Shown here: positions 1 to 64,000 of the stretch, in pieces
Layout: the number at the start of each line of letters is the position of its first letter
How positions within the stretch are numbered: position 1 is the stretch's first letter
From: Siderastrea radians
Taxonomy: Eukaryota; Cnidaria; Anthozoa; Scleractinia; Rhizangiidae
Direction: 5' to 3'
NCBI GenBank assembly: GCA_964017195.1
Contig: OZ024889.1
Span: 62,693,858 to 62,757,857, forward strand
Length of the DNA stretch: 64,000 nt
Notes under the pieces: generated by a model
What the model saw: the letters and a program-made list of their open reading frames with translations, nothing else
Database searches by the model: none
What the model was told of the DNA's origin: nothing
Position numbers and translations under genes: made by a program

Positions 1-2339
1 CTCGGTCAAAACAATACTTGCCGGTAATCTTCGTTCGTTTAGCGTTTATTCGCCAGAATTTTCACGAAAGTTGGTGTAGAAAATTACTGGCGATTTAATG
101 GCATAAAAATCCCTTCGATGAAAGGAAGAACGAGGGTGCTAGCGAGCTTTGAAGCTGGCATGAATTCGCCTATTAAACTTGCCCTGGCACGTAAACATTA
201 CATCGCTGAAACAAAGAAGCCAATTCGGGGAAGTCCCTTGCTTTCGCCAAGTTGAATAATTCAACAGTGAAATGCAAGCATTTTTTTGGCAGTTTTGCTC
301 TGCTTCGCCAAAATCTTTGGGGAAAGTTGTGTAGAAAAGCACGAGAAATTCAGTGGAGTTGACTTCTCTTTGCAAGGACGAAGGTGCTAGTGAACTTTGA
401 AGTTGGCATGAACCGTGGCACGTAAATATTACATCACTGAAACACAGAAGTCGATTTGGGGAAGTCCCTTGCTTTCGCCAAACCATTCATCGGATCATGG
501 CCTAAAAGTAGACTTGTACATTTCTTTTTTTGGTAGATAACCGTTCCCCTATAGATTTAAGGGTTATTTTTCTTTATCAATAAATCTCATTTCCGTGCCC
601 TTACGCTGAGATGGCAGTTCGTTTTTAAAAAACGTGACGTAACTGAGTCACGCTATGGTCAAACTATTTCATCACGTTCTTTTTTCGCAAGTGCTGGAAC
701 AGGTGAACTGACGAGGGATGGGAAAAGTGTTCATACTATTAGGGATTCATGTTATCACAAGGAGAAGGGTGCAGAAAAGACGTGGGGAGGGGGGAGTGGC
801 AGCAAACATGTCAAAGGTACGATAAACTACCAACTTCTTAATTTTACGCCACTTGGCCTCGTACCTTGAGTGACCGTAATGTATTTTGCACCCTGAGGGG
901 AAGGGGAAAATGGCGGGGTCTAATGCCACTGGGGCTTTTCTTGTTCAGTAAAAAATAACTCTACACATTCAGGCCAGCTTATTATATTACAATTAAACAT
1001 TAAATGCTTTCATCGGACAGGCAAATTCCCTAGCTGTATATTTTTTTTATTGAACAACGCCTTAGTATTGGCAGAATTTGTGGTCTTTTAGAGCACAGGA
1101 CAAAAAAATATTTATTTGGTGGGTGATAGAATGTAGTTGAATTCTTACTCAGCCATCTGCATCAATTTGAAAAAAAAATTAAACATTATCAAACTACCTG
1201 GAGATGAAAAAACTTTCCGCAGTTCAGTGCTTTCAATAAGCACTGACAACCGACGAAAAGCATCTGCAAATTCGCTCAAAGATGTTGGCTACTATTTTCC
1301 CTAAACTGAAGTAATTAAAGAAAGATTTCTTTCAAACCTTGTTGATACAGTCGGCTAATCTACTCAAACCGGCCGCCTACTTCGAATTTTATTGAAACCC
1401 CCGCAGTTAGCTAATTAAGTCCCAATTCTTATCCCCCACATCAAATTTTTTCTCCTCATTGCATTTCAACACCAACAGGTCATGAGAATTAAAGAAATGA
1501 TGACGAAAAATAAAATATCTTGATGTTTCAACATATTCTCTCAACTAGTACTCAACAAAATATTTAAAAAAACCAGTAAGGATGCTGGGGCTTAATGGGT
1601 TAAGTGAATTTTGCTGGACTTTAGCCCTAATTGAAAACCCTGATATTCCCTCATGAATCCAAGTAATTATTACTTTTTAAATTATACCAAATTCCAAAGT
1701 CCATGCATATACAAAATATGGATTTGCAGCATATCACAACCTAATTTTTGCACTTGTGATGTTTAGGATTCCTAATCATGTTAGATAATGCAAACAGCCT
1801 GGCTAATAAAGATAAAGAAATACTCAATCAAAAGTGACAAGTTATGATTTATGTTCAACTTAGCTTATGTCATGACAGGTGATGTTGTTGTGACATGAAC
1901 CTGCTGATCACGTGTTTATTGTTTACAAGCGCGAGAGTACGTTGGGAAAGTACAAGTTTGCAAACGCAAATTCATAACAGCTTGGGCACATTTTGTAAAC
2001 AAATAACCCAGTTTCGTTGACTACCTAACTAAAAGGTACAATAAAAGGTGTTATCGCAGTAGAATGTCACATATAATAAAAAATTTTGCGTTGAATAATA
2101 AAGTAAGATGCTCCAGATAGCACGACGCAGACGCATGTACCCGGACACGGCGAAAATATCGGACAATGGGCAGTGTCAACTTCTGCGTGTACAATGGACT
2201 ACGTAGCTAAAATCTTGTTAATTTACCTCAGCGCAAAAAAAATTCACAGACAAATTTATTGCACCTTGGACTAAACGACGTTGTAAGAACAGAACACTTA
2301 CGACATGAAAACTGAATGAAATTGACGACATCAGCTCAC
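1..2339. other. Non-coding stretch, probable intron 1 of the minus-strand gene starting at 2414
   Basis: No exon with convincing splice sites or protein similarity is visible. A diverged local duplication is present: about 125-241 and 374-481 share the run from GGTGCTAG to GGGGAAGTCCCTTGCTTTCGCCA, which produces an apparent open frame on the minus strand that I do not consider coding. The rest is AT-rich and unremarkable. Confidence 0.4.
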
Positions 2340-2414
2340 CTCAATGTCAACTTTTCCATCCTTGTCGACGAAAGTCCAATCGTTTTCAAAATCTTCTGCT
2401 GCACTAGAAGCCAT
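2340..2414 (-). CDS. First coding exon of an unidentified gene, N-terminal LIR-like motif (partial)
   Basis: An ATG at 2414 opens 25 codons that run exactly into a GAG/GTGAGC splice donor at 2339/2340 in phase 0. The peptide begins MASSAAEDFENDWTFV and ends in DKDGKVDIE. An acidic stretch followed by W-T-F-V fits an LC3-interacting region (W-x-x-V). From memory, the N-terminus of vertebrate CCPG1, an ER-phagy receptor, has a similar layout (WTVI followed by a short run ending in DIE), and CCPG1 lies near PIGB in human. No later exon is recognisable between 1 and 2339, so the rest of the gene should lie left of the window. The exon call is fairly secure; the CCPG1 link is only a suggestion. 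Confidence 0.5.
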
Positions 2415-4560
2415 CCCTTCCGCAAAGAGCTTCTTACATTATGATCAACGAACGAAAATTACAGGTGATTCGTCTTTTCGATCGCCCGCAAAAGCTAGAA
2501 ATTTTCAGTCGTCAATGTTTTGGCTCTGTGCAACTAGGCGTTCAATGTTGATATTTTGGCCCAGTGATCACGTGTTATTTCTAAACCAATGAGAGCATTT
2601 GTATGGTAATATTTGCCCGCCTCCTTTCAACGCTAGCCAATCAAGAGTAAGTCTCTAGTAAACAAAAATTTCGCGGACAAGAATTACGCGGTTAAAAATG
2701 ATGCAATCAAAAGGAATAAGCCGAAAAAAAATCGGAATCACTAAACGCCACGTATAGTGTCCTGCGATTTTGAAAGCGAGACTGCAAGGGAAATAACTCC
2801 TGTCGATTACATGTAAAACCCAGGATCCCTTCTTTTTCATTAAAAATGTAAAAATTACAGCCAATGCGGTTAGGTGCGAAGTCTGCATATTTTAGGTAAA
2901 TTGAAAGAAAATACCTTGGAATGCTTCCACTTTTATTCACGCTGCCATTTAATTAAATCGATTTCAATTTCAATGAAAGCTTCGCGTCGTTATTTCTGGC
3001 GCTAAATTTTCTGGGGAGGCGTATTAGATCATCAAAACGCTAGCATTAATCCATTTTAATTGTTAACATTTTATCGTTCATGTTATGTGGCCTTTTGAAG
3101 CCAGAAGGAAAACCGCTACTTTAATACAGTTTAACAGGTAGCAAAAAATAGAGACCTAACCCATATTATTTGTAAAATAATATTTGGGATAAATGATATC
3201 TATCCTTGCGAGAATAAATGTAAAGGGGAACCAAAGTAAGGATAGAAGTGTAATTGATTTAACTGCCGTATTTACTGCTCTGAGGGCCTCCTGGGAAGGA
3301 GGGGATCTCATCTCCAAATTTACCAGGTGGAACTAAAGCGGAGGGATACCCAAAAGTACGTTTTTAGGCCTTTTTATGGACTGTTTGCAATCCATACAAA
3401 CAAGTTAGCCCAGATTTTGTGTAAAACACAATGATGTAAAATTACTTTGCAGGGTAAATTACCAACTGAACATAACAAGTAACTTTATTACCAATTACAG
3501 ATCCTAGCAAACTTACAAGCAACTACATTTTCTTTTGAAATGTGTTCAACGCATATGAAATTCAGTTGCTGCAAAGTGCTAGCTTTCAGATATTAAGAAA
3601 ATACAAATGGAACAAATAATAAAAAATTATTTCAGTCAAAATATCCGCTCACTAAATTGTCTACAAAAAAATCTTGTGTATACCCCTCTCCCCTTCCCCT
3701 ATCCCACCAACCCTTGCAGCAGGGATAACAATAACAACAGGAACAACATGTAAGCAAGACTGCCAGCAGAAAAAAAATGTCAATAGCAAGTTCATTATCT
3801 GCTGACTCAATGCACCAATCACTGTTAAGCCTAAGGTGTGTGTACAGCAGGCAGTTGCCACATTTGACATGTTAAAAGAAGTTTAGATCAAAATCCTCTC
3901 CCTGGAGGGCCAAAAATTGGGCCAAATTAGGTCAAATTCACCCCAGCTGGGATGATTGATTTCCCTCTCAAGTACATAAATTATGGATCAATATTGATCA
4001 TAAATTTGATAGTCAAATTTCTGAGGGTGTGGATGAAAAATGAAGGGGTGCCTGCAATAAAGCCCTTAGTGACTTCTGATGAATTGCTACATTCTCCTCC
4101 CAATTTGCCCTGTGTATGCTTGTATATCAAAGAGAGAATTTCATATTTGATCAGGAGTCACTTAGGGCCATATTCCACGCACCCCTTGAAATGTTGGCCA
4201 AATGCCCCACATCTGCTCTGAAGCACCACCTTCTTCTTCTTTTTCTTAAATTTCTAAACATTTAATGTTTCCGATTCCTGTCACCTCTTTTACTGGGTTC
4301 TGATCAGCTTATTTTAAAGATTGGAACACATGAGGTGACTAGTCCCCTCGTGTGTGCCGACCTTAATGGTTCACACTCTCACTCTAACTAACATAACAGG
4401 AAACCTTGTGGAATTACCAGTAAATATTAAATACAATTTTTTTCCAAAATAAATTAATTTAAAGAACATCATAAGACTGATTTTTGATTTTCTCTGATTT
4501 TTACTATCTTCATGAAATGTGAATAGGCACAATATTTTGTTGCAATTGTACTCCTAAAGT
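2415..4560. other. Intergenic region, no gene seen
   Basis: It contains the putative promoter of the minus-strand gene at 2414. A GATCACGTG box near 2567 matches a second one near 1906. Otherwise I see AT-rich sequence and short spurious frames without splice context. Confidence 0.4.
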
Positions 4561-4566
4561 GGTATA

Positions 4567-4975
4567 GGGGCTCTCTCCTCTGCAGAGGTTCAATGGGGAG
4601 TTATAATTGGATTTCTGCTGCGCTAAGAGAGTGCAGGTGCGAAAAACCAAAAGATCCATCGCCTACCACCTAATTTTTACACCTGCACTCGCTTTTTCAG
4701 CGGATTCTCTCCACACAAAAAGCCCCTTTGAGCCTCTGTGGAGGAGAGAGATATTGGGCGTGATATATTGGACCAAAATTTCCAGAAATCCCAGTACAGA
4801 ATCAAATGGAACGGAAATTTTCGATAAGTTTGTTTGGAAATTTTTGGTCAACCTCTGGAGGTTATCATTTTTCCCTGAAATTTGGAAATTCCATGAATTT
4901 TCTGTGCCATTGGGCATTCCGTTTCAAATTTCGGCCAGACACTCGGTCCTAGCCCCACCCCTGACTGCCGAATGG
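4567..4975. repeat. Dispersed repeat with inverted CTCTCCTC / GAGGAGAG segments
   Basis: GGGGCTCTCTCCTCTGCAGAGG near 4568 is mirrored by CCTCTGTGGAGGAGAGAG near 4734. It is followed by an AAATTTCC-rich segment to about 4940. Both strands show open frames of 84-123 codons across it, typical of a low-complexity repeat and not of a gene. Its family is not identified. Confidence 0.45.
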
Positions 4976-5897
4976 TAGATGGCGGAGTCAAGTCTTTGTT
5001 TATCACTGTAGCATCTGTTTTTTCTTCGGATGATTTGCCGTTTTTTTTATGGCATTTGTACATGGATCTCAATAGGAATGTTGCACTGCCCGATGCTCCC
5101 ATGGGTACGTTGAAAACAATCAGGAACGACTAGAACAATAAGCTTAAATGCACACACTTCTTTGCACATGACTGTAAAAATTGTAGGTTGAACGGTTTCT
5201 TGAACCTCGTTGTCTCCAATTTGGCTATCTCGAAAACCTCACTGTCTCAATCTGAATCCATCCTCTTTAGTTTGTTTTTCAGTCCTTTACTATCAGGTAT
5301 CTCGAACTCACCGCCATCTCGAACCGTTTTTCGTTTCCTTTAGGAGTTCGCATTCATCAAAGTGGAAAATACCATTCCATTTGATACATGGTAATTTCTG
5401 AAATGCGAACTGGAATTTTGGTCAAATGGATCGCGCCCATAATATTTTGTTTCTGTCCATGTTTCCCCAAAATTTCTCTTGTTTAGAAAACTCTACCACT
5501 GTTATAGGATCATTGGAATTTTTCTTCAAGATAGAGTTTCACAGTTTGTTCCCAGCTTTCACTGATCTTCCATTAGCTCAATATACTGGCTGTAATTGAA
5601 CTTTAGCTGAATGACCTCATTCACAGTTTCAAATCAGACTATACCACTAACCACCCTAGTATTGAAATTATATTGAAGGCTTTCCTAGCGATTGAAGTGA
5701 ATCTGAAAGATTACACTCTCGTGATCTTCAGACTGATGCACATCAATATTTATGACCATTTTTTTTGTCCCTGACGTTCCAGTTGTGGCAACTTCAAATC
5801 CAACAGGTCATTGTCCAGTATTAGTTGGTACTGGGTAACTACAATCCAATATATACTCCACACCTCCTTTCAGATGTAGTCCCAAACGAGAGATGAT

Positions 5898-6203
5898 TCA
5901 CTCTGAAGATGCCTTGTCGTTGCTTCCTTTTAATTTTATAAGAAGTGCACCGGTTACATCATTCTTTTTCGCAGCGGTAGAGGCCAAAGGGGTAGTCTTT
6001 ACTGTAGAAGGGGAGGTTGTTGTCATCACTTCAGCAACAGCACTACCATCTGTCGAAATGCCTTCTTCTTTCTTCTTTGAATCCCGTTTGCTTGCATATT
6101 TTTCAAGTAGAGGCTTGTAGATGTATACTCCACTGGCAATTCCAACTACAGTTACAACGAACAACTGATGCAAAGGAGTTCGTTTTACAAGATTGAGCAC
6201 CAT
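5898..6203 (-). CDS. PIGBOS1: PIGBOS1-like mitochondrial outer-membrane microprotein
   Basis: Single-exon frame of 101 aa. The N-terminal half has the run QLFVVTVVGIASGVYIYKP (residues about 13-31) followed by LLEKYASKRDSKKKEE. This is the same layout as vertebrate PIGBOS1 as I recall it: a short N-terminus, one membrane helix with GIA.GVYI..P, then E.YA and a charged tail. The vertebrate protein has about 54 residues, so this copy has an extra Ser/Thr/Ala-rich tail of roughly 50 residues. Vertebrate PIGBOS1 sits in the mitochondrial outer membrane and contacts CLCC1 at the ER to tune the unfolded protein response; that role is inferred here. The gene is head to head with PIGB, 113 bp between start codons, which is the arrangement that gave the human gene its name and strongly supports orthology. 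Confidence 0.82.
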   Translation of the reverse strand: MVLNLVKRTPLHQLFVVTVVGIASGVYIYKPLLEKYASKRDSKKKEEGISTDGSAVAEVMTTTSPSTVKTTPLASTAAKKNDVTGALLIKLKGSNDKASSE

Positions 6204-6316
6204 CTTGCAGAAAGCGAAAAAAGGAACAGGCGTTATTTCTTAAAGCAGCGCAAAGACTGGGCTCCACAATCATAGAAACGCCTTGCGGATTTTGACAAGG
6301 GGCCTCGATTTTCAAA
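6204..6316. promoter_or_regulatory. Shared bidirectional promoter of PIGBOS1-like and PIGB
   Basis: Only 113 bp separate the two divergent start codons, so the 5' UTRs and core promoter elements must overlap or abut. No TATA box is evident. Confidence 0.6.
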
Positions 6317-7964
6317 ATGGCGGCAGAAGGTGAAAGCGGTGTGCTCGTGAGAAGAAGAAGCAAACAGCGAAGCGATGCGTCGTCTCATGATGTGTCTCAC
6401 AAAAGTTATTCAGAAGTCTTAGATAAATCTCCAAGAATCATGTTCTTGACAGAAAGGTCTCTATTTTTCGTGCTGCTGTTCTTCAGAATCTTCAATGCCT
6501 CTCTCATCAAAACATTTTTTGTCCCGGACGAATTCTGGCAAGGACCAGAAATTGCGCACAAAATTGTATTCGGCTATGGATATTTAACATGGGAATGGAA
6601 AGAAGGTCTCAGAGGCTGGACTTCGCCCCTAACAATTGCAGCAAGTTATAAACTTTTAGCCGTGTTTGGACTGGATTCTGCAAAGGCCCTGATCGTGGGT
6701 CCCAGACTGGTTCAATCGTTCTTTGCTGCCTTTGGAGATTTGTTTCTGTACAAACTGGCCGTGAAAAGATTTGATCACCAAACTGGTGGCTGGACACTCA
6801 TCTGCCACTTAATGTCCTGGTTTACATTTTACAGTGTTACTAGAACTTTGACAAATTCTTTGGAAACTGTCCTCATCACAATAGCTTTATATTACTGGCC
6901 TTACGACACCAAAAAAGAAATTAATACCTGGCAAATCATCAAAGCTCTTAGTTTTGCAGCTTTTTCTTGCATTATCAGACCAACAGCTGCTACTGTTTGG
7001 ATACCATTATGCACATGGTATTTATTTTCAACACCAAACAAGTTAGCATTCATATTGAAGTGTATTGTCCCAGTGGGATGTTTCGCCACGCTATGGTCAC
7101 TAGTAGTGAACAGTTGGTTTTACAGAAAATGGACTCTTGTGGAACTCAACTTTGTGAAGTTCAATGTTGTTAATGACATGGGAACATTTTATGGAAGTCA
7201 CCCTTGGCACTGGTAGGTTAATCACTGTTAGATTAAATAATTTCCATTCAAATTAATCATTGAAAATTGATGAGTTTATAATCTTCATTGACAGGTCATC
7301 AATTTCGGATATAAAAAAATTGTTAATGATGTTGATTATTATTGATTGATGTTGATTGTCATGAATTATGCATTAGTCATGAATATGCTGATACTGATTG
7401 TCATGAATTATCAATTTTCATTAATTCGTCAGGCCAGGTTGAATGCATTAATTTCCAAGTGGGATCAAGTGCCAGTTACATTCACTGTCTATGGCACATG
7501 CAACTTTACATTCCCACAAACATACTTTGTACGTCCTTGAGGACACACTATATCAAGATTCCCCTTACATGTAGTTTGTATGTAATGGCTTGACTGTGTT
7601 TCTCACCTTCAGGTATTTCACCCAAGGCTTTCCTGTTGTCATGTTTTCTCACATGATTCCTTTCATTGGTGGCCTCTTCAAAGCTGTGCCAGGTCAGCGC
7701 ACATTAGCATGGCTTATCTTGTGGACCATTTCTATCTACAGGTTTGTGAGTATAAAAATCGAAAACAAATATCTTTATAATAATGCCACCAAAGTGGAGA
7801 TGAATAGTGATGGATATTGTCCAAGCCATGCAGCAGCGAGGGAAATGTCTACCACTCTTTACCAACACTGAGGTGAATAGTGGTGGATATTGGCCAAGCC
7901 ATGCAGCAGCGAGGGAAATATCTACCACTATTTACCAACACTGAGGTGAATAACTGTTTTAGTG

Positions 7965-8015
<51 letters not shown>

Positions 8016-11000
8016 TGAATAATAATATTAAGGGTAATAATAATAATAACTTTATTTACATGTCTCATCTTCTAGCATCTTCAATGAAGTAGCTAATTGG
8101 GGACACCTAACTAGATTACATTACAAAAGTATAAGTATATGACTAACTAACTATCTACATTAAAATATGAGTATACGATAAAATCTTTATAAAACTAACA
8201 GTTTTAAAATGAGTCATACATGGTGAAGAAGATCAGCACCAAAATCAGAAACTAGTTATTGTATACCAAACCAGTGGATAGCCAGCACCAAATAGTTCCT
8301 TTTTTCCGAGAGAAGAGGAAAAACTCGCGCGTGAAATCCGGAAAAATGCCAGGAGGTGAATAGCAGAAACTATCCTGAGTTTGAGTAGCCAATCAGAGCG
8401 CACGAAAAACACTATCCACTGGTTTGGTATGCTAAATACAGTGGAACCCCATCAATCCAGCCACTAAAGAGACTGCCCTGGCTTGACCACTGGAAAAGAG
8501 TAAGATAACATTGATGACAGAACAAAAAGAACATTAGCAAAAGCAACCTCACCCAAGAAAGAAATGATGGAAATGACAAACTGAGTTGTATTGAAGTGAT
8601 GATGAGTTTGAACCACAACAAACATCAAGTTGCCCTTTTTCTTCACACTGCACTGTACAGCAAATGCAGGAATTTCGTGTGCGTGTATTTATTTGAGTGT
8701 CTGTTTGAAGTGGTTTTTTCATAATGAAAACTGTTACTTGGGCTTAACCATATGTGGCTACACCGTTGGCTGGGTGGCCAGATATACATGTAAGGTACTT
8801 TGCCCAGAAAGACGATTGAGAATTTGTTCAGATAAAATAAGGTAGCTGCAATATTAAATAAAAAAGTAGCCATAGTTTTGTTTAATAGGGTGGCCGAAAA
8901 GGAGGTGCCACTACTGGGGAGAGTTGAAAACACTGACCCCCGGTCCGCGGACTACCCACTGACCCCGACTCCGCGGACTACCCTATGGACTACTCCGCGG
9001 ACTACCCTCAATAATCAACCAAATTTACTTTTACCTACCTGAGCTACCTACGCGATTGTAAACACCGAGCCACCATCTTGATTTTGCCCATTTCCTCAAC
9101 CCAGTCCTTCTTATTGCAACCTAACTTCGCGCCCAGTACTTCTCGATCCTCCATCTAGGAGACTTCTAGGTGAGTTGTATTCAAAAATGGCAACTTCCAA
9201 AGTTGGCGACTTCCAAAATTGGCTTCGTTTCCTGCCATGGTAGTCTCCTATGCAGCCGTTTTTAGTGGCGTCACGCAACGCTCTCCCCACCGCTAAAAAC
9301 GGCAACGTAGGAGACTACTGCTGTGGGTGTTGGGCTATAAATTTTTAAGGTGGACATCGATTGACTGATTTTATGAAATATGAGCTGTCATTGGCTGGCA
9401 CGTATTTCACGAGGGACTGATAATATCGCTGATGTCATCCATCATGCAGTGAGAACTATATGCAAGAGCAAGACCCACGGGTCAATCTTAAACACTCTTT
9501 TATTATTGTTTTTTTTGTCATTTATTAAAAAATGTGGAATGAAACTTACAGTGCAAGATGTTGCTTATAGCCTCGAACTGTTATCTGGTATACATGCTGG
9601 CTAACACTTACTCATGTTAACAGTAAGGTTTAAAAGAGCTGCTTTTTAGCAAATGTTAATGTCGACGGCAAACATTTGAAAAGTGTTAAAAAGATTAATA
9701 TTCACCTAACACTTACCGAACATCCACCGCCATGTTGAAGAATGGGCCGAGACTGAAAAAAGACTGGGTCGAGGAAACGGGCGAATAGATAGCAAGATGG
9801 GTGCTGTTTATGACTGCGTAGGTAGCGCAGGTAGGTTTGTTGTATCTCTTTCCCCCATAAAAGTAAATTTGGTTGATTATTGAGGGTAGTCCGCAGGGGT
9901 AGTCGGCGGAGTCAGGGTCAGTGGGTAGTCCACGGACTGGGGGTCAGTGTTTTTAACTCTCCCGCCACTACTGTGGTTAAGTATTTCATATTTTATATTC
10001 AACAGCTTTCTTGGCCATAAAGAATTTAGGTTCATTTTTCCAGTGGTTCCTTTGGCAATGTGCTACTGTGGTCTTTTTCTAAGCTCCTTTTCTGAGCCTC
10101 ACTTGAGTAAACACCAAAGCACTAATCAAGGTGTCCTTCAAACTGGATGGAAAGCAAAACTACTAGTGATGTTTTTGGTTTTAACTAATGTCCCATTGGC
10201 TCTGTACACCAGCACTGTTCATCAGAGAGGAACTGTTGATGTTATGGCTTACATTCAAGTTGAAAGTGCAAAGCTAAAAAGAAATAATGACATGTCAGTT
10301 TTATTTCTGATGCCATGCCATTCAACACCATTTTACAGGTAATTAAATGTTTGTTTCAACTGTCATTTATTTCTTGGACACATTTTGCAGTGACATGGAA
10401 ACACATCACTGTAAATACATGTATTTGTCAGTTTTTATTTTTCCTTAAACCTAATATAGAACATGGAGTTGGTGCCCATCAACTGAAAAAATAACACAGC
10501 CTAATGTACAAACAATGAGGATGACTTTGTGATAACTTGAAAGTGCTAGAGTGCTTGCATTGGGCTTAATCATAGTCGGTGCTGGTTTTTAAACATAAAA
10601 TTCAAGGAGTATTCAAGGAGTATTTCACCCAGCATGCAACAGGGCAGGTTTTGCAAAATCTGTCCCCGATTTTGAAATCTGCGCTCAATCCCTGAATTAC
10701 TTTGATACAATCCTATATTATTTCCCATCCAAACAAAAATTCAAGGAGTTTTCATTATTTTCAAGCACTTTCATCACTGAAAAATTCTTCTCTTCAAGGG
10801 CTTTTCAAGCACCCTTGAAATCTAAAATCAAATTCCAGGGCTTTTCAAGGACTTCAATGAGTAGCACAAATTAATTAATGTGAAATCTCAACAGTTTTAA
10901 GGAAAAATTATATGTGAAAAATAATGTCTTCACTATGTTTTTAGATTACAGTAACTGCTCTAACTTGTAGTTACTGCTAGCTGAGGAAGCACCCAATTAT

Positions 11001-14000
11001 TTTGATTTGTCACTGTTACTGCTACAATGTAGCAATAATGTCTTCACTATGTTTTTAGATTACAGTAACTGCTCTAAGTTGTAGTTATTGCTAGCTGAGG
11101 AAGCACACAATAATTTTGATTTGTCACTGTTTATAATGCTGCAATGTAGGCCCAGCTAAGTATGCAAAGCATGAATGTATCAGTTTACATTTGGTGACTC
11201 TTTAATGTTACATGTGGCAAGTATTTTGTGTTAAAAATAATTCCTTTGATTCACACAAGCTGTAGTTCAGTTGCATGCGAAGAGTAAAGACGTAGGATTA
11301 TCGTTAAAGAATGATTTCAAAGTTTCAAAAATTTCTTAAGGACATTAACCCGTAATGTTGGTGAGTTTAGTCTTTGCTTTTCTTAGTTATTTTGCTTACA
11401 AACATTCAAGTTTTCATGAGCCAGATCTCTAACATGCGATCCTCGGAGTTCAGTTGTCCTCGCGTGTTGTTGAATTGCTCTTGTGCATGATAGTAATTTT
11501 GATTTATGTATTGTAATTTCAGTCGCCCTCATTACATCCTTCAAGGAAATAAATCCATTTACCGCGTATAGGCCGCACCCGCGTATAGGCCGCACCCCAA
11601 ACTTGTGACCTAATCTTGGGGAAAAAAATAATTTCTTAACTATACAAGAACAAGAATCGAGTTTTGAGTCGAGAAACTAATGAGCTTGTCGCTTGAGTGA
11701 TCTAACGAGAAATGAATCGGACAAACGGACCGAACTTGATCGCGAGCGTTATTGTTTACAGATCCAACAAGTGTGTCAAAAAATGAGGTGCAAGCGTTGC
11801 CGTTTTGTGCGATCAAATAATGACAAATGATACACCTGCGTTTAGAATTCGCTGCTCCTTTCCTCATATGGTAAATTAACCACTTTGAGTTTCTAATGTT
11901 ACGGAAATTGTTGAAATAATTCTCAATACGGCTATTTGACAAAACGCTCTAATGTAAAGTTGCTCGAAAAAAACTCAAGCTTTTCCATGTTGTTGCGTAA
12001 AACAGGCATTTCATGGGCTCAGCGTAGTGACAAGCTTTGTATCAGCGATGCTAAATTTCCGATTGTGTAAGAGTTTACACATTTACAGGTGAAACAGGAA
12101 GGCAAAACGTCTGTCGAGAGTGAGAGTTGCATCAAAAGCATCGTTGCGTTACGCATTGTGTATTTTTAACAAGGTTTCAAATTTCGCTTTTGACCTATGC
12201 AAATTAACGTGCGTAGGGGTAAAAATAAATCACCTCTTATTTATCGCTGAAGACATGACAATGTGTATTAAACTTCGAAACTGTGATATTTTATATCAGT
12301 TTCATTTATGACTTTTTCTTTTTATGACGGGTTCAGTGTATTTTTCGTGTAGTTCGGCAAAATTACAAACGCGGTTTCACGTGAACGGCATCGAAAGGGC
12401 TTCGCGGCTTGACATGCAAACTTTGTTGGACTTCATCCAATAACAAACATATTCGGAAACTAGGTACATTCATGGCAGCAGAGAGAAGCAAAATTCTTCG
12501 AAGACATGGATTAACTTGACCTCATACGATACATTCAATCTGAAAACTGTCAAGCTTTCAGTAACTTTGTTGACTCTGTGTGTGTCAGGAAATTTTGCAT
12601 ATTAATGAGCTCAAAACTCTTGTGCCCACGTATAAGCCGCACCCCAAATTTTGAACGTTTTTTTCCTTGAAAAAAGTGTGGCCTATACGCGGGTAAATAC
12701 GGTAACATGACAAAGGCTGGGTCATTTTCCTTGGGTTTTGGTGTGTGTGCAATGACAACTTTCAGGTGTTAAGAAAACTTGTGGCACAGTTCGAGTCTGG
12801 GCATCTACAGTCTCCTGCTTGTAAGCAGCCATCAGCTCATTCATGCTCAAGTACAGAATTGTATGAAGTAAATGGCACAAAAAATGCATGTTACAGAAAA
12901 AATGTTTGCTGTAACCTTTTGTGGTAAATAAGCCCGTTGTTGTTGTAGGTACAATAATACCTAACAGAAGTTTGTAGGGGGAACATATAATTGGAGGATA
13001 TCATGCCATGATCATTCTTGACTATAACTTAATATAAGCCCATGGGCCTATATTCAGGGGGAGGGGGCTTACTATCGGAGGGTTTTTGCAAATGAGATCT
13101 GGGGGACTTATGTTTAAGAAGGCTTATTTTTGGGGGTGGGGGGCTTATTATCAGAATTTTATTGTAATCTGTGTTTGTTGTCAGTTTTGTACACAGAAAC
13201 ATCAGCATGAGAATACTGGAGTGTCCCCCGAGTGACAAGCAGGGTTACGTTGATGAAGCTGATAAGTTTTACGTGGACCCCTCTTTATGGCTTACACAGC
13301 AGTTTGTAAACTCTTCAGGTCATGGAGATCAAGATCAGCTTCCCACACATATTGTCCTGTACAATGTGCTTTTACCAGTAAGTCAAAATACAACTATTTG
13401 TTGATTGAAAGTAAAGAATGCCTTAGCCTGTTCGAGGTGTTTAGATGATTTGCTAAGTAGCCATGCACAACCACATTTTGGCGGTGATCAGATAATGATG
13501 TGGAGTTACTTTTCATTAAGTATCATCTGAATCATTTTTGCCATTACAGGATATATCAACATTTTTGGACCAGTTCCATTACAAAAAGGTGAGTGAAAAC
13601 CCAACTGTGTTAAGGGAAGTCTGAGAAAATTATGCCTTTGTTTGACGGAGTTTTTTAAAAGCACTTGTCCATGTGAAGCCTTAAATAGGCCTACTCTGGG
13701 ACCCAAAGTCGCCCAAAGTCGCCCAAAGTCGCCCAAAGTCGCCTAAAGTCGCCTAAAGTCGCCTAAAGTCGCCCAAAGTCGCTCTAAGTCGCCTTAAATC
13801 CCTTGTATATAGTTTGTATATTAATAGTAAACTATGTAAAACTTAATATAGTTTATTTTCAGTGTGCTTACCAAGGCTGTTGCCTAACCAGAGCCCGCCT
13901 AACCAGAGCCCTATACAATAAAATGCCCAAGGAATCATCCTGGGGCCCCTAAGTTTCTTGTTGTGACACTTACTAACTCACAGGTTTCACTTAATGCCTT

Positions 14001-16199
14001 ACTTTTTGGCCTGTAACCAATTCGGCAGCAACCTTGCTTGCTAGCTGTTGTTAAGGTCATTGTTACATGTTTATGTACTACTAATGTCTTTAGTGTGCGG
14101 GTCCATACCAACATCACAAGAGGTCATTAGAGATTCCAAGGGGGGTGGGGGCAGTGGAGGCTCTTGAAAGCCACCAAACTAGAATTTCCAGAAGGGTGGG
14201 GTGGAATAGGGGGTTGGTGGAGCATTCAAACTAAAACATTTTCATGGGGATAGTATGGATATTTTCTGTAACAATGTATTATGGTGTACCATGATGATTC
14301 CCATGTATATGTATACCACAACTGTACTTAGGTTCATCTTGGCATTTCCAATTAAGTCACTGAAGGTTACCTAAAATTGCCTAAAGTCGCTCAAAATCGC
14401 CCAAAGTCGCCCAAAATCGCCCGTAATTTTGGACAAAATAAGCTAAAATCGCCTAAAGTCGCCTTAAGTCGCCCAAAGTTACGGCGACTTTGGGTCCCAG
14501 AGTAGGCCTCTTAAATATACTGTAAAATATATAATTTTACTGAGCAAATCCAAAAACCACGAACTTTTTACACACAGTTTAAAATGGATGTAGCAAAAAT
14601 ATTTGCAAAAAATAGTTGCCCCTATCAAGGTCAGTTTGTTGACTTTGCAATCAGCACACTACAAGAATTTAACTGCTGAAAGCATTACAGAAAAGAATTG
14701 TCTGAAGGTACTCCAATATTATTTACTGGTTAACATGTTTTATGTCTGCGTGTTGTTTCACCTGTATTTTGATTGATATACTCAAATAAAAAACAAAAAT
14801 GTTACAATTCCAATTGAATGCAACTTCCTGAAAATTGCAGAAATTAGTCCTCAGCAAGAAAAACCAGTTTTCCCAATCACAAAAATTAGTTTCCACAAAA
14901 CACATTAACAAATCACCCATCTGAAAAATTAAACTCCTGCAAAAAATTAGTGCTACACAGTATTTGTCAATTTTCAAAGTCAAATAAAAGTGTACATTTT
15001 TAATACTGCAAGGTAATTTCATCTCAATCAAAATAAAATACAGCCTTGGAGGTTACCACAGAGATACTTTGATACACTTTCACAGGGTTAAAACTTGGCG
15101 GTCGCACGGTCGCCCGTGGCGATTACAAACTGTCCAGGGCCACTAAAAGTTGAGGTTTGATCGCCCGAAGGGCGACTACGATTTGAGAAATACGAAAAGA
15201 ATAATAACAATAAAATAAAATGTTTTTCCTTGGAGTACCTTTCTTTTCTTTCCTTTCCTTCCTCAACTCTAAGTTCATCAATTGTAGTAAAAGGTTCGTT
15301 CTAAAGTGCAAAATTCAAACCGTTCGTGATCGAGTTTTTAATTTAGATCGCTCCGATTTGTAGACGCCATTTTGATTTTATTGACACGATCGTGAGATGT
15401 AGTACGTTTTCAAACATGAATATCGGCAAAATCGCTCAACAGTGCTCAATGTAATAGACTTACTTTTCACCTGAATTCAAAAGCATTCGAAAAAACTGAG
15501 GATCGTGATACTGTAGTTTATAGATGTTGAGAAGATCGTTTTGTCCATATTAGGAAAAAAATGGTCGTTTTTCTTTGGGAGTTTATGGACCAAGTCAGAA
15601 CCTATAGGTGAAAAAAGGGCAGGGAAGAACGAGACGAATGATTCCCAACACGGACCGAACAAAGTTTTTGTTATTATAACAATTTAGCCAATTTCTCGAC
15701 AGTACACTGGCAAATGTGAGCTTTCAAGACAAAGTTAAGATCAAGCAAATTTCCTTTTGGCGTGTCAGTCGAACACCCTACTAAAAAACACGGGCCGAAA
15801 CATCCGTGAGGCGTTTATTGGAGTAAAAATGGTTCAAAATTTTTTTGTGTTAGTAGAGGAAATTTGAGGGCCACTTTATTTTGGCCTGGGCCACTAAGAA
15901 TTCAGGGATACTGGCCCGAGTGGCGACCAAGCACTGAAGTTAATTTTTAGCCCTGCTTTCAATTATTTGATAATTCAAAGTTTAAAGGACACAGTCACCA
16001 AAGTTGACACCTACTTGCCGGTGATGTCTTGATGCCTTAATTCTGTTTACACTTCCTGGTGCAAACGAGGGTACATGGATTATAAATGACAAACAGCCTG
16101 TTTGTTTTGTTTCAGTGTGCAACATTTTTCCACACCCATTTTCCAGAGGGCCGTATTGGATCACAAGTATTGGTCTACAGTCAAGAAAAAACACCATAG
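6317..16199 (+). CDS. PIGB: GPI mannosyltransferase 3 (PIG-B), six exons
   Basis: ER membrane mannosyltransferase that adds the third mannose to the GPI-anchor precursor (GT22 family). Coding exons: 6317-7212, 7613-7741, 10006-10338, 13185-13377, 13550-13588 and 16116-16199. All junctions are GT-AG and phases agree, giving 557 aa plus stop, close to the vertebrate length of about 554. Hallmarks are PDEFWQ at residues 70-75 (luminal acidic loop of the family), TWEW shortly after, and HKEFRF at 346-351, which is assembled across the exon 2/3 junction. Exon 4 carries ILECPPSD...DEADKFYVDP and exon 6 carries FFHTHFPEGRIGSQVLVY, both typical of PIG-B. Exon 5 is only 39 nt. The introns are packed with transposon-derived inverted repeats. 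The gene is convergent with the CKS copy downstream. Confidence 0.95.
7801..7944. repeat. Tandem duplication, two 72 bp units
   Basis: The unit TGAATAGT.GTGGATATTG.CCAAGCCATGCAGCAGCGAGG occurs at 7801 and again at 7873 with few differences. It lies in PIGB intron 2, just after the exon 2 donor. Confidence 0.8.
7965..8275. repeat. (TAA)n microsatellite joined to a probable LINE/SINE 3' tail
   Basis: A pure TAA array at 7965-8014 and a shorter one at 8033-8050 are followed by CTTTATTTACATGTCTCATC and about 220 bp of AT-rich unique sequence. Microsatellite plus TTTATTTA junctions recur near 22800 and 61495, as expected for antisense 3' ends of non-LTR elements. The family is not identified. Confidence 0.4.
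8261..8432. mobile_element. MITE with ~20 bp terminal inverted repeats
   Basis: TATACCAAACCAGTGGATAG at 8262-8281 is the inverse of CTATCCACTGGTTTGGTATG at 8412-8431. It is 172 bp with no coding capacity, in PIGB intron 2. Confidence 0.7.
8916..9963. mobile_element. Non-autonomous DNA transposon with ~200 bp inverted ends and 9 bp target duplication
   Basis: The left end GGGGAGAGTTGAAAACACTG is mirrored by the right end, which finishes TCAGTGTTTTTAACTCTCCC. Similarity continues inward for about 200 bp through CCGCGGACTACCC and CAAATTTACTTTTA. GCCACTACT flanks both sides (8907-8915 and 9964-9972). The element ends 42 bp before PIGB exon 3. Confidence 0.85.
10919..11148. repeat. Tandem duplication, two ~115 bp units
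   Basis: AATAATGTCTTCACTATG starts at 10919 and again at 11034, and both copies run through AGATTACAGTAACTGCTC and GCTGAGGAAGCAC with few mismatches. It lies in PIGB intron 3. Confidence 0.8.
11559..12705. mobile_element. Inverted-repeat DNA transposon, TTACCG...TATAGGCCGCAC ends
   Basis: The left end TTACCGCGTATAGGCCGCAC is mirrored by GTGTGGCCTATACGCGGG and TAAATACGGTAA at 12676-12705. A second partial copy of the end is nested at each side (GTATAGGCCGCACCCC, GTATAAGCCGCACCCC). The left terminus lacks the TATTTACCC stretch found on the right, a small internal deletion. I see no transposase. Confidence 0.75.
13022..13160. repeat. G-rich GGGGGGCTTATT repeat
   Basis: GGGGGAGGGGGCTTACT and GGGGGTGGGGGGCTTATT recur within 100 bp directly before PIGB exon 4 (acceptor at 13184). 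It is a degenerate short repeat, and the minus-strand frame across it is not coding. Confidence 0.4.
13688..14509. mobile_element. hAT-like non-autonomous element with 10 bp subterminal repeats
   Basis: The ends GGCCTACTCTGGGACCC and GGGTCCCAGAGTAGGCC are inverted. Immediately inside both ends lie arrays of a 10 bp unit (CGCCCAAAGT and its variants). CTTAAATA flanks it on the left (13680-13687) and one base off on the right (14510-14517), compatible with an 8 bp hAT target duplication. The same family recurs at 58159-61331. It lies in PIGB intron 5. Confidence 0.85.
15084..15954. mobile_element. Probable inverted-repeat element, GGTCGC/GGCCACT ends
   Basis: The left end AGGGTTAAAACTTGGCGGTCGC is loosely mirrored by a right end reading GGCGACCAAGCACTG, then TAATTTTTAGCCCT. 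GGGCCACTAA occurs just inside both. The inverted repeats are diverged. It lies in the last intron of PIGB. Confidence 0.5.
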
Positions 16200-17926
16200 A
16201 TGCAAGACAACCTAGGACTTATGGCATGCAAAGAGACTTACAGTTAATAGCAACTTCTCTCTGATTTGGCAACCTAGAGTTTTTAGTACTTATTGAGGAT
16301 GACTTGTCAGCAAAATAGTGCAAAATAATGTCAATTCACAGAGACCTTTGTTACTTAGTACTCATTAAAACACATCTTACAAATTATGTATCACTGGATT
16401 TGTGCCCAAATCTCTGACAACCTAACCTGCATGCAGATGCCTCCTACTTCGTTCGCCTCACACAAAACAGTTCACCAAACATGCAACAAGAAAGTCATGT
16501 TCTCTGGAAATATCTCTATTCAAGTCAGTAACTGTTCAAAGAACTTTCCTTTACAGCTACCTCCCTATGGAATGGACTGAAGTTGAATCTGGGATGATGC
16601 CTGATATACCTAGTCTATTCTGTGGCTCTTTTGTGAGTGGAATTATTAAAGGGGCTCTGTCACCTATATTAGGATTACTTCAAAAAGCTAAAAGGCATAT
16701 TGCACCCCCCCCCCCCACAAAAAAAATGTTTCAAATTACTCGACCACATTTCTAAAACTGAAATTAAGAATGTTTGGCTCCAGACGGGTAGGATAGAAAT
16801 GGATTGCAACTTGAAAATATTAGACTAATGTTAACTCCAAGTTTTTCTCTTGTTTCTTTGAAGAATTGCCAGAAACTGATTATGGTCTGAGAAAATAATT
16901 CAATTTCTTACTCTTGATGTTCTAGCAGCATTTCGTGTATGGGAAAGGGTATTCAATTTGAATTTCAATACATTTTTCACACAAAAAAATAACCAATATC
17001 AACATGTATGTTCTCCTGACTGTTCTTCATATATTTCTTATTGCACTAGTTGGGAGAATTTAATTAAACATCCGAACATTTTATTGTTAGAGGTCAGTTC
17101 CCTTGTTTCCATGACCTGTATGTTTGATGAAGTAGTGATATTGTAAGGAGAAATTAGATGCTTGTCACTGTTGGGACTTAAAGGGTTAAGTCTACTGGTC
17201 TAATGTAATGTTGTTGAATGTTCCATACAAAGTCAGTATGTTCTGGTTCTATTCATTGTGTTCTCTGTGACAAACCTGGGGACTTGGTATAATATGATGA
17301 GCTAACCTAAAACTGTGTAATTGTCACCGTCTTCAAGACACTTCAAGTATTAACTTTTGAATGAATTTTTGTAATATTTGTATATTTATTTCTAGCAAAT
17401 TAATTCTATGTAGGAAGCATTTTAATACTACAGGATGTTGGAATAATGTTGCAGCTTTGCCCCAGTCATTGCAATAAGTAAAGGATGGGTCAACTGTTCA
17501 TCGCCAGATAAATAAAAAACCTCACAAAATTGACATTTGTTGGAAACTTTGTATTTACTGCAAGTTCTTTAAGATGATATAAATTTTTAAAGCAAATTAT
17601 TTACAAAATAATAATATTGATGTGTGCCATCAGTTGGAAATAAAAATAGAATTAAGCTGTCAACTGTCTCAACTAATATTTACACTGAATGACAATGAAA
17701 AGATGTTTGAGAAAATGGTCAACACTGCCATATCTTAACTTCTGCAAAGCAATCCAATCAAAAACAAAGGTTGATTGAATTGTAGTTTGTTCATTTCTGG
17801 AAATAAAATGTACAGCCAATGCTTCTTTTTCCATTGTGAATTTCAAGAATAACGTGCTTGGACATCTTTTCCTTGATTCTGTATTCCAGGTCTCATTCAG
17901 AAATAATTTATTGTCCTATTTCTCTC
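16200..17926. other. Intergenic region between convergent PIGB and CKS-A
   Basis: No gene seen. A C-homopolymer sits near 16708. About 16960-17190 resembles 27200-27390 in content and order (TCTCCT..CTG..CTTCATA.ATTTCTT, then TTGTCACTG.TGGGACTTAA.GGGTTAA), so it is probably one copy of a dispersed repeat. Confidence 0.45.
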
Positions 17927-20338
17927 TCAGTTAGCAATCTTTCTCTTGAATAAGAGTACATGTGGTTCTAAAAAGAGAGGAAACAAGTAACATTATTATA
18001 TTGCAGAAGTAAATTGTACTTTATTGAATGATTAAAACAACAGATAACAGTTTCATCCTAGCCTGCAAGCATGCTCACCTGGTTTGGTTTTCACGACTCA
18101 GTTCCAGAGCTACTTAAGGGGTGGCAAGCAATGCAAGCTGGCAAGAACGAAAGCAGCCTGCATAACAAGCATTTCTATAGGCTTTCACACGTTTGAAGCA
18201 TTTTGTGCTTTTTGGCCATGCAAAAATTTCGGTGAGAGAAAAAAGAATAGAGGAGGGGATAGGGGAGAGAAGTGAAAAATGTGTCAAATGTGCATAGAAG
18301 CCTAGGGATGTGCTTGCTAGGCAGGCTAGAAGAAAAGCAACTTTTCATTTTTCACTACCCTATTCTCTTTGCAGGCTCCTTAAGGCTGGTTTTCACTTGC
18401 AGTGGAGTCTGAGTCATCAAAGAGCACTTACAATATAGTGAAAATCAAACAACGGAGTGGTAAAGGGGACAGAATCAGAGTCGCAAGAATCAAAATGCTT
18501 CCATTTTCTTCTGATTACGCTTATGACTCCATCATGCAGTATATATAGTGAAAACCAGATTGTCAGAGTTGTAAGCAGAAGTGGAAGAATAAACCAATCA
18601 CAAGGCTTGTCCTCAGGCTCTGTGATTGGTTTGTTGCTCCGCTTCTGCATACGACTCCGGCAAACCTGTTTTCACTAGATCATAAGCGATGGAAGTGGAA
18701 GCGCAATAGGAAACTCTGCTTACAACTCTGTTGCTTGATTTTCACTAGATCATAATGCTCTACGCTTTTGATTACGACTCCGACTCCGTTGCTAGTAAAA
18801 ACCAGCCTTTATAATAACAGCTTCACCCCAAAATACAACTAAGTGAGCCCTCTATCAGGTTGTTTAATTCCTTATGCCATGCATGCACTGCATTTGGTTT
18901 CAATAAGGGTCTGTTCACTCTAGCCCTTGCATCATTATTGAGTTGCCTGTGTAAACTGGATAACACTTATAATAAAGGCAAGAACAAGCAGAATTTTTGC
19001 ACACGTAATGCGCCGATAAATTTGAAACATCAACATCCCCCCAGGCATTTGACTGTGCATCGTGACTGGGGAGGGAGGAATTTGAACATTGCATTGGAAG
19101 GGTGGGGAATTTGAACCTGATTTATCTGTTGTTCTGATGTAATACGCCTGTGAGTTTTTTCAGTTTTTGCAGGGATTTACAAGATAGACTTTCACCTTTG
19201 TTAGAGAATAACTCTTTCAAAAGGGTCTTTAGAAGAAGTTTGAAGGTGTCATTACGGCATATCTCTCTCTGAAAGGTGTGTAAAGTGTTTGATTGAAGAC
19301 GAAATTTGTCTTTGAGGAGAGGTAGTTCAGTACTAATTCGTGGGGCATTTGAACGGCTTTTTTACCCCCAGGGGAGGGAATTTGAACAAGCCAATCTTCA
19401 AAAGATCAATGCCGGGGGGGAGGAGGATGTTGAACTTTCGAATTGATCAACGCATAAAGAATCTTGTGCTTAGTACATCGTATTGGGCCATTCCATTTAA
19501 TGTCCGCACCCCCCCTATTGAGGGTCAGGGAAATCCTAGGGGGAGGGAGGGGGTTTTAAAAGTCATTTCTGAAGGGGTAGCTATTTCTAGCTTTTTCTGA
19601 AGGGGGAAATGTGTTGGCACTTTGATCCTTTTTTTCCTAAGGGGTAAAATTTGTAATTAACCCTCAATAGGGGGGTGCGGACATTAAATGGAATGGCCCA
19701 TAGTATGTGTAAGCAAATTGCCTTTTAATCAGTCAGGCCCTTGGGTCAACTTATTATTACGGTGTTGCACTAAAAACTTGCTTACCTGGAGTGTGCCGCA
19801 TGTAGTTTACCCAGCCTTGAGACATCTGAACGCCTAAGCCTCTCCATTCGTCCTCTTTCATAAGCCGATTAGGAACTTTTTTGGCGATCTCCTTTGGTAA
19901 AATTACGTGCCTTGAATGTGTGGGAAAGAAAGACTTATTGATCGCGTTATAAAATAGCTCACGAACTTGAATTAGGTATTGAAGAATGATCTTTCTTTAT
20001 TAAAGGAACGAAAGTACCTTCGATAAACAACCCGTGTTCCCTCAAAGCAAGGCTTACTGTTAACCGGACGTAGTTTGCTTTTAGTTGTAGCATGCTTTAG
20101 AACGCGGAAAAAACCCATGCATTTTTATTTAAGAGACACACTTTATCTCTCTCGTTCCGATATAGCAAGAAAGATTAAAGTATCATTTGTGGAAGACAAG
20201 ATTACACAAGCAAACTCCGTAAACTGCAACGTTCGGACGTTTTATAGCTAACCAACAAATTCAAAGCCCTTACCTGTATTCGAATTCCTTTTCATCATCG
20301 GGATATTTCGCTCCGTAGTAGATATCTTTCGCCGACAT
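17927..20338 (-). CDS. Divergent cyclin-dependent kinase regulatory subunit (CKS-A), three exons
   Basis: Small CDK-binding adaptor of the CKS1/CKS2 family, which docks phosphorylated substrates to CDK1/2. Exons on the minus strand: 20274-20338, 19786-19910 and 17927-17967, all GT-AG with matching phases, giving 76 aa. Conserved blocks are KDIYYGAKY near the start, [33 protein letters not shown] and, in exon 3, [13 protein letters not shown]. Compared with the canonical copy at 25566-32753 it has a short insertion before EFEYR, lacks one residue in the VPNRLM segment, and has FKR in place of FRR. These suggest relaxed or altered constraint. The frame stays open upstream of the start for 142 codons, but MSAKDIYY aligns with known CKS starts. 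A possible AATAAA signal lies at 17907-17912. Confidence 0.9.
18383..18808. mobile_element. Harbinger-type MITE, TTA target duplication
   Basis: AGGCTGGTTTTCACT at the left end is mirrored by AGTAAAAACCAGCCT at the right end. TTA flanks both sides (18380-18382, 18809-18811). It lies in intron 2 of CKS-A. Internal TTTTCACTAGATCATAA copies at about 18670 and 18736 show further repeat structure. Confidence 0.75.
19484..19700. mobile_element. Palindromic MITE, 217 bp
   Basis: TGGGCCATTCCATTTAATGT at the left end is mirrored exactly by ACATTAAATGGAATGGCCCA at the right end. The arms continue through CCGCACCCCCCCTATTGAGGGT. It lies in CKS-A intron 2, next to G-rich GGGGAGGGAATTTGAAC repeats at about 19065-19115 and 19330-19400. 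Confidence 0.8.
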
Positions 20339-21323
20339 TCTGAAGCCAAAATTTATAGTAAAAAGCAATAAAAGAAGAACGAGCAACGACGATAAAGCTG
20401 AAGCAAGTTGATAGAACGAAACCCTCGTGGCGACAGTTGCAACAAGTGAAAGTTGAAAATTATGAATTGCAGCGCGTATGCTCCGATTGGTTGAAATAAA
20501 AACGAACGCGAATTCTAATTGGCTTATACCTCTTAGCCCCAGTCTCCACCGGGCTTCAAAGCGCCTGTAACGCCTGACTGCAAATAGCCTGTGGTGTGTT
20601 CGGCGGCCTTTCGATAAGGCAAAATACGATGCAATCGGACAGAAATTTATAAAAGGTAGGCGCTTCAAGGGTGGCTTTTGGCAAGTCGTTTTGAGTAAAC
20701 TCCATAACTGGAAACCCCATCTATGATTGTGCCGGGGGGAGGGATAAAGGAAGTCTCTTTCCATACGCCCAAGCGTTGAAATCTGTTTTGCCGTTTTAAA
20801 TGTCCGACGAACGAGACCTCCGTTAGCAGAGATACCTTATCATAGGAAATTAACGCGAATTCTTGGCAACTACAAAACCATAGCTTTCCTACATTTATGC
20901 AGAATTTAACGCACATTGTCTGTAAAGAAAGTTTGGGCTCTGCCTCGGTGTAAGAACCCGTGAAACTCACGGATGACGTAAAACAAACGAAACTACACAT
21001 TTTGAACAATACCGTACAGCAAAACAAAAGCTAACAAACAAAGAAAATCTTGTCAGGTTCTTACACCGAGGTAAACCCAAAATTTACCCCACACACCTGT
21101 AGATCTGTTTTGTTCGTGATTTTTAAATTCAGCCATGAAATAAATTTGTTCCAGTTGTGACCACAAAGTGTTTCTTTGTGATAATCGTGTTAATTTCCCT
21201 CATTTTGAAATTTTAACCCCTCTTTCGCATTAATTACCTTTATTGGCGAGTAATTTTCCCTTTAATTTGCATTAATTTGAGTCACGTTTATTTCAAATAC
21301 CTTAATTAACACAAGTGTTAATT
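20339..21323. promoter_or_regulatory. Upstream region of CKS-A
   Basis: Presumed promoter and 5' UTR of the minus-strand CKS-A gene. ATTGGTTGA near 20484 and AATTGGCTT near 20517 are CCAAT-like boxes, as often seen in cell-cycle promoters. The continuing open frame here is not supported as protein. Confidence 0.35.
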
Positions 21324-22475
21324 GGGCAATTCCAGAAAATGTCCATACCATACCACGGACGGCTTCCATATTTTAACTCCCCCCTGCCTTCGGAATTTCC
21401 AAAATGCGTTCTACCCCCATCCCCTCGGATTTCCATAATCGTAAACCCCCCCTCCCGTTCGGATTTTCCATTTTTTTGTCAAACCCTTCGGAATTACCTG
21501 CAGGGTTGGCTAATATGCCCAATTTGGCTTATTGTACAGAAAATTATTTCAAATGACTCCTGGTACAGCTGGTTATAGAGGGAGTTATTATGATTCCGGA
21601 AATTCTGGAATGAAAATTTAAAAAAATTTAAAGTTTTCTCCTTACCGCTGTTCAACAGATGCAACCTACATTAACTTTACATTGCCCTAAACTGGTACAG
21701 AACATTAAAATAAGAATATCGTGTGATGTACGTGTGACACTCGGAAGATATTACGATCAAGTGTATTTTCGTTTCCGCCATCTTGAATTTGAGCCATCAG
21801 GGTCAGCAGTCGCTCCCAATCCCACAAGCTTCAAAATACACGTATTGAGGAAATATTGAAGTCCTACAAAAATTCAAAAAATCTTTTGGATGTATTTATA
21901 CAGAAACTGCCTTCAAAGATATACAAAATGTGTAGCATTTCTGGAATTAAACGGCATCAAAAAAGAGTTGTCTAGTCTCATAATGGGCCATTTCCCAAAT
22001 GCGAGTTTTCGCTGTTCATGCGACGGGAGTGCAAGAAATGTACAAGCGGTGAGAAACATAGATTTTTCATATTTTATTAATCTGATAAGAAATTCATCAA
22101 CGTTAAGGCCTCTGGAGTTTGATGTACAGCCCACGTTTTGTCGGTTTTCTTCTGCAAATGAACACGAGCACATGTCTGATCGATCGATGCTTGTCTTGTA
22201 TCCTCCTTCTGCGGTAGTCAGTAGTGTCATCAGTTCGTGCTTTATTTGCGAACTGATTTTAAAAGTCCATAAAATTAGCTTTTTCAAGGAATACACTCTT
22301 GTCTGTCTCCCGTGGAAATCCCAGATCTAGAAACCCCCCCATGCCTTCGGAATTCCAATCATAAAAATTAGTATCCCCCCATGCCTTCAGATTTCCAGTT
22401 CAAAGAACCCCCCCTTGCCCTTGGAATTCCGAAAGGCCGTCCGTGGTATGGTATGGATATTTTCTGGAACCGCCC
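21324..22475. mobile_element. Inverted-repeat element, ~1.15 kb
   Basis: The left end GGGCAATTCCAGAAAATGTCC with ATACCATACCACGGACGG is mirrored by the right end CCGTCCGTGGTATGGTATGG, which continues to ATATTTTCTGGAACCGCCC. Several CCCCCCATGCCTTCGGA.TTCC segments form subterminal repeats on both sides. No intact transposase. Confidence 0.8.
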
Positions 22476-24200
22476 ATTTCCCATAGTAAGGTACTCACAG
22501 TGACGTGCGAGGTTCTTATGAGTTTGTTCAAGTTCACGATTATATTTTGGGGTATGAATGAACTTTGCTTACCCTGGCCCTGAGAGGCTTTCCCCGCGTG
22601 CTCAAACAACAGGTAGCCCAAGCGTAAATATAAGAGTTTGCATGGAAAATCGAAAAATAAATAAAGAAGGTGAAATGTTACCTTGTGTTGTTTTTCTGTC
22701 TTTCTGTAAAGGTTTAGCGCCTTTGGAGAGGTTTTTAGTCTTCTACCCTGATACTACAGTGTATACTAAAAAGGTGTTAAACCTTGACGGAAGGACAAAT
22801 TACAATAATAATAATAATAACAGTATTTAGAAAGACATTTTGCATAGCCTCAATGCATTTACAATTTTGCCTGAAAAATAGAGTTCAAGTGAATTGACTT
22901 AAAACTATAAGATAAAATATCGAACCTAATTTACAGCCTTAAAAAATAGATAAAAAGCACTTAACTACTAATAACAATGGATAAAATATAAAAATGCTTA
23001 ACTACTAATTACAATGGATAAAATATAAAAATTGATCTACAAGATAAGGGAAACCAGTGAACTAGCTAAAAATAAATTAATTTAAAAAGAGATGTCTTTA
23101 AAAGCCTTTCAAAAGCAGACTGACTGTGCAACACAGATAACAGTTGATCTACTTTATTAAGTAGCTTTACTTTTTGAAGCTTATTTATCGATGAGAATTT
23201 TTAGTTCCATTTTCTATACACTTGGTCTACCTGTGGCTCGAACACGCACAAAGTTTAATGCCTCATATTTTTCTGACGATTGCTCCACGAAGGAGCATGA
23301 GAGAAAACCTCTGGTACCCAGGATAACTTTGCTCAGTATATTTTTGGAGCAGATTTTGGAAGGCATTTTGGGGGGATTTTAATCTATATTATTATAATTG
23401 TTATTATTATTATTTACAGTAAACCCATTGATGGCCCGGCTTTTGCTGAAAACTGCCATTTTAAGCCATAAATGCCCTATGTTGGCCACAACCTGCTCAA
23501 CATGCAGTCTAAACATCTAAAACATCCTTTGCAACATAGAAACTAAACTTTTCCTCCACTTCCAAGTTTTAAATTTTGCTGATTAGTACCGTATGTTCCG
23601 TCCTTTATATAGTGAAGCAAGGCTGGCGGGTGAGAAACGAAGAGACTTTTCAACGGAGCTTGGCAAAAGCACTCAAAATACTCCCACCTCCACAAAATTC
23701 GAACCAATACAGTCCCGCTTGCATTATCTTCCTAAAGTTTTCTCTTCGGAGTCAAAAGTTCACAATAAGTGGGCAAAACTCTCGCCGTTTTCGCCACAAA
23801 AGCGGTCTTTTGTCTTTCGTCTTATCCGCTCGCCGATCGCTGCCGACACGGGTACGCGCCATCGTAACAAACTTGCTCCCGACCCCGGGTATGCTTCGTT
23901 AATTTGACACAGCGAAAACTGCTCCCGTGTGGGGGCCTAGAGAGTTTAGACTTTAACCCGCGCACGTGAAACAGGTCAAGATTACTGAGTTGGCGCGAAC
24001 TCGGTGCGAAAACAATTTTTTGCTGGCTTGAAGGAAAAAAAGTTTTGCTTCGTGCGGTGCTCTTTTATCGTGGTTGGTAATGTTAACTTTCTTCTCTTGT
24101 GCTGCCCTGAAAATTGTTGCTACGTAACAGTTCTACTAGGCACTAACTCTAGACTCTCTAGGCCCCTCCCCCCCCCCCCTGAGGAAATGGGACAAGTACA
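22476..24200. repeat. Repeat-rich intergenic stretch
   Basis: An (AAT)n run near 22803 starts an AT-rich segment that looks like the antisense 3' end of a non-LTR element. At about 23575-23910 a GC-richer block is open in two overlapping plus frames, a pattern I recognise as a dispersed coral repeat and not a gene. CCTAGAGAGTTTAGAC near 23937 is mirrored by CTAGACTCTCTAGG near 24148, the ends of a small inverted-repeat element. A poly-C run follows near 24167. Confidence 0.4.
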
Positions 24201-25565
24201 GGATTGCATTTATTAACCAAGCAAACTTCCATTCATGATTTTCTTTGTTACCACTGAGTGTCAGTTTCTGATCCTGTTCCTCTTATCCACTTTGTCACTT
24301 TTTTGTGTGTGCTTTCGCCTTCTTGTCCGAAGTAAATGTAGTGTTCCACTGTGGCGGCATTTATTTTTTTCCAAAGGACTAGTCTAATTTGCGAATTGAC
24401 AAAAAATAAAGCGTTGAAACTTTGAACAGGAGAAAATCATTAAATTCCATTCAAGTGAAAAGCATTTTCATTCCAGACAATGCAAGTTCTACAATCTAAA
24501 TTTTGAATTTAAGATGCTAACAAATTACATTAATTTCACATGCAATTCATTTTGGGCAGTGTGTTTTTGTGGCAAACTTTCAAAGAAATTGTGAACCTTT
24601 ACGGGCAATTATTCACTCTATGATTAAAAACAGGACAAAAATGTGGACTTTTGTGAAGGAACTAGTTCAGATTGGAAACATTTTATTCCGATGTGGTATT
24701 TTGGGTTTATACTTGAAATTAAAACCCAGTTCATCATGTCACACAATGTGAGACCAAAAAACTGTTGAAAATGATCTTTCTTTGTACAGTGCTTGTTCAA
24801 TTTCTTCTTGACAGTCAGCTGAAAATCAGCCTTGAGAAAAAATGCCCACAAATTTAGTCTGAAAGCTGTGATTTTATTTTGAACCCTGGGGTACATCTGA
24901 AGCACACTTTCAGTGCATTGTTAGTACAATAAAAATAAGAACTGATCCCCTTCTCGCTGCAGATGCATTCAATAATCATAAACTTCAATGTTTCCCAAGT
25001 TGTTTGGCTGTTTGTACACACATGCTCCAGGCATTGTAGATATAATTTTTGCTTCCACATAAAATGATTATTATGTGCACTGTGTGAGAAATGTTTCACT
25101 CACAACTGTTGAAAACCACCTGATAAATTCAAACATTTGGAGGGTAGACTACAACATACTGCACTTAATGAACTTGCGATGAATGTATTTTGTATATTTA
25201 GTCTGACAATTATAGCATATTTTACAACCAAATAATGTATTAGTGACATCATTTAGAGACGTCTGTAGATTCACACTCTAAAGCAAATAATAAATAATCA
25301 AATATAATTTTAAGTTATTAAAGTGATATTCTTTGCTTTTAGCTAAAGTTTCTACAATTGTACAGTGCATTTTTAATTTTGAAAATAATTTGTGAACAAT
25401 ATACAGAGTATTATATTGAAAAACTTGCAAAAATTGACAAGCAAATTATTCAATGCTTATTACCAATGAACTCAGGAACATCATTTTCTTGCAAAAATAA
25501 TGCACTGCTCTATGCAAGTGACAATGAGTACCAGACATGCCAGTCACAGTGTCCTCATTCCTATT
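24201..25565. other. Intergenic region downstream of CKS-B
   Basis: AT-rich sequence that presumably includes the 3' UTR of the minus-strand CKS-B gene. I see no exon and no clear repeat. Confidence 0.35.
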
Positions 25566-28500
25566 CTATTTACTACCGATATCAGTCCTTTCTCTTCTGA
25601 ACAGCAAAATGTGAGGCTCTGAAAATGATAACAATAAATCTACTTTTAGCAATGATGTCTCTAACTGTGATTCCTCGCGAAGCGAGGAGGGCCGAAGGCC
25701 CTCCGAGCGTAGCGAGGTTTATAAATTTGTCGCGTGGGGTTCGCGCGAGGATCGCTAAGGGCGGTCAAATCTCGATCGGCCCATATATATTTCGATGGTG
25801 TCGGCACAGTTGCCTAGCAACAAAACCAAATCGCGACCGCTGACAGTTGTGCACTCTCATGTTTCTTCGGCGTGTTTCTTCATTTCTTGCTTGCTTCGCT
25901 GCGTTTATTTGGGTGCTGATATGTTTATTCATCGTCTGTGAACAAGCAAGCAACGCCTGATTAAACAAGTGGCTGAAAATCCATTCCGGGGGAGATTTAC
26001 AACTGAAACTCAGCGTGAACGCCGACTTGAAATTCAGCGCGAACAACGAAGGCGAAAGAGTCGACGACAAGAAAGCACGGGTACAGAACATCGTTCTCCG
26101 ACAATAGCCTAGCGAAGACTAAAGCCATCAGCAGGACACAAACAGGAGACTGGAATATCACAGGCGAGAAATCTTGAAACATACATAACGTAGCTTAAAT
26201 TTACCTTGATAGCACAGCGCTGCGATAAAACGAAATTCGCCAACAACGCGAGAATCGATACAAGGTCTTCGAATATTATAACTCAGTCACACCAATTGAA
26301 TAATATATACCGGTAAGAATGAACCCAGTGGCTACAAACTCTTCGAGAAAATGTGTGCTGAAACCGATCAGGACCGGTGACACCGACAAGAAGTGCTTCG
26401 ACAAAATGATTTTGTTATAGAAGCAACAAGAGGCGGGAAAAAACACACGATCATCAAAATACTTTTGCTAGAAATATCAGTACCTTTCCAACGGACGGTG
26501 ACTGAACAGGTATCTTTACTCTTGATGTACCAGTAATTATTATCAACGTATAATTACTTTTCCAAGGATGATCACAATTACAGATTACACAAGAGAAATG
26601 AAATTATTCACAAAATAGGTTTCAGTTCCCCAAACAACTAGCATATAATTTGTGTCTGAGCAGTAAAAAGAATTTAAATCTTAAGTTTAGGACGTTCCCG
26701 AAAAAATATTTGAAAGAAATAATTCATATTGGATCAGTAGGAATTTATAAAAGTTTATGTTTTCCGTTATGGATATAATTTGACCCTGTTAATAGTAAAA
26801 AAAAATAATATTCAGATGGATCAGAAAGGACAATTTCTGTTCACAATTTGGTTTGGAAATGCACTTACAAGTATTGCTCTGCCTGACAATTACCACTTTA
26901 AAATGTGTAGCGGGGATAGGTACGTACTACCTGCATGTATTTGATGTGAAACAAACATTACTGCTTAAAATTAATTATTGATAATAATTTCATGCTACAT
27001 ACAGTGACCAGCATCACAGCTCTCCTCCCAGTGCACAAACAAGCACCAAATTCATGGGAATTGAGATCCTGATCACCTTCAACATGATTTGTCTATGTGA
27101 AAGTTTGTCTTACTTCTGAAGATTTCACATGCTATAATCTACATTCACCCTTTCCCTTAATCAGCTACTCTTGCTTTTCACACCAATTGACCTCCCTAAG
27201 CCCCAATGTAAACCTGCAAATTCTCCTTACTGGTCCTCATACATTTCTTGTAGTACTAGTGCAGAGAACTTCTTTCTACTGACATTAACACTATTCATGT
27301 TTGGTGATCAATTCCTTAATTCTGATGACCTAATTAAAGCATTGTTATTGTAGGGAGATGCTGGTCACTGGGGCTTCAAGGGTTCATGTATTACATGCAT
27401 ATTATTGTCAGTGACAGTTATCTAATCCAATTTCTATAGTATGTTGGGGGAATGAATAAACATGTTACAACATCAATATGAAACTCTGTGCTTTGCTTGC
27501 CATTATTCTGTATTATTCTCATTTCAACTTTTGGGTAAAAATGGATAATTGTTTTAATGCACCACATCACTCTTCAGCAGTGAGAGACTCCTGCTACAGT
27601 ATCTCAACCAGTCAAGGGAAATAATGTATTGTTTTAGCTATTGACACTTGTCAATACCCAGTAAATAGAACAAAAACTGTACAACAGAATCCAAAGGAAA
27701 TGGCCGGGTTAATGTTGGAGATAACAAGTTCCAATTGGAATTTGAACTGCATTTCTGATAACCTACTCTCACCCAACCAAAATAAACAGAAACACCACAC
27801 ATATTGTCTTGGACAACAGGTGCACAGCAATACTATACGTCCTCTCCAGAGAGCAATTTACCTTATTTTAAAATGAAGAGAGGTGGGGGGGGGGGGGGGG
27901 CTGAACGTATTTTCGTATACATGACAGAGGATTGGATGCAAGTTACATGGAAGCGAATGGGGACCAGAATGTCGATCTTAACTCCCAATTGGGGACCATT
28001 GTGGCCACCCATCCACACCTCCAGTTAAAGCAAAATTCTATCCCCTCCCCACCCCCATTCGCTCAATTTTGTGGTGCACCCGTGCCTGAGCTTCGCGAGG
28101 TATTGCGAGTCACGTATTTCTAGTATAGAAATATTTCTTTTTTCTTTGTGGGGGCGGGGGGGGGGTTGTTTGAAATAAGGTGTATTATTAAGTAAACTGT
28201 TTTCACTTCGTCACAACTGTGGAAAAGAAAAGGTGCAGTTGATATGACCAACAGGAGGCCGACATGGCCAGAACTTAACCTGGTTTCTGTAGCATAAGGC
28301 AACTTAAAGAGAATTGCTACTTTAGTACTCCTCCCTGGATGGGATGGCAGTCCATCGCAGGGTTTCCCCCAGCATTATATCTCCCTGGTACCCATTTATA
28401 CACCTGCCAGTGGGTGGAGAAAGACAATGGAGCAAAATCTCTTGTCAAAACTAGAAATACGTGACTCGCAATACCTCGCGAAGCTCAGGCACGGGTGCAC

Positions 28501-31500
28501 CACAAAATTGAGCGAATGGGGGTGGGGAGGGGATAGAATTTTGCTTTAACTGGAGGTGTGGATGGGTGGCCACAATGGTCCCCAATTGGGAGTTAAGATC
28601 GACATTCTGGTCCCCATTCGCTTCCATGTAACTTGCATCCAATCCTCTGTCATGTATACGAAAATACGTTCAGCCCCCCCCCCCCCCCACCTCTCTTCAT
28701 TCTAAAATAAGGTAAATTGCTCTCTGGAGAGGACGTATAGTATTGCTGTGGACCTGTTGTCCAAGACAATATGTGTGGTGTTTCTGTTTATTTTGGTTGG
28801 GTGAGAGTAGGTTATCAGAAATGCAGTTCAAATTCCAATTGGAACTTGTTATCTCCAACATTAACCCGGCCATTTCCTTTGGATTCTGTTGTACAGTTTT
28901 TGTTCTATTTACTGGGTATTGACAAGTGTCAATAGCTAAAACAATACATTATTTCCCTTGACTGGTTGAGATACTGTAGCAGGAGTCTCTCACTGCTGAA
29001 GAGTGATGTGGTGCATTAAAACAATTATCCATTTTTACCCAAAAGTTGAAATGAGAATAATACAGAATAATGGCAAGCAAAGCACAGAGTTTCATATTGA
29101 TGTTGTAACATGTTTATTCATTCCCCCAACATACTATAGAAATTGGATTAGATAACTGTCACTGACAATAATATGCATGTAATACATGAACCCTTGAAGC
29201 CCCAGTGACCAGCATCTCCCTACAATAACAATGCTTTAATTAGGTCATCAGAATTAAGGAATTGATCACCAAACATGAATAGTGTTAATGTCAGTAGAAA
29301 GAAGTTCTCTGCACTAGTACTACAAGAAATGTATGAGGACCAGTAAGGAGAATTTGCAGGTTTACATTGGGGCTTAGGGAGGTCAATTGGTGTGAAAAGC
29401 AAGAGTAGCTGATTAAGGGAAAGGGTGAATGTAGATTATAGCATGTGAAATCTTCAGAAGTAAGACAAACTTTCACATAGACAAATCATGTTGAAGGTGA
29501 TCAGGATCTCAATTCCCATGAATTTGGTGCTTGTTTGTGCACTGGGAGGAGAGCTGTGATGCTGGTCACTGTATGTAGCATGAAATTATTATCAATAATT
29601 AATTTTAAGCAGTAATGTTTGTTTCACATCAAATACATGCAGGTAGTACGTACCTATCCCCGCTACACATTTTAAAGTGGTAATTGTCAGGCAGAGCAAT
29701 ACTTGTAAGTGCATTTCCAAACCAAATTGTGAACAGAAATTGTCCTTTCTGATCCATCTGAATATTATTTTTTTTTACTATTAACAGGGTCAAATTATAT
29801 CCATAACGGAAAACATAAACTTTTATAAATTCCTACTGATCCAATATGAATTATTTCTTTCAAATATTTTTTCGGGAACGTCCTAAACTTAAGATTTAAA
29901 TTCTTTTTACTGCTCAGACACAAATTATATGCTAGTTGTTTGGGGAACTGAAACCTATTTTGTGAATAATTTCATTTCTCTTGTGTAATCTGTAATTGTG
30001 ATCATCCTTGGAAAAGTAATTATACGTTGATAATAATTACTGGTACATCAAGAGTAAAGATACCTGTTCAGTCACCGTCCGTTGGAAAGGTACTGATATT
30101 TCTAGCAAAAGTATTTTGATGATCGTGTGTTTTTTCCCGCCTCTTGTTGCTTCTATAACAAAATCATTTTGTCGAAGCACTTCTTGTCGGTGTCACCGGT
30201 CCTGATCGGTTTCAGCACACATTTTCTCGAAGAGTTTGTAGCCACTGGGTTCATTCTTACCGGTATATATTATTCAATTGGTGTGACTGAGTTATAATAT
30301 TCGAAGACCTTGTATCGATTCTCGCGTTGTTGGCGAATTTCGTTTTATCGCAGCGCTGTGCTATCAAGGTAAATTTAAGCTACGTTATGTATGTTTCAAG
30401 ATTTCTCGCCTGTGATATTCCAGTCTCCTGTTTGTGTCCTGCTGATGGCTTTAGTCTTCGCTAGGCTATTGTCGGAGAACGATGTTCTGTACCCGTGCTT
30501 TCTTGTCGTCGACTCTTTCGCCTTCGTTGTTCGCGCTGAATTTCAAGTCGGCGTTCACGCTGAGTTTCAGTTGTAAATCTCCCCCGGAATGGATTTTCAG
30601 CCACTTGTTTAATCAGGCGTTGCTTGCTTGTTCACAGACGATGAATAAACATATCAGCACCCAAATAAACGCAGCGAAGCAAGCAAGAAATGAAGAAACA
30701 CGCCGAAGAAACATGAGAGTGCACAACTGTCAGCGGTCGCGATTTGGTTTTGTTGCTAGGCAACTGTGCCGACACCATCGAAATATATATGGGCCGATCG
30801 AGATTTGACCGCCCTTAGCGATCCTCGCGCGAACCCCACGCGACAAATTTATAAACCTCGCTACGCTCGGAGGGCCTTCGGCCCTCCTCGCTTCGCGAGG
30901 AATAAACAGTTAAAGACGTTATACACACCAGGCCTCAAACCACTGACCTTTAGATTTGAATGCCAGCAAGCAAATGCACCCCCCCCCCCCCACATTCTAA
31001 GTAGAGGAGCAGTGGTTAAAAGGTTAGTATGTGGAACTTTTGCACTGAATATTACTGGTGAGAAATTTGGTCTTTATCCTCCTGTTATCTTCTTAGACAA
31101 GAAACTTGATTACTCCTTTAAGAGTGAAAGAGAGCACCACAGTGAATGTAGCAACTTCAGTTTTATTCCTCAGTTAATGTATTTGATCGAATACTTATAA
31201 GCGCCCTCTCTCAAAGAAGAGCGCCTCCCTTGAACACAAAATTTGAAATAAGTGCCTCTCCTTGAATTAGCACCCCACCTCAATTAAACGCCCAATCCTC
31301 CCCGCTAAAAAAAGTAAGAATTTCTAGGCAGGTTTTTAATTTTTTTTAAGGTTGAAACAATGAGCAGCACAAATGCAAACTTCTTGAGTTGTAAAACTAT
31401 TTTATTTTCTCCTGACTAATGCACACTTAATCAGGGAGTTTTACAATACAACTTAGTATGCCTGTATATGTACCTAGAAACAAACCCAAGTTATTTTACA

Positions 31501-32753
31501 ATATGTGAGAAACACACTTGCAGATTTGCGTATACATGTAGGGACTGCAAACCTTGCAGTTATACATTTAGGAAACAGGCGGAAAATTTTTGGAAAAATT
31601 TTGCTAAAACTGTGGGCCCTCAAAAATTATGTCACGCATGAATGAAGAAAGGGAGGATCCTTTTCAAGAAATCATTTGTCTGACCAGGAGGAGGCCAATG
31701 ATGTGGTGAACATTATCGACATTGATGATGATGGAGATGATGATGTAGATGTGGAGGGAACTACCTTAAACATCATTTTTTTTTTTACATCAAGATACAT
31801 CATAGAAACAAACTCTGAGTCATTGTAATTTTGATAATAAGTGCCTCTCCTCGAATAATCAACCCCTCAATTACACACACCCCCTGGAACACAAAATTTG
31901 AAATAAGCGCATGAGGTGCTTATTCGATAATAAGTGCATGGGGCACTTATTCAATCAAATAAGGTAAATGTTTCTTTTTAAGAATAAAAGGTTATTTAAA
32001 AACAAAAATTTGGATGCGTCGGTTAAAAAGAGACAACTTGGATTTCTCTTACAACATGTTTTGTCCCTGGTCCCTGCCTCCCTCCCCTCCCTCCCTCTAA
32101 ACACACACACTTACTAAAAGGGAAACATACTGTACCTGGGTCATGTCTCATGTAATGTTCCCATCCCTGAGACTGTTGAACACCAAGGCTACGCCACTCA
32201 GTCTCAGACATCAGGTGCTTTTTAGGTACAAGTTTTGCTATTTCCTTGGGCAATAGAACATGCCTTTAAAGACAGTAAACAAAGGCTATCAATAAGCAAG
32301 AGGCCTAGAAGCCACGGCGAAGAAATTCTAAAGTCTTCTAAGAAATTGTACGCCAAAAACTGAAACCCACGCCGAAGATCTTCGGCGTAGTCGTCATAAT
32401 TAATCCGATCGGCGCCCCCTATGTTCTCGATTTTTGTGGTCGAAAATTTGAGCGTAACACATGTCGTTATTTTACCAAAGGACCGTAGAACCAAACACAA
32501 TAAAATAGCGTTCTTTAAGGTAATAGTTATACGTTTAGTCGAAATAAGAGCATTTTATAAAATAAAATGATACAAACTTGCAACCCAGGCTTGCAAATGA
32601 AGTAAGCCACAATAACCTGGAAAGCACTTCTTTGCAAGCTGTATTCTGGTATATTTAAGTAAGAAAAGTCACATTAACCTTTCAAAGGTTTTACCTGTAC
32701 TCAAAGATGTCGTCGTAGTATTTCTCTGAGTAATAAATCTGCTTCACGGACAT
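25566..32753 (-). CDS. CKS1B: Canonical cyclin-dependent kinase regulatory subunit (CKS-B), three exons
   Basis: CDK-binding cell-cycle adaptor. Minus-strand exons: 32695-32753, 32136-32263 and 25566-25618. GT-AG junctions and phases agree, giving 79 aa, the same length as vertebrate CKS1/CKS2. Exon 1 reads [19 protein letters not shown]. Exon 2 carries [19 protein letters not shown] and [18 protein letters not shown]. Exon 3 gives [17 protein letters not shown]. The conserved hinge and beta-strand (H.PEPH.LLFRR) is intact, unlike in CKS-A. Intron 2 is 6.5 kb because it contains a 5.3 kb palindrome ending 38 bp from the exon 3 boundary. The gene is divergent from PARP16. The symbol is by family; orthology to CKS1 versus CKS2 cannot be decided here. 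Confidence 0.92.
25657..28124. repeat. Left arm of giant inverted repeat (2.47 kb)
   Basis: Near-perfect reverse complement of 28450-30917. The outer end is the hairpin-rich TTCCTCGCGAAGCGAGGAGG. The inner end is CACGTATTTCTAGT. Every apparent frame here has an exact twin in the other arm (for example 25765-26091 minus and 30482-30808 plus). Differences seen include single substitutions and the length of the G run at about 27885. No transposase recognised. Confidence 0.95.
28125..28449. repeat. Palindrome spacer with SINE-like segment
   Basis: The asymmetric centre of the palindrome. About 28320-28440 contains TGGATGGGATGGCAGTCCATCGCAGGGTT followed by GTACCCATTTATACACCTG (split here across two runs), a dispersed motif I recall from many marine invertebrate genomes and tentatively call SINE-like. 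A G-rich run lies at 28151-28165. Confidence 0.5.
28450..30917. repeat. Right arm of giant inverted repeat (2.47 kb)
   Basis: Reverse complement of 25657-28124 with very few differences. The outer end is CTCCTCGCTTCGCGAGGAAT. The inverted similarity fades at AACAGTTAAAGAC. Confidence 0.95.
31181..31966. mobile_element. Probable inverted-repeat element, GCGCCCTC / GGGCACTTATT ends
   Basis: TTGATCGAATACTTATAAGC at the left is loosely mirrored by GCACTTATTCAATCAAATAA at the right. AACACAAAATTTGAAATAAG occurs near both ends (31232 and 31889). It lies in CKS-B intron 2, outside the palindrome. Confidence 0.5.
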
Positions 32754-33051
32754 TTTCTTTCAACGTTGCAAAATCTTTACGACTTTCTCGCCGAGTTGTG
32801 AAACTTTTCCCCTTCCAAGACTTCAAGATTGGCGCGCTGCTTTCTGATTGGCTACCCATGAAAAAGCGGTAGCCTGGCACTGAGTCCCAAAACGCTTTTC
32901 GCGCCGTACATTTCAAGATGGCGGACGACTACGTGGCTTTTCGGAGCTCTTTCGGTTGCAAATATTTTTCCAAAATGCTTCCCAACAACCGCATTTCGAG
33001 GGCGATCGTCTGACATAACGAAAGCGTTACAAATCTTTACCATGTGCGAAA
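32754..33051. promoter_or_regulatory. Shared promoter region of CKS-B and PARP16
   Basis: 298 bp separate the divergent start codons. A CTGATTGGCTAC box (inverted CCAAT type) lies near 32845. A short upstream reading frame for PARP16 starts at 33042. Confidence 0.6.
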
Positions 33052-33065
33052 ATGGCGGACTCTGA
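33042..33065 (+). promoter_or_regulatory. Short upstream ORF overlapping the PARP16 start
   Basis: ATG at 33042 opens seven codons (MCENGGL) to a TGA at 33063-33065. It overlaps the PARP16 start codon at 33052 in another frame, so it could reduce initiation if it lies in the transcript. Confidence 0.45.
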
Positions 33066-36000
33066 AGGACCAAAAGAACGTGTGTTACAACGGCTTGCAG
33101 CGGACATAACGTCCGCTGATATGCGATGGAGTTTGTTTATTTCAGCCTTGGAAAGCTACAGACATGATAGCATCTTGAGACCCTTTCCTTCTGCATATGT
33201 AGAGGATGGTGTTAACAAGAATTTTCAGGCGCTGGTGAGTGCTGGTTAAAGAGAAAGAAGCGGTGTGTTGTAGTACAATGGCAGTACCATTGCCACTGGC
33301 TCAAAGTTTTTAATTTTGTTAGTTTTCAAAATTTTTTTGTCATCTTTCCTTGTGAAGTGGCCATTAAAAAGAAAGAAGAGTGAGGGGCAGAGTTGTCAAG
33401 TTTTATGTTCACACTTGTCACTCCTCTTGGATTTGATTGGTCAGGTGAAAGAGAACCCATCAAAAGGCTGGAAAACCCCCCAACTACCCCTCCCCTAACC
33501 CAACATTTTTTACTTATTATCACTTAGAGCAAAATTTTGGGTTAGGGGAGGGGTAGGTGGAGGGTTTCCCAGAAACGTGGAATGATCCCATAATACTTTG
33601 TGAAAGTGGCAGTGGCAGTGGGATGGTGCATAGCACTATAAGATGGTATGATGTACATGTAAGTGCAATCAAGTCACATGCAGACTACCGGTGGTCCAAA
33701 TCATGGTACTTTAACTCTGCTTTTATTGACACTTAGCAGCCTGGCCCCTGTTGTTCAAAAAGCAGATAACACAATCCACCAGGCTCCAGTTGTTCAAAAG
33801 TCAGATAGTGCTATCCACCAGATAAATCTCTATCCAGTGGATAATGCAATTGGTTTCCTTAACACTTACCGGTATCCACTGGATAGTGATTTATCCCGTG
33901 GATAGCGCTATCCAACTTTTGAACAACTGGGGCCAGATAAAATAGTGATTTATCCGTTGGATAGTGCTATCCAACTTTTGAACAACTGGGGCCAGGAGAA
34001 TAAGTACCAAACTTGCTTTGAATAGGATACTAGTCTGTCACAGGAGTATCATCCAGCGGCACATTGTGAGGTCTCTTTATAACTGTTGCACCTCATTAAA
34101 ACTGTGTCTGTCTCCAAGGATATTCATGATTCTTAAGGGTTTGATAGGGATGAAAATATCTTGGCTGTCACGGAAAGCTGGACAGGCTCTTTTATTGAGG
34201 AGAAAGTGTTAAATTAAATCTGTGTCAGGATGCGGAAACAAAACCAGCAAATATGACAACCCCAGATGATCAACCCACTCCAATCCAAAGTGGAATCTGG
34301 ATGAGGATTGACGTCTTGATTGGTTATGCCTTCAATTCAATCATTCTGCTCATCATTGCTGTTTGTGTATAAGGATACAAAAGAAATATTCTCTATCTCT
34401 GTATAACTAATTATAGCAATATGGGAATTTTTTTAGGCTCAAGCATGCAAAACAGTTCCTTCTTTTGACAAACTGTTGAAAGGAAAATACATTATTTCTC
34501 AAGAAGCATGGGAAATACTGGATTGGTCATTAGACAGGACATTTATTCTGAAATCTGTTGACAAGTCCAAGGTGAGCCATTTTGTAATTATCTGCATTCA
34601 CTTGACTTCTTGCCCATGGTCTTTTAAAACCTTTCATTAAGGATCAAAGTGAGTTTTTGGTTATAATTTTTACCTGATGGTTGAGGCAAAATAAATCAAA
34701 GACCAGCAAAATCCCTTTGTACAACCTTTAAGGGAAGATGGCTGCTTAATATCAAGGCAAAGATTTATGACTTTCTTATGACAACACTGAAAAGTTAGGA
34801 TTGCTGAATTGATGTTATTATACTAATCAAGAAAACATCCAAGTAGACAAGTGATTTAAAATTCCAGCTTCCTGCTCTTTTATTTCACCTATCATCACTT
34901 GTTCATTCATTTTTTTCCTTCTCTTTTTCTCTCAAGTATGTGTTTAGAATGTGTGTTTAGATGGAATGCAATTCTTCAAGTAATGGGTACATAGACATTT
35001 CCTCTCCTTCAACTTGTGACTCTGCCTATTTTCAATCTATTTTCAAGGTTGGGGATGCTGTAATCATTATTACCAGTTGTTTTAAATAAACTTTGTTGTT
35101 GTTGTTGTTGTTGTGAACTTTCTGATTTAAATACATGTCTGGTATTTTCTGGTTATAAGGCACACTCGGCCCTCTGTGACCCTATTACCATTGTGGCAAA
35201 GCGAAATATTGATGTCATTAAAGATGTTTATTGTTCATTGTGGTGTAAGATAGGCAAGATGAATGTTTATTCGTTTGTCTCACGATGGAATCGCTTTGAG
35301 TTGTTCATCACAACATTTCGACTGCAATACTGCTAGTCTTCATCAGGCATGTAGCATGTTGGTTTGCTGCTATTGGTGCATTTCGATCCTCCTTATTATT
35401 TGGACTATTAGATGTTGTTCCCTCACAGGTCTGCTTTGTGGTTGATCGGCTGTTGTGCTTTCTGATCGTAGTATCCTAGCTTCAGGAATTTTGATTCCAC
35501 TATCTCTATTGATGTTATTAGGATGAAGTCTTATATGGATAGCCTCTTTGACCCTACGTGTGTACCAGTGAGGGTTACAATCAATAAACTTAACTTCTTT
35601 CCAAATAGGAAGATGCCCCATTTCGTTAGCTTGCTCCGAAACTGCGGAGGTTTGCATAAGAGCCGTATATCTGTGTCGTGTTCTTTTATCCTGTCTTACA
35701 TCGCTCTCCCTGTTTCCCCGATGTATACTTTGCCGCACTCGCATGGAATCTTATAGACGACACCGTCTTGTTTAGTTGGTTCAAGGGCGTCTCTTTCGGT
35801 CGCACTAAGTGAGACCTAAGAGTTGTGTCTGATTTGAAGACAGTGCGTACGCCTTGTTGTTGTAGGCAGCGGTGAAGAACCACTGATACACCTTTTATGT
35901 AGGGTAGAACCGCAGTAGATTTAAATTCCTGTGTAGGTTCTTTGTTGGCTGTTGGTCTTGTTGTCTTTGTGAGCTTTCGTACAAATGAAGAAGGATATCC

Positions 36001-37258
36001 GTTTGAAACAAGTACAGATGATAAATGTTTCTTTTCTTCAGAGATAGCTGATGGTTTTGATGTGAGGTGTTTGGCTCGGTCGTATAGACACTTAACAATA
36101 CCACGTTTCACTGACTGAGGATGGTGTGAATCACAGCCTAGGTATTGGTCAGTGTGGGTGGGCTTTCTGTAAACAGTGGTGGTGAGAAGACCGTTTGAAT
36201 CCCTTGAAACTGACATGTCGAGAAAGGGGATAGTGTTATCTTTCTCGATTTCCATGGTAAAACGAATAGTAGGCTGTTGACTGTTTAGATATTGTAAAAA
36301 GCCATCTACATAGTCTTTACCTAAGACTGTAAAAGTGTCATCTACATATCGCTTCAGATCTTAGGTTTATAGGTCGCTGTTGCTATTGCCCATTCCTCAA
36401 ACTCTTCCATGTAAAGGTTAGCAATAACCGCGGAGACAGGGCTCCCCATGGCTGCTCCGTCTTTCCGTTCGTAAATCGACCCGTTGTATTGGAAATACGT
36501 TGATCTTAAGACGAAGTTTAAAAGGTCGGCAATTTGTGTAGGTGTAAGGTATGTGTGGTCGGCAAGACCAGGATTGTTCTCTAGTTTGCATAATGCAGCC
36601 TTTACGGCACCTTCAATTGGCACATTTGTAAATAACGATTCCACATCGAAAGATACCAATAGTCGGAATAATGAGGATCGAAATGCCCCAATAGCAGCGA
36701 ACCAACCTGCAACAAATAGCGACACGTAAACAATCGACCTCATCGCCTGATGAAGACTAGCAGTGTTGCAGTCGAAACGTTGCAATCAACAACTCAAAGT
36801 GATTCCATTGTGAGACAAACAAATAAACGTTCATCTTGCAAAATATTGATGTTGCTGAACCACCATACCTAAAAAATCAATAACCAATTTTTCTCTTTTG
36901 TTAAAGCCTAATCATAATGAAAAATCATAATCTTTAGAATTTGTACCCAGAAAATATTTGTCTATAAAACATACCCCGAGTTTAGTGATAACTTTTTGAC
37001 AGAAATACTGATTTTGAGAAAAAAGGGTGCACCTTATAACCTAAAAGATATGGTACCACAGTAGTCTTGCAAAGATGAATTCCCACCCCACACCCATTTG
37101 TAAGCTCTTGATTACTACTATTTCAAGAATTTCCAATTTCCATTTCCATTTCAAATTAGTATCAGTATTAGTTAGGTTCTTTTCATCTGCATAATAATTG
37201 TAAGAGCACTGAGACTCTGTGTGAGTACCCCTAAAGCTGAATAATAATAATAATAATA

Positions 37259-37324
<66 letters not shown>

Positions 37325-38747
37325 ACATTGGACTGTCTTTTTCTTTGTAATATGGCTCCTTCTATAATCAGTTCTCAGAGATAGAGCAGAAGACTGGCCA
37401 AGCAAGTTACACCTCTACTGAACCCGATTTCATATTTGAAGTTGAGTACAGCGAGACAAATACCCACAATGCAAAGTTCAATGAACTGTCGCAGACTCGG
37501 GATGTTTGGTTTGCTTACCATGGCAGTAGAGTGGACAACTTTCATTCCATTTTACACAACGGATTACATGCGCACTTGAATAAGGTGTGTTTCAGATATT
37601 GCTTAGTGCTTAGTACAATAATAATATTATTGATTTCTTTTCAAGTCTTCACATTAAGTCAAACATGGTCAAATTTCTCATTTCAGGAGACACTCTTGAG
37701 AACATGTTCTCGTGTTAATTTATTTGCTGTTGGACAGTATCTTTGATTAAAACTATGATTGATTGCTTGACTGACCAACGGACTCACACTGACTGACTGA
37801 CTGACTGACTGACTGACTGACTGACTGACTGACTGACTGACTGACTAACTGACTGACTGACTGACTGATGGCTTGCTGGTTGGCAGGCAGGTGGGTGGGT
37901 AGGTAGGATGGTGGGTGGATGGATTAATTGTAATTAATCGCATGCTTGGTTGTTGATTGATGGATAAACCAATGGAAGATGGTTAGATAGTGAAGCCAAC
38001 AGCCTTCTTTCTTTCCCTCTCTTTACACACAGACATCTTTCTTTGGTGAAGGGACATACCTTTCAAGTGACCTCAATGTGTGTATGATGTATAGTCATTA
38101 TGGCCACGGCTGGAAGAACAGCGCAGTTGGTGAAAAAATAAGTTGTGTGGCTGTCTGTGAAATCTTGGACCACCCAGATGTAAAATGCACAGTCAAATCA
38201 AAAGACAATAGTGAGAGACAAAACCGTTCAAGAGCAAGAGCGAGGAACAGTGAGGGAGGAGATGTTCCTGAGAGATATTATGTGGTCACTAACAACCAAG
38301 TGGTCAGAGTGAAATACATTTTGGTGTATGCTGAGAATAAAACTCCCACCAGGTATGTTAGACAGGGGCAAGAACGTCATGCTGGCCCACATATAAGGCA
38401 CTAATAACGTTACAATCCTATATGAATATATACACCAACTGATTAATGCACCTACCTCCACTAACACACACTTTCCTTCATTTGTACTCACTTCCCTTCA
38501 CTTGTACTCACTTACCTTCACATTAGTGCCTTATATGTGGGCTAGCATGATGTTCTTGGCCTATATGTGGGCTATCATGATGTTCTGGCCTAGACAGGTT
38601 TTGAATTAGCCCTTGATTCATTTATTTTAATGTCCTCTGACCTTACCACGTTGTATTTTATTGTAATTAAAAAGAAGAACCACTCTTTGGAGGTGTTACT
38701 ATTAAATCTTTATTATTATTATTATCATTATTATTATTATTATTATT

Positions 38748-38783
<36 letters not shown>

Positions 38784-40065
38784 ATTTCTGTATTGATGTT
38801 GTTGTTTTTGTTGTTATTTCTGTATTGATGTTGTTGTGGTTGTTGTTATTATTATTATAAATTTTGAGTATAAGCCATAAGCGTGGGTTTATACTACTTC
38901 ATAAGGTTTTTTTGGTTGGCAAACACAAAATATTGAGGTACACCCAGTTTACTGTTACTTTATACCTTTTAGGAGACGTTTTTTTTTTTTGGGGGGGGGT
39001 GTGCTAGGTATCCTTGACAAATAATGACTCTGAAATGCCAGTGACATGCAGTAATTGCTCTTCAACAAATGTTGTCATGTTGAAAGTTGAAATAGGCCAT
39101 TGAACACGTTTCACATTGTTAAGCAGAATGATCCAGGTAGTATTCCATTGTTCAATGTGCTCTATAGCTACATGTTAAATGGCAAAAGAAAATGCAAAGC
39201 AATTTATCATGGCTCCAATAAGTTGCAGCATCATTCAACGTTTACTGAACAATGCTGGACCATGTGTAATATGCTTTATGATGATCACGCTACTGCCTGG
39301 GGTGGGAATGGGGACTCCCACATGAAAGTGACAGGAATGCTCCTTGCCTCACTTAGGGGTGTAAATTGCAGATTTTGGTCTCACTTAGGGTGTTCAAGAC
39401 AGAAAGCCGAATATTTTTACCCATTCAGGTATTGCTGAGGGTTGTGTAGAAAGAAATATGTGTATAAAAAAATAAATGCTTTTAAAATCTAATTAAAGAA
39501 GACAGCATTCGATGTCAACCTTTTAAGCGCAATTAAAATCACTATAAAATTTAATAGCCCTTATTTGATTGTCTGTTTTAGCATGGTCTCCTTTAGGGGT
39601 CACATAAAGCCTGAGCCACGCCCAGATTTTGGTCTCCTTTAGGGGTTTAATTCTAATTTTCCAACAAGCATCTTCGTCCTTTTCATATGGGAGTCCCCCC
39701 CCCCCCCCCGGGCTCTACTGTATCATCACATGGGAAACAACATGGCAAAACACAGTGTACCTGGTTCTTTGCTATCAAGTGAAATTGTTATTATATTAAC
39801 CTTGCATTTGTGGTTGTTTAAAACCCCAACATTCATTCTGTTCCAGTACAATGAGCTTATGAAAGAATAGAAGGTTTTTGAACAGACTAGAGTTTGACTT
39901 TTTGTTTATTTGTTTCTCTCCAGGGTGCAAGCTCGCAACTGGCTGATATTCAGATATCCGTTAGCTTCAATGATGGTTGCTTACTTCCTTATTTTAGTTC
40001 TAATTGGCTTTTCAAAAACAAGACTATTCCAGAAGTTTTACAGCAAATATTTCAAAGACAGGTAG
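33052..40065 (+). CDS. PARP16: Mono-ADP-ribosyltransferase PARP16, five exons
   Basis: Tail-anchored ER ADP-ribosyltransferase of the PARP family, linked in vertebrates to the unfolded protein response. Exons: 33052-33234, 34437-34571, 37372-37584, 38033-38352 and 39924-40065, all GT-AG with matching phase, giving 330 aa against 322 in human. The catalytic fold shows [10 protein letters not shown] (His156), FFGEGTYLS (Tyr186) and [10 protein letters not shown], where Tyr259 replaces the usual Glu. This is the H-Y-Y pattern of PARP16, consistent with mono-ADP-ribosylation. The last exon encodes one hydrophobic helix (about residues 295-313, [19 protein letters not shown]) and a short basic tail, the expected C-terminal anchor. 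Intron 2 contains a Penelope fragment. A possible AATAAA lies at 40716. Confidence 0.95.
33479..33562. repeat. Hairpin-forming repeat in PARP16 intron 1
   Basis: CTACCCCTCCCCTAACCCAA near 33483 is mirrored by TTGGGTTAGGGGAGGGGTAG near 33537 around a loop of about 35 bp. Confidence 0.7.
33738..33996. mobile_element. MITE with GGCCCCAGTTGTTCAAAAGT ends
   Basis: CTGGCCCCTGTTGTTCAAAA at the left is mirrored by TTTTGAACAACTGGGGCCAG at the right. Both ends appear twice, suggesting a nested or tandemly duplicated terminus. The interior holds GGATAGCGCTATCC and CTATCCAGTGGATA palindromes. Confidence 0.8.
35253..36838 (-). mobile_element. Defective Penelope-like retroelement (RT plus GIY-YIG remnant)
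   Basis: On the minus strand, about 36665-36354 encodes reverse-transcriptase motifs [11 protein letters not shown] and [20 protein letters not shown]. After a one-base frameshift near 36355 the catalytic YVDD follows (about 36350-36340), then the RT thumb region with NTIPFLDM and [13 protein letters not shown] further frame change leads to the GIY-YIG-side segment (35744-35370) with [12 protein letters not shown] and [19 protein letters not shown]. The frameshifts make it inactive. Inverted terminal segments at 35253-35420 and about 36655-36838 flank it and carry a hammerhead-like motif. It is antisense within PARP16 intron 2. Confidence 0.88.
36745..36780 (+). ncRNA. Hammerhead-ribozyme-like core in the Penelope terminal repeat
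   Basis: CTGATGA, a short stem GACT...AGTC closed by about 11 nt, then GAAAC matches the hammerhead core order. An extra A sits between CTGATGA and the stem. The opposite terminal copy (minus strand, about 35347-35312) reads GAAAT and so has lost the final C. Penelope-like elements are known to carry such motifs; activity is unproven. Confidence 0.45.
37233..37322. repeat. (AAT)n/(ATT)n compound microsatellite
   Basis: AAT units switch to ATT units at about 37260, making a perfect self-complementary block. It ends 50 bp before PARP16 exon 3. Confidence 0.9.
37785..37867. repeat. (GACT)n microsatellite
   Basis: About 20 GACT units with one interruption (GACTAACT), in PARP16 intron 3. Confidence 0.9.
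38708..38860. repeat. (TTA)n-(TTG)n compound microsatellite
   Basis: TTA units pass into a pure GTT run at 38750-38783, then a duplicated TTATTTCTGTATTGATGTTG unit. It lies in PARP16 intron 4. The Tyr/Cys-rich frame across it is not a protein. Confidence 0.9.
39292..39713. mobile_element. MITE with GGGACTCCCA.ATGAAA ends
   Basis: GGGGACTCCCACATGAAA at the left is mirrored by TTTTCATATGGGAGTCCCC at the right. Internal CTCACTTAGGGGTGTAA and CTCCTTTAGGGGTTTAA repeats occur. It lies in PARP16 intron 4. Confidence 0.7.
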
Positions 40066-42121
40066 CACATTGTCAGAAAGTTTTTACTTATAGCATATTT
40101 GAACTACGTAACTAAACCTACAGCAGTGGCTAATAGGGAACAAAATGTGCCTGTTGTTAATCTTTGGCTGTTAGAGTTTGAAAAGTTTACAGACGTTTAC
40201 AAAACTAGCTCAGAAATTACAGGGTAAGGCTTGTCCAAACGAAAATATGTTGTAATTCTAGTCACACGAGAAAAAATGGTTCTGTAGGTTGGCACGTATC
40301 TACTTTTTTGTCAAACTTCAACTTGTTTTGTTTTTATAAAAAATAACAAAACGAGAGAGATCGATTCTTTATAATAATTTGTATAGCAGTTTTTTAAAAG
40401 TTGGAATCATGTTATACCTTCCACCGTCTTAAACTCTGTAAAGTTCTAGGGTGGGATGGTACAATAGGGTCGATCGGGTGACTGAAACCACATTTTTCTG
40501 TCGTCGTTGTTGTTGTTGTTGTTGTTGTTGTTGCTGGCCTAACCAGGAAAAAAGAATATGTTTAACTTTTGTACCACACCATTATATGCAATTTAGTGGA
40601 AATAGTGCCGGGAGGACTTTCGAGCTGTTCTACACCAAAACTTCTGTTACAATAACAGACTTTGTCTGTTGTCAGACTAGCTTTCTACATCCGATGTTTA
40701 GGGCTTTTAAAATTGAATAAAATTAAAATAAACACATAAGCAATATTTTGTTCGTTGTTGTTCTGTATTTGATTTGACCTGAGGTTTGCGGACAGAGCGG
40801 TTTCAGTGGAACAAGAGTTTTCTACTCTTGGGAAAACGGACTACTTCTGAAGGGGACTGAAATAGCGTGTCATGTTGTCAAAAGAAATTTTCAAAATGTT
40901 TTGGAAAATGGTAAACAGTCTTTGTTTCCAATGTTTGGTGCAATCGGCTGAATTGTTCTTCGTTCTCTACTCGTGTACTCGTTTAACAAAAACACCCTTT
41001 ACCCTAGAGCAACACGATTATCCAACGTCTTTTACGGGGGAAGAGACCCTAATAGACTTCTAAGCGAGGAAAACCTTGATATCAAGCTGCGTGTGCGCAA
41101 AGCGCTGGTGTATTTCTTAAGATCTTTCATTTTCGATTTGAGCGTCACGCTTAGGGATGAGACAATGCAAGCTGGAAACGAAAACAGCGCCCGATCGCAA
41201 ATAAAGTTTAGACATTAGACTATTTACTATATCCGTCATATGTACAATTGAAGACACAATCAATGTGGGGGAAGGATTGGGAAGTTTTTGTCTTATGGTG
41301 GTAACTATTAGTGTAAACTTGTCAATGTGTCCCACAAAATTATCAAATTTTTTAAATTTAGCTTTCAAAATCAATGAAAATTCATTCTCCGTTGAAAAAT
41401 ATTGTGCCCATGAAGTATTTTTCGGACCTGTCAAGCGCAAGACGTGAGTGCGGTTAACAGGGCTAACGGGTGGTGGGGGAGGGGGGGGGGAAGAGAGAGA
41501 GGCGATTACATGAGCCACGATAACCCAGTTAGCCGGGCTATCAGAACGTGATTACAAATTGTGCGGTTTTCCATGGAAATCTTAATTTCGCAACATCAAT
41601 AAGTAACAACTAACCAATTTAACTTTCGGAAATTATCCGCCTTTTCAGATTGAGAATAATCAGACAAATCCAATGTCCTCAATAGGAAAAACAATATCAA
41701 TCTGTCCCAAACGCAACACAGCGAAGACTCTCCTGCGCCCGCCGTCTTGCTGCTTTTAGCAATTTGAACTTCCGTCTTTTAGTCATTAGTTATATATTTT
41801 ATTATTTTATTATATATTATCTATTAGTAACTTTAGTCATTAGTTATATATTCTACAATTATTTTATTATATATTTTAACGCGGGATCCACTGTAATTGG
41901 TTAGGCTGTAGTGGTCTCCCTGCCTAATGATTTTGTGCATTTGTGTTGTTTTCTTGCTAGGCGAAGCTAAATAAATAAATAAAATATAACTAGGAAATAC
42001 AAAGCCTTCAAACGAGTACGAATTGTTAAAATATAGAATGGGAAGTCAGAAATTATTGAAGTTTAACTGCCTCTTGTGAAAACGAACCGAAAATGCTAGA
42101 TCTTTCATTTAAGTCGGTCCT
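40066..42121. other. Intergenic region between PARP16 and the hydroxylase-domain gene
   Basis: Contains the PARP16 3' UTR with a (GTT)n run at 40507-40533, a G homopolymer near 41480, and TATTTTATTATATATT-type AT repeats at 41793-41878. A tandem copy of TTTAGTCATTAGTTATATAT occurs at 41778 and 41832. No gene seen. Confidence 0.5.
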
Positions 42122-45100
42122 TTAAGTTTTCCTGCCATTGAGAAAATCTTCCGTACGTTTCCACACTTCCAGTTTTTGAATTAGCCCGTCCACGAGTCCC
42201 AGTTTTGGTCGAAAAATGTCCACAATCAGGACAACTCTATCTTTCTCAGCGCCATTGCGAGCGGAATGCTCAAAGGTGTCATCGAACAATATCCCTTTCC
42301 CCTCCCTCCACGGTACATCGACGCCATCTACGGTGAGCCACGAGTGCTTGCCGTGGTCTGGTACAATCAGCGCGAGGTGGTAGCGAAGAATAGACGCGGT
42401 TGAGCCGCAGTGAGGTGGAATAGATCCCCCTGCTTTCAGAAGCGAGAAGGCAGCGTTTTGGACTTCAGGAAGCTTTGTAAGTATTGATAGTGACACGGGA
42501 AAGAAAGGCTTCACCTCGTCTATAGGTTTACCGTAACCCAAGATCATCGCCAACTTCCATTTGCTTTCTTTATTGAGCTCGTCTCCGCCAGTTGTACGAA
42601 CGTTACACATTCCAGCACCGTTTTTCACGAAGGACAACAGCTCATCTCGAATCGCTTCCCAGTTGGCTTCCAATTCGCTTAACCATGGAAACGTTTGGAG
42701 ATGATTCTTGAACACGGCTATCAATTAAAACAAATTACGTGTTAAGGATATAGCTTTTCACTTTCTTCAATAAAAAGCTTCATAATTTTTCTACATGGAC
42801 TTTTATCTTTGTTAACTTAAAGTAATAAGAAAAAGTCAGAGAGATATTTGGAACAAGGAATTATCAAAATTACGTGCCAGATGTGTCCATCTCAATCTGC
42901 ATGAACTTCCTTTAATCTGTCTAAGAGGGGGGCGTAAGGGTTTGGGTGATCCGTTATTGCGTTATTTTTGGTGCGGTATTGCGGTAATTTTAATTTTAAA
43001 GTACGGTATTGCGGTTTTACAAGACTAAGCGGTTTGCGGTTTCTAAAAATTTTGGGCCACGGTAATCGGTCAAAAAAAAGTAACTGCGGTGATACGGACG
43101 ATACATTTTCACGCGGATCCTCTAGTTTCCGGTGTTTTGTTTTAAATTTTTACAAGGTATTTCGAGCTACACAGCAGTCGGTGACCACCAATGTGCAAAT
43201 ACCCGCAAATAAGCATTGTGGTTTGTGATTTCAACCTTTTCCAGTTAATGCTTGATACTATTAACCGTTTTATCCAATGATATGTCGACAATGTTGCATA
43301 GCTTTCCAGACTGGAAGTCTTCGGCTCAAATATCTTTATCTACACTTTCACGAGCGTGACGATGTCCGAGGCCAGCGAGGAGCATATTGTCATAAATTGC
43401 GTCGCTATTTTCTACGAGGAGGGAAAAGGAGGTGAAAATTTCCGAAGGAAAAACAAATTCCGTTGCAGGACGTCACTGGTATCAAAACAACCTTCAATGG
43501 ACCTCAAGGGCATGTGTCGGCAAGGACCAGACAAGGACAGTGGCATCAGTTGCCATGATAGACACAGGTCTACAAAGACTGTATGCTAACCTGGAAAAAA
43601 TTGTTTACAAGCACACACATTTGTTGAGCTGTAGGACATTAGATGTGGAAAATTGTCATTCTACCGTACATGTAAAGCAGGCAAACATGTCAAAGGCAGA
43701 GTACTGCAGGTCATTCGGCTTAGCAATGAAGGAGGCGGTGAACCCGGGGGTGAAGCGTGTTACCACTTGGGCAGCTTATTATCACACAAGCAGACGATCT
43801 TGGTATCCCAAACCAGAGGGAGGTTTGTTGCTATCGCAGGTTCCTGTCATGAAACCTCTACCAATTGTCAATATGTCTCCAGCCGACTGCAATGCTCTTA
43901 GAAACTGGGCGTCCTCTTGGGGCTGCCGTAAGACAACAAACGGTACGCAAAGAGACCACCATGGCACGTCATGGCACACTCCCAGAATTTATGTACCAAA
44001 GGCAACGCGACATCTCAGATAAGCCTGTCTCCCTTGCCTTTGACGAGCAGGTCAATACAGCAGACGCTGCCGCTGCCGCTGCCTCCCCCACTGCCGAATT
44101 GGACGACGACGAAGCAGACAAATATGATGAAAGCAGCGATGAAGAAGTTGAAGTTCGTCCGGTGTCACAGCGGATTCGGACCCCCGGTCCAAATCCGCTA
44201 GCGGATATGGACCCCCTCTCGCGGATTTGGACCCCCTTCAATAAGGCAATAATTTCATTTTGAAACGACAAGTTTTGAGAAGAAGGTCTTCTGTCTCTTG
44301 AACGTTTTTAGAACGAGGAATGTACATCTTAATTTTGGTTTCAAGCGCGGCAGCTTTTCAATAAATTAGCTTTTATGCTTCTACGTATAGCACAGTAATC
44401 TTTTGCTTACAATTACCTTGTTCTAAAACCCAACAGAAATAGCTTGCTGACAAGGCTGAAGAGCGAAAGATACGTTTCGATGGTTTATATACAAATAGCC
44501 AGATTTTCTGTTGAAGTTATCTGGTAGCGTAAGGTTTTACAGGGGTTCCACCGGAGGGTCCCATTCTGAGGGGGTCCAAATCCACTAGGACACTGGACGA
44601 TTCCACTTTGCTCCAAGGAGAGATTGGAAGCTCTGTGATGTTTCTCCTGGGAGCAAGAACTCGCTTCGGAAGAGTTGTCCGTTTCAATAATCGTCTGCTC
44701 TACTAAACACTCTATCAGACTGGTTACGTTGACTTGACTTCCAGTTTTAAGAATTCAGTCTTGGAAAGACATTGAATGAAATTTAATGTTGATTGGAGAT
44801 GCAAACAAGAACAAGTGGGTGTCCCAAGCTTGTTTTTGGAATATTAGAGGTTGAAAACTATCTCTAAAATTGACGAATTTTAACAGAAAAATTACGAAAA
44901 GCATGCTTGGTACAAAATTTGAACGGTTTGCCATGTGGAAGTTATAAATGTTGAGGTCTCTTCGATACCGAAATTTTACCGACGTTACGGTCAGCAGTGT
45001 TCAAGCGTGTGTGTGCACACAGAGTTCCACAGATTAAGCCCAACGTGGTTGGTGCAACTTCGAGACCTTCACCGACGCAGAACTTAGTTAATTATTAGTG

Positions 45101-45986
45101 TCACGCAAAGTCATGGAATTTGTCGATACTCTTCAGAGTACATGATCCAGATACCAGCATTAAGGTTAACACTACAATACTTCTATTATGTAACGAGCTC
45201 AATGATCGTACGTTTGATTAACGTCAACATATTTATTTCTTATGGAATGGCCCAAGTAAAGACTCGATAACGGGAACTTAGCCTACACATTTGAAACTGC
45301 GGTTTCGGTATTTTGGTCAATTTCAATGCGGTATTCGGCGGTATTTATACGTTTTTTTTGTGCGGTTTTGCGGTTTTCGGACCCCCCTTACGCCCCCCTC
45401 GTCTAAGTATTCCAGGAAAGTTATCGCTATTTAGTTTAGTGTGCCAAGAAATCCAATATGTGAGGAGAAAACTCATCAGTAATTTAACCACCGTGGAAGT
45501 CGACAGTTTGGGTGTTTAATTTTAACGGTTGAAAAGTACGCATCGTACAATTTCCAGAGATTTGTATCTTCTAAGGTTACAAGCCCACATTTATAAACTT
45601 CTTGTGACTTCAACTTTACCTCGATTCTGTTCACAAATTATACTTCCGGGTGATGAAAGTCAATCTCGGTCCTGTTGAATAAGTCTACACACAGTGACGT
45701 ATTTTTAGTCTACCCCTTTCAGTATGCGTCTAATAATTTTCAACCCTTTTTCTCTGATTTTTTGTCTATATGTAGCGTTACGAGTCAGTCAGTTGTTAGG
45801 TGCAAGAGAAAGCATACCTGGGCGGTGTTTGTCGGCTGTTATTCGCCGGTAGAAAACGTCGATTATGTTGTTGAGAGGCGATCGAATGAGACGTTTCCAT
45901 GTTTTCTTGTAGACTAGCAGAAAGATGGCTAAGAAAATACATAAGGCGCAAGACAAGACGAAAAGAAACGACATCGTCGCTGACAT
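42122..45986 (-). CDS. Membrane-anchored aspartyl/asparaginyl beta-hydroxylase-domain protein, two exons
   Basis: Fe(II)/2-oxoglutarate oxygenase of the Asp/Asn beta-hydroxylase fold. Minus-strand exons are 45818-45986 and 42122-42717. The first ends in phase 1 and joins as G/CC (Ala57), giving 254 aa. Residues 7-26 form one hydrophobic helix followed by KKTWKR. The catalytic part shows IPPHCGSTASILRYHLAL with His170, the HLA triplet where human ASPH has HLG (an acid is missing in both), FDDTFEHSARN with His207, and Arg217 in DRVVLIVDIFRP as the probable 2-oxoglutarate-binding Arg. It lacks the TPR and EGF-like parts of animal ASPH and resembles compact bacterial-type members. The uncharged N-terminus and basic residues after the helix suggest a cytosolic catalytic domain. 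It is divergent from precursor A. An upstream in-frame Met at 46052 is possible. Confidence 0.85.
42926..45400 (+). mobile_element. 2.5 kb DNA element with captured or decayed coding sequence
   Basis: The ends AGGGGGGCGTAAGGGTTTGG and TCGGACCCCCCTTACGCCCC are inverted, and GTCTAAG flanks both (42919-42925, 45401-45407). Subterminal TGCGGTATTGCGGT repeats occur on both sides. The plus strand holds frames at 43432-44022 and 43865-44263 that overlap and look like one protein broken by frameshifts: AYYHTSRRSWYPKPEGG and PADCNALRNWASSWG in one frame, then AVRQQTVRKETTMARHGTLP and an acidic Ala-rich tail in the next. I do not recognise the family. It sits in the intron of the hydroxylase-domain gene. 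Confidence 0.75.
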
Positions 45987-47449
45987 GTTTCTGAGAACTG
46001 ACGTCGAATTGAGCAATTCAAATCTAAAAGCTAATCGAAACCGAAAACCCAAATAACTGAAATAATTTCAGCTCATTGGCTCTTTATAAGTCTGTCAATC
46101 CAAAAGTCACGAGTTGACTTAACTGAAGAGTCCACTGTCAGTTCTACAAAAAATATTCATAGAGGAAGTCGGCCTATGAGGGGAATTATTGAAAGGAGAG
46201 TGGTTAATTAAGCTGTATTTTGACTAAACAGTAAACACTGAGAGAAGTCACTACTATCTATTTCCTCTTTTACGAAAAAACTGGGCGATTGTTGTGGCTT
46301 ATCAGGGCCTAGCGTCAAATTAAAATCTATGTGGTTTCCTTTTAGTCTAACTTGCCATATGTTTTCTTGTGATGAGCTTGTTTAACTTTTGTTGTTACTC
46401 GTTGAAACTGAATTGAACGTTTTCTTCAAAATTCAAAGACGGTAGCTTTCGAAATAATCGGTTTTATGTCTATGATTCTCAACTTTCTCTTGAAAATGAC
46501 CGGAAGCTTTCTTTCGAAACTGAACTGATATTCAAGATTGACATCCTTATGTGTCAAATATTGACGTTGTTTCTAGGAAAGCAGTTGACTGGGACGAGCT
46601 TGTTTCGAGTCTGTAACGATTGACCCGTCAATTCCTGTACCTACCAGTTGTTACGAAGTCAAGAAAACTGTAAACAATGTAACGCGCGGGTTAAATATCA
46701 TAAAATAACATGATAATATTGTGTTTGCTATAGCTGCTGTAAAAACAGGTTAAAATATTCCCAAGGAAAACTTGTGACCAGACAAGGACCTGTAACGCCC
46801 ACGTGTTTCAGCCACAAGGATATTTGTAAACACTGTAACGTACACGCAATGCCAGGAATGGCAGCTTTTGGATAAGTTCAATCGTGCGATCTGATTGGCT
46901 CCTTGCCACTGGAATATCAGCGTATATCTTACTAATAGAGGAGCTGCCCGCGTAAATTGTGGAAATCAATATTCTTTAATTTTTGCCTCTCTTTCGGATT
47001 AAACTTATTTACGTCCAAATTTCGTGGAATTTTTGTAAACTGCATGTGATGACAAGCCAGACCGCAAGATAATCTTGGTTTGGGGATGGCTGACGAAAGC
47101 AGATTTAGATATTTTCAAGAAAAAATAGCTCATGACGCTTGTTCATACATGCCAAGAACTGCCAAGAGCTAACAAAACTGACCAATCAGTTGCGAGAAGT
47201 TTTAGATGACAAGTCGTGCTTTTGAAGTGGGTGCGTTATTCTGTTGAGGAATATCGAGACGAAACAACGGAAAGTTAAATCTACTGTACATCGAAGGGAC
47301 ATCTGTAATTGGACGTAAGTAAACGATTTCTCTGTTACTTCAAGAAGTTTCTGTTCTTTAATTTAAAGCATAATCTAAAAACTTCGTTTTTAACACTTAT
47401 GCGCTTACTGTTCAGTTGCTTTATCGAAACTGCTTTCTTGCCTTATAGA
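45987..47449. promoter_or_regulatory. Divergent intergenic region, hydroxylase gene and precursor A
   Basis: No coding exon seen. A likely non-coding first exon of precursor A ends with the donor GGAC/GTAAGT at 47314/47315. The coding exon acceptor TTATAG ends at 47448. Promoters of both genes should lie here. Confidence 0.45.
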
Positions 47450-48240
47450 ATGGAAGCCGTCAAGCCTTCACGTGTAGTCTCTGAGAAACGCAGTGTTCCA
47501 CAAGAAAAAACCACAGGTATAAGAAAAAACTCGTTCTATCTATTTTCACTGTAACACACGTAGTTCAGAAAGACTTATTCTTCGATTGGTGGGGAAAAAA
47601 GGTTGTGACGCATCAATTCTACTATACGCTGTTGGGTAGTCAAAGCGAGTTTCTTCAGAAATGTCAGATATCGTATGCATTAGGAAAGTAAAAGAACTAG
47701 AACTAGAAATTCACTGATATAATTTCACATATAAGGAAAGTTAGCACCTATTTAGCGATTTCTTCTGGGTTACGGCTGATGTTGCGTAGTTCAATTTTAC
47801 TTCGAACTAAAAGATGCTTTGCTAAGCAGATTCATTCGCCCCTGTCTTACCAGTGTCCATTTGCAGTTAACTAATCTGCCGGAACTATCTTCAGTTTACT
47901 TCTTTATAGTTGCCTTTTTCTCACAATAAAATAAATAATTTGCTAACTTTCATTAGCGTCAGTTATGTACGTATTCATTGACTAAAAAATCTCTGCATTT
48001 TAGATGAAAGCCATTCGTTGGCATTCAAACCCAGTTTCACATCCGGGGAATTAAAGCTAATTCACTGACGGTTTCTTTGGTTGTTTGTTTTCAGCTCCGC
48101 TCTCCTGTGCTGCTGAGATGCGGGCCTTGCCAGCTGCTTTTTCACTGGCTGAACCGATGAAGGATCCGGGCAATCAAATGCCGACGGCCTCTTACACCTT
48201 TGGGAAGGATGCGAATTCTTACAGCGATTGGGACTGGTAA
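47450..48240 (+). CDS. Precursor A: candidate RiPP (graspetide-like) precursor peptide
   Basis: Coding exons 47450-47516 (67 nt, phase 1) and 48095-48240 give a 70-aa peptide. Residues 1-22 (MEAVKPSRVVSEKRSVPQEK plus TT) form a basic leader. The second exon begins APLSCAAEMRALPAAFSL (residues 23-40), shared almost exactly with precursor B. The tail, residues 51-70, holds TASYTFGKDA and ends SYSDWDW. It has Thr/Ser and Lys on one side and three Asp on the other, the side chains that graspetide ligases join. Microviridin cores, as I recall them, also end in SDW plus acidic residues and an aromatic. There is no signal peptide. It lies between the hydroxylase gene (divergent) and the ATP-grasp gene (convergent). 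An alternative is a small structural or regulatory peptide unrelated to the ligase. Confidence 0.72.
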
Positions 48241-48330
48241 ACAAATCTGCCAGACACGTTTGACAGCAGCCGAGTGAAGACCGAAGACTTATTTTTGCTG
48301 TTATGATTGAAGCTGGTGTTGTCTCAGTGA

Positions 48331-48336
48331 AATAAA
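48331..48336 (+). terminator. Poly(A) signal of precursor A
   Basis: AATAAA, 91 bp after the stop codon, in the run CTCAGTGAAATAAAGTTT. The same sequence is kept in the decayed copy downstream. Confidence 0.7.
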
Positions 48337-48583
48337 GTTTTGTGTGATTAAAAGAATTTTGTGTTGTTTCCAAAAGAGGCGGCATTGTTCTGCCTATTCC
48401 GAGCAAACTGAAAACATTCCCAAAACAACGCAATCCTGCGCATGCCAATTCTCGAACCGAATGCTTTAAACATCAAAAGAAACCTAAGCTATGTATTCTG
48501 GGTAAACCAAAACAACGCAATTCTACCTATTTCAGTCGAACAAACCTTTTTCCGTTGTTTCTGTTATCAGGAACACAATGAAC

Positions 48584-48899
48584 AGTTAACTAATCTGCCG
48601 GAACTATCTTCAGTTTACTTCTTTATAGAAGTACAAGTAACTCTTACAAGTAAGTTGTAAGAGGCCCACGGCCTCTTACAACTTTTTTGGACGGATGCGA
48701 CTGATTCTTACAGAGATTGGGACACATGACTTAACCAGCCCGACACGTATGATTTAAGAACGAGAAGTTTACTTGCTTTTGATTATTGCAAACTCTTAGA
48801 AAGATTATCGAAACCATGCAGCCGGACACGTATGACAGCATCCGTATGATGACAGAAGATTTATGACTCTGCATGCTGTTATGATTTCAGTGAAATAAA
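48584..48899 (+). pseudogene. Decayed duplicate of precursor A
   Basis: 48584-48628 repeats precursor A intron positions 47865-47909 without a mismatch. 48665-48728 then matches the core-coding end (CCCACGGCCTCTTACA..., GGATGCGA..ATTCTTACAG.GATTGGGAC), and 48829-48899 matches the 3' UTR including AATAAA. The leader-block exon part (PLSCAAE...) is missing, and a small length change shifts the frame. In the shifted frame the end reads TDATDSYRDWDT followed by a stop. Confidence 0.75.
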
Positions 48900-49407
48900 C
48901 GTTTAGTCTTGTCAAAATCACAAAAAGTGTCTCTTTATTCCCTTTTTAATTCAAAATATTTTTTGAAAATAAAAGAACTGAAATGGTCGCTTCAACATGA
49001 GATATGCAGCCTTTTGAAGCATTTTCACCTTGGGCGCAAACTTTCGGGACTATTCTGGCCTCGATACACGGAACATCAATTCCCCCCGCCCCCAGTCAAG
49101 TCTCCTAGGATCACAGATGTGTAAGCAAATCGTGCCGGATTAAGCTCCTTTATTTCCATTTTTTCCAGCAAACAAAACTTCATGATGAAAACGGTTTGAA
49201 ATAATAGAAAACTCAGTACACACATTAAAGAGCCATAGAGGAGTACAGTTGGCTAAAATGGGACGAAATACTAACTGAAGTGGACTGCAAAATTGGTAAC
49301 GTAATCTTAGCCCAGTCAATGAGGATTTATATTGTGAAAAGGCCTTTTAACGATCAGAGCTTGTTCACGTTTTTATGCCTGAGTAACTGTTTATTTCATA
49401 ACATGTT
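48900..49407. other. Convergent intergenic region
   Basis: Lies between the decayed precursor copy and the 3' end of the ATP-grasp gene. No gene seen. AATAAA on the minus strand at 49390-49395 may serve the ATP-grasp transcript. Confidence 0.4.
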
Positions 49408-52400
49408 CTATGAGTTACATTCACTCTTAATGGCTGACGAAGAATCTGCTTCATCTCTGTCCAGAAGATAAAGAGCGACGTGCTTCGATACCTTCAGACC
49501 AAGACTTTCTTCTAACCACAGCCAGGCTCCTCCCGGATTACACTCCAGGAATATGACGTCATCTCCTCGCTCTAAGAAATCATAAGCACCAAATACCAGA
49601 CCAGCCCTCTCATGGAATTCTAGCAATCGCTCTTTAACTTGTTCAGATATCTGGAGAGAAAGCCAAAGTCAACCAAGTCTCTGAGCTTTGAAGAAAACGC
49701 CAACCGATTGGGGTAACTGTATCTTATCCTGCAGGTTAGCAGACAAGATTACACAAGAACAAGATTACTCTTCACCCTGACTGGTCGGCTCTCTAAGCGG
49801 ACCAATTGGGTTTGCAACCTGCCAGATTAGGCGTTTGTATTGGCCAAAAGTACTTAGAATACAATTGAACGAAGGAATGAGGGCTGTTTGAATGCGACCC
49901 CGAAACTAGGCAGAAGTAATTCTAAATTCGGTCATCAAAAACTGCATGTCGAGCTTATTTCTTCAGAATAACTGTTATAACTACAGTCCGTACCTGTGCC
50001 TCACTGTAAAGCTCTTCTTTGTCTTGACATCGTCTCCAATCCAAGCGATCTTTCTGCTCATCGAGAATCTGCGAGGCAATGCGAGCGACAAACACCCTGC
50101 GGCCAACAACAGTGATGCGCAAATCCGATTGCCTCTCTACCAGCTCCTGATAAATAGCCGGGCACCGAGTAATACTGTCTCGGGACGCCGATGGAAATTC
50201 TTTTGTTATCTCAGTAGTATAAAGCAGCTTGTTCGGGGGAAGGAAAAGCGGCGTCAAACTCTTGAATATCACTCGTCCATGATCCACTTCGTCGAAGATT
50301 TTCTCTACCGCTGCCGGGTTGTTTGTGATGGTGGTTTTTGGCACAGTCAGCCCAACTTGCTGCGCGAGTCTTAACTGATGTGGTTTGCAGTTCAGCAGTT
50401 CCGAGGCAGCCAAGGGGTTCAACCATCGAGCGTGGGATAGGTACGATGATAGCGAACGAATCACCAACTTCCATTCTTTCAAGGCAAAGTCTTTAGCAAT
50501 GAGACCTTGGAGAGGGGTAAAAATTACTCATGATTTTCAGTTAAGTATAGTATTGAAGGGATGTTACTAAAACGAGGAACGGGGAACGGGGAACGGGGAA
50601 CGGGGAACGGGGAATGGGGAATGGGGAATGGGGAATGGGGAATGGGGAATGGGGAATGGGGAATGGGGAATGGGGAATGGGGAATGGGGAATGGGGAATG
50701 GGGAATGGGGAATGGGGAATGGGGAATGGGGAATGGGGAATGGAGAATGGAGAATGGAGAATGGAGAATGGGGAATGGGGAATGGGGAATGGGGAATGGC
50801 AAATCGGGAATCGGGAATCGGGAATCGAGAATCGGGAATGGGGAATGGGAAAATGAAAATGGGAAATTAAAAATGGGAGGTGAGAGATGAGAAGATCATG
50901 AGGTCAGTGGTAATTATCAAAAATCCCTTTCTTGAAATCTAGGGGATAGAAAATATTATTTCCCACTTTTCGCACGCTAATTTACTTTATGACAAGGTGA
51001 GAGCTCACTGGCGGTGATAAGTGTTGAATATAAAATTCCCGAGGTTTATTGCCACTACAGGAAAGTGATGGTTTTGAGAGGGATGGAAACGAGTGGTAAC
51101 ACAAGGCACGACTACGATGAGAATGGTAGAGGAGCCGTAGAGTTTTGAATTCTGACGCGAGCTCGCGGGCAGTCGTGGCCGATATTCATATTATCGGGAT
51201 GATATGTTGTCTGTGACAAGCAAGGCCCGTACGCGAAGGTAAAAGTAACCTTAAATTTGATTAAGTTAACTGCTTTCAATTTCAAAACTTTTTGGTTTGG
51301 GAATAGAAAAAAATTCCAGTGATACCGGATTGAAATTCAAAATGAAAATGGGAAAATTAAAAATGGGGAATTGCAAATTTGAAATTAGAATGTCTGATGA
51401 ATAAATTTTGCTCGCTTCTACGACATTTCTGTAACAACTACACCATGACACAGATAAAATGACTTTAAAAATTATTGGAACCATTCAACGTCCTTCAAAT
51501 TATTAGCCTTAAAATCATACAAAGTACAAAAGCGTCGCCTTGAAGCTTCGTGAGCCTGAGCGCCTTCCGTTCGACCGCAATAACCTGAAATCGAACCGAA
51601 ACGATCGTAAATTTCTCTGGTGACAATTTAAGATGGAAAGCATACTGAATTATTGGAAGAAATTAAAGTGAAAAAGTAAGAAATATTGAGAAAATTGGGC
51701 ATACTTCACAAGTTACGCTTTCACGCTTTCATAATTCCGGGAAACGCCAATATAGTAGAGAAATTTCTAGAAAAAAAAAGTTTTTGAAAATTTGAGTCTT
51801 TCAAAGGAGTGTTCTATTTCTGCTTGATTTATCATTTTCTAATGACACTCAGACAGGAAGTGTTTTTGAGGAAAAGGGAAACTTTTGAATCGATTTTTTT
51901 GAAGGGTGCTCTCAACCGAGACATGTACTTCATTCTTTGAAAATAAATTAAAATTTTACAATTTTGGGTTAAATTTGAGGGCACCCAGGTGCGATTATCT
52001 TACAAAAAAAGGTTTTTTGATAATTACCACTGACCTCACTATCTTCTCATTTCTCACCTCCCACTTTTAATCTCCCATTTTCATTTTCCCATTCCCCATT
52101 CCCCATTCCCCATTCCCCATTCCCCATTCCCCATTCCCCATTCCCCATTCCCCATTCCCCATTCCCCAATCCTCCTTTTATAACATCCAGTATTGAAAAT
52201 TATGCTGGCATTTGTGCTTACTGTTTCTAAATACATACATGGCCAGAGAGGTTTACTCATAGAGAAACGAAGCTCACAACAGGACTTCTCAAAGGCGTAA
52301 AGATAACAATTTATATGGAAATTTTTTTGTTTGTGGTTTTAGGAAATGAACAACAACGATGACCATCCCAGTGTTTTTACTTGCAATACACTTCAACTGC

Positions 52401-52988
52401 ACTGAATGTTCAGTGGCATCCCCCCCCCGGGGGGTGCTCTAAGAACGTTCATGTGCGAGGGGGGCTACAACCCGAGGTTCAAACCATTACCTTTCACGTC
52501 ATAACTTGTATCGCAATAGTAGCCCTCTCATATACTCAGACAACAATTGTCCCCTTTCAAGATCAGTACACCTGCGTTTTTTCCCGGACTTTCAGTCGCT
52601 CTTGGTGCAAAGTAATGGCTGATATTGGTAGTGAACATTTTTGACATGGAATAATTTTAAGAAGCAGACACAGAATCACACTCAAAAATTTGAACATAAC
52701 ACGTAAAATCCTACCTTGGAGATCTTCATCAGCCGATAAAAAGGCCGGTTTCCAGCGATACCAGACAGATTTGATCGCGTCCGCAGGGATACGCTCGCCA
52801 TCCACAACAACAAGGCAGCTAGGACTACGCTCGGAGACATTTCCTGCGGTGATTTCGATAAAATGACCTCCACAAAGAGGGTTGAAGAGTACAACTCTAG
52901 CCTCACTATCCAGCGATTTAACATGTTTGCTGACTTCTTGAATGTGCGGGTCCTCTTCGCTTCCAATACCTAGAATTATGTTTGCCAT
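49408..52988 (-). CDS. ATP-grasp peptide ligase, MvdC/MvdD (graspetide) type, three exons
   Basis: Minus-strand exons 52715-52988, 49994-50505 and 49408-49650 join with matching phases (Q/G at residues 91/92, phase 0 at 262/263) into 342 aa, the usual size for this family. The pre-ATP-grasp part has SVWYRWKP (74-81). The linker has [20 protein letters not shown] and [13 protein letters not shown] (about 121-155). The central part has VIFKSL (Lys173), [15 protein letters not shown] (220-234) and LDWRR (246-250). The end has GAYDF and [15 protein letters not shown] (297-311) with the metal-binding E-x-N. These are the landmarks of enzymes that make omega-ester or omega-amide rings in microviridins and other graspetides. 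No organelle signal is seen. Precursor B is divergent at 809 bp. An alternative is a RimK-like ligase with another substrate. Confidence 0.88.
50573..50935. repeat. (GGGGAAT)n minisatellite with flank, intron 1 of the ATP-grasp gene
   Basis: Roughly 35-40 units of 7 bp, grading from GGGGAAC through GGGGAAT to GGAGAAT and CGGGAAT, then a unique flank AATGGGAGGTGAGAGATGAG to 50935. The repetitive Gly-Asn-Glu-Trp and Pro-Phe-Pro-Ile frames on either strand come from the repeat and are not genes. Confidence 0.95.
52013..52170. repeat. Inverted partner of the minisatellite
   Basis: GATAATTACCACTGACCTCA, then TCATTTCTCACCTCCCA, then about 11 CATTCCC units. It is the reverse complement of 50800-50930 in the same intron, so the intron RNA could fold on itself. 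Confidence 0.85.
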
Positions 52989-53797
52989 AATCTTCGAAAA
53001 GTCTTAGACGAACAGACAAAACGTTTTGAAATTCAGTGGTAAAACTCCGTTACGCAAATTCTTACAAAGCGTGTATTGTTGGTAAGCTGGAAATTTCTAA
53101 GAAAACTGACGCAATTACAACCCAACAATGAAAACAACTCGGAAACAAATCAGTTTCTCGTATCAAGTAAGACGCGGAAACAACTGAAACAATTTGAAAG
53201 TAAAATTTGTATGTTGAGACGCACAAACTAGGATAAATAATTGTTTCCAATGATTGCAGCTGTCGTTGGTTAGGGATCATTGATCTCAGTAATAGCGAAA
53301 TTCAGTGAATCGTTACAAAATGGAACATAACTCGTTACAACCAGTTTAACCCGAAACTGAAAGCTATTGAGTTATCAAAACATTTCTCAGTAACGCCAGA
53401 TGCAGAGAACATTCCGAATTTATTCAGAAGGTTACCGTAGTTTTGCTCCGTGACTTGTCGCGTGGTCGTAATTTGCCGTAATCCATGTTATTCACAAAAA
53501 AGCTCAGACAACGTCGAGATCACTTTTTAAAGCTCCTGTTGTTGTAAATTTTATCGTTTTAGAAATTTACAAGAAAGTATTTCAGCCGCTGTGAAACGCT
53601 TGTGCATGTTTTAAACTAAAGGCTGTACCATGGGATAGGGAAAAAACCTCACAACTGACAGTTACTGTGGCAACAAAACATAAAGTTCGCCTTAATTTGA
53701 ATAAATATCCTGGAAGCGTCCTTACCACTTCATTGACTTCAAAGTCGTTTGGAACTCACTCACTCGACAGACATTGTTACAAGATCAGCAATCGAGA
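52989..53797. promoter_or_regulatory. Divergent promoter region, ATP-grasp gene and precursor B
   Basis: 809 bp between the two start codons. No coding exon or transposon is visible, unlike most of the window. It is a reasonable place for shared regulatory sites; no specific element is recognised. Confidence 0.5.
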
Positions 53798-55078
53798 ATG
53801 TCTTCTTCGGACAAGGTACGCCATTTAACTTTCAATTTTTTATGCCGGAATACACTTATTTTGCTTAATCTCCACGTTTTAATAATTACTGATTGATGAT
53901 CGGTGTTTTGTTGTAGATTGTGCTCCAAAAGTCTGATAGCAAGCGTCCAACAGCGGCTAAAAACCCCAAGGAAAATGCCAAAGGTAACAAGAATCTCGTT
54001 TGATTAAGGCTGAAGAAATTACTGCTAATTGCATCTCTCTTGTAAATGAGGTTTTCATTTCAAGATCTTCTCGGCCTGGTGTCTCCTCAGAGACCTCTTG
54101 TCATGTACGTTCTAAGACTCAGTTATTTCGCCTGTGTAAGCACATGTTTGGTTGCCACAAAAAACCGCGCAGAAAAGACATGATTTTGGTCTCGTACAAG
54201 GCCGTCAGAAATTACTACTGTTAAGTTCAACAAGAGTCAAGGGAACGGGTTACGTTTTGAAAGAAAGCTGAGCAGTAATCCTGTAAATAACCTCAGAAAG
54301 TTCTCAGTTTCCAATCTTGTCCTGAAACGAAGCCGATACCTGTTTCATAGAACTAGAAGAAGCAAACTATTCAGTGTTCTGTTTCAACTAAGCGATGACT
54401 GATGCATTGAAACTTATTCAACAGCGCACACAACTACCTTTTATAAGTAGTTTTCATGTTTGAATTGGAATAGAGTTTCTCTTAAGTTTCCGAAAACAAA
54501 CAACATACTCAGAAGTTTAATAATAGACTACTTGAACGTGTTGAAAAATTACTTCGGAACTGATCTGAGAAATAGTTAAGGGATCCAGCACAAACCCGGA
54601 GCAACATTTTCGAGAAAAGACTTGCACTACTCTTCATGATGAAGTAATTCTCCAAATCCACTTTTTGAAGTTGACGTGACTAATGTTGCATGAATGATGA
54701 ATCCTTCGGTGAAATTTTGGCAGCCGGCACCTTCGCTGTTCCTTGCTAGATAGGAGGATTGAGGTGGGGTAACTTTCCAGTTCTCCCTAACAATCACATC
54801 ATATCTCTCCCCAATTAAGGCAAATCTTTAACATTACTTCAAAGCAAATATGCCTATATAGCGTACTTAGGAGACTACCCCCGCCTCCATCTTTCAAAAG
54901 AGAGCATCGTGATTCATCGCCCGCAATCACTGATTTTCTTGGTTGATTTTCAGTTCCACTATCATGCGCAGCCGAGGTGCGTAATTTGCCTGCTGCCTTC
55001 TCACTGGTGGATACGGTGACTGATCCAGAATTTCATCTGATAACAGCGTCGCACACTTTTATGGAACAGGGGGATTGA
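53798..55078 (+). CDS. Precursor B: candidate RiPP (graspetide-like) precursor peptide
   Basis: Exons 53798-53815, 53917-53983 and 54954-55078 join in phase into 69 aa. Exon 1 gives MSSSDK. Exon 2 gives a Lys-rich leader (IVLQKSDSKRPTAAKNPKEN plus AK) and is 67 nt ending in phase 1, the same length and phase as the coding part of the precursor A leader exon. Exon 3 opens with VPLSCAAEVRNLPAAFSLVD, matching 14 of 16 residues of the precursor A block, and ends ITASHTFMEQGD. TAS.TF is shared with precursor A, after which the two tails differ completely. This conserved-leader, variable-core pattern is expected of RiPP precursors. No signal peptide. It is divergent from the ATP-grasp gene. AATAAA lies at 55195-55200. 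Confidence 0.72.
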
Positions 55079-55194
55079 AGAATGGCAGAGATTGCATATA
55101 AAGGCCATTGACTAAACGATCGTAAAATTACACTTTAGAGATGTTAAAAACGTAGTAAAACTGACTGAATGATAAGTAGAATAGAGCAGCTGTT

Positions 55195-55200
55195 AATAAA
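55195..55200 (+). terminator. Poly(A) signal of precursor B
   Basis: AATAAA 117 bp after the stop codon, in CAGCTGTTAATAAAATGTG. Confidence 0.65.
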
Positions 55201-56938
55201 ATGTGTGTAAACAAAAAAGCAAAGCAAAAGTTGGTTTCCTTAGCGATCGTTAACTAAAACACTTCTTCGCCAATAAAGTGCTTTTCAGCATCACGATTTG
55301 TGTCGTTTTATGCCTGTACAAATTAGGTTCAAGGAACATTAACTGAAGCACTGAGGAAAACCATTATCATGTTATTTAAAAGGATGTGGAAATCACGGTA
55401 CGATTGACAATAACAACCAGTAACAACTACGGCAGTGTGTTAGAGTTTATGGCGAATTCAATTCCATGCAAGCGTGACCATCCCCGCGCGGGTATTTATC
55501 ATTTTGTTGGTCTCCCCGGTGGGGCATTTGTCATTAGAGGTCCGCCCGGGGGCGGTGTATTTGTATTTTTTCAACCATGGGGAATTTCACATTTTTACTA
55601 TTTAAGCCAAATTTCTGCCTTTTTTAAAGCACTACATATTCTTGTCAAAGGAGAGATCTGATCACTTCAAAAAGTCATTATTATATTGTTATTTTACTAG
55701 CCCCCTCCCCTCGCATATCGTTTCTGTATTCTTTGCTTTCCCACTTTCTTCACACATTCGAATCTGGTGACCGTGATAGGCGAAGTGATAGCCCGTTCCA
55801 ACATATGCTTCCAATACATAGAATTATATTTGTCGTATGTGCAAACTGAGAAGAGTTTTGAAATTCCATGTTGAAACCTCAGGTATTAAAATTTTCAGGC
55901 ATTGTGCATTGGCGGCGTACAGTAAATTTTTTGGCAAAAAGACGAGACTGATAAACGGCCAACACGCTGGAACCAAAAATCAGATAATTAACCACCTGAT
56001 AATAAAAAAATTCCCCTGTGCAGGTCAGACGGGGTTACAGCGTAAATTTATAGGTAAAATTTGTGACTAGAGATACACGAAATTAAGGTAAAGAATTGTT
56101 TCTAAGAACTCGCGCTAAAATGAAACGAAAAAGATAGTGATCTTTCTTTCATGCAGTATAAAAGGGAAAAAGACCCTAAATACTCTTTCATTTTCAACTT
56201 TTGAGATAGACAACAAACTCTCGATTTACTTATTTTTATTATATATTCTTGTAAACTTTTATTCATTAGTAATTCAGTCTTCGGACTGCGATTATTGATG
56301 CTCAGTAAACGTTATTTATAAAGTGAACGGTTAGCCGAGAAGCGAAGCTTCGAGGGCAACTGTGAAATTTTAAGGACAATCTTTCAGCCAAGGGCACTAT
56401 CCTCCAATATACCAGCAAGCCAGGGAGGGGTTTATTTTATAACCCTCCGATTAATTTCTACAACGGGCGTGCTTTAATGTAGTAAAGAAAAAAAAGTCAG
56501 TGGGGATTAAAGCACATTTGCGGCTAAACAAGAGAGCATAAAGGCTCTCTTGGGCTAAACAAATTCAATTTGGCTAGTTAACTCGATTTTCGGCATCACA
56601 CCGTGATTAGAGCTCAAAAGTTAAAACCTGAAAAAGTGACTTCCTTTCCTGTTTTTCTCTCGTCAATAAAATCGGACGACAAATTTTGTGTTATGATTGC
56701 ACTTTGCCATGTGTTTCTGATAATTAGAATTTCAAGACGGCTCGTGAGCCATTTAAAACAACAGTGAGTTGAAGCAAGACAACATTCCGTTTTTGAGACA
56801 GTGGGTGAGTGCGGCAACAGTAAACGAGATAACTGTGCTTATTTTCATGGAACGTGGCTAAAATTAAAAAAAAACCTTCGGCATAGCTACCCTTTCCGCT
56901 TCAGTGCTAAAAGAGGGCAGTTTACCTTCCTTTTCTAG
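55201..56938. other. Intergenic stretch with short repeats
   Basis: 55475-55580 has GC-rich CCCCGCGCGGG, CCCCGGTGGGG and CCGCCCGGGGGCGG palindromes spaced about 40 bp apart with GTATTTATCATTTT/GCATTTGTCATT between them, a dispersed repeat. A hairpin (AAGAGAGC...GGCTCTCTT) lies at 56529-56551. No gene recognised. Confidence 0.45.
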
Positions 56939-57199
56939 ATCACCTTGTATCGGAAGTCAACGAGCTTTTAGTGAAACCCTTACCGGGTCTTCAGGCACAG
57001 CATCTAATACCAGGTACTTGCTTGTTCTCGTCATGATATCGTTACATTTCCATTTTTTATTTGTTACATTTATCCTAAATATCAAATTCAAATTTCAGGA
57101 AATCTTCTAGACCTGACAGAAAAGGATGTGGAGCGAAGCTTCAGTATCATCAAAAGGCTCAAGACGCCACTTCGGAGCGCTATGTCGGATGCGAGGTGA
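56939..57199 (+). pseudogene. hAT transposase C-terminal (dimerisation) remnant, two exon-like blocks
   Basis: Blocks 56939-57013 and 57099-57199 have good splice borders (TTTTCTAG/, CCAG/GTACTT, TTTCAG/) and join in phase. The second encodes VERSFSIIKRLKTPLRSAM followed by SDAR and a stop, which matches the ERSFS..KR.KT.LRS.M signature of hAT transposase dimerisation regions. No upstream transposase is seen. The first block is phase-compatible with precursor B exon 2, so read-through splicing cannot be excluded. Confidence 0.5.
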
Positions 57200-57645
57200 C
57201 CTCGCTATCCGTGATACATCTACACAAACGTAAGGAAATAGACTTAAATGAGGTCATTTTCTGAGTTTGCTGGGAAGAAAGACAGAAGATTAGCCCTGTG
57301 CTTGTAACGGAAAACCATTATAACTTCTTATGAAAGCTATCCACAGTTATACTAATTTTACATAGCCTCGGAATTTCGGTTTGGTTGTTTTTTGTAGATT
57401 TGTAAAAAGCGTGGACCTAAATGAAACTTAACTAGGGCACAATTACGTCTATGTAGGTGCTTTTACAAGGAAAATAATGTCGGTCAAAAACAATGTGGCA
57501 CACAGCGGTAAAAAAAAATCACTCATTTGTGAATAAACCTCTGAGGTTCATCACATTGGGTTTTGTTTGGGAATACCGATTATCAATCGCTTTATAATCG
57601 GGCAAGTGTACCAACAAGCGAAAAAACATTTACTCAGGGTCACAA
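57200..57645. other. Non-coding stretch
   Basis: AT-rich sequence between the hAT remnant and the tandem repeat. I see no gene or clear repeat in it. Confidence 0.35.
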
Positions 57646-58017
57646 GAGGAGCAAATACGTACAAAAAAGGCCGGTTGAGAAAAATAAAAGAAATAATCAA
57701 GAGGCATAATGTATGAAAATCGCTAGGTATTGATTTGAGGAGCAAATACGTACAAAAAATGCCGGCTGAGAAAAATTATAAAAGAAATAATCAAGAGGGA
57801 TAATGTATGAAAATCGCTAGGTATTGATTTGAGGAGCAAATACGTACGAAAAAAGGCCAGTTGAGAAAAATAAAAGAAATGATCAAGAGGGATATTAGGT
57901 ATGAAAATCGCTAGGTATTGATTTGAGGAGCAAATACGTACAAAAAATGCCGGTTGAGAAAATAAAAGAAATAATCAAGAGGGGATAACGTATGAAAATC
58001 GCTAGGTATTGATTTGC
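57646..58017. repeat. Tandem repeat, four ~93 bp units
   Basis: GAGGAGCAAATACGTAC begins units at about 57646, 57737, 57831 and 57925. Each runs through GCCGGTTGAGAAAAATAAAA and ATGAAAATCGCTAGGTATTG. The units differ by small indels. Confidence 0.9.
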
Positions 58018-58158
58018 CCTCGAGGTTTCTTGGCTTCATCTAGAAAGTACATACATCCACTGACTATAACTGATCTCTGAAGTTCAATCTACATTTACAG
58101 ATTTATCCAGGAATCTCAGTTTTCTTCTTCCAGGAAATGAAGCCAGCAATTCAAATCA

Positions 58159-61100
58159 GGCCTACTCTGGGACCTTAAGTCGCCTTAAGTCGCCCGAAGT
58201 CGCCCTTAAGTCGCCTTAAGTCACCTTAAATCATTTATTTCTGAAAAGGTCCAAAACATTCAAATTGCATTTAAGAGGGTGCACATCACCATTTCTAATA
58301 TAATTTGCCTGCCAAAGAAGTGCTCATTGGGTCAATACTCTCTCTGAGTGACTCCTGAGAAAGCGTGTCCATTTTTGTGACAATTAAAATTTAAAATACA
58401 CCCACTCAATTTGAGATTCAATCATTTTAATAATGGCAATTGTACCACTTGTCACTTAAATGTTTGGGGGAACTCCTCTATAGAAGTGACTGGAGCACTG
58501 CTTATATGGGTGTGGCTTACATTCATTTTCACCCTCCCCCTGCCAGGAGGTACTACATTGTAAATCTAATGGGCAGTTGACTATTTCCTGTCACATTTTT
58601 TACAGTGTCTACCATTAATGACACCAGGATAATTCTAGTGGTGGTCATGACAACCTCTTAAGATACCCCCAATTCACCTTAAAACAAACACCTCAAGAGG
58701 TACCAAGAGGACTGCTTTCACTATATAAGTGAGAATAAACAGTTTCTGATAGTTGAAGATAACGAAAGGGATGGTGCACTAATACAAAACAATATCAACT
58801 CTTTTTATTCTACTGAAGTGGTTATGTCAATACTTCACAGTGAATGATAAACAAAGTATCTCCTTGATCCCTCTACTAAGTGATCTCCCTTGAGAAGGTC
58901 CTCCTAAGCGTCGTGAAAACTTCAATCAACAGGAACGTCTACTCCCAAAACAGCTTAAAACCATTTGTGAATTTGAGAAATGGTGGCCATTGTCCCATGC
59001 ATCTAAAATATTGCCAAGTGCAATGAATTGTCTCTAACGCAAGTACAGCCAGTACTTACCCAGTGTTAAAGGGATCAGTTGCCACAACACGATATAAATC
59101 TTCTAAAATAGTTTTCACGGCATAATGACAATACAAAGAAAAATCCACTTCAAAATACACCTGAAGTTAATAACTGGGAAAAATTTCAAGCATCTCAGAC
59201 GAAAATCAGCCAGGCGCTCATCTCATCATATCAGTTCTCGTACACAAACACATGTAAAGACCGCAAATTTCCTTGCCGGCTGTCATTACAATTCTTGGTT
59301 ATCAATTTTTTCCCGTAATCGACCACTGAGAAGATCGAAACGTCGTTTCCAATGAGTATAGCGCTGGGATTCAACTTCGATCTCGGAGCCCGGAAAACAA
59401 ATGCACATGTTGGAAAACATGTTAAAAAGAAGCGTGGAGCTGGGAACGAGCATGCTGGGTCAAAAGGAATCTTGGGTAGAGAGAAAATAAAGATGGCGGA
59501 TGCGTCGGCGAATGCCATGAGCTTTTTCTCAGTGCTGCGTTTTTAGATCTGGTTGTTGATGACGAATTTTGGATAGGGCTAGCATATTGTGCCAGCTAAA
59601 GAGAAGATTATTTGCTTGAGTGACAGGCAAAACGCTCGTCGGTGGAATCGTCCAGAACTCTTACTTTTGTCGAGCTAGTGATAATTTGTATTCAAGATGA
59701 TGCTCAAGTTTGCAGCAGTATGAAAAGGTGGAGGTGGAGAAATTCAGAGGCAAGTCACATTGCGGAGAAATTTATCCTTTGTTTCCAAAAGTGTTCGTGG
59801 AGTATTTTTGTATGTGACAGGAAAGCAGCCAATTGATTACAATTTATAGTTTCTGAAAAGACCCAAGCTGTTTTGCTTGGAGTACCCTCGAGTGTCCTGG
59901 AAGGTTACCAAATCTAAGTTTCATGTTTTCAGTGTAGGCAACATATTATTGCTTTTATGCATGTCATCTCATCTGTTGATGTGTATATATTTGAAAATAT
60001 AATCATGACTGATATGATGACTGTTATTGTTATATTATTGCAGTATTTTTAGTTTAATGGTCAATATAAAAAAAGAAATTGTCTAGTGTCAACTAGATGA
60101 ATTATGTATCAGGCAATTCCAGTTGTGATCATTTCCTTTGTGGGCATAAAGCATGCTCTGTTCAACCCGCAGTAATCATCACACCTTGGAATTGACTGAT
60201 TCACTTCAAGTCTGTTTAGTGTAAGTTGTCAGTGTTAATAATAAGATCTGGGCATGAGACCTTGTTCTGGTGGTAAGGCCTGTGGTCTAAAATGTGAATG
60301 TGTGATGGCTGGGGCTTCACTACCTGCGCCAATCAAATTTAATTTGTAGCATTGATCAAAAGAGGGTGTGGGGGCAGAGGTCTTACAAAGGACAACTCCT
60401 GGACCTTGAGGCTGCTGGTTGGGCCAGGGCCAATTAGAATGCACCCTTAACTTACCTAAAAGAGAGAGCACACAAGCGCAGCGTGTATAAATATTGATTG
60501 CACGTGAATAGCCGTGAAATAGACGAGGAAAAACAAAATAAAACTGTTGCTCTTGGAAAGTTAATAACGACTGAAACTTGACCAAGATTCAGCCTTCTTC
60601 TCTAATAACAGAAATGTTTATTCAGCCTAAAACTCACTGGAACATCAAAAAGAATTATTGTTCTAACCGCAATCAATTTAAGAGAAAAATCTGTAAGGGC
60701 AGTTTAGAAATATTTCTATTTATGCAAATTACCCTCTTTTTGGCTGATTTGTGCTGCATTTTAGCAGTTTTTAAATATAAATATCTTAAAATTGCAGCCA
60801 CCTAGGAAGCTCAATGTACATTAAGAATGTTTTGATATCATAAAAGCTCCTTCAACTGAAAAGAGAAAGTGTTAAGTTTTATCTTTCTTGAAATGTTGGA
60901 GAAAATTGCAGGAATGACCAAAATCAGCCCGTAAAAAATGAATCATGATTTACATGAAAACGCTCTTACAGATTTTTCCCTAATTTCGCATACCAGTTGT
61001 GTAGGTGAGCAGTTCAAATTGTTCAAGTTTCGTCATAAAGTGTCAGACTAGTTTTCGAGATATTCGACATTATTTAAAATGAGGGGTTGTCCATTACCAT

Positions 61101-61331
61101 TGCTATGGTGATAGTTGTTGCTAGGAAACCAGTGAGAAAATAAAGTTTGATCGTATGCTGAAAAGGTGGCGTAGTATCAAGGAAATCGAAGTTTATGTTC
61201 TATGCAAAATTTTGACTTCAAAAGATACACTCCAAGGCCAAAAACACTGTTGCGAGCCTCCTTAAGTCACCCAAAATTGGCTTAAGTCACCTAAAATCGC
61301 CTTAAGTTGCCTTAAGGTCCCAGAGTAGGCC
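58159..61331. mobile_element. hAT-like element, 3.2 kb, perfect 8 bp target duplication
   Basis: The ends GGCCTACTCTGGGACCTTAA and TTAAGGTCCCAGAGTAGGCC are inverted. TCAAATCA flanks both (58151-58158, 61332-61339). Subterminal arrays of a ten-base unit (CGCCTTAAGT and variants) lie inside each end. It is the same family as 13688-14509. The interior has no recognisable transposase. An internal block near 59340-59550 (CTGGGTCAAAAGGAATCTTG, AAGATGGCGGATGCG) looks like a captured promoter or first-exon piece. Frames at 59125-59546 and 60235-60805 are not convincing. Confidence 0.85.
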
Positions 61332-61478
61332 TCAAATCACAGACAAAATAGAAAAGAAGAAAGTATGCCACCAGATTGACACTTGCTGTCGGTAGGCATT
61401 GGAGCGCAAACTGCTCAGTAAGTGGGGTGTTTGAGCGTGGAGCACTAAACGTGGCCCAAACGTAGGACTATTCGTCCT

Positions 61479-61640
61479 AATAGCAGTAAGCAAGTAAATA
61501 AGTAAGTAAGTAAGGGCTTTATTTATACTGCAGAAAATGTGTCAACCGACATGGTAAAGTGACACCTGGTATAAATACATGTGCAGTAGTTGAATAAATA
61601 TCCTTACATATTTACAAATACACTATATCATTCAGTGTTG
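61479..61640. repeat. (TAAG)n microsatellite with probable non-LTR 3' tail
   Basis: GTAAATAAGTAAGTAAGTAA joins GGGCTTTATTTATACTGCAG and about 130 bp of AT-rich sequence, like the microsatellite-tail junctions near 8033 and 22803. Confidence 0.4.
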
Positions 61641-61654
61641 TATGAAGCTGAAGG

Positions 61655-62412
61655 AGGGGGCCAAACGAATTCAACATCTTGGTTCAACATCGTTCGACGT
61701 TGTTGAATTCAACGTGTACAATGCGTTTGGCCACACGGCTGAATGATATTGAACATTGTTGAATTATGTGAGCCGGTGTTTCCTTGCACGTGCCAACCTA
61801 AGGCCCCGGAAAAACGGATGCAACATTTTCATTTAGCAACGTTTTCAACATTGTTGAATTCAACATGTTACACATTAGGCCACCCTGTTGAATGATGTTG
61901 TATGATGTTGAATGATGTTAACTGGAGTTGAACGAAATCTGGTTGCCATTAGTCTTTTGATCCAACATCATTCAACACTTCCTTTGTTCTCGGGCGCGAA
62001 CAACAACGTTTAATTCATTTGGTCGGCACGTAAAACAATGTGGAACGTGCAGAAAATATTAATTCACATAAATCAACATCTTCCAATATTATTCAACAGG
62101 GTAGCCAAACGCGTTCAACAAATTTAATTCAACAATGTTGAACGATGCTGTACCGAGTTGTAGAATTCGTTTGGCCCTCTCGTTTAACCGCGTACAACGA
62201 CGCTGTATTCAAAAATGCCAGGAGACAATGCCAGATGACGTTGCATCCCGTCCTCGGCCCAACAAATTCTTGTTCACACCTGAGGACGAGAGATATGTTG
62301 AATGGTGTTGGATCGAAAGCTTGATGGCAAGCAAATTTCGTTGAACACCAAGCAACATCATCCAACAGGGTGGCCAACAGTGTTGAACGTTGTTGGAGGG
62401 AAACTGTCTGGG
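61655..62412. mobile_element. Inverted-repeat element dense in TTCAAC/GTTGAA motifs
   Basis: The left end GGGGGCCAAACGAATTCAAC is mirrored at 62150-62179 (TAGAATTCGTTTGGCCCTCT). The interior and right flank carry many TTCAACATTGTTGAA-like palindromes (for example near 61696, 61750, 61848 and 62131). Partial end-like sequences at 61880, 62098 and 62365 (GGGT.GCCAA or AGGCCACCC) suggest nested copies. No coding sequence. Confidence 0.65.
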
Positions 62413-62553
62413 GCCTGATGACAAGTCTACCACTGTGACCTCATGATCAAGTGTGAGGGAAGAGGAGACCTGGGTTGTAGCCTTTGTAGGTTACCAACAA
62501 TGCTCCTCAAGGATCTTTTTTTTTAAATGCCAATAAAAAGATAACACTAAGTT

Positions 62554-63566
62554 GAGTAACTGTCCGTGGTTTTAAATTCTAAAGTGCATCCAACCCACTG
62601 AAATTCCTCTCCAAAGAAGACCAAAATTCAGAATCGCGGGCCGCCATATTGAATCATACTTAGCAGTCTAGCCTCTTGTCCGTGACGTCATTCCGTCCAA
62701 CGTGGGGGGCCTTCTCCGCGTTTGCCCTGTTTATGTTTATATCCGAGGAGATGGCTGCGCTTGAACCTTATCGTTTTGAGCCAAAACGTGTCCGCGATGT
62801 TGCTGATGATGATAGTGGTAAAAATAATGAAATGAACGAGCGGTTGAATAGCACATTCTGGTCACTCTGGTGTTCTTGGCAAAGATGTGAAGTAATGTTA
62901 ACTCCAAAAGAGTATATTTGTTGTGTTGGCACCCGGAATCGGAAAACAGGATGGAAGGTACCTATACTCTTATCGTAATAGTATTTAGTTTTCGAATATA
63001 AATTATTTTAACGTCTGTAAATCGCTTTATAAATTCAATTATAACAGTAGGCTCAAATCGAGCCTTATAATTTGGTTTTAACCTTTTTTGTCTACTTTTA
63101 TTTTACCGCCTGGCGGTGCAATATGCAGGGATTGCTTGCATCACAGAACATGAAGACTTTTCGATCGTTTGCTTAAATTACACACGTACACATTTTCAGC
63201 TGCGGGAAGCCGAAACTCTCTTCACGGCAAAGCTGGTCAAGCCACTACTTTGTAATTCCTCTTATTCTATCTTTTTCGGACCTGTTGTTACAATCCGGAA
63301 CTGAGCACGTTGGCATTTTCTCCACAAAATGAAAGCGAAACATATGCAGCAGATTTGTGACAGTATCAACAAGCTGTAGGTTCTACCAGCTGCGTTTAGA
63401 TTTCCCGCCAGTTTGACCTTCGGCGGAATGACGTCACGGACAAGCGGCCAGGCTGCTAAGTACGATTCAAGATGGCGGCCCGCGATGTTGAATTTTGGCC
63501 TTCTTTGGAGAGGAATTTCAGTGGGTTCGGATGCGCTTTAGAAGCTAAAACCACAATCAGTAACTA
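62554..63566 (+). mobile_element. Inverted-repeat element carrying a P2X7-ballast-like coding fragment
   Basis: About 150 bp of left sequence (62554-62701, including CCACTGAAATTCCTCTCCAA and GTCCGTGACGTCATTCCG) is mirrored at about 63414-63566. Between them the plus strand encodes LEPYRFEPKRVRDVADDD, then RLNSTFWSLWCSWQRCEVM and EYICC. After an apparent intron (donor near 62957) it encodes CITEHEDFSIVCLN (from about 63133). This order (EPY.FEP, acidic run, R...T.WC..C..M....E..CC, then TEH..F..VCLN) is that of the cysteine-rich cytoplasmic ballast domain of P2X7 receptors, which is also found alone in many invertebrate genes. One expected Cys of the first cluster is not evident, so it may be degenerate. 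Confidence 0.65.
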
Positions 63567-63669
63567 CAATTCATCATTTCTGGAGTGACCTTCTCCTTTA
63601 AAAAATAACCTGGACGTACTTTGCTTAAAATGAAAAAGAAAAAGCAAAAAAGGAAAAAAGAAACACAAA

Positions 63670-63978
63670 CTAAGTTGGCTTTCGCGGGCAACTTAAATCA
63701 TCTTCTCGCTTGAATCTTGGAAGAGACGACAAAGTGTCTGTTACTGTTAGACTCGGTAGACTGAACTTTGAGCGCTTGGGTTCCCATCTTGTGTAGACAG
63801 ACCTCTTACACTCGTGCACCATTGTTACCAGGTCCAGGGTCTGCCAGCGCTTATGCACGATCTCCGGCAACAACGATATATCGCATGATGAAGGAAAAGA
63901 AACCTGAAGAGTTTCTGAGAGTTTTCTCAGTGGCCACGCGTCAACAACAAACTTAGTTTTGTTTGGGATCCGGGACAC
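63670..63978 (-). CDS. Hypothetical minus-strand frame at the window edge, possible terminal exon
   Basis: 102 codons ending at 63670. A CATTAG acceptor-like site lies just upstream (about 63981-63986 in window coordinates), and the frame runs through KLVSRIPNKTKFVVDAWPL, CDISLLPEIVHKRWQTLDL and HECKRSVYTRWEPKRSKF. Composition is protein-like, but I recognise no family, and the 5' part would lie beyond the window. It could also be part of a repeat. Confidence 0.3.
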   Translation of the reverse strand: MSRIPNKTKFVVDAWPLRKLSETLQVSFPSSCDISLLPEIVHKRWQTLDLVTMVHECKRSVYTRWEPKRSKFSLPSLTVTDTLSSLPRFKREDDLSCPRKPT

Positions 63979-64000
63979 CAGCTTCCTAATGACGTCAGAA

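Follow-up and report, generated by a model that had tools for sequence, protein, structure and literature searches.

A spliced ligase of graspetide-synthetase type beside two predicted precursor peptides in the coral Siderastrea radians

Does a coral genome encode a graspetide-type ligase together with the peptides on which it would act? Graspetides are described as bacterial and archaeal products in the available text of two sources (PMC8939145, PMC13418204). We addressed this question in a 64,000-nt window of Siderastrea radians DNA (GCA_964017195.1, OZ024889.1, 62,693,858-62,757,857, forward strand), to which all coordinates below refer. We consider it quite probable that the locus comprises an animal graspetide-synthetase-type ligase, likely derived from bacteria, beside two peptides predicted to be precursors.

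Layout of the locus

52988-52715, 50505-49994 and 49650-49408, minus strand: graspetide-synthetase-type ATP-grasp ligase gene, three exons, 342 aa (from families, PDB, tree and catalytic residues)
47450-47516 and 48095-48240, plus strand: predicted precursor peptide 1, 70 aa, tail MPTASYTFGKDANSYSDWDW (leader and core rule)
48097-48147, plus strand: conserved block of peptide 1, PLSCAAEMRALPAAFSL, predicted leader (ligase-recognition) part (motif Phhx(1,2)h)
53798-53815, 53917-53983 and 54954-55078, plus strand: predicted precursor peptide 2, 69 aa, tail LITASHTFMEQGD (leader and core rule)
54956-55006, plus strand: conserved block of peptide 2, PLSCAAEVRNLPAAFSL, predicted leader part (sequence comparison)
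48583-48886, plus strand: decayed third peptide copy without the conserved block (blastn pieces at 100%, 76% and 77%)
45986-45818 (exon 1) and 42717-42122 (exon 2), minus strand: PF05118 Asp/Asn beta-hydroxylase-domain gene, 254 aa, pathway role uncertain

An initial annotation had proposed an intron-containing MvdC/MvdD-type ATP-grasp ligase, two paralogous peptides of about 70 aa with a conserved block and a variable tail, a decayed third copy and a compact Asp/Asn beta-hydroxylase, with enzyme and peptide genes in two divergent pairs. Most of this was borne out. The ligase frame is open over 342 aa with GT/AG introns, and all four genes (ligase, two peptides and hydroxylase) contain introns. 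Start codons lie 1,464 bp apart in the hydroxylase/peptide 1 pair and 810 bp apart in the ligase/peptide 2 pair. In the third copy, blastn pieces correspond at 76-100% identity to peptide 1: to the end of its intron, to the exon for the tail and to 3' sequence. None of them spans the PLSCAAE block. The hydroxylase model required revision: its domain is real, but the ORF originally reported, 42122-42724, is the second exon only, and exon 1, which encodes an N-terminal membrane anchor, had been missed.

Short public contigs carry ORFs that cross the splice junctions without interruption by introns: P0001 (337 aa, 1,855-bp contig) for the ligase, P0121 (70 aa, 1,074-bp contig) for peptide 1, P0128 for peptide 2-type junctions and P0153 (254 aa, 2,314-bp contig) for the hydroxylase. 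The window sequence is free of N, and no tRNA genes were found in it.

The ligase and its animal relatives

The best profile matches of the window ligase were graspetide synthetases, with an E value of 7.6e-49 for the MvdC profile; its score against the MvdC NCBIfam model (166 bits) lies under the 425-bit cut-off, and it also scores under the Pfam cut-offs. The predicted structure of its relative P0001 was confident, and the nine top-ranked PDB entries (six enzymes) were all graspetide synthetases. Intact in 7/7 coral-type rows were [DE]xR, DWR and the E.N of the metal site, which we take to be the catalytic or substrate-binding residues of graspetide synthetases. By profile, active-site columns and the modelled fold of a relative, the window ligase is of graspetide-synthetase type, with ester- or amide-forming activity predicted. 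Decay into a functionless relic, with the peptides expressed and left unmodified, would fit the loss of catalytic residues in the Actinia-type paralogues P0046 and P0050 and the decay of one peptide copy in the window. However, the coral-type catalytic columns are complete and several coral-type paralogues keep open frames, and we regard a relic as very unlikely.

Named ligase relatives were found in Acropora, Porites and anemones; in the two coral genera they are 77% identical and lie on contigs of 34-37 Mb. In the ligase tree, all 18 animal-labelled ligases (18/18) grouped in one clade, which sits on its own long branch. The ligase is an animal gene. The other named relatives were bacterial; a plasmid search returned 76 records, all below 60% identity (27-37% among the 20 of 76 matches listed), and no relative of the ligase or peptides was found on viral contigs. 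The gene was likely gained horizontally from bacteria. Bacterial contamination, or a misassembly by which bacterial sequence entered an animal contig, would also accord with the bacterial identity of the named non-animal relatives, but is unlikely because the genes carry introns and named anthozoan relatives lie on contigs of 34-37 Mb. The separate animal clade likewise speaks against it, and we rejected this explanation, the probability of which we consider close to nil.

The peptide family and the nearest bacterial loci

Peptides 1 and 2 have PLSCAAE-[MV]R-[AN]-LPAAFSL in common. Database searches returned 31 relatives, of which the four that are named all come from corals, and the family combines a constant PLSCAAE-R-LPAAFSL block with a variable tail in which Ser/Thr residues mostly lie ahead of Asp/Glu, as in the graspetide layout. 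In graspetide cores, Ser/Thr/Lys donors usually precede Asp/Glu acceptors. With P0126 and P0145 excluded and the first ten tail residues uncounted, 23 distinct tails were compared, and all but P0132 (22 of 23) kept this order on average; a shuffle test on the same terms overstates the evidence because the 23 tails are related. The PAAFSL segment fits the leader motif Phhx(1,2)h, which according to the available text of PMC8939145 occurs in about half of known graspetide precursors. Leader motif and core rule together were passed by 28 of 33 family members (failing were P0126, P0138, P0142, P0144 and P0145), although the motif is short and permissive, the core half of the rule was written after the tails had been inspected, and the rule also selects 50 other bacterial ORFs. 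Peptide structure prediction gave a pLDDT of 58 and yielded no defined structure.

A similar layout was seen in bacteria. Using a ligase profile led by P0045, we found the loci L001-L011, from Alphaproteobacteria, Sporosarcina and Bacteroidota, with ligases 35-41% identical to P0045. In these 11 nearest loci, the ORF just upstream of the ligase showed the coral-like tail order, Thr/Ser-rich then Asp-rich, in all cases when judged by eye, and carried the leader motif in 9. Among the 2,207 window ORFs, the two peptide ORFs ranked 21st and 527th with a bacterial-precursor profile of 13 sequences, and 557th and 239th with one of 7 sequences. In the other direction, a coral-peptide profile run against 16,700 bacterial ORFs placed the upstream ORFs 424th or lower and listed 5 of these 11 at all, with no upstream precursor among the 25 matches listed. 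Neither direction gave a significant cross-match, so the profiles do not show homology between coral and bacterial precursors. A scan for LP..[FYW].L in 25 bacterial loci picked no upstream precursor either. One coral-profile match, L006 2599-2892, overlaps the L006 precursor in a different frame.

The ligase might instead be a genuine animal graspetide-type enzyme with its substrate elsewhere, the PLSCAAE peptides being unrelated small cytosolic neighbours. Relatives of the ligase and of the PLSCAAE-type peptides exist in other corals; adjacency of the two was seen only in this window, and ligase and peptide shared one contig in no other assembly seen. This pattern suits a different substrate, as do the failure of the precursor profiles to cross-match bacteria and the next-ranked fold matches of the P0001 model, RimK, which modifies another protein (RpsF, from entry titles). 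By contrast, the conserved block with its leader-like motif, the Ser/Thr-then-Asp/Glu tails across the family, the comparable arrangement at the closest bacterial ligase loci and the contigs of equal length on which hydroxylase relatives occur, once with a relative of the ligase and once with one of the peptides, speak against this reading, and a different substrate seems unlikely to us. The broader initial claim of an animal graspetide ligase with its own precursors is supported in part: it is strengthened by the coral relatives, the single animal clade, the fold, the catalytic residues, the peptide layout and its bacterial parallel, with action of the ligase on the peptides a prediction and a pathway role of the hydroxylase a possibility.

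Proposed pathway and known systems

In the precursor reading that we prefer, the ligase would bind the constant SCAAE-R-LPAAFSL segment, which would serve as PFFARFL does in the microviridin leader (PMC8939145, available text). It would phosphorylate tail Asp/Glu side chains with ATP, and upstream Thr/Ser side chains would then attack these, giving side-chain esters (amides with Lys) that staple the tail as a hairpin. In peptide 1, the expected rings are T57-D67 and S55-D69, with D61 as another candidate. Because the ligase and both peptides have no obvious signal peptide or membrane segment, the modification would be cytosolic, like its bacterial counterpart. As a first guess, the product would inhibit serine proteases, like microviridin and plesiocin.

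The hydroxylase, with its membrane anchor, may act on the stapled product, or it may lie nearby and serve a different function. It matches the whole PF05118 domain profile and conserves two His and an Arg, which we take to be catalytic in AspH. Its NCBIfam matches, OlsC (5.3e-32) and LpxO (3.1e-27), are both below cut-off; together with the membrane anchor, they would suit an unrelated neighbour such as an OlsC/LpxO-like lipid hydroxylase. So would the result that no hydroxylase-like ORF was found among 5,651 ORFs of at least 60 aa in 80 bacterial ligase loci, with a profile that recovered the window's own hydroxylase at 5.8e-80 as positive control. Nevertheless, the gene lies head-to-head with peptide 1, its relatives share equal-sized contigs with a ligase relative in one other assembly and a peptide relative in another, and in Corallococcus the tailoring of a graspetide, corallotide, involves a 2OG oxygenase (PMC13097080, available text). 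An unrelated hydroxylase, which is compatible with an animal ligase-peptide pair, falls slightly short of an even chance in our estimation. Evenly poised, in our view, is the fuller proposal, in which hexacorals acquired the entire route to stapled peptides from bacteria: a spliced synthetase, cytosolic precursors that pair one constant leader with diversifying tails of the form T-x-[ST]-x-T ... D-x-D, and an oxygenase, bound to the membrane, by which stapled hairpins are hydroxylated. If so, the peptides would be the first graspetides from an animal, and reef corals would hold a genome-encoded library of side-chain-cross-linked peptides.

Among the matches listed in open-licence PMC literature, none described a eukaryotic, animal or coral graspetide, an absence that is not proof; the predicted pathway would be the first of graspetide type known to be animal-encoded. 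If true, graspetide chemistry would extend to animals, and corals, not only their microbes, would be makers. The microviridin system (MdnB/MdnC or MvdC/MvdD) resembles the locus in ligase family, fold and catalytic residues, and in a small precursor (a predicted one in the coral) adjoining the ligase, with a Pro-hydrophobic leader motif, Ser/Thr donors and Asp/Glu acceptors. The coral genes differ in being animal and spliced, and in leader sequence, core motif and expected ring pattern. Microviridin biosynthesis uses two ligases; the coral window has one. Loci L001-L011 share the upstream ORF with leader motif (9/11) and the tail order (11/11 by eye); they differ in the absence of precursor homology by profile search and of a hydroxylase across the 80 bacterial loci, and are known here from sequence alone. 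Human AspH and bacterial LpxO/OlsC share the PF05118 family with the hydroxylase, the two His and Arg aligning with AspH, whereas the compact window protein matches only the catalytic part of human AspH.

Corallotide likewise pairs a graspetide ligase with a 2OG-type oxygenase. According to the available text of PMC13097080, however, its oxygenase, a divergent member of the 2OG-Fe(II) enzymes, hydroxylates a cyclized Lys, in contrast to the membrane-anchored PF05118 domain in the coral, and five repeated motifs occur in an unusually large precursor, unlike the coral peptides. The stryphnines of sponges are knottins that contain a Ser-Glu side-chain ester, and are animal peptides with a link of the type made by graspetide synthetases; there the scaffold is a knottin, and the comparison with the coral ligase concerns the type of bond (PMC13418204, available text). 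The transcriptome of the sponge is reported to lack a grasp enzyme (PMC13418204), and the coral locus bears on the question that this raises about the ester. The window supplies candidates for both the enzyme and its substrates, encoded by an animal and directly testable in E. coli.

Gene models and splicing

All the genes that the initial annotation had assigned to an animal graspetide-type cluster were present in the window. The hydroxylase was a gene as claimed but longer than reported: intron-free relatives (P0153, P0156, P0161 and P0166) revealed an additional first exon encoding a membrane anchor (19-residue mean hydropathy of 3.1).

Gene models of the cluster
52988-52715, 50505-49994 and 49650-49408, minus strand: ligase gene, 342 aa
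Two exons: peptide 1 gene, 70 aa
Three exons: peptide 2 gene, 69 aa
48583-48886: decayed third peptide copy
Exon 1 at 45986-45818, joined to exon 2 at 42717: hydroxylase gene, 254 aa in total

Peptide 1 lies head-to-head with the hydroxylase and peptide 2 with the ligase, their start codons being 1,464 bp and 810 bp apart, respectively. The ligase introns measure 2.2 kb and 0.34 kb, and the ligase junctions were crossed by uninterrupted public open reading frames (ORFs) in P0001 (337 aa, on a contig of 1,855 bp) and in P0002 (330 aa, on one of 1,180 bp). The peptide 1 junction was likewise crossed by P0121 (70 aa, 96% identical, 1,074 bp), and peptide 2-type junctions by P0128. These ORFs fit spliced transcripts of relatives, which an intronless copy would resemble.

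In ligase intron 1 (50568-52180), two inverted arms at 50766-50937 and 52000-52171, each some 170 nt long (90% complementary, 1.1 kb apart), are flanked by 39 copies of a GGAATGG satellite on one side and 12 of the reverse CCCATTC on the other; the structure resembles a mobile element that ends in satellite. The 3.1-kb hydroxylase intron (42718-45817) contains ORFs that are possibly mobile-element sequence; the one tested (43432-44022) had no Pfam match. Elsewhere in the window, 6317-10342 holds exons of an Alg9-like mannosyltransferase (PF03901), which we take to be PIG-B-like. ORFs at 35370-36785 resemble, by motif, remnants of a reverse transcriptase; a Pfam search of two of them gave no match.

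The predicted precursor peptide family

After divergent N termini, peptides 1 and 2 have in common PLSCAAE-[MV]R-[AN]-LPAAFSL, the predicted leader, followed by a tail, the predicted core, with acidic residues close to its end. A two-peptide profile search (E up to 10) returned 31 relatives, none with a bacterial name. Of the four named ones, two are Oculina patagonica genes whose tags differ by three, and the others come from Porites lobata and Porites evermanni. Across the 33 aligned family members, P, A, A and L of PAAF-L were invariant, and the tails varied in length and letters, as in TASYTFGKDANSYSDWDW, TATYTYTNTFGSFADHDMDG and TASHTFMEQGD. With P0126 and P0145 left out and the first ten tail residues uncounted, the mean Ser/Thr position preceded the mean Asp/Glu position in 22 of 23 distinct tails, the exception being P0132; shuffling reproduced this in 0 of 5,000 trials, related tails being treated as independent. 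From the alternating T-x-[ST]-x-T and D-x-D spacing, we infer that the tails would suit opposite hairpin strands with nested rings. In P0132, a Porites evermanni gene model, the leader block LPAAFSLAEPM is present twice, which may reflect tandem exons or an annotation fusion.

A sequence check of both peptides found no clear N-terminal hydrophobic stretch, which points to the cytosol; conotoxins, by contrast, have an endoplasmic reticulum signal (PMC6514808).

Ligase ancestry and the linked hydroxylase

Among the best 120 of 152 matches, the nearest named relatives of the ligase were from Acropora millepora, A. muricata, A. cervicornis, Porites lutea, Actinostola sp. and Actinia tenebrosa. In a 63-row tree (midpoint root, for drawing only), all 18 animal-labelled rows (the window, six named and 11 labelled by similarity only) formed one group with support of 100/100, apart from 45 bacterial or unnamed rows; as to the nearest bacterial branch, the tree shows an open fork (81/86). 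The simplest reading would be one gain from bacteria, then duplication in anthozoans. Ligases from three Acropora species (P0003, P0033 and P0034) sit on three separate branches, so the coral ligase family has probably expanded. P0007, a ligase that bears the name of the anemone Actinostola, sits next to Porites within the coral-type group and away from the Actinia-type paralogues, which may reflect old paralogy or a labelling problem. The active site is partly lost in four Actinia-type paralogues, as seen in aligned catalytic columns (P0046 and P0050) or by eye (P0052 and P0053); these are possibly dead or repurposed enzymes.

The hydroxylase matched PF05118 (E = 8.4e-37), and two His and an Arg, which we take to be catalytic in AspH, line up between the two proteins. 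Its two NCBIfam matches, the lipid hydroxylases OlsC and LpxO, were below cut-off. A ligase relative and a hydroxylase relative (P0028 and P0173) lie on contigs equally 1,586,560 long, and a peptide relative and hydroxylase relatives (P0146, P0155 and P0177) on contigs equally 2,500,839 long, each presumably a single contig. No hydroxylase relative was found in 80 bacterial ligase loci (the best 80 of 546 matching stretches in one scan) with a profile that does find the window's own gene; linkage is therefore the only sign of its membership in the pathway.

Comparison with known graspetide systems

All 11 of the closest bacterial ligase loci (L001-L011) had an ORF finishing 160 bp or less before the ligase start or overlapping it. 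By eye, all 11 ORFs end Thr/Ser-rich and then Asp-rich (in L006, ...IPFGLQFREPANLVAADLTATGSGTVTWLDTDADVDG), the L010 locus being truncated at the contig end. The alphaproteobacterial precursors (L005, 570-1001; L006, 2529-3005) have a long additional N-terminal leader, and an ORF downstream of the L006 ligase carries what we take to be a radical-SAM-like Cys motif. Coral LPAAFSLAEP and bacterial IPFGLQFREP are alike by eye; profile searches in both directions detected no homology between coral and bacterial precursors. By sequence, the putative coral precursor family matches none of the bacterial precursors tested.

We also applied a rule combining the leader motif published in PMC8939145 with a Ser/Thr-then-acid end, the latter half drawn up with the tails already known. 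It picked three of 1,270 window ORFs, including peptides 1 and 2; 28 of 33 coral members (failing P0126, P0138, P0142, P0144 and P0145); and 59 of 13,631 bacterial ORFs, including the upstream ORF in nine of the 11 closest loci. Those of L002 and L004 lack the Pro of the leader motif.

By phosphorylating a carboxylate, graspetide synthetases form an acyl phosphate, to which they direct a nucleophile; the products microviridins and plesiocin inhibit serine proteases (PMC13097080). For catalysis to start, the microviridin ligase needs the leader motif, which binds to it, and in the authors' view other leaders act likewise (PMC8939145). The window has each part that this chemistry would need: a ligase with an intact active site, peptides with a leader-like block, and putative donors and acceptors in order within the tails. 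The reaction itself is a predicted one.

Literature listings on eukaryotic, animal, coral and anemone graspetides or RiPPs, and passages of PMC8939145, PMC13418204 and PMC6514808, named no eukaryotic graspetide. PMC13418204 describes a Ser-Glu ester in a sponge knottin and reports that the transcriptome of the sponge contained no grasp enzyme; PMC13097080 describes a 2OG oxygenase that tailors the bacterial graspetide corallotide. The enzyme chemistry predicted at the coral locus is a known one; the kind of host would be new.
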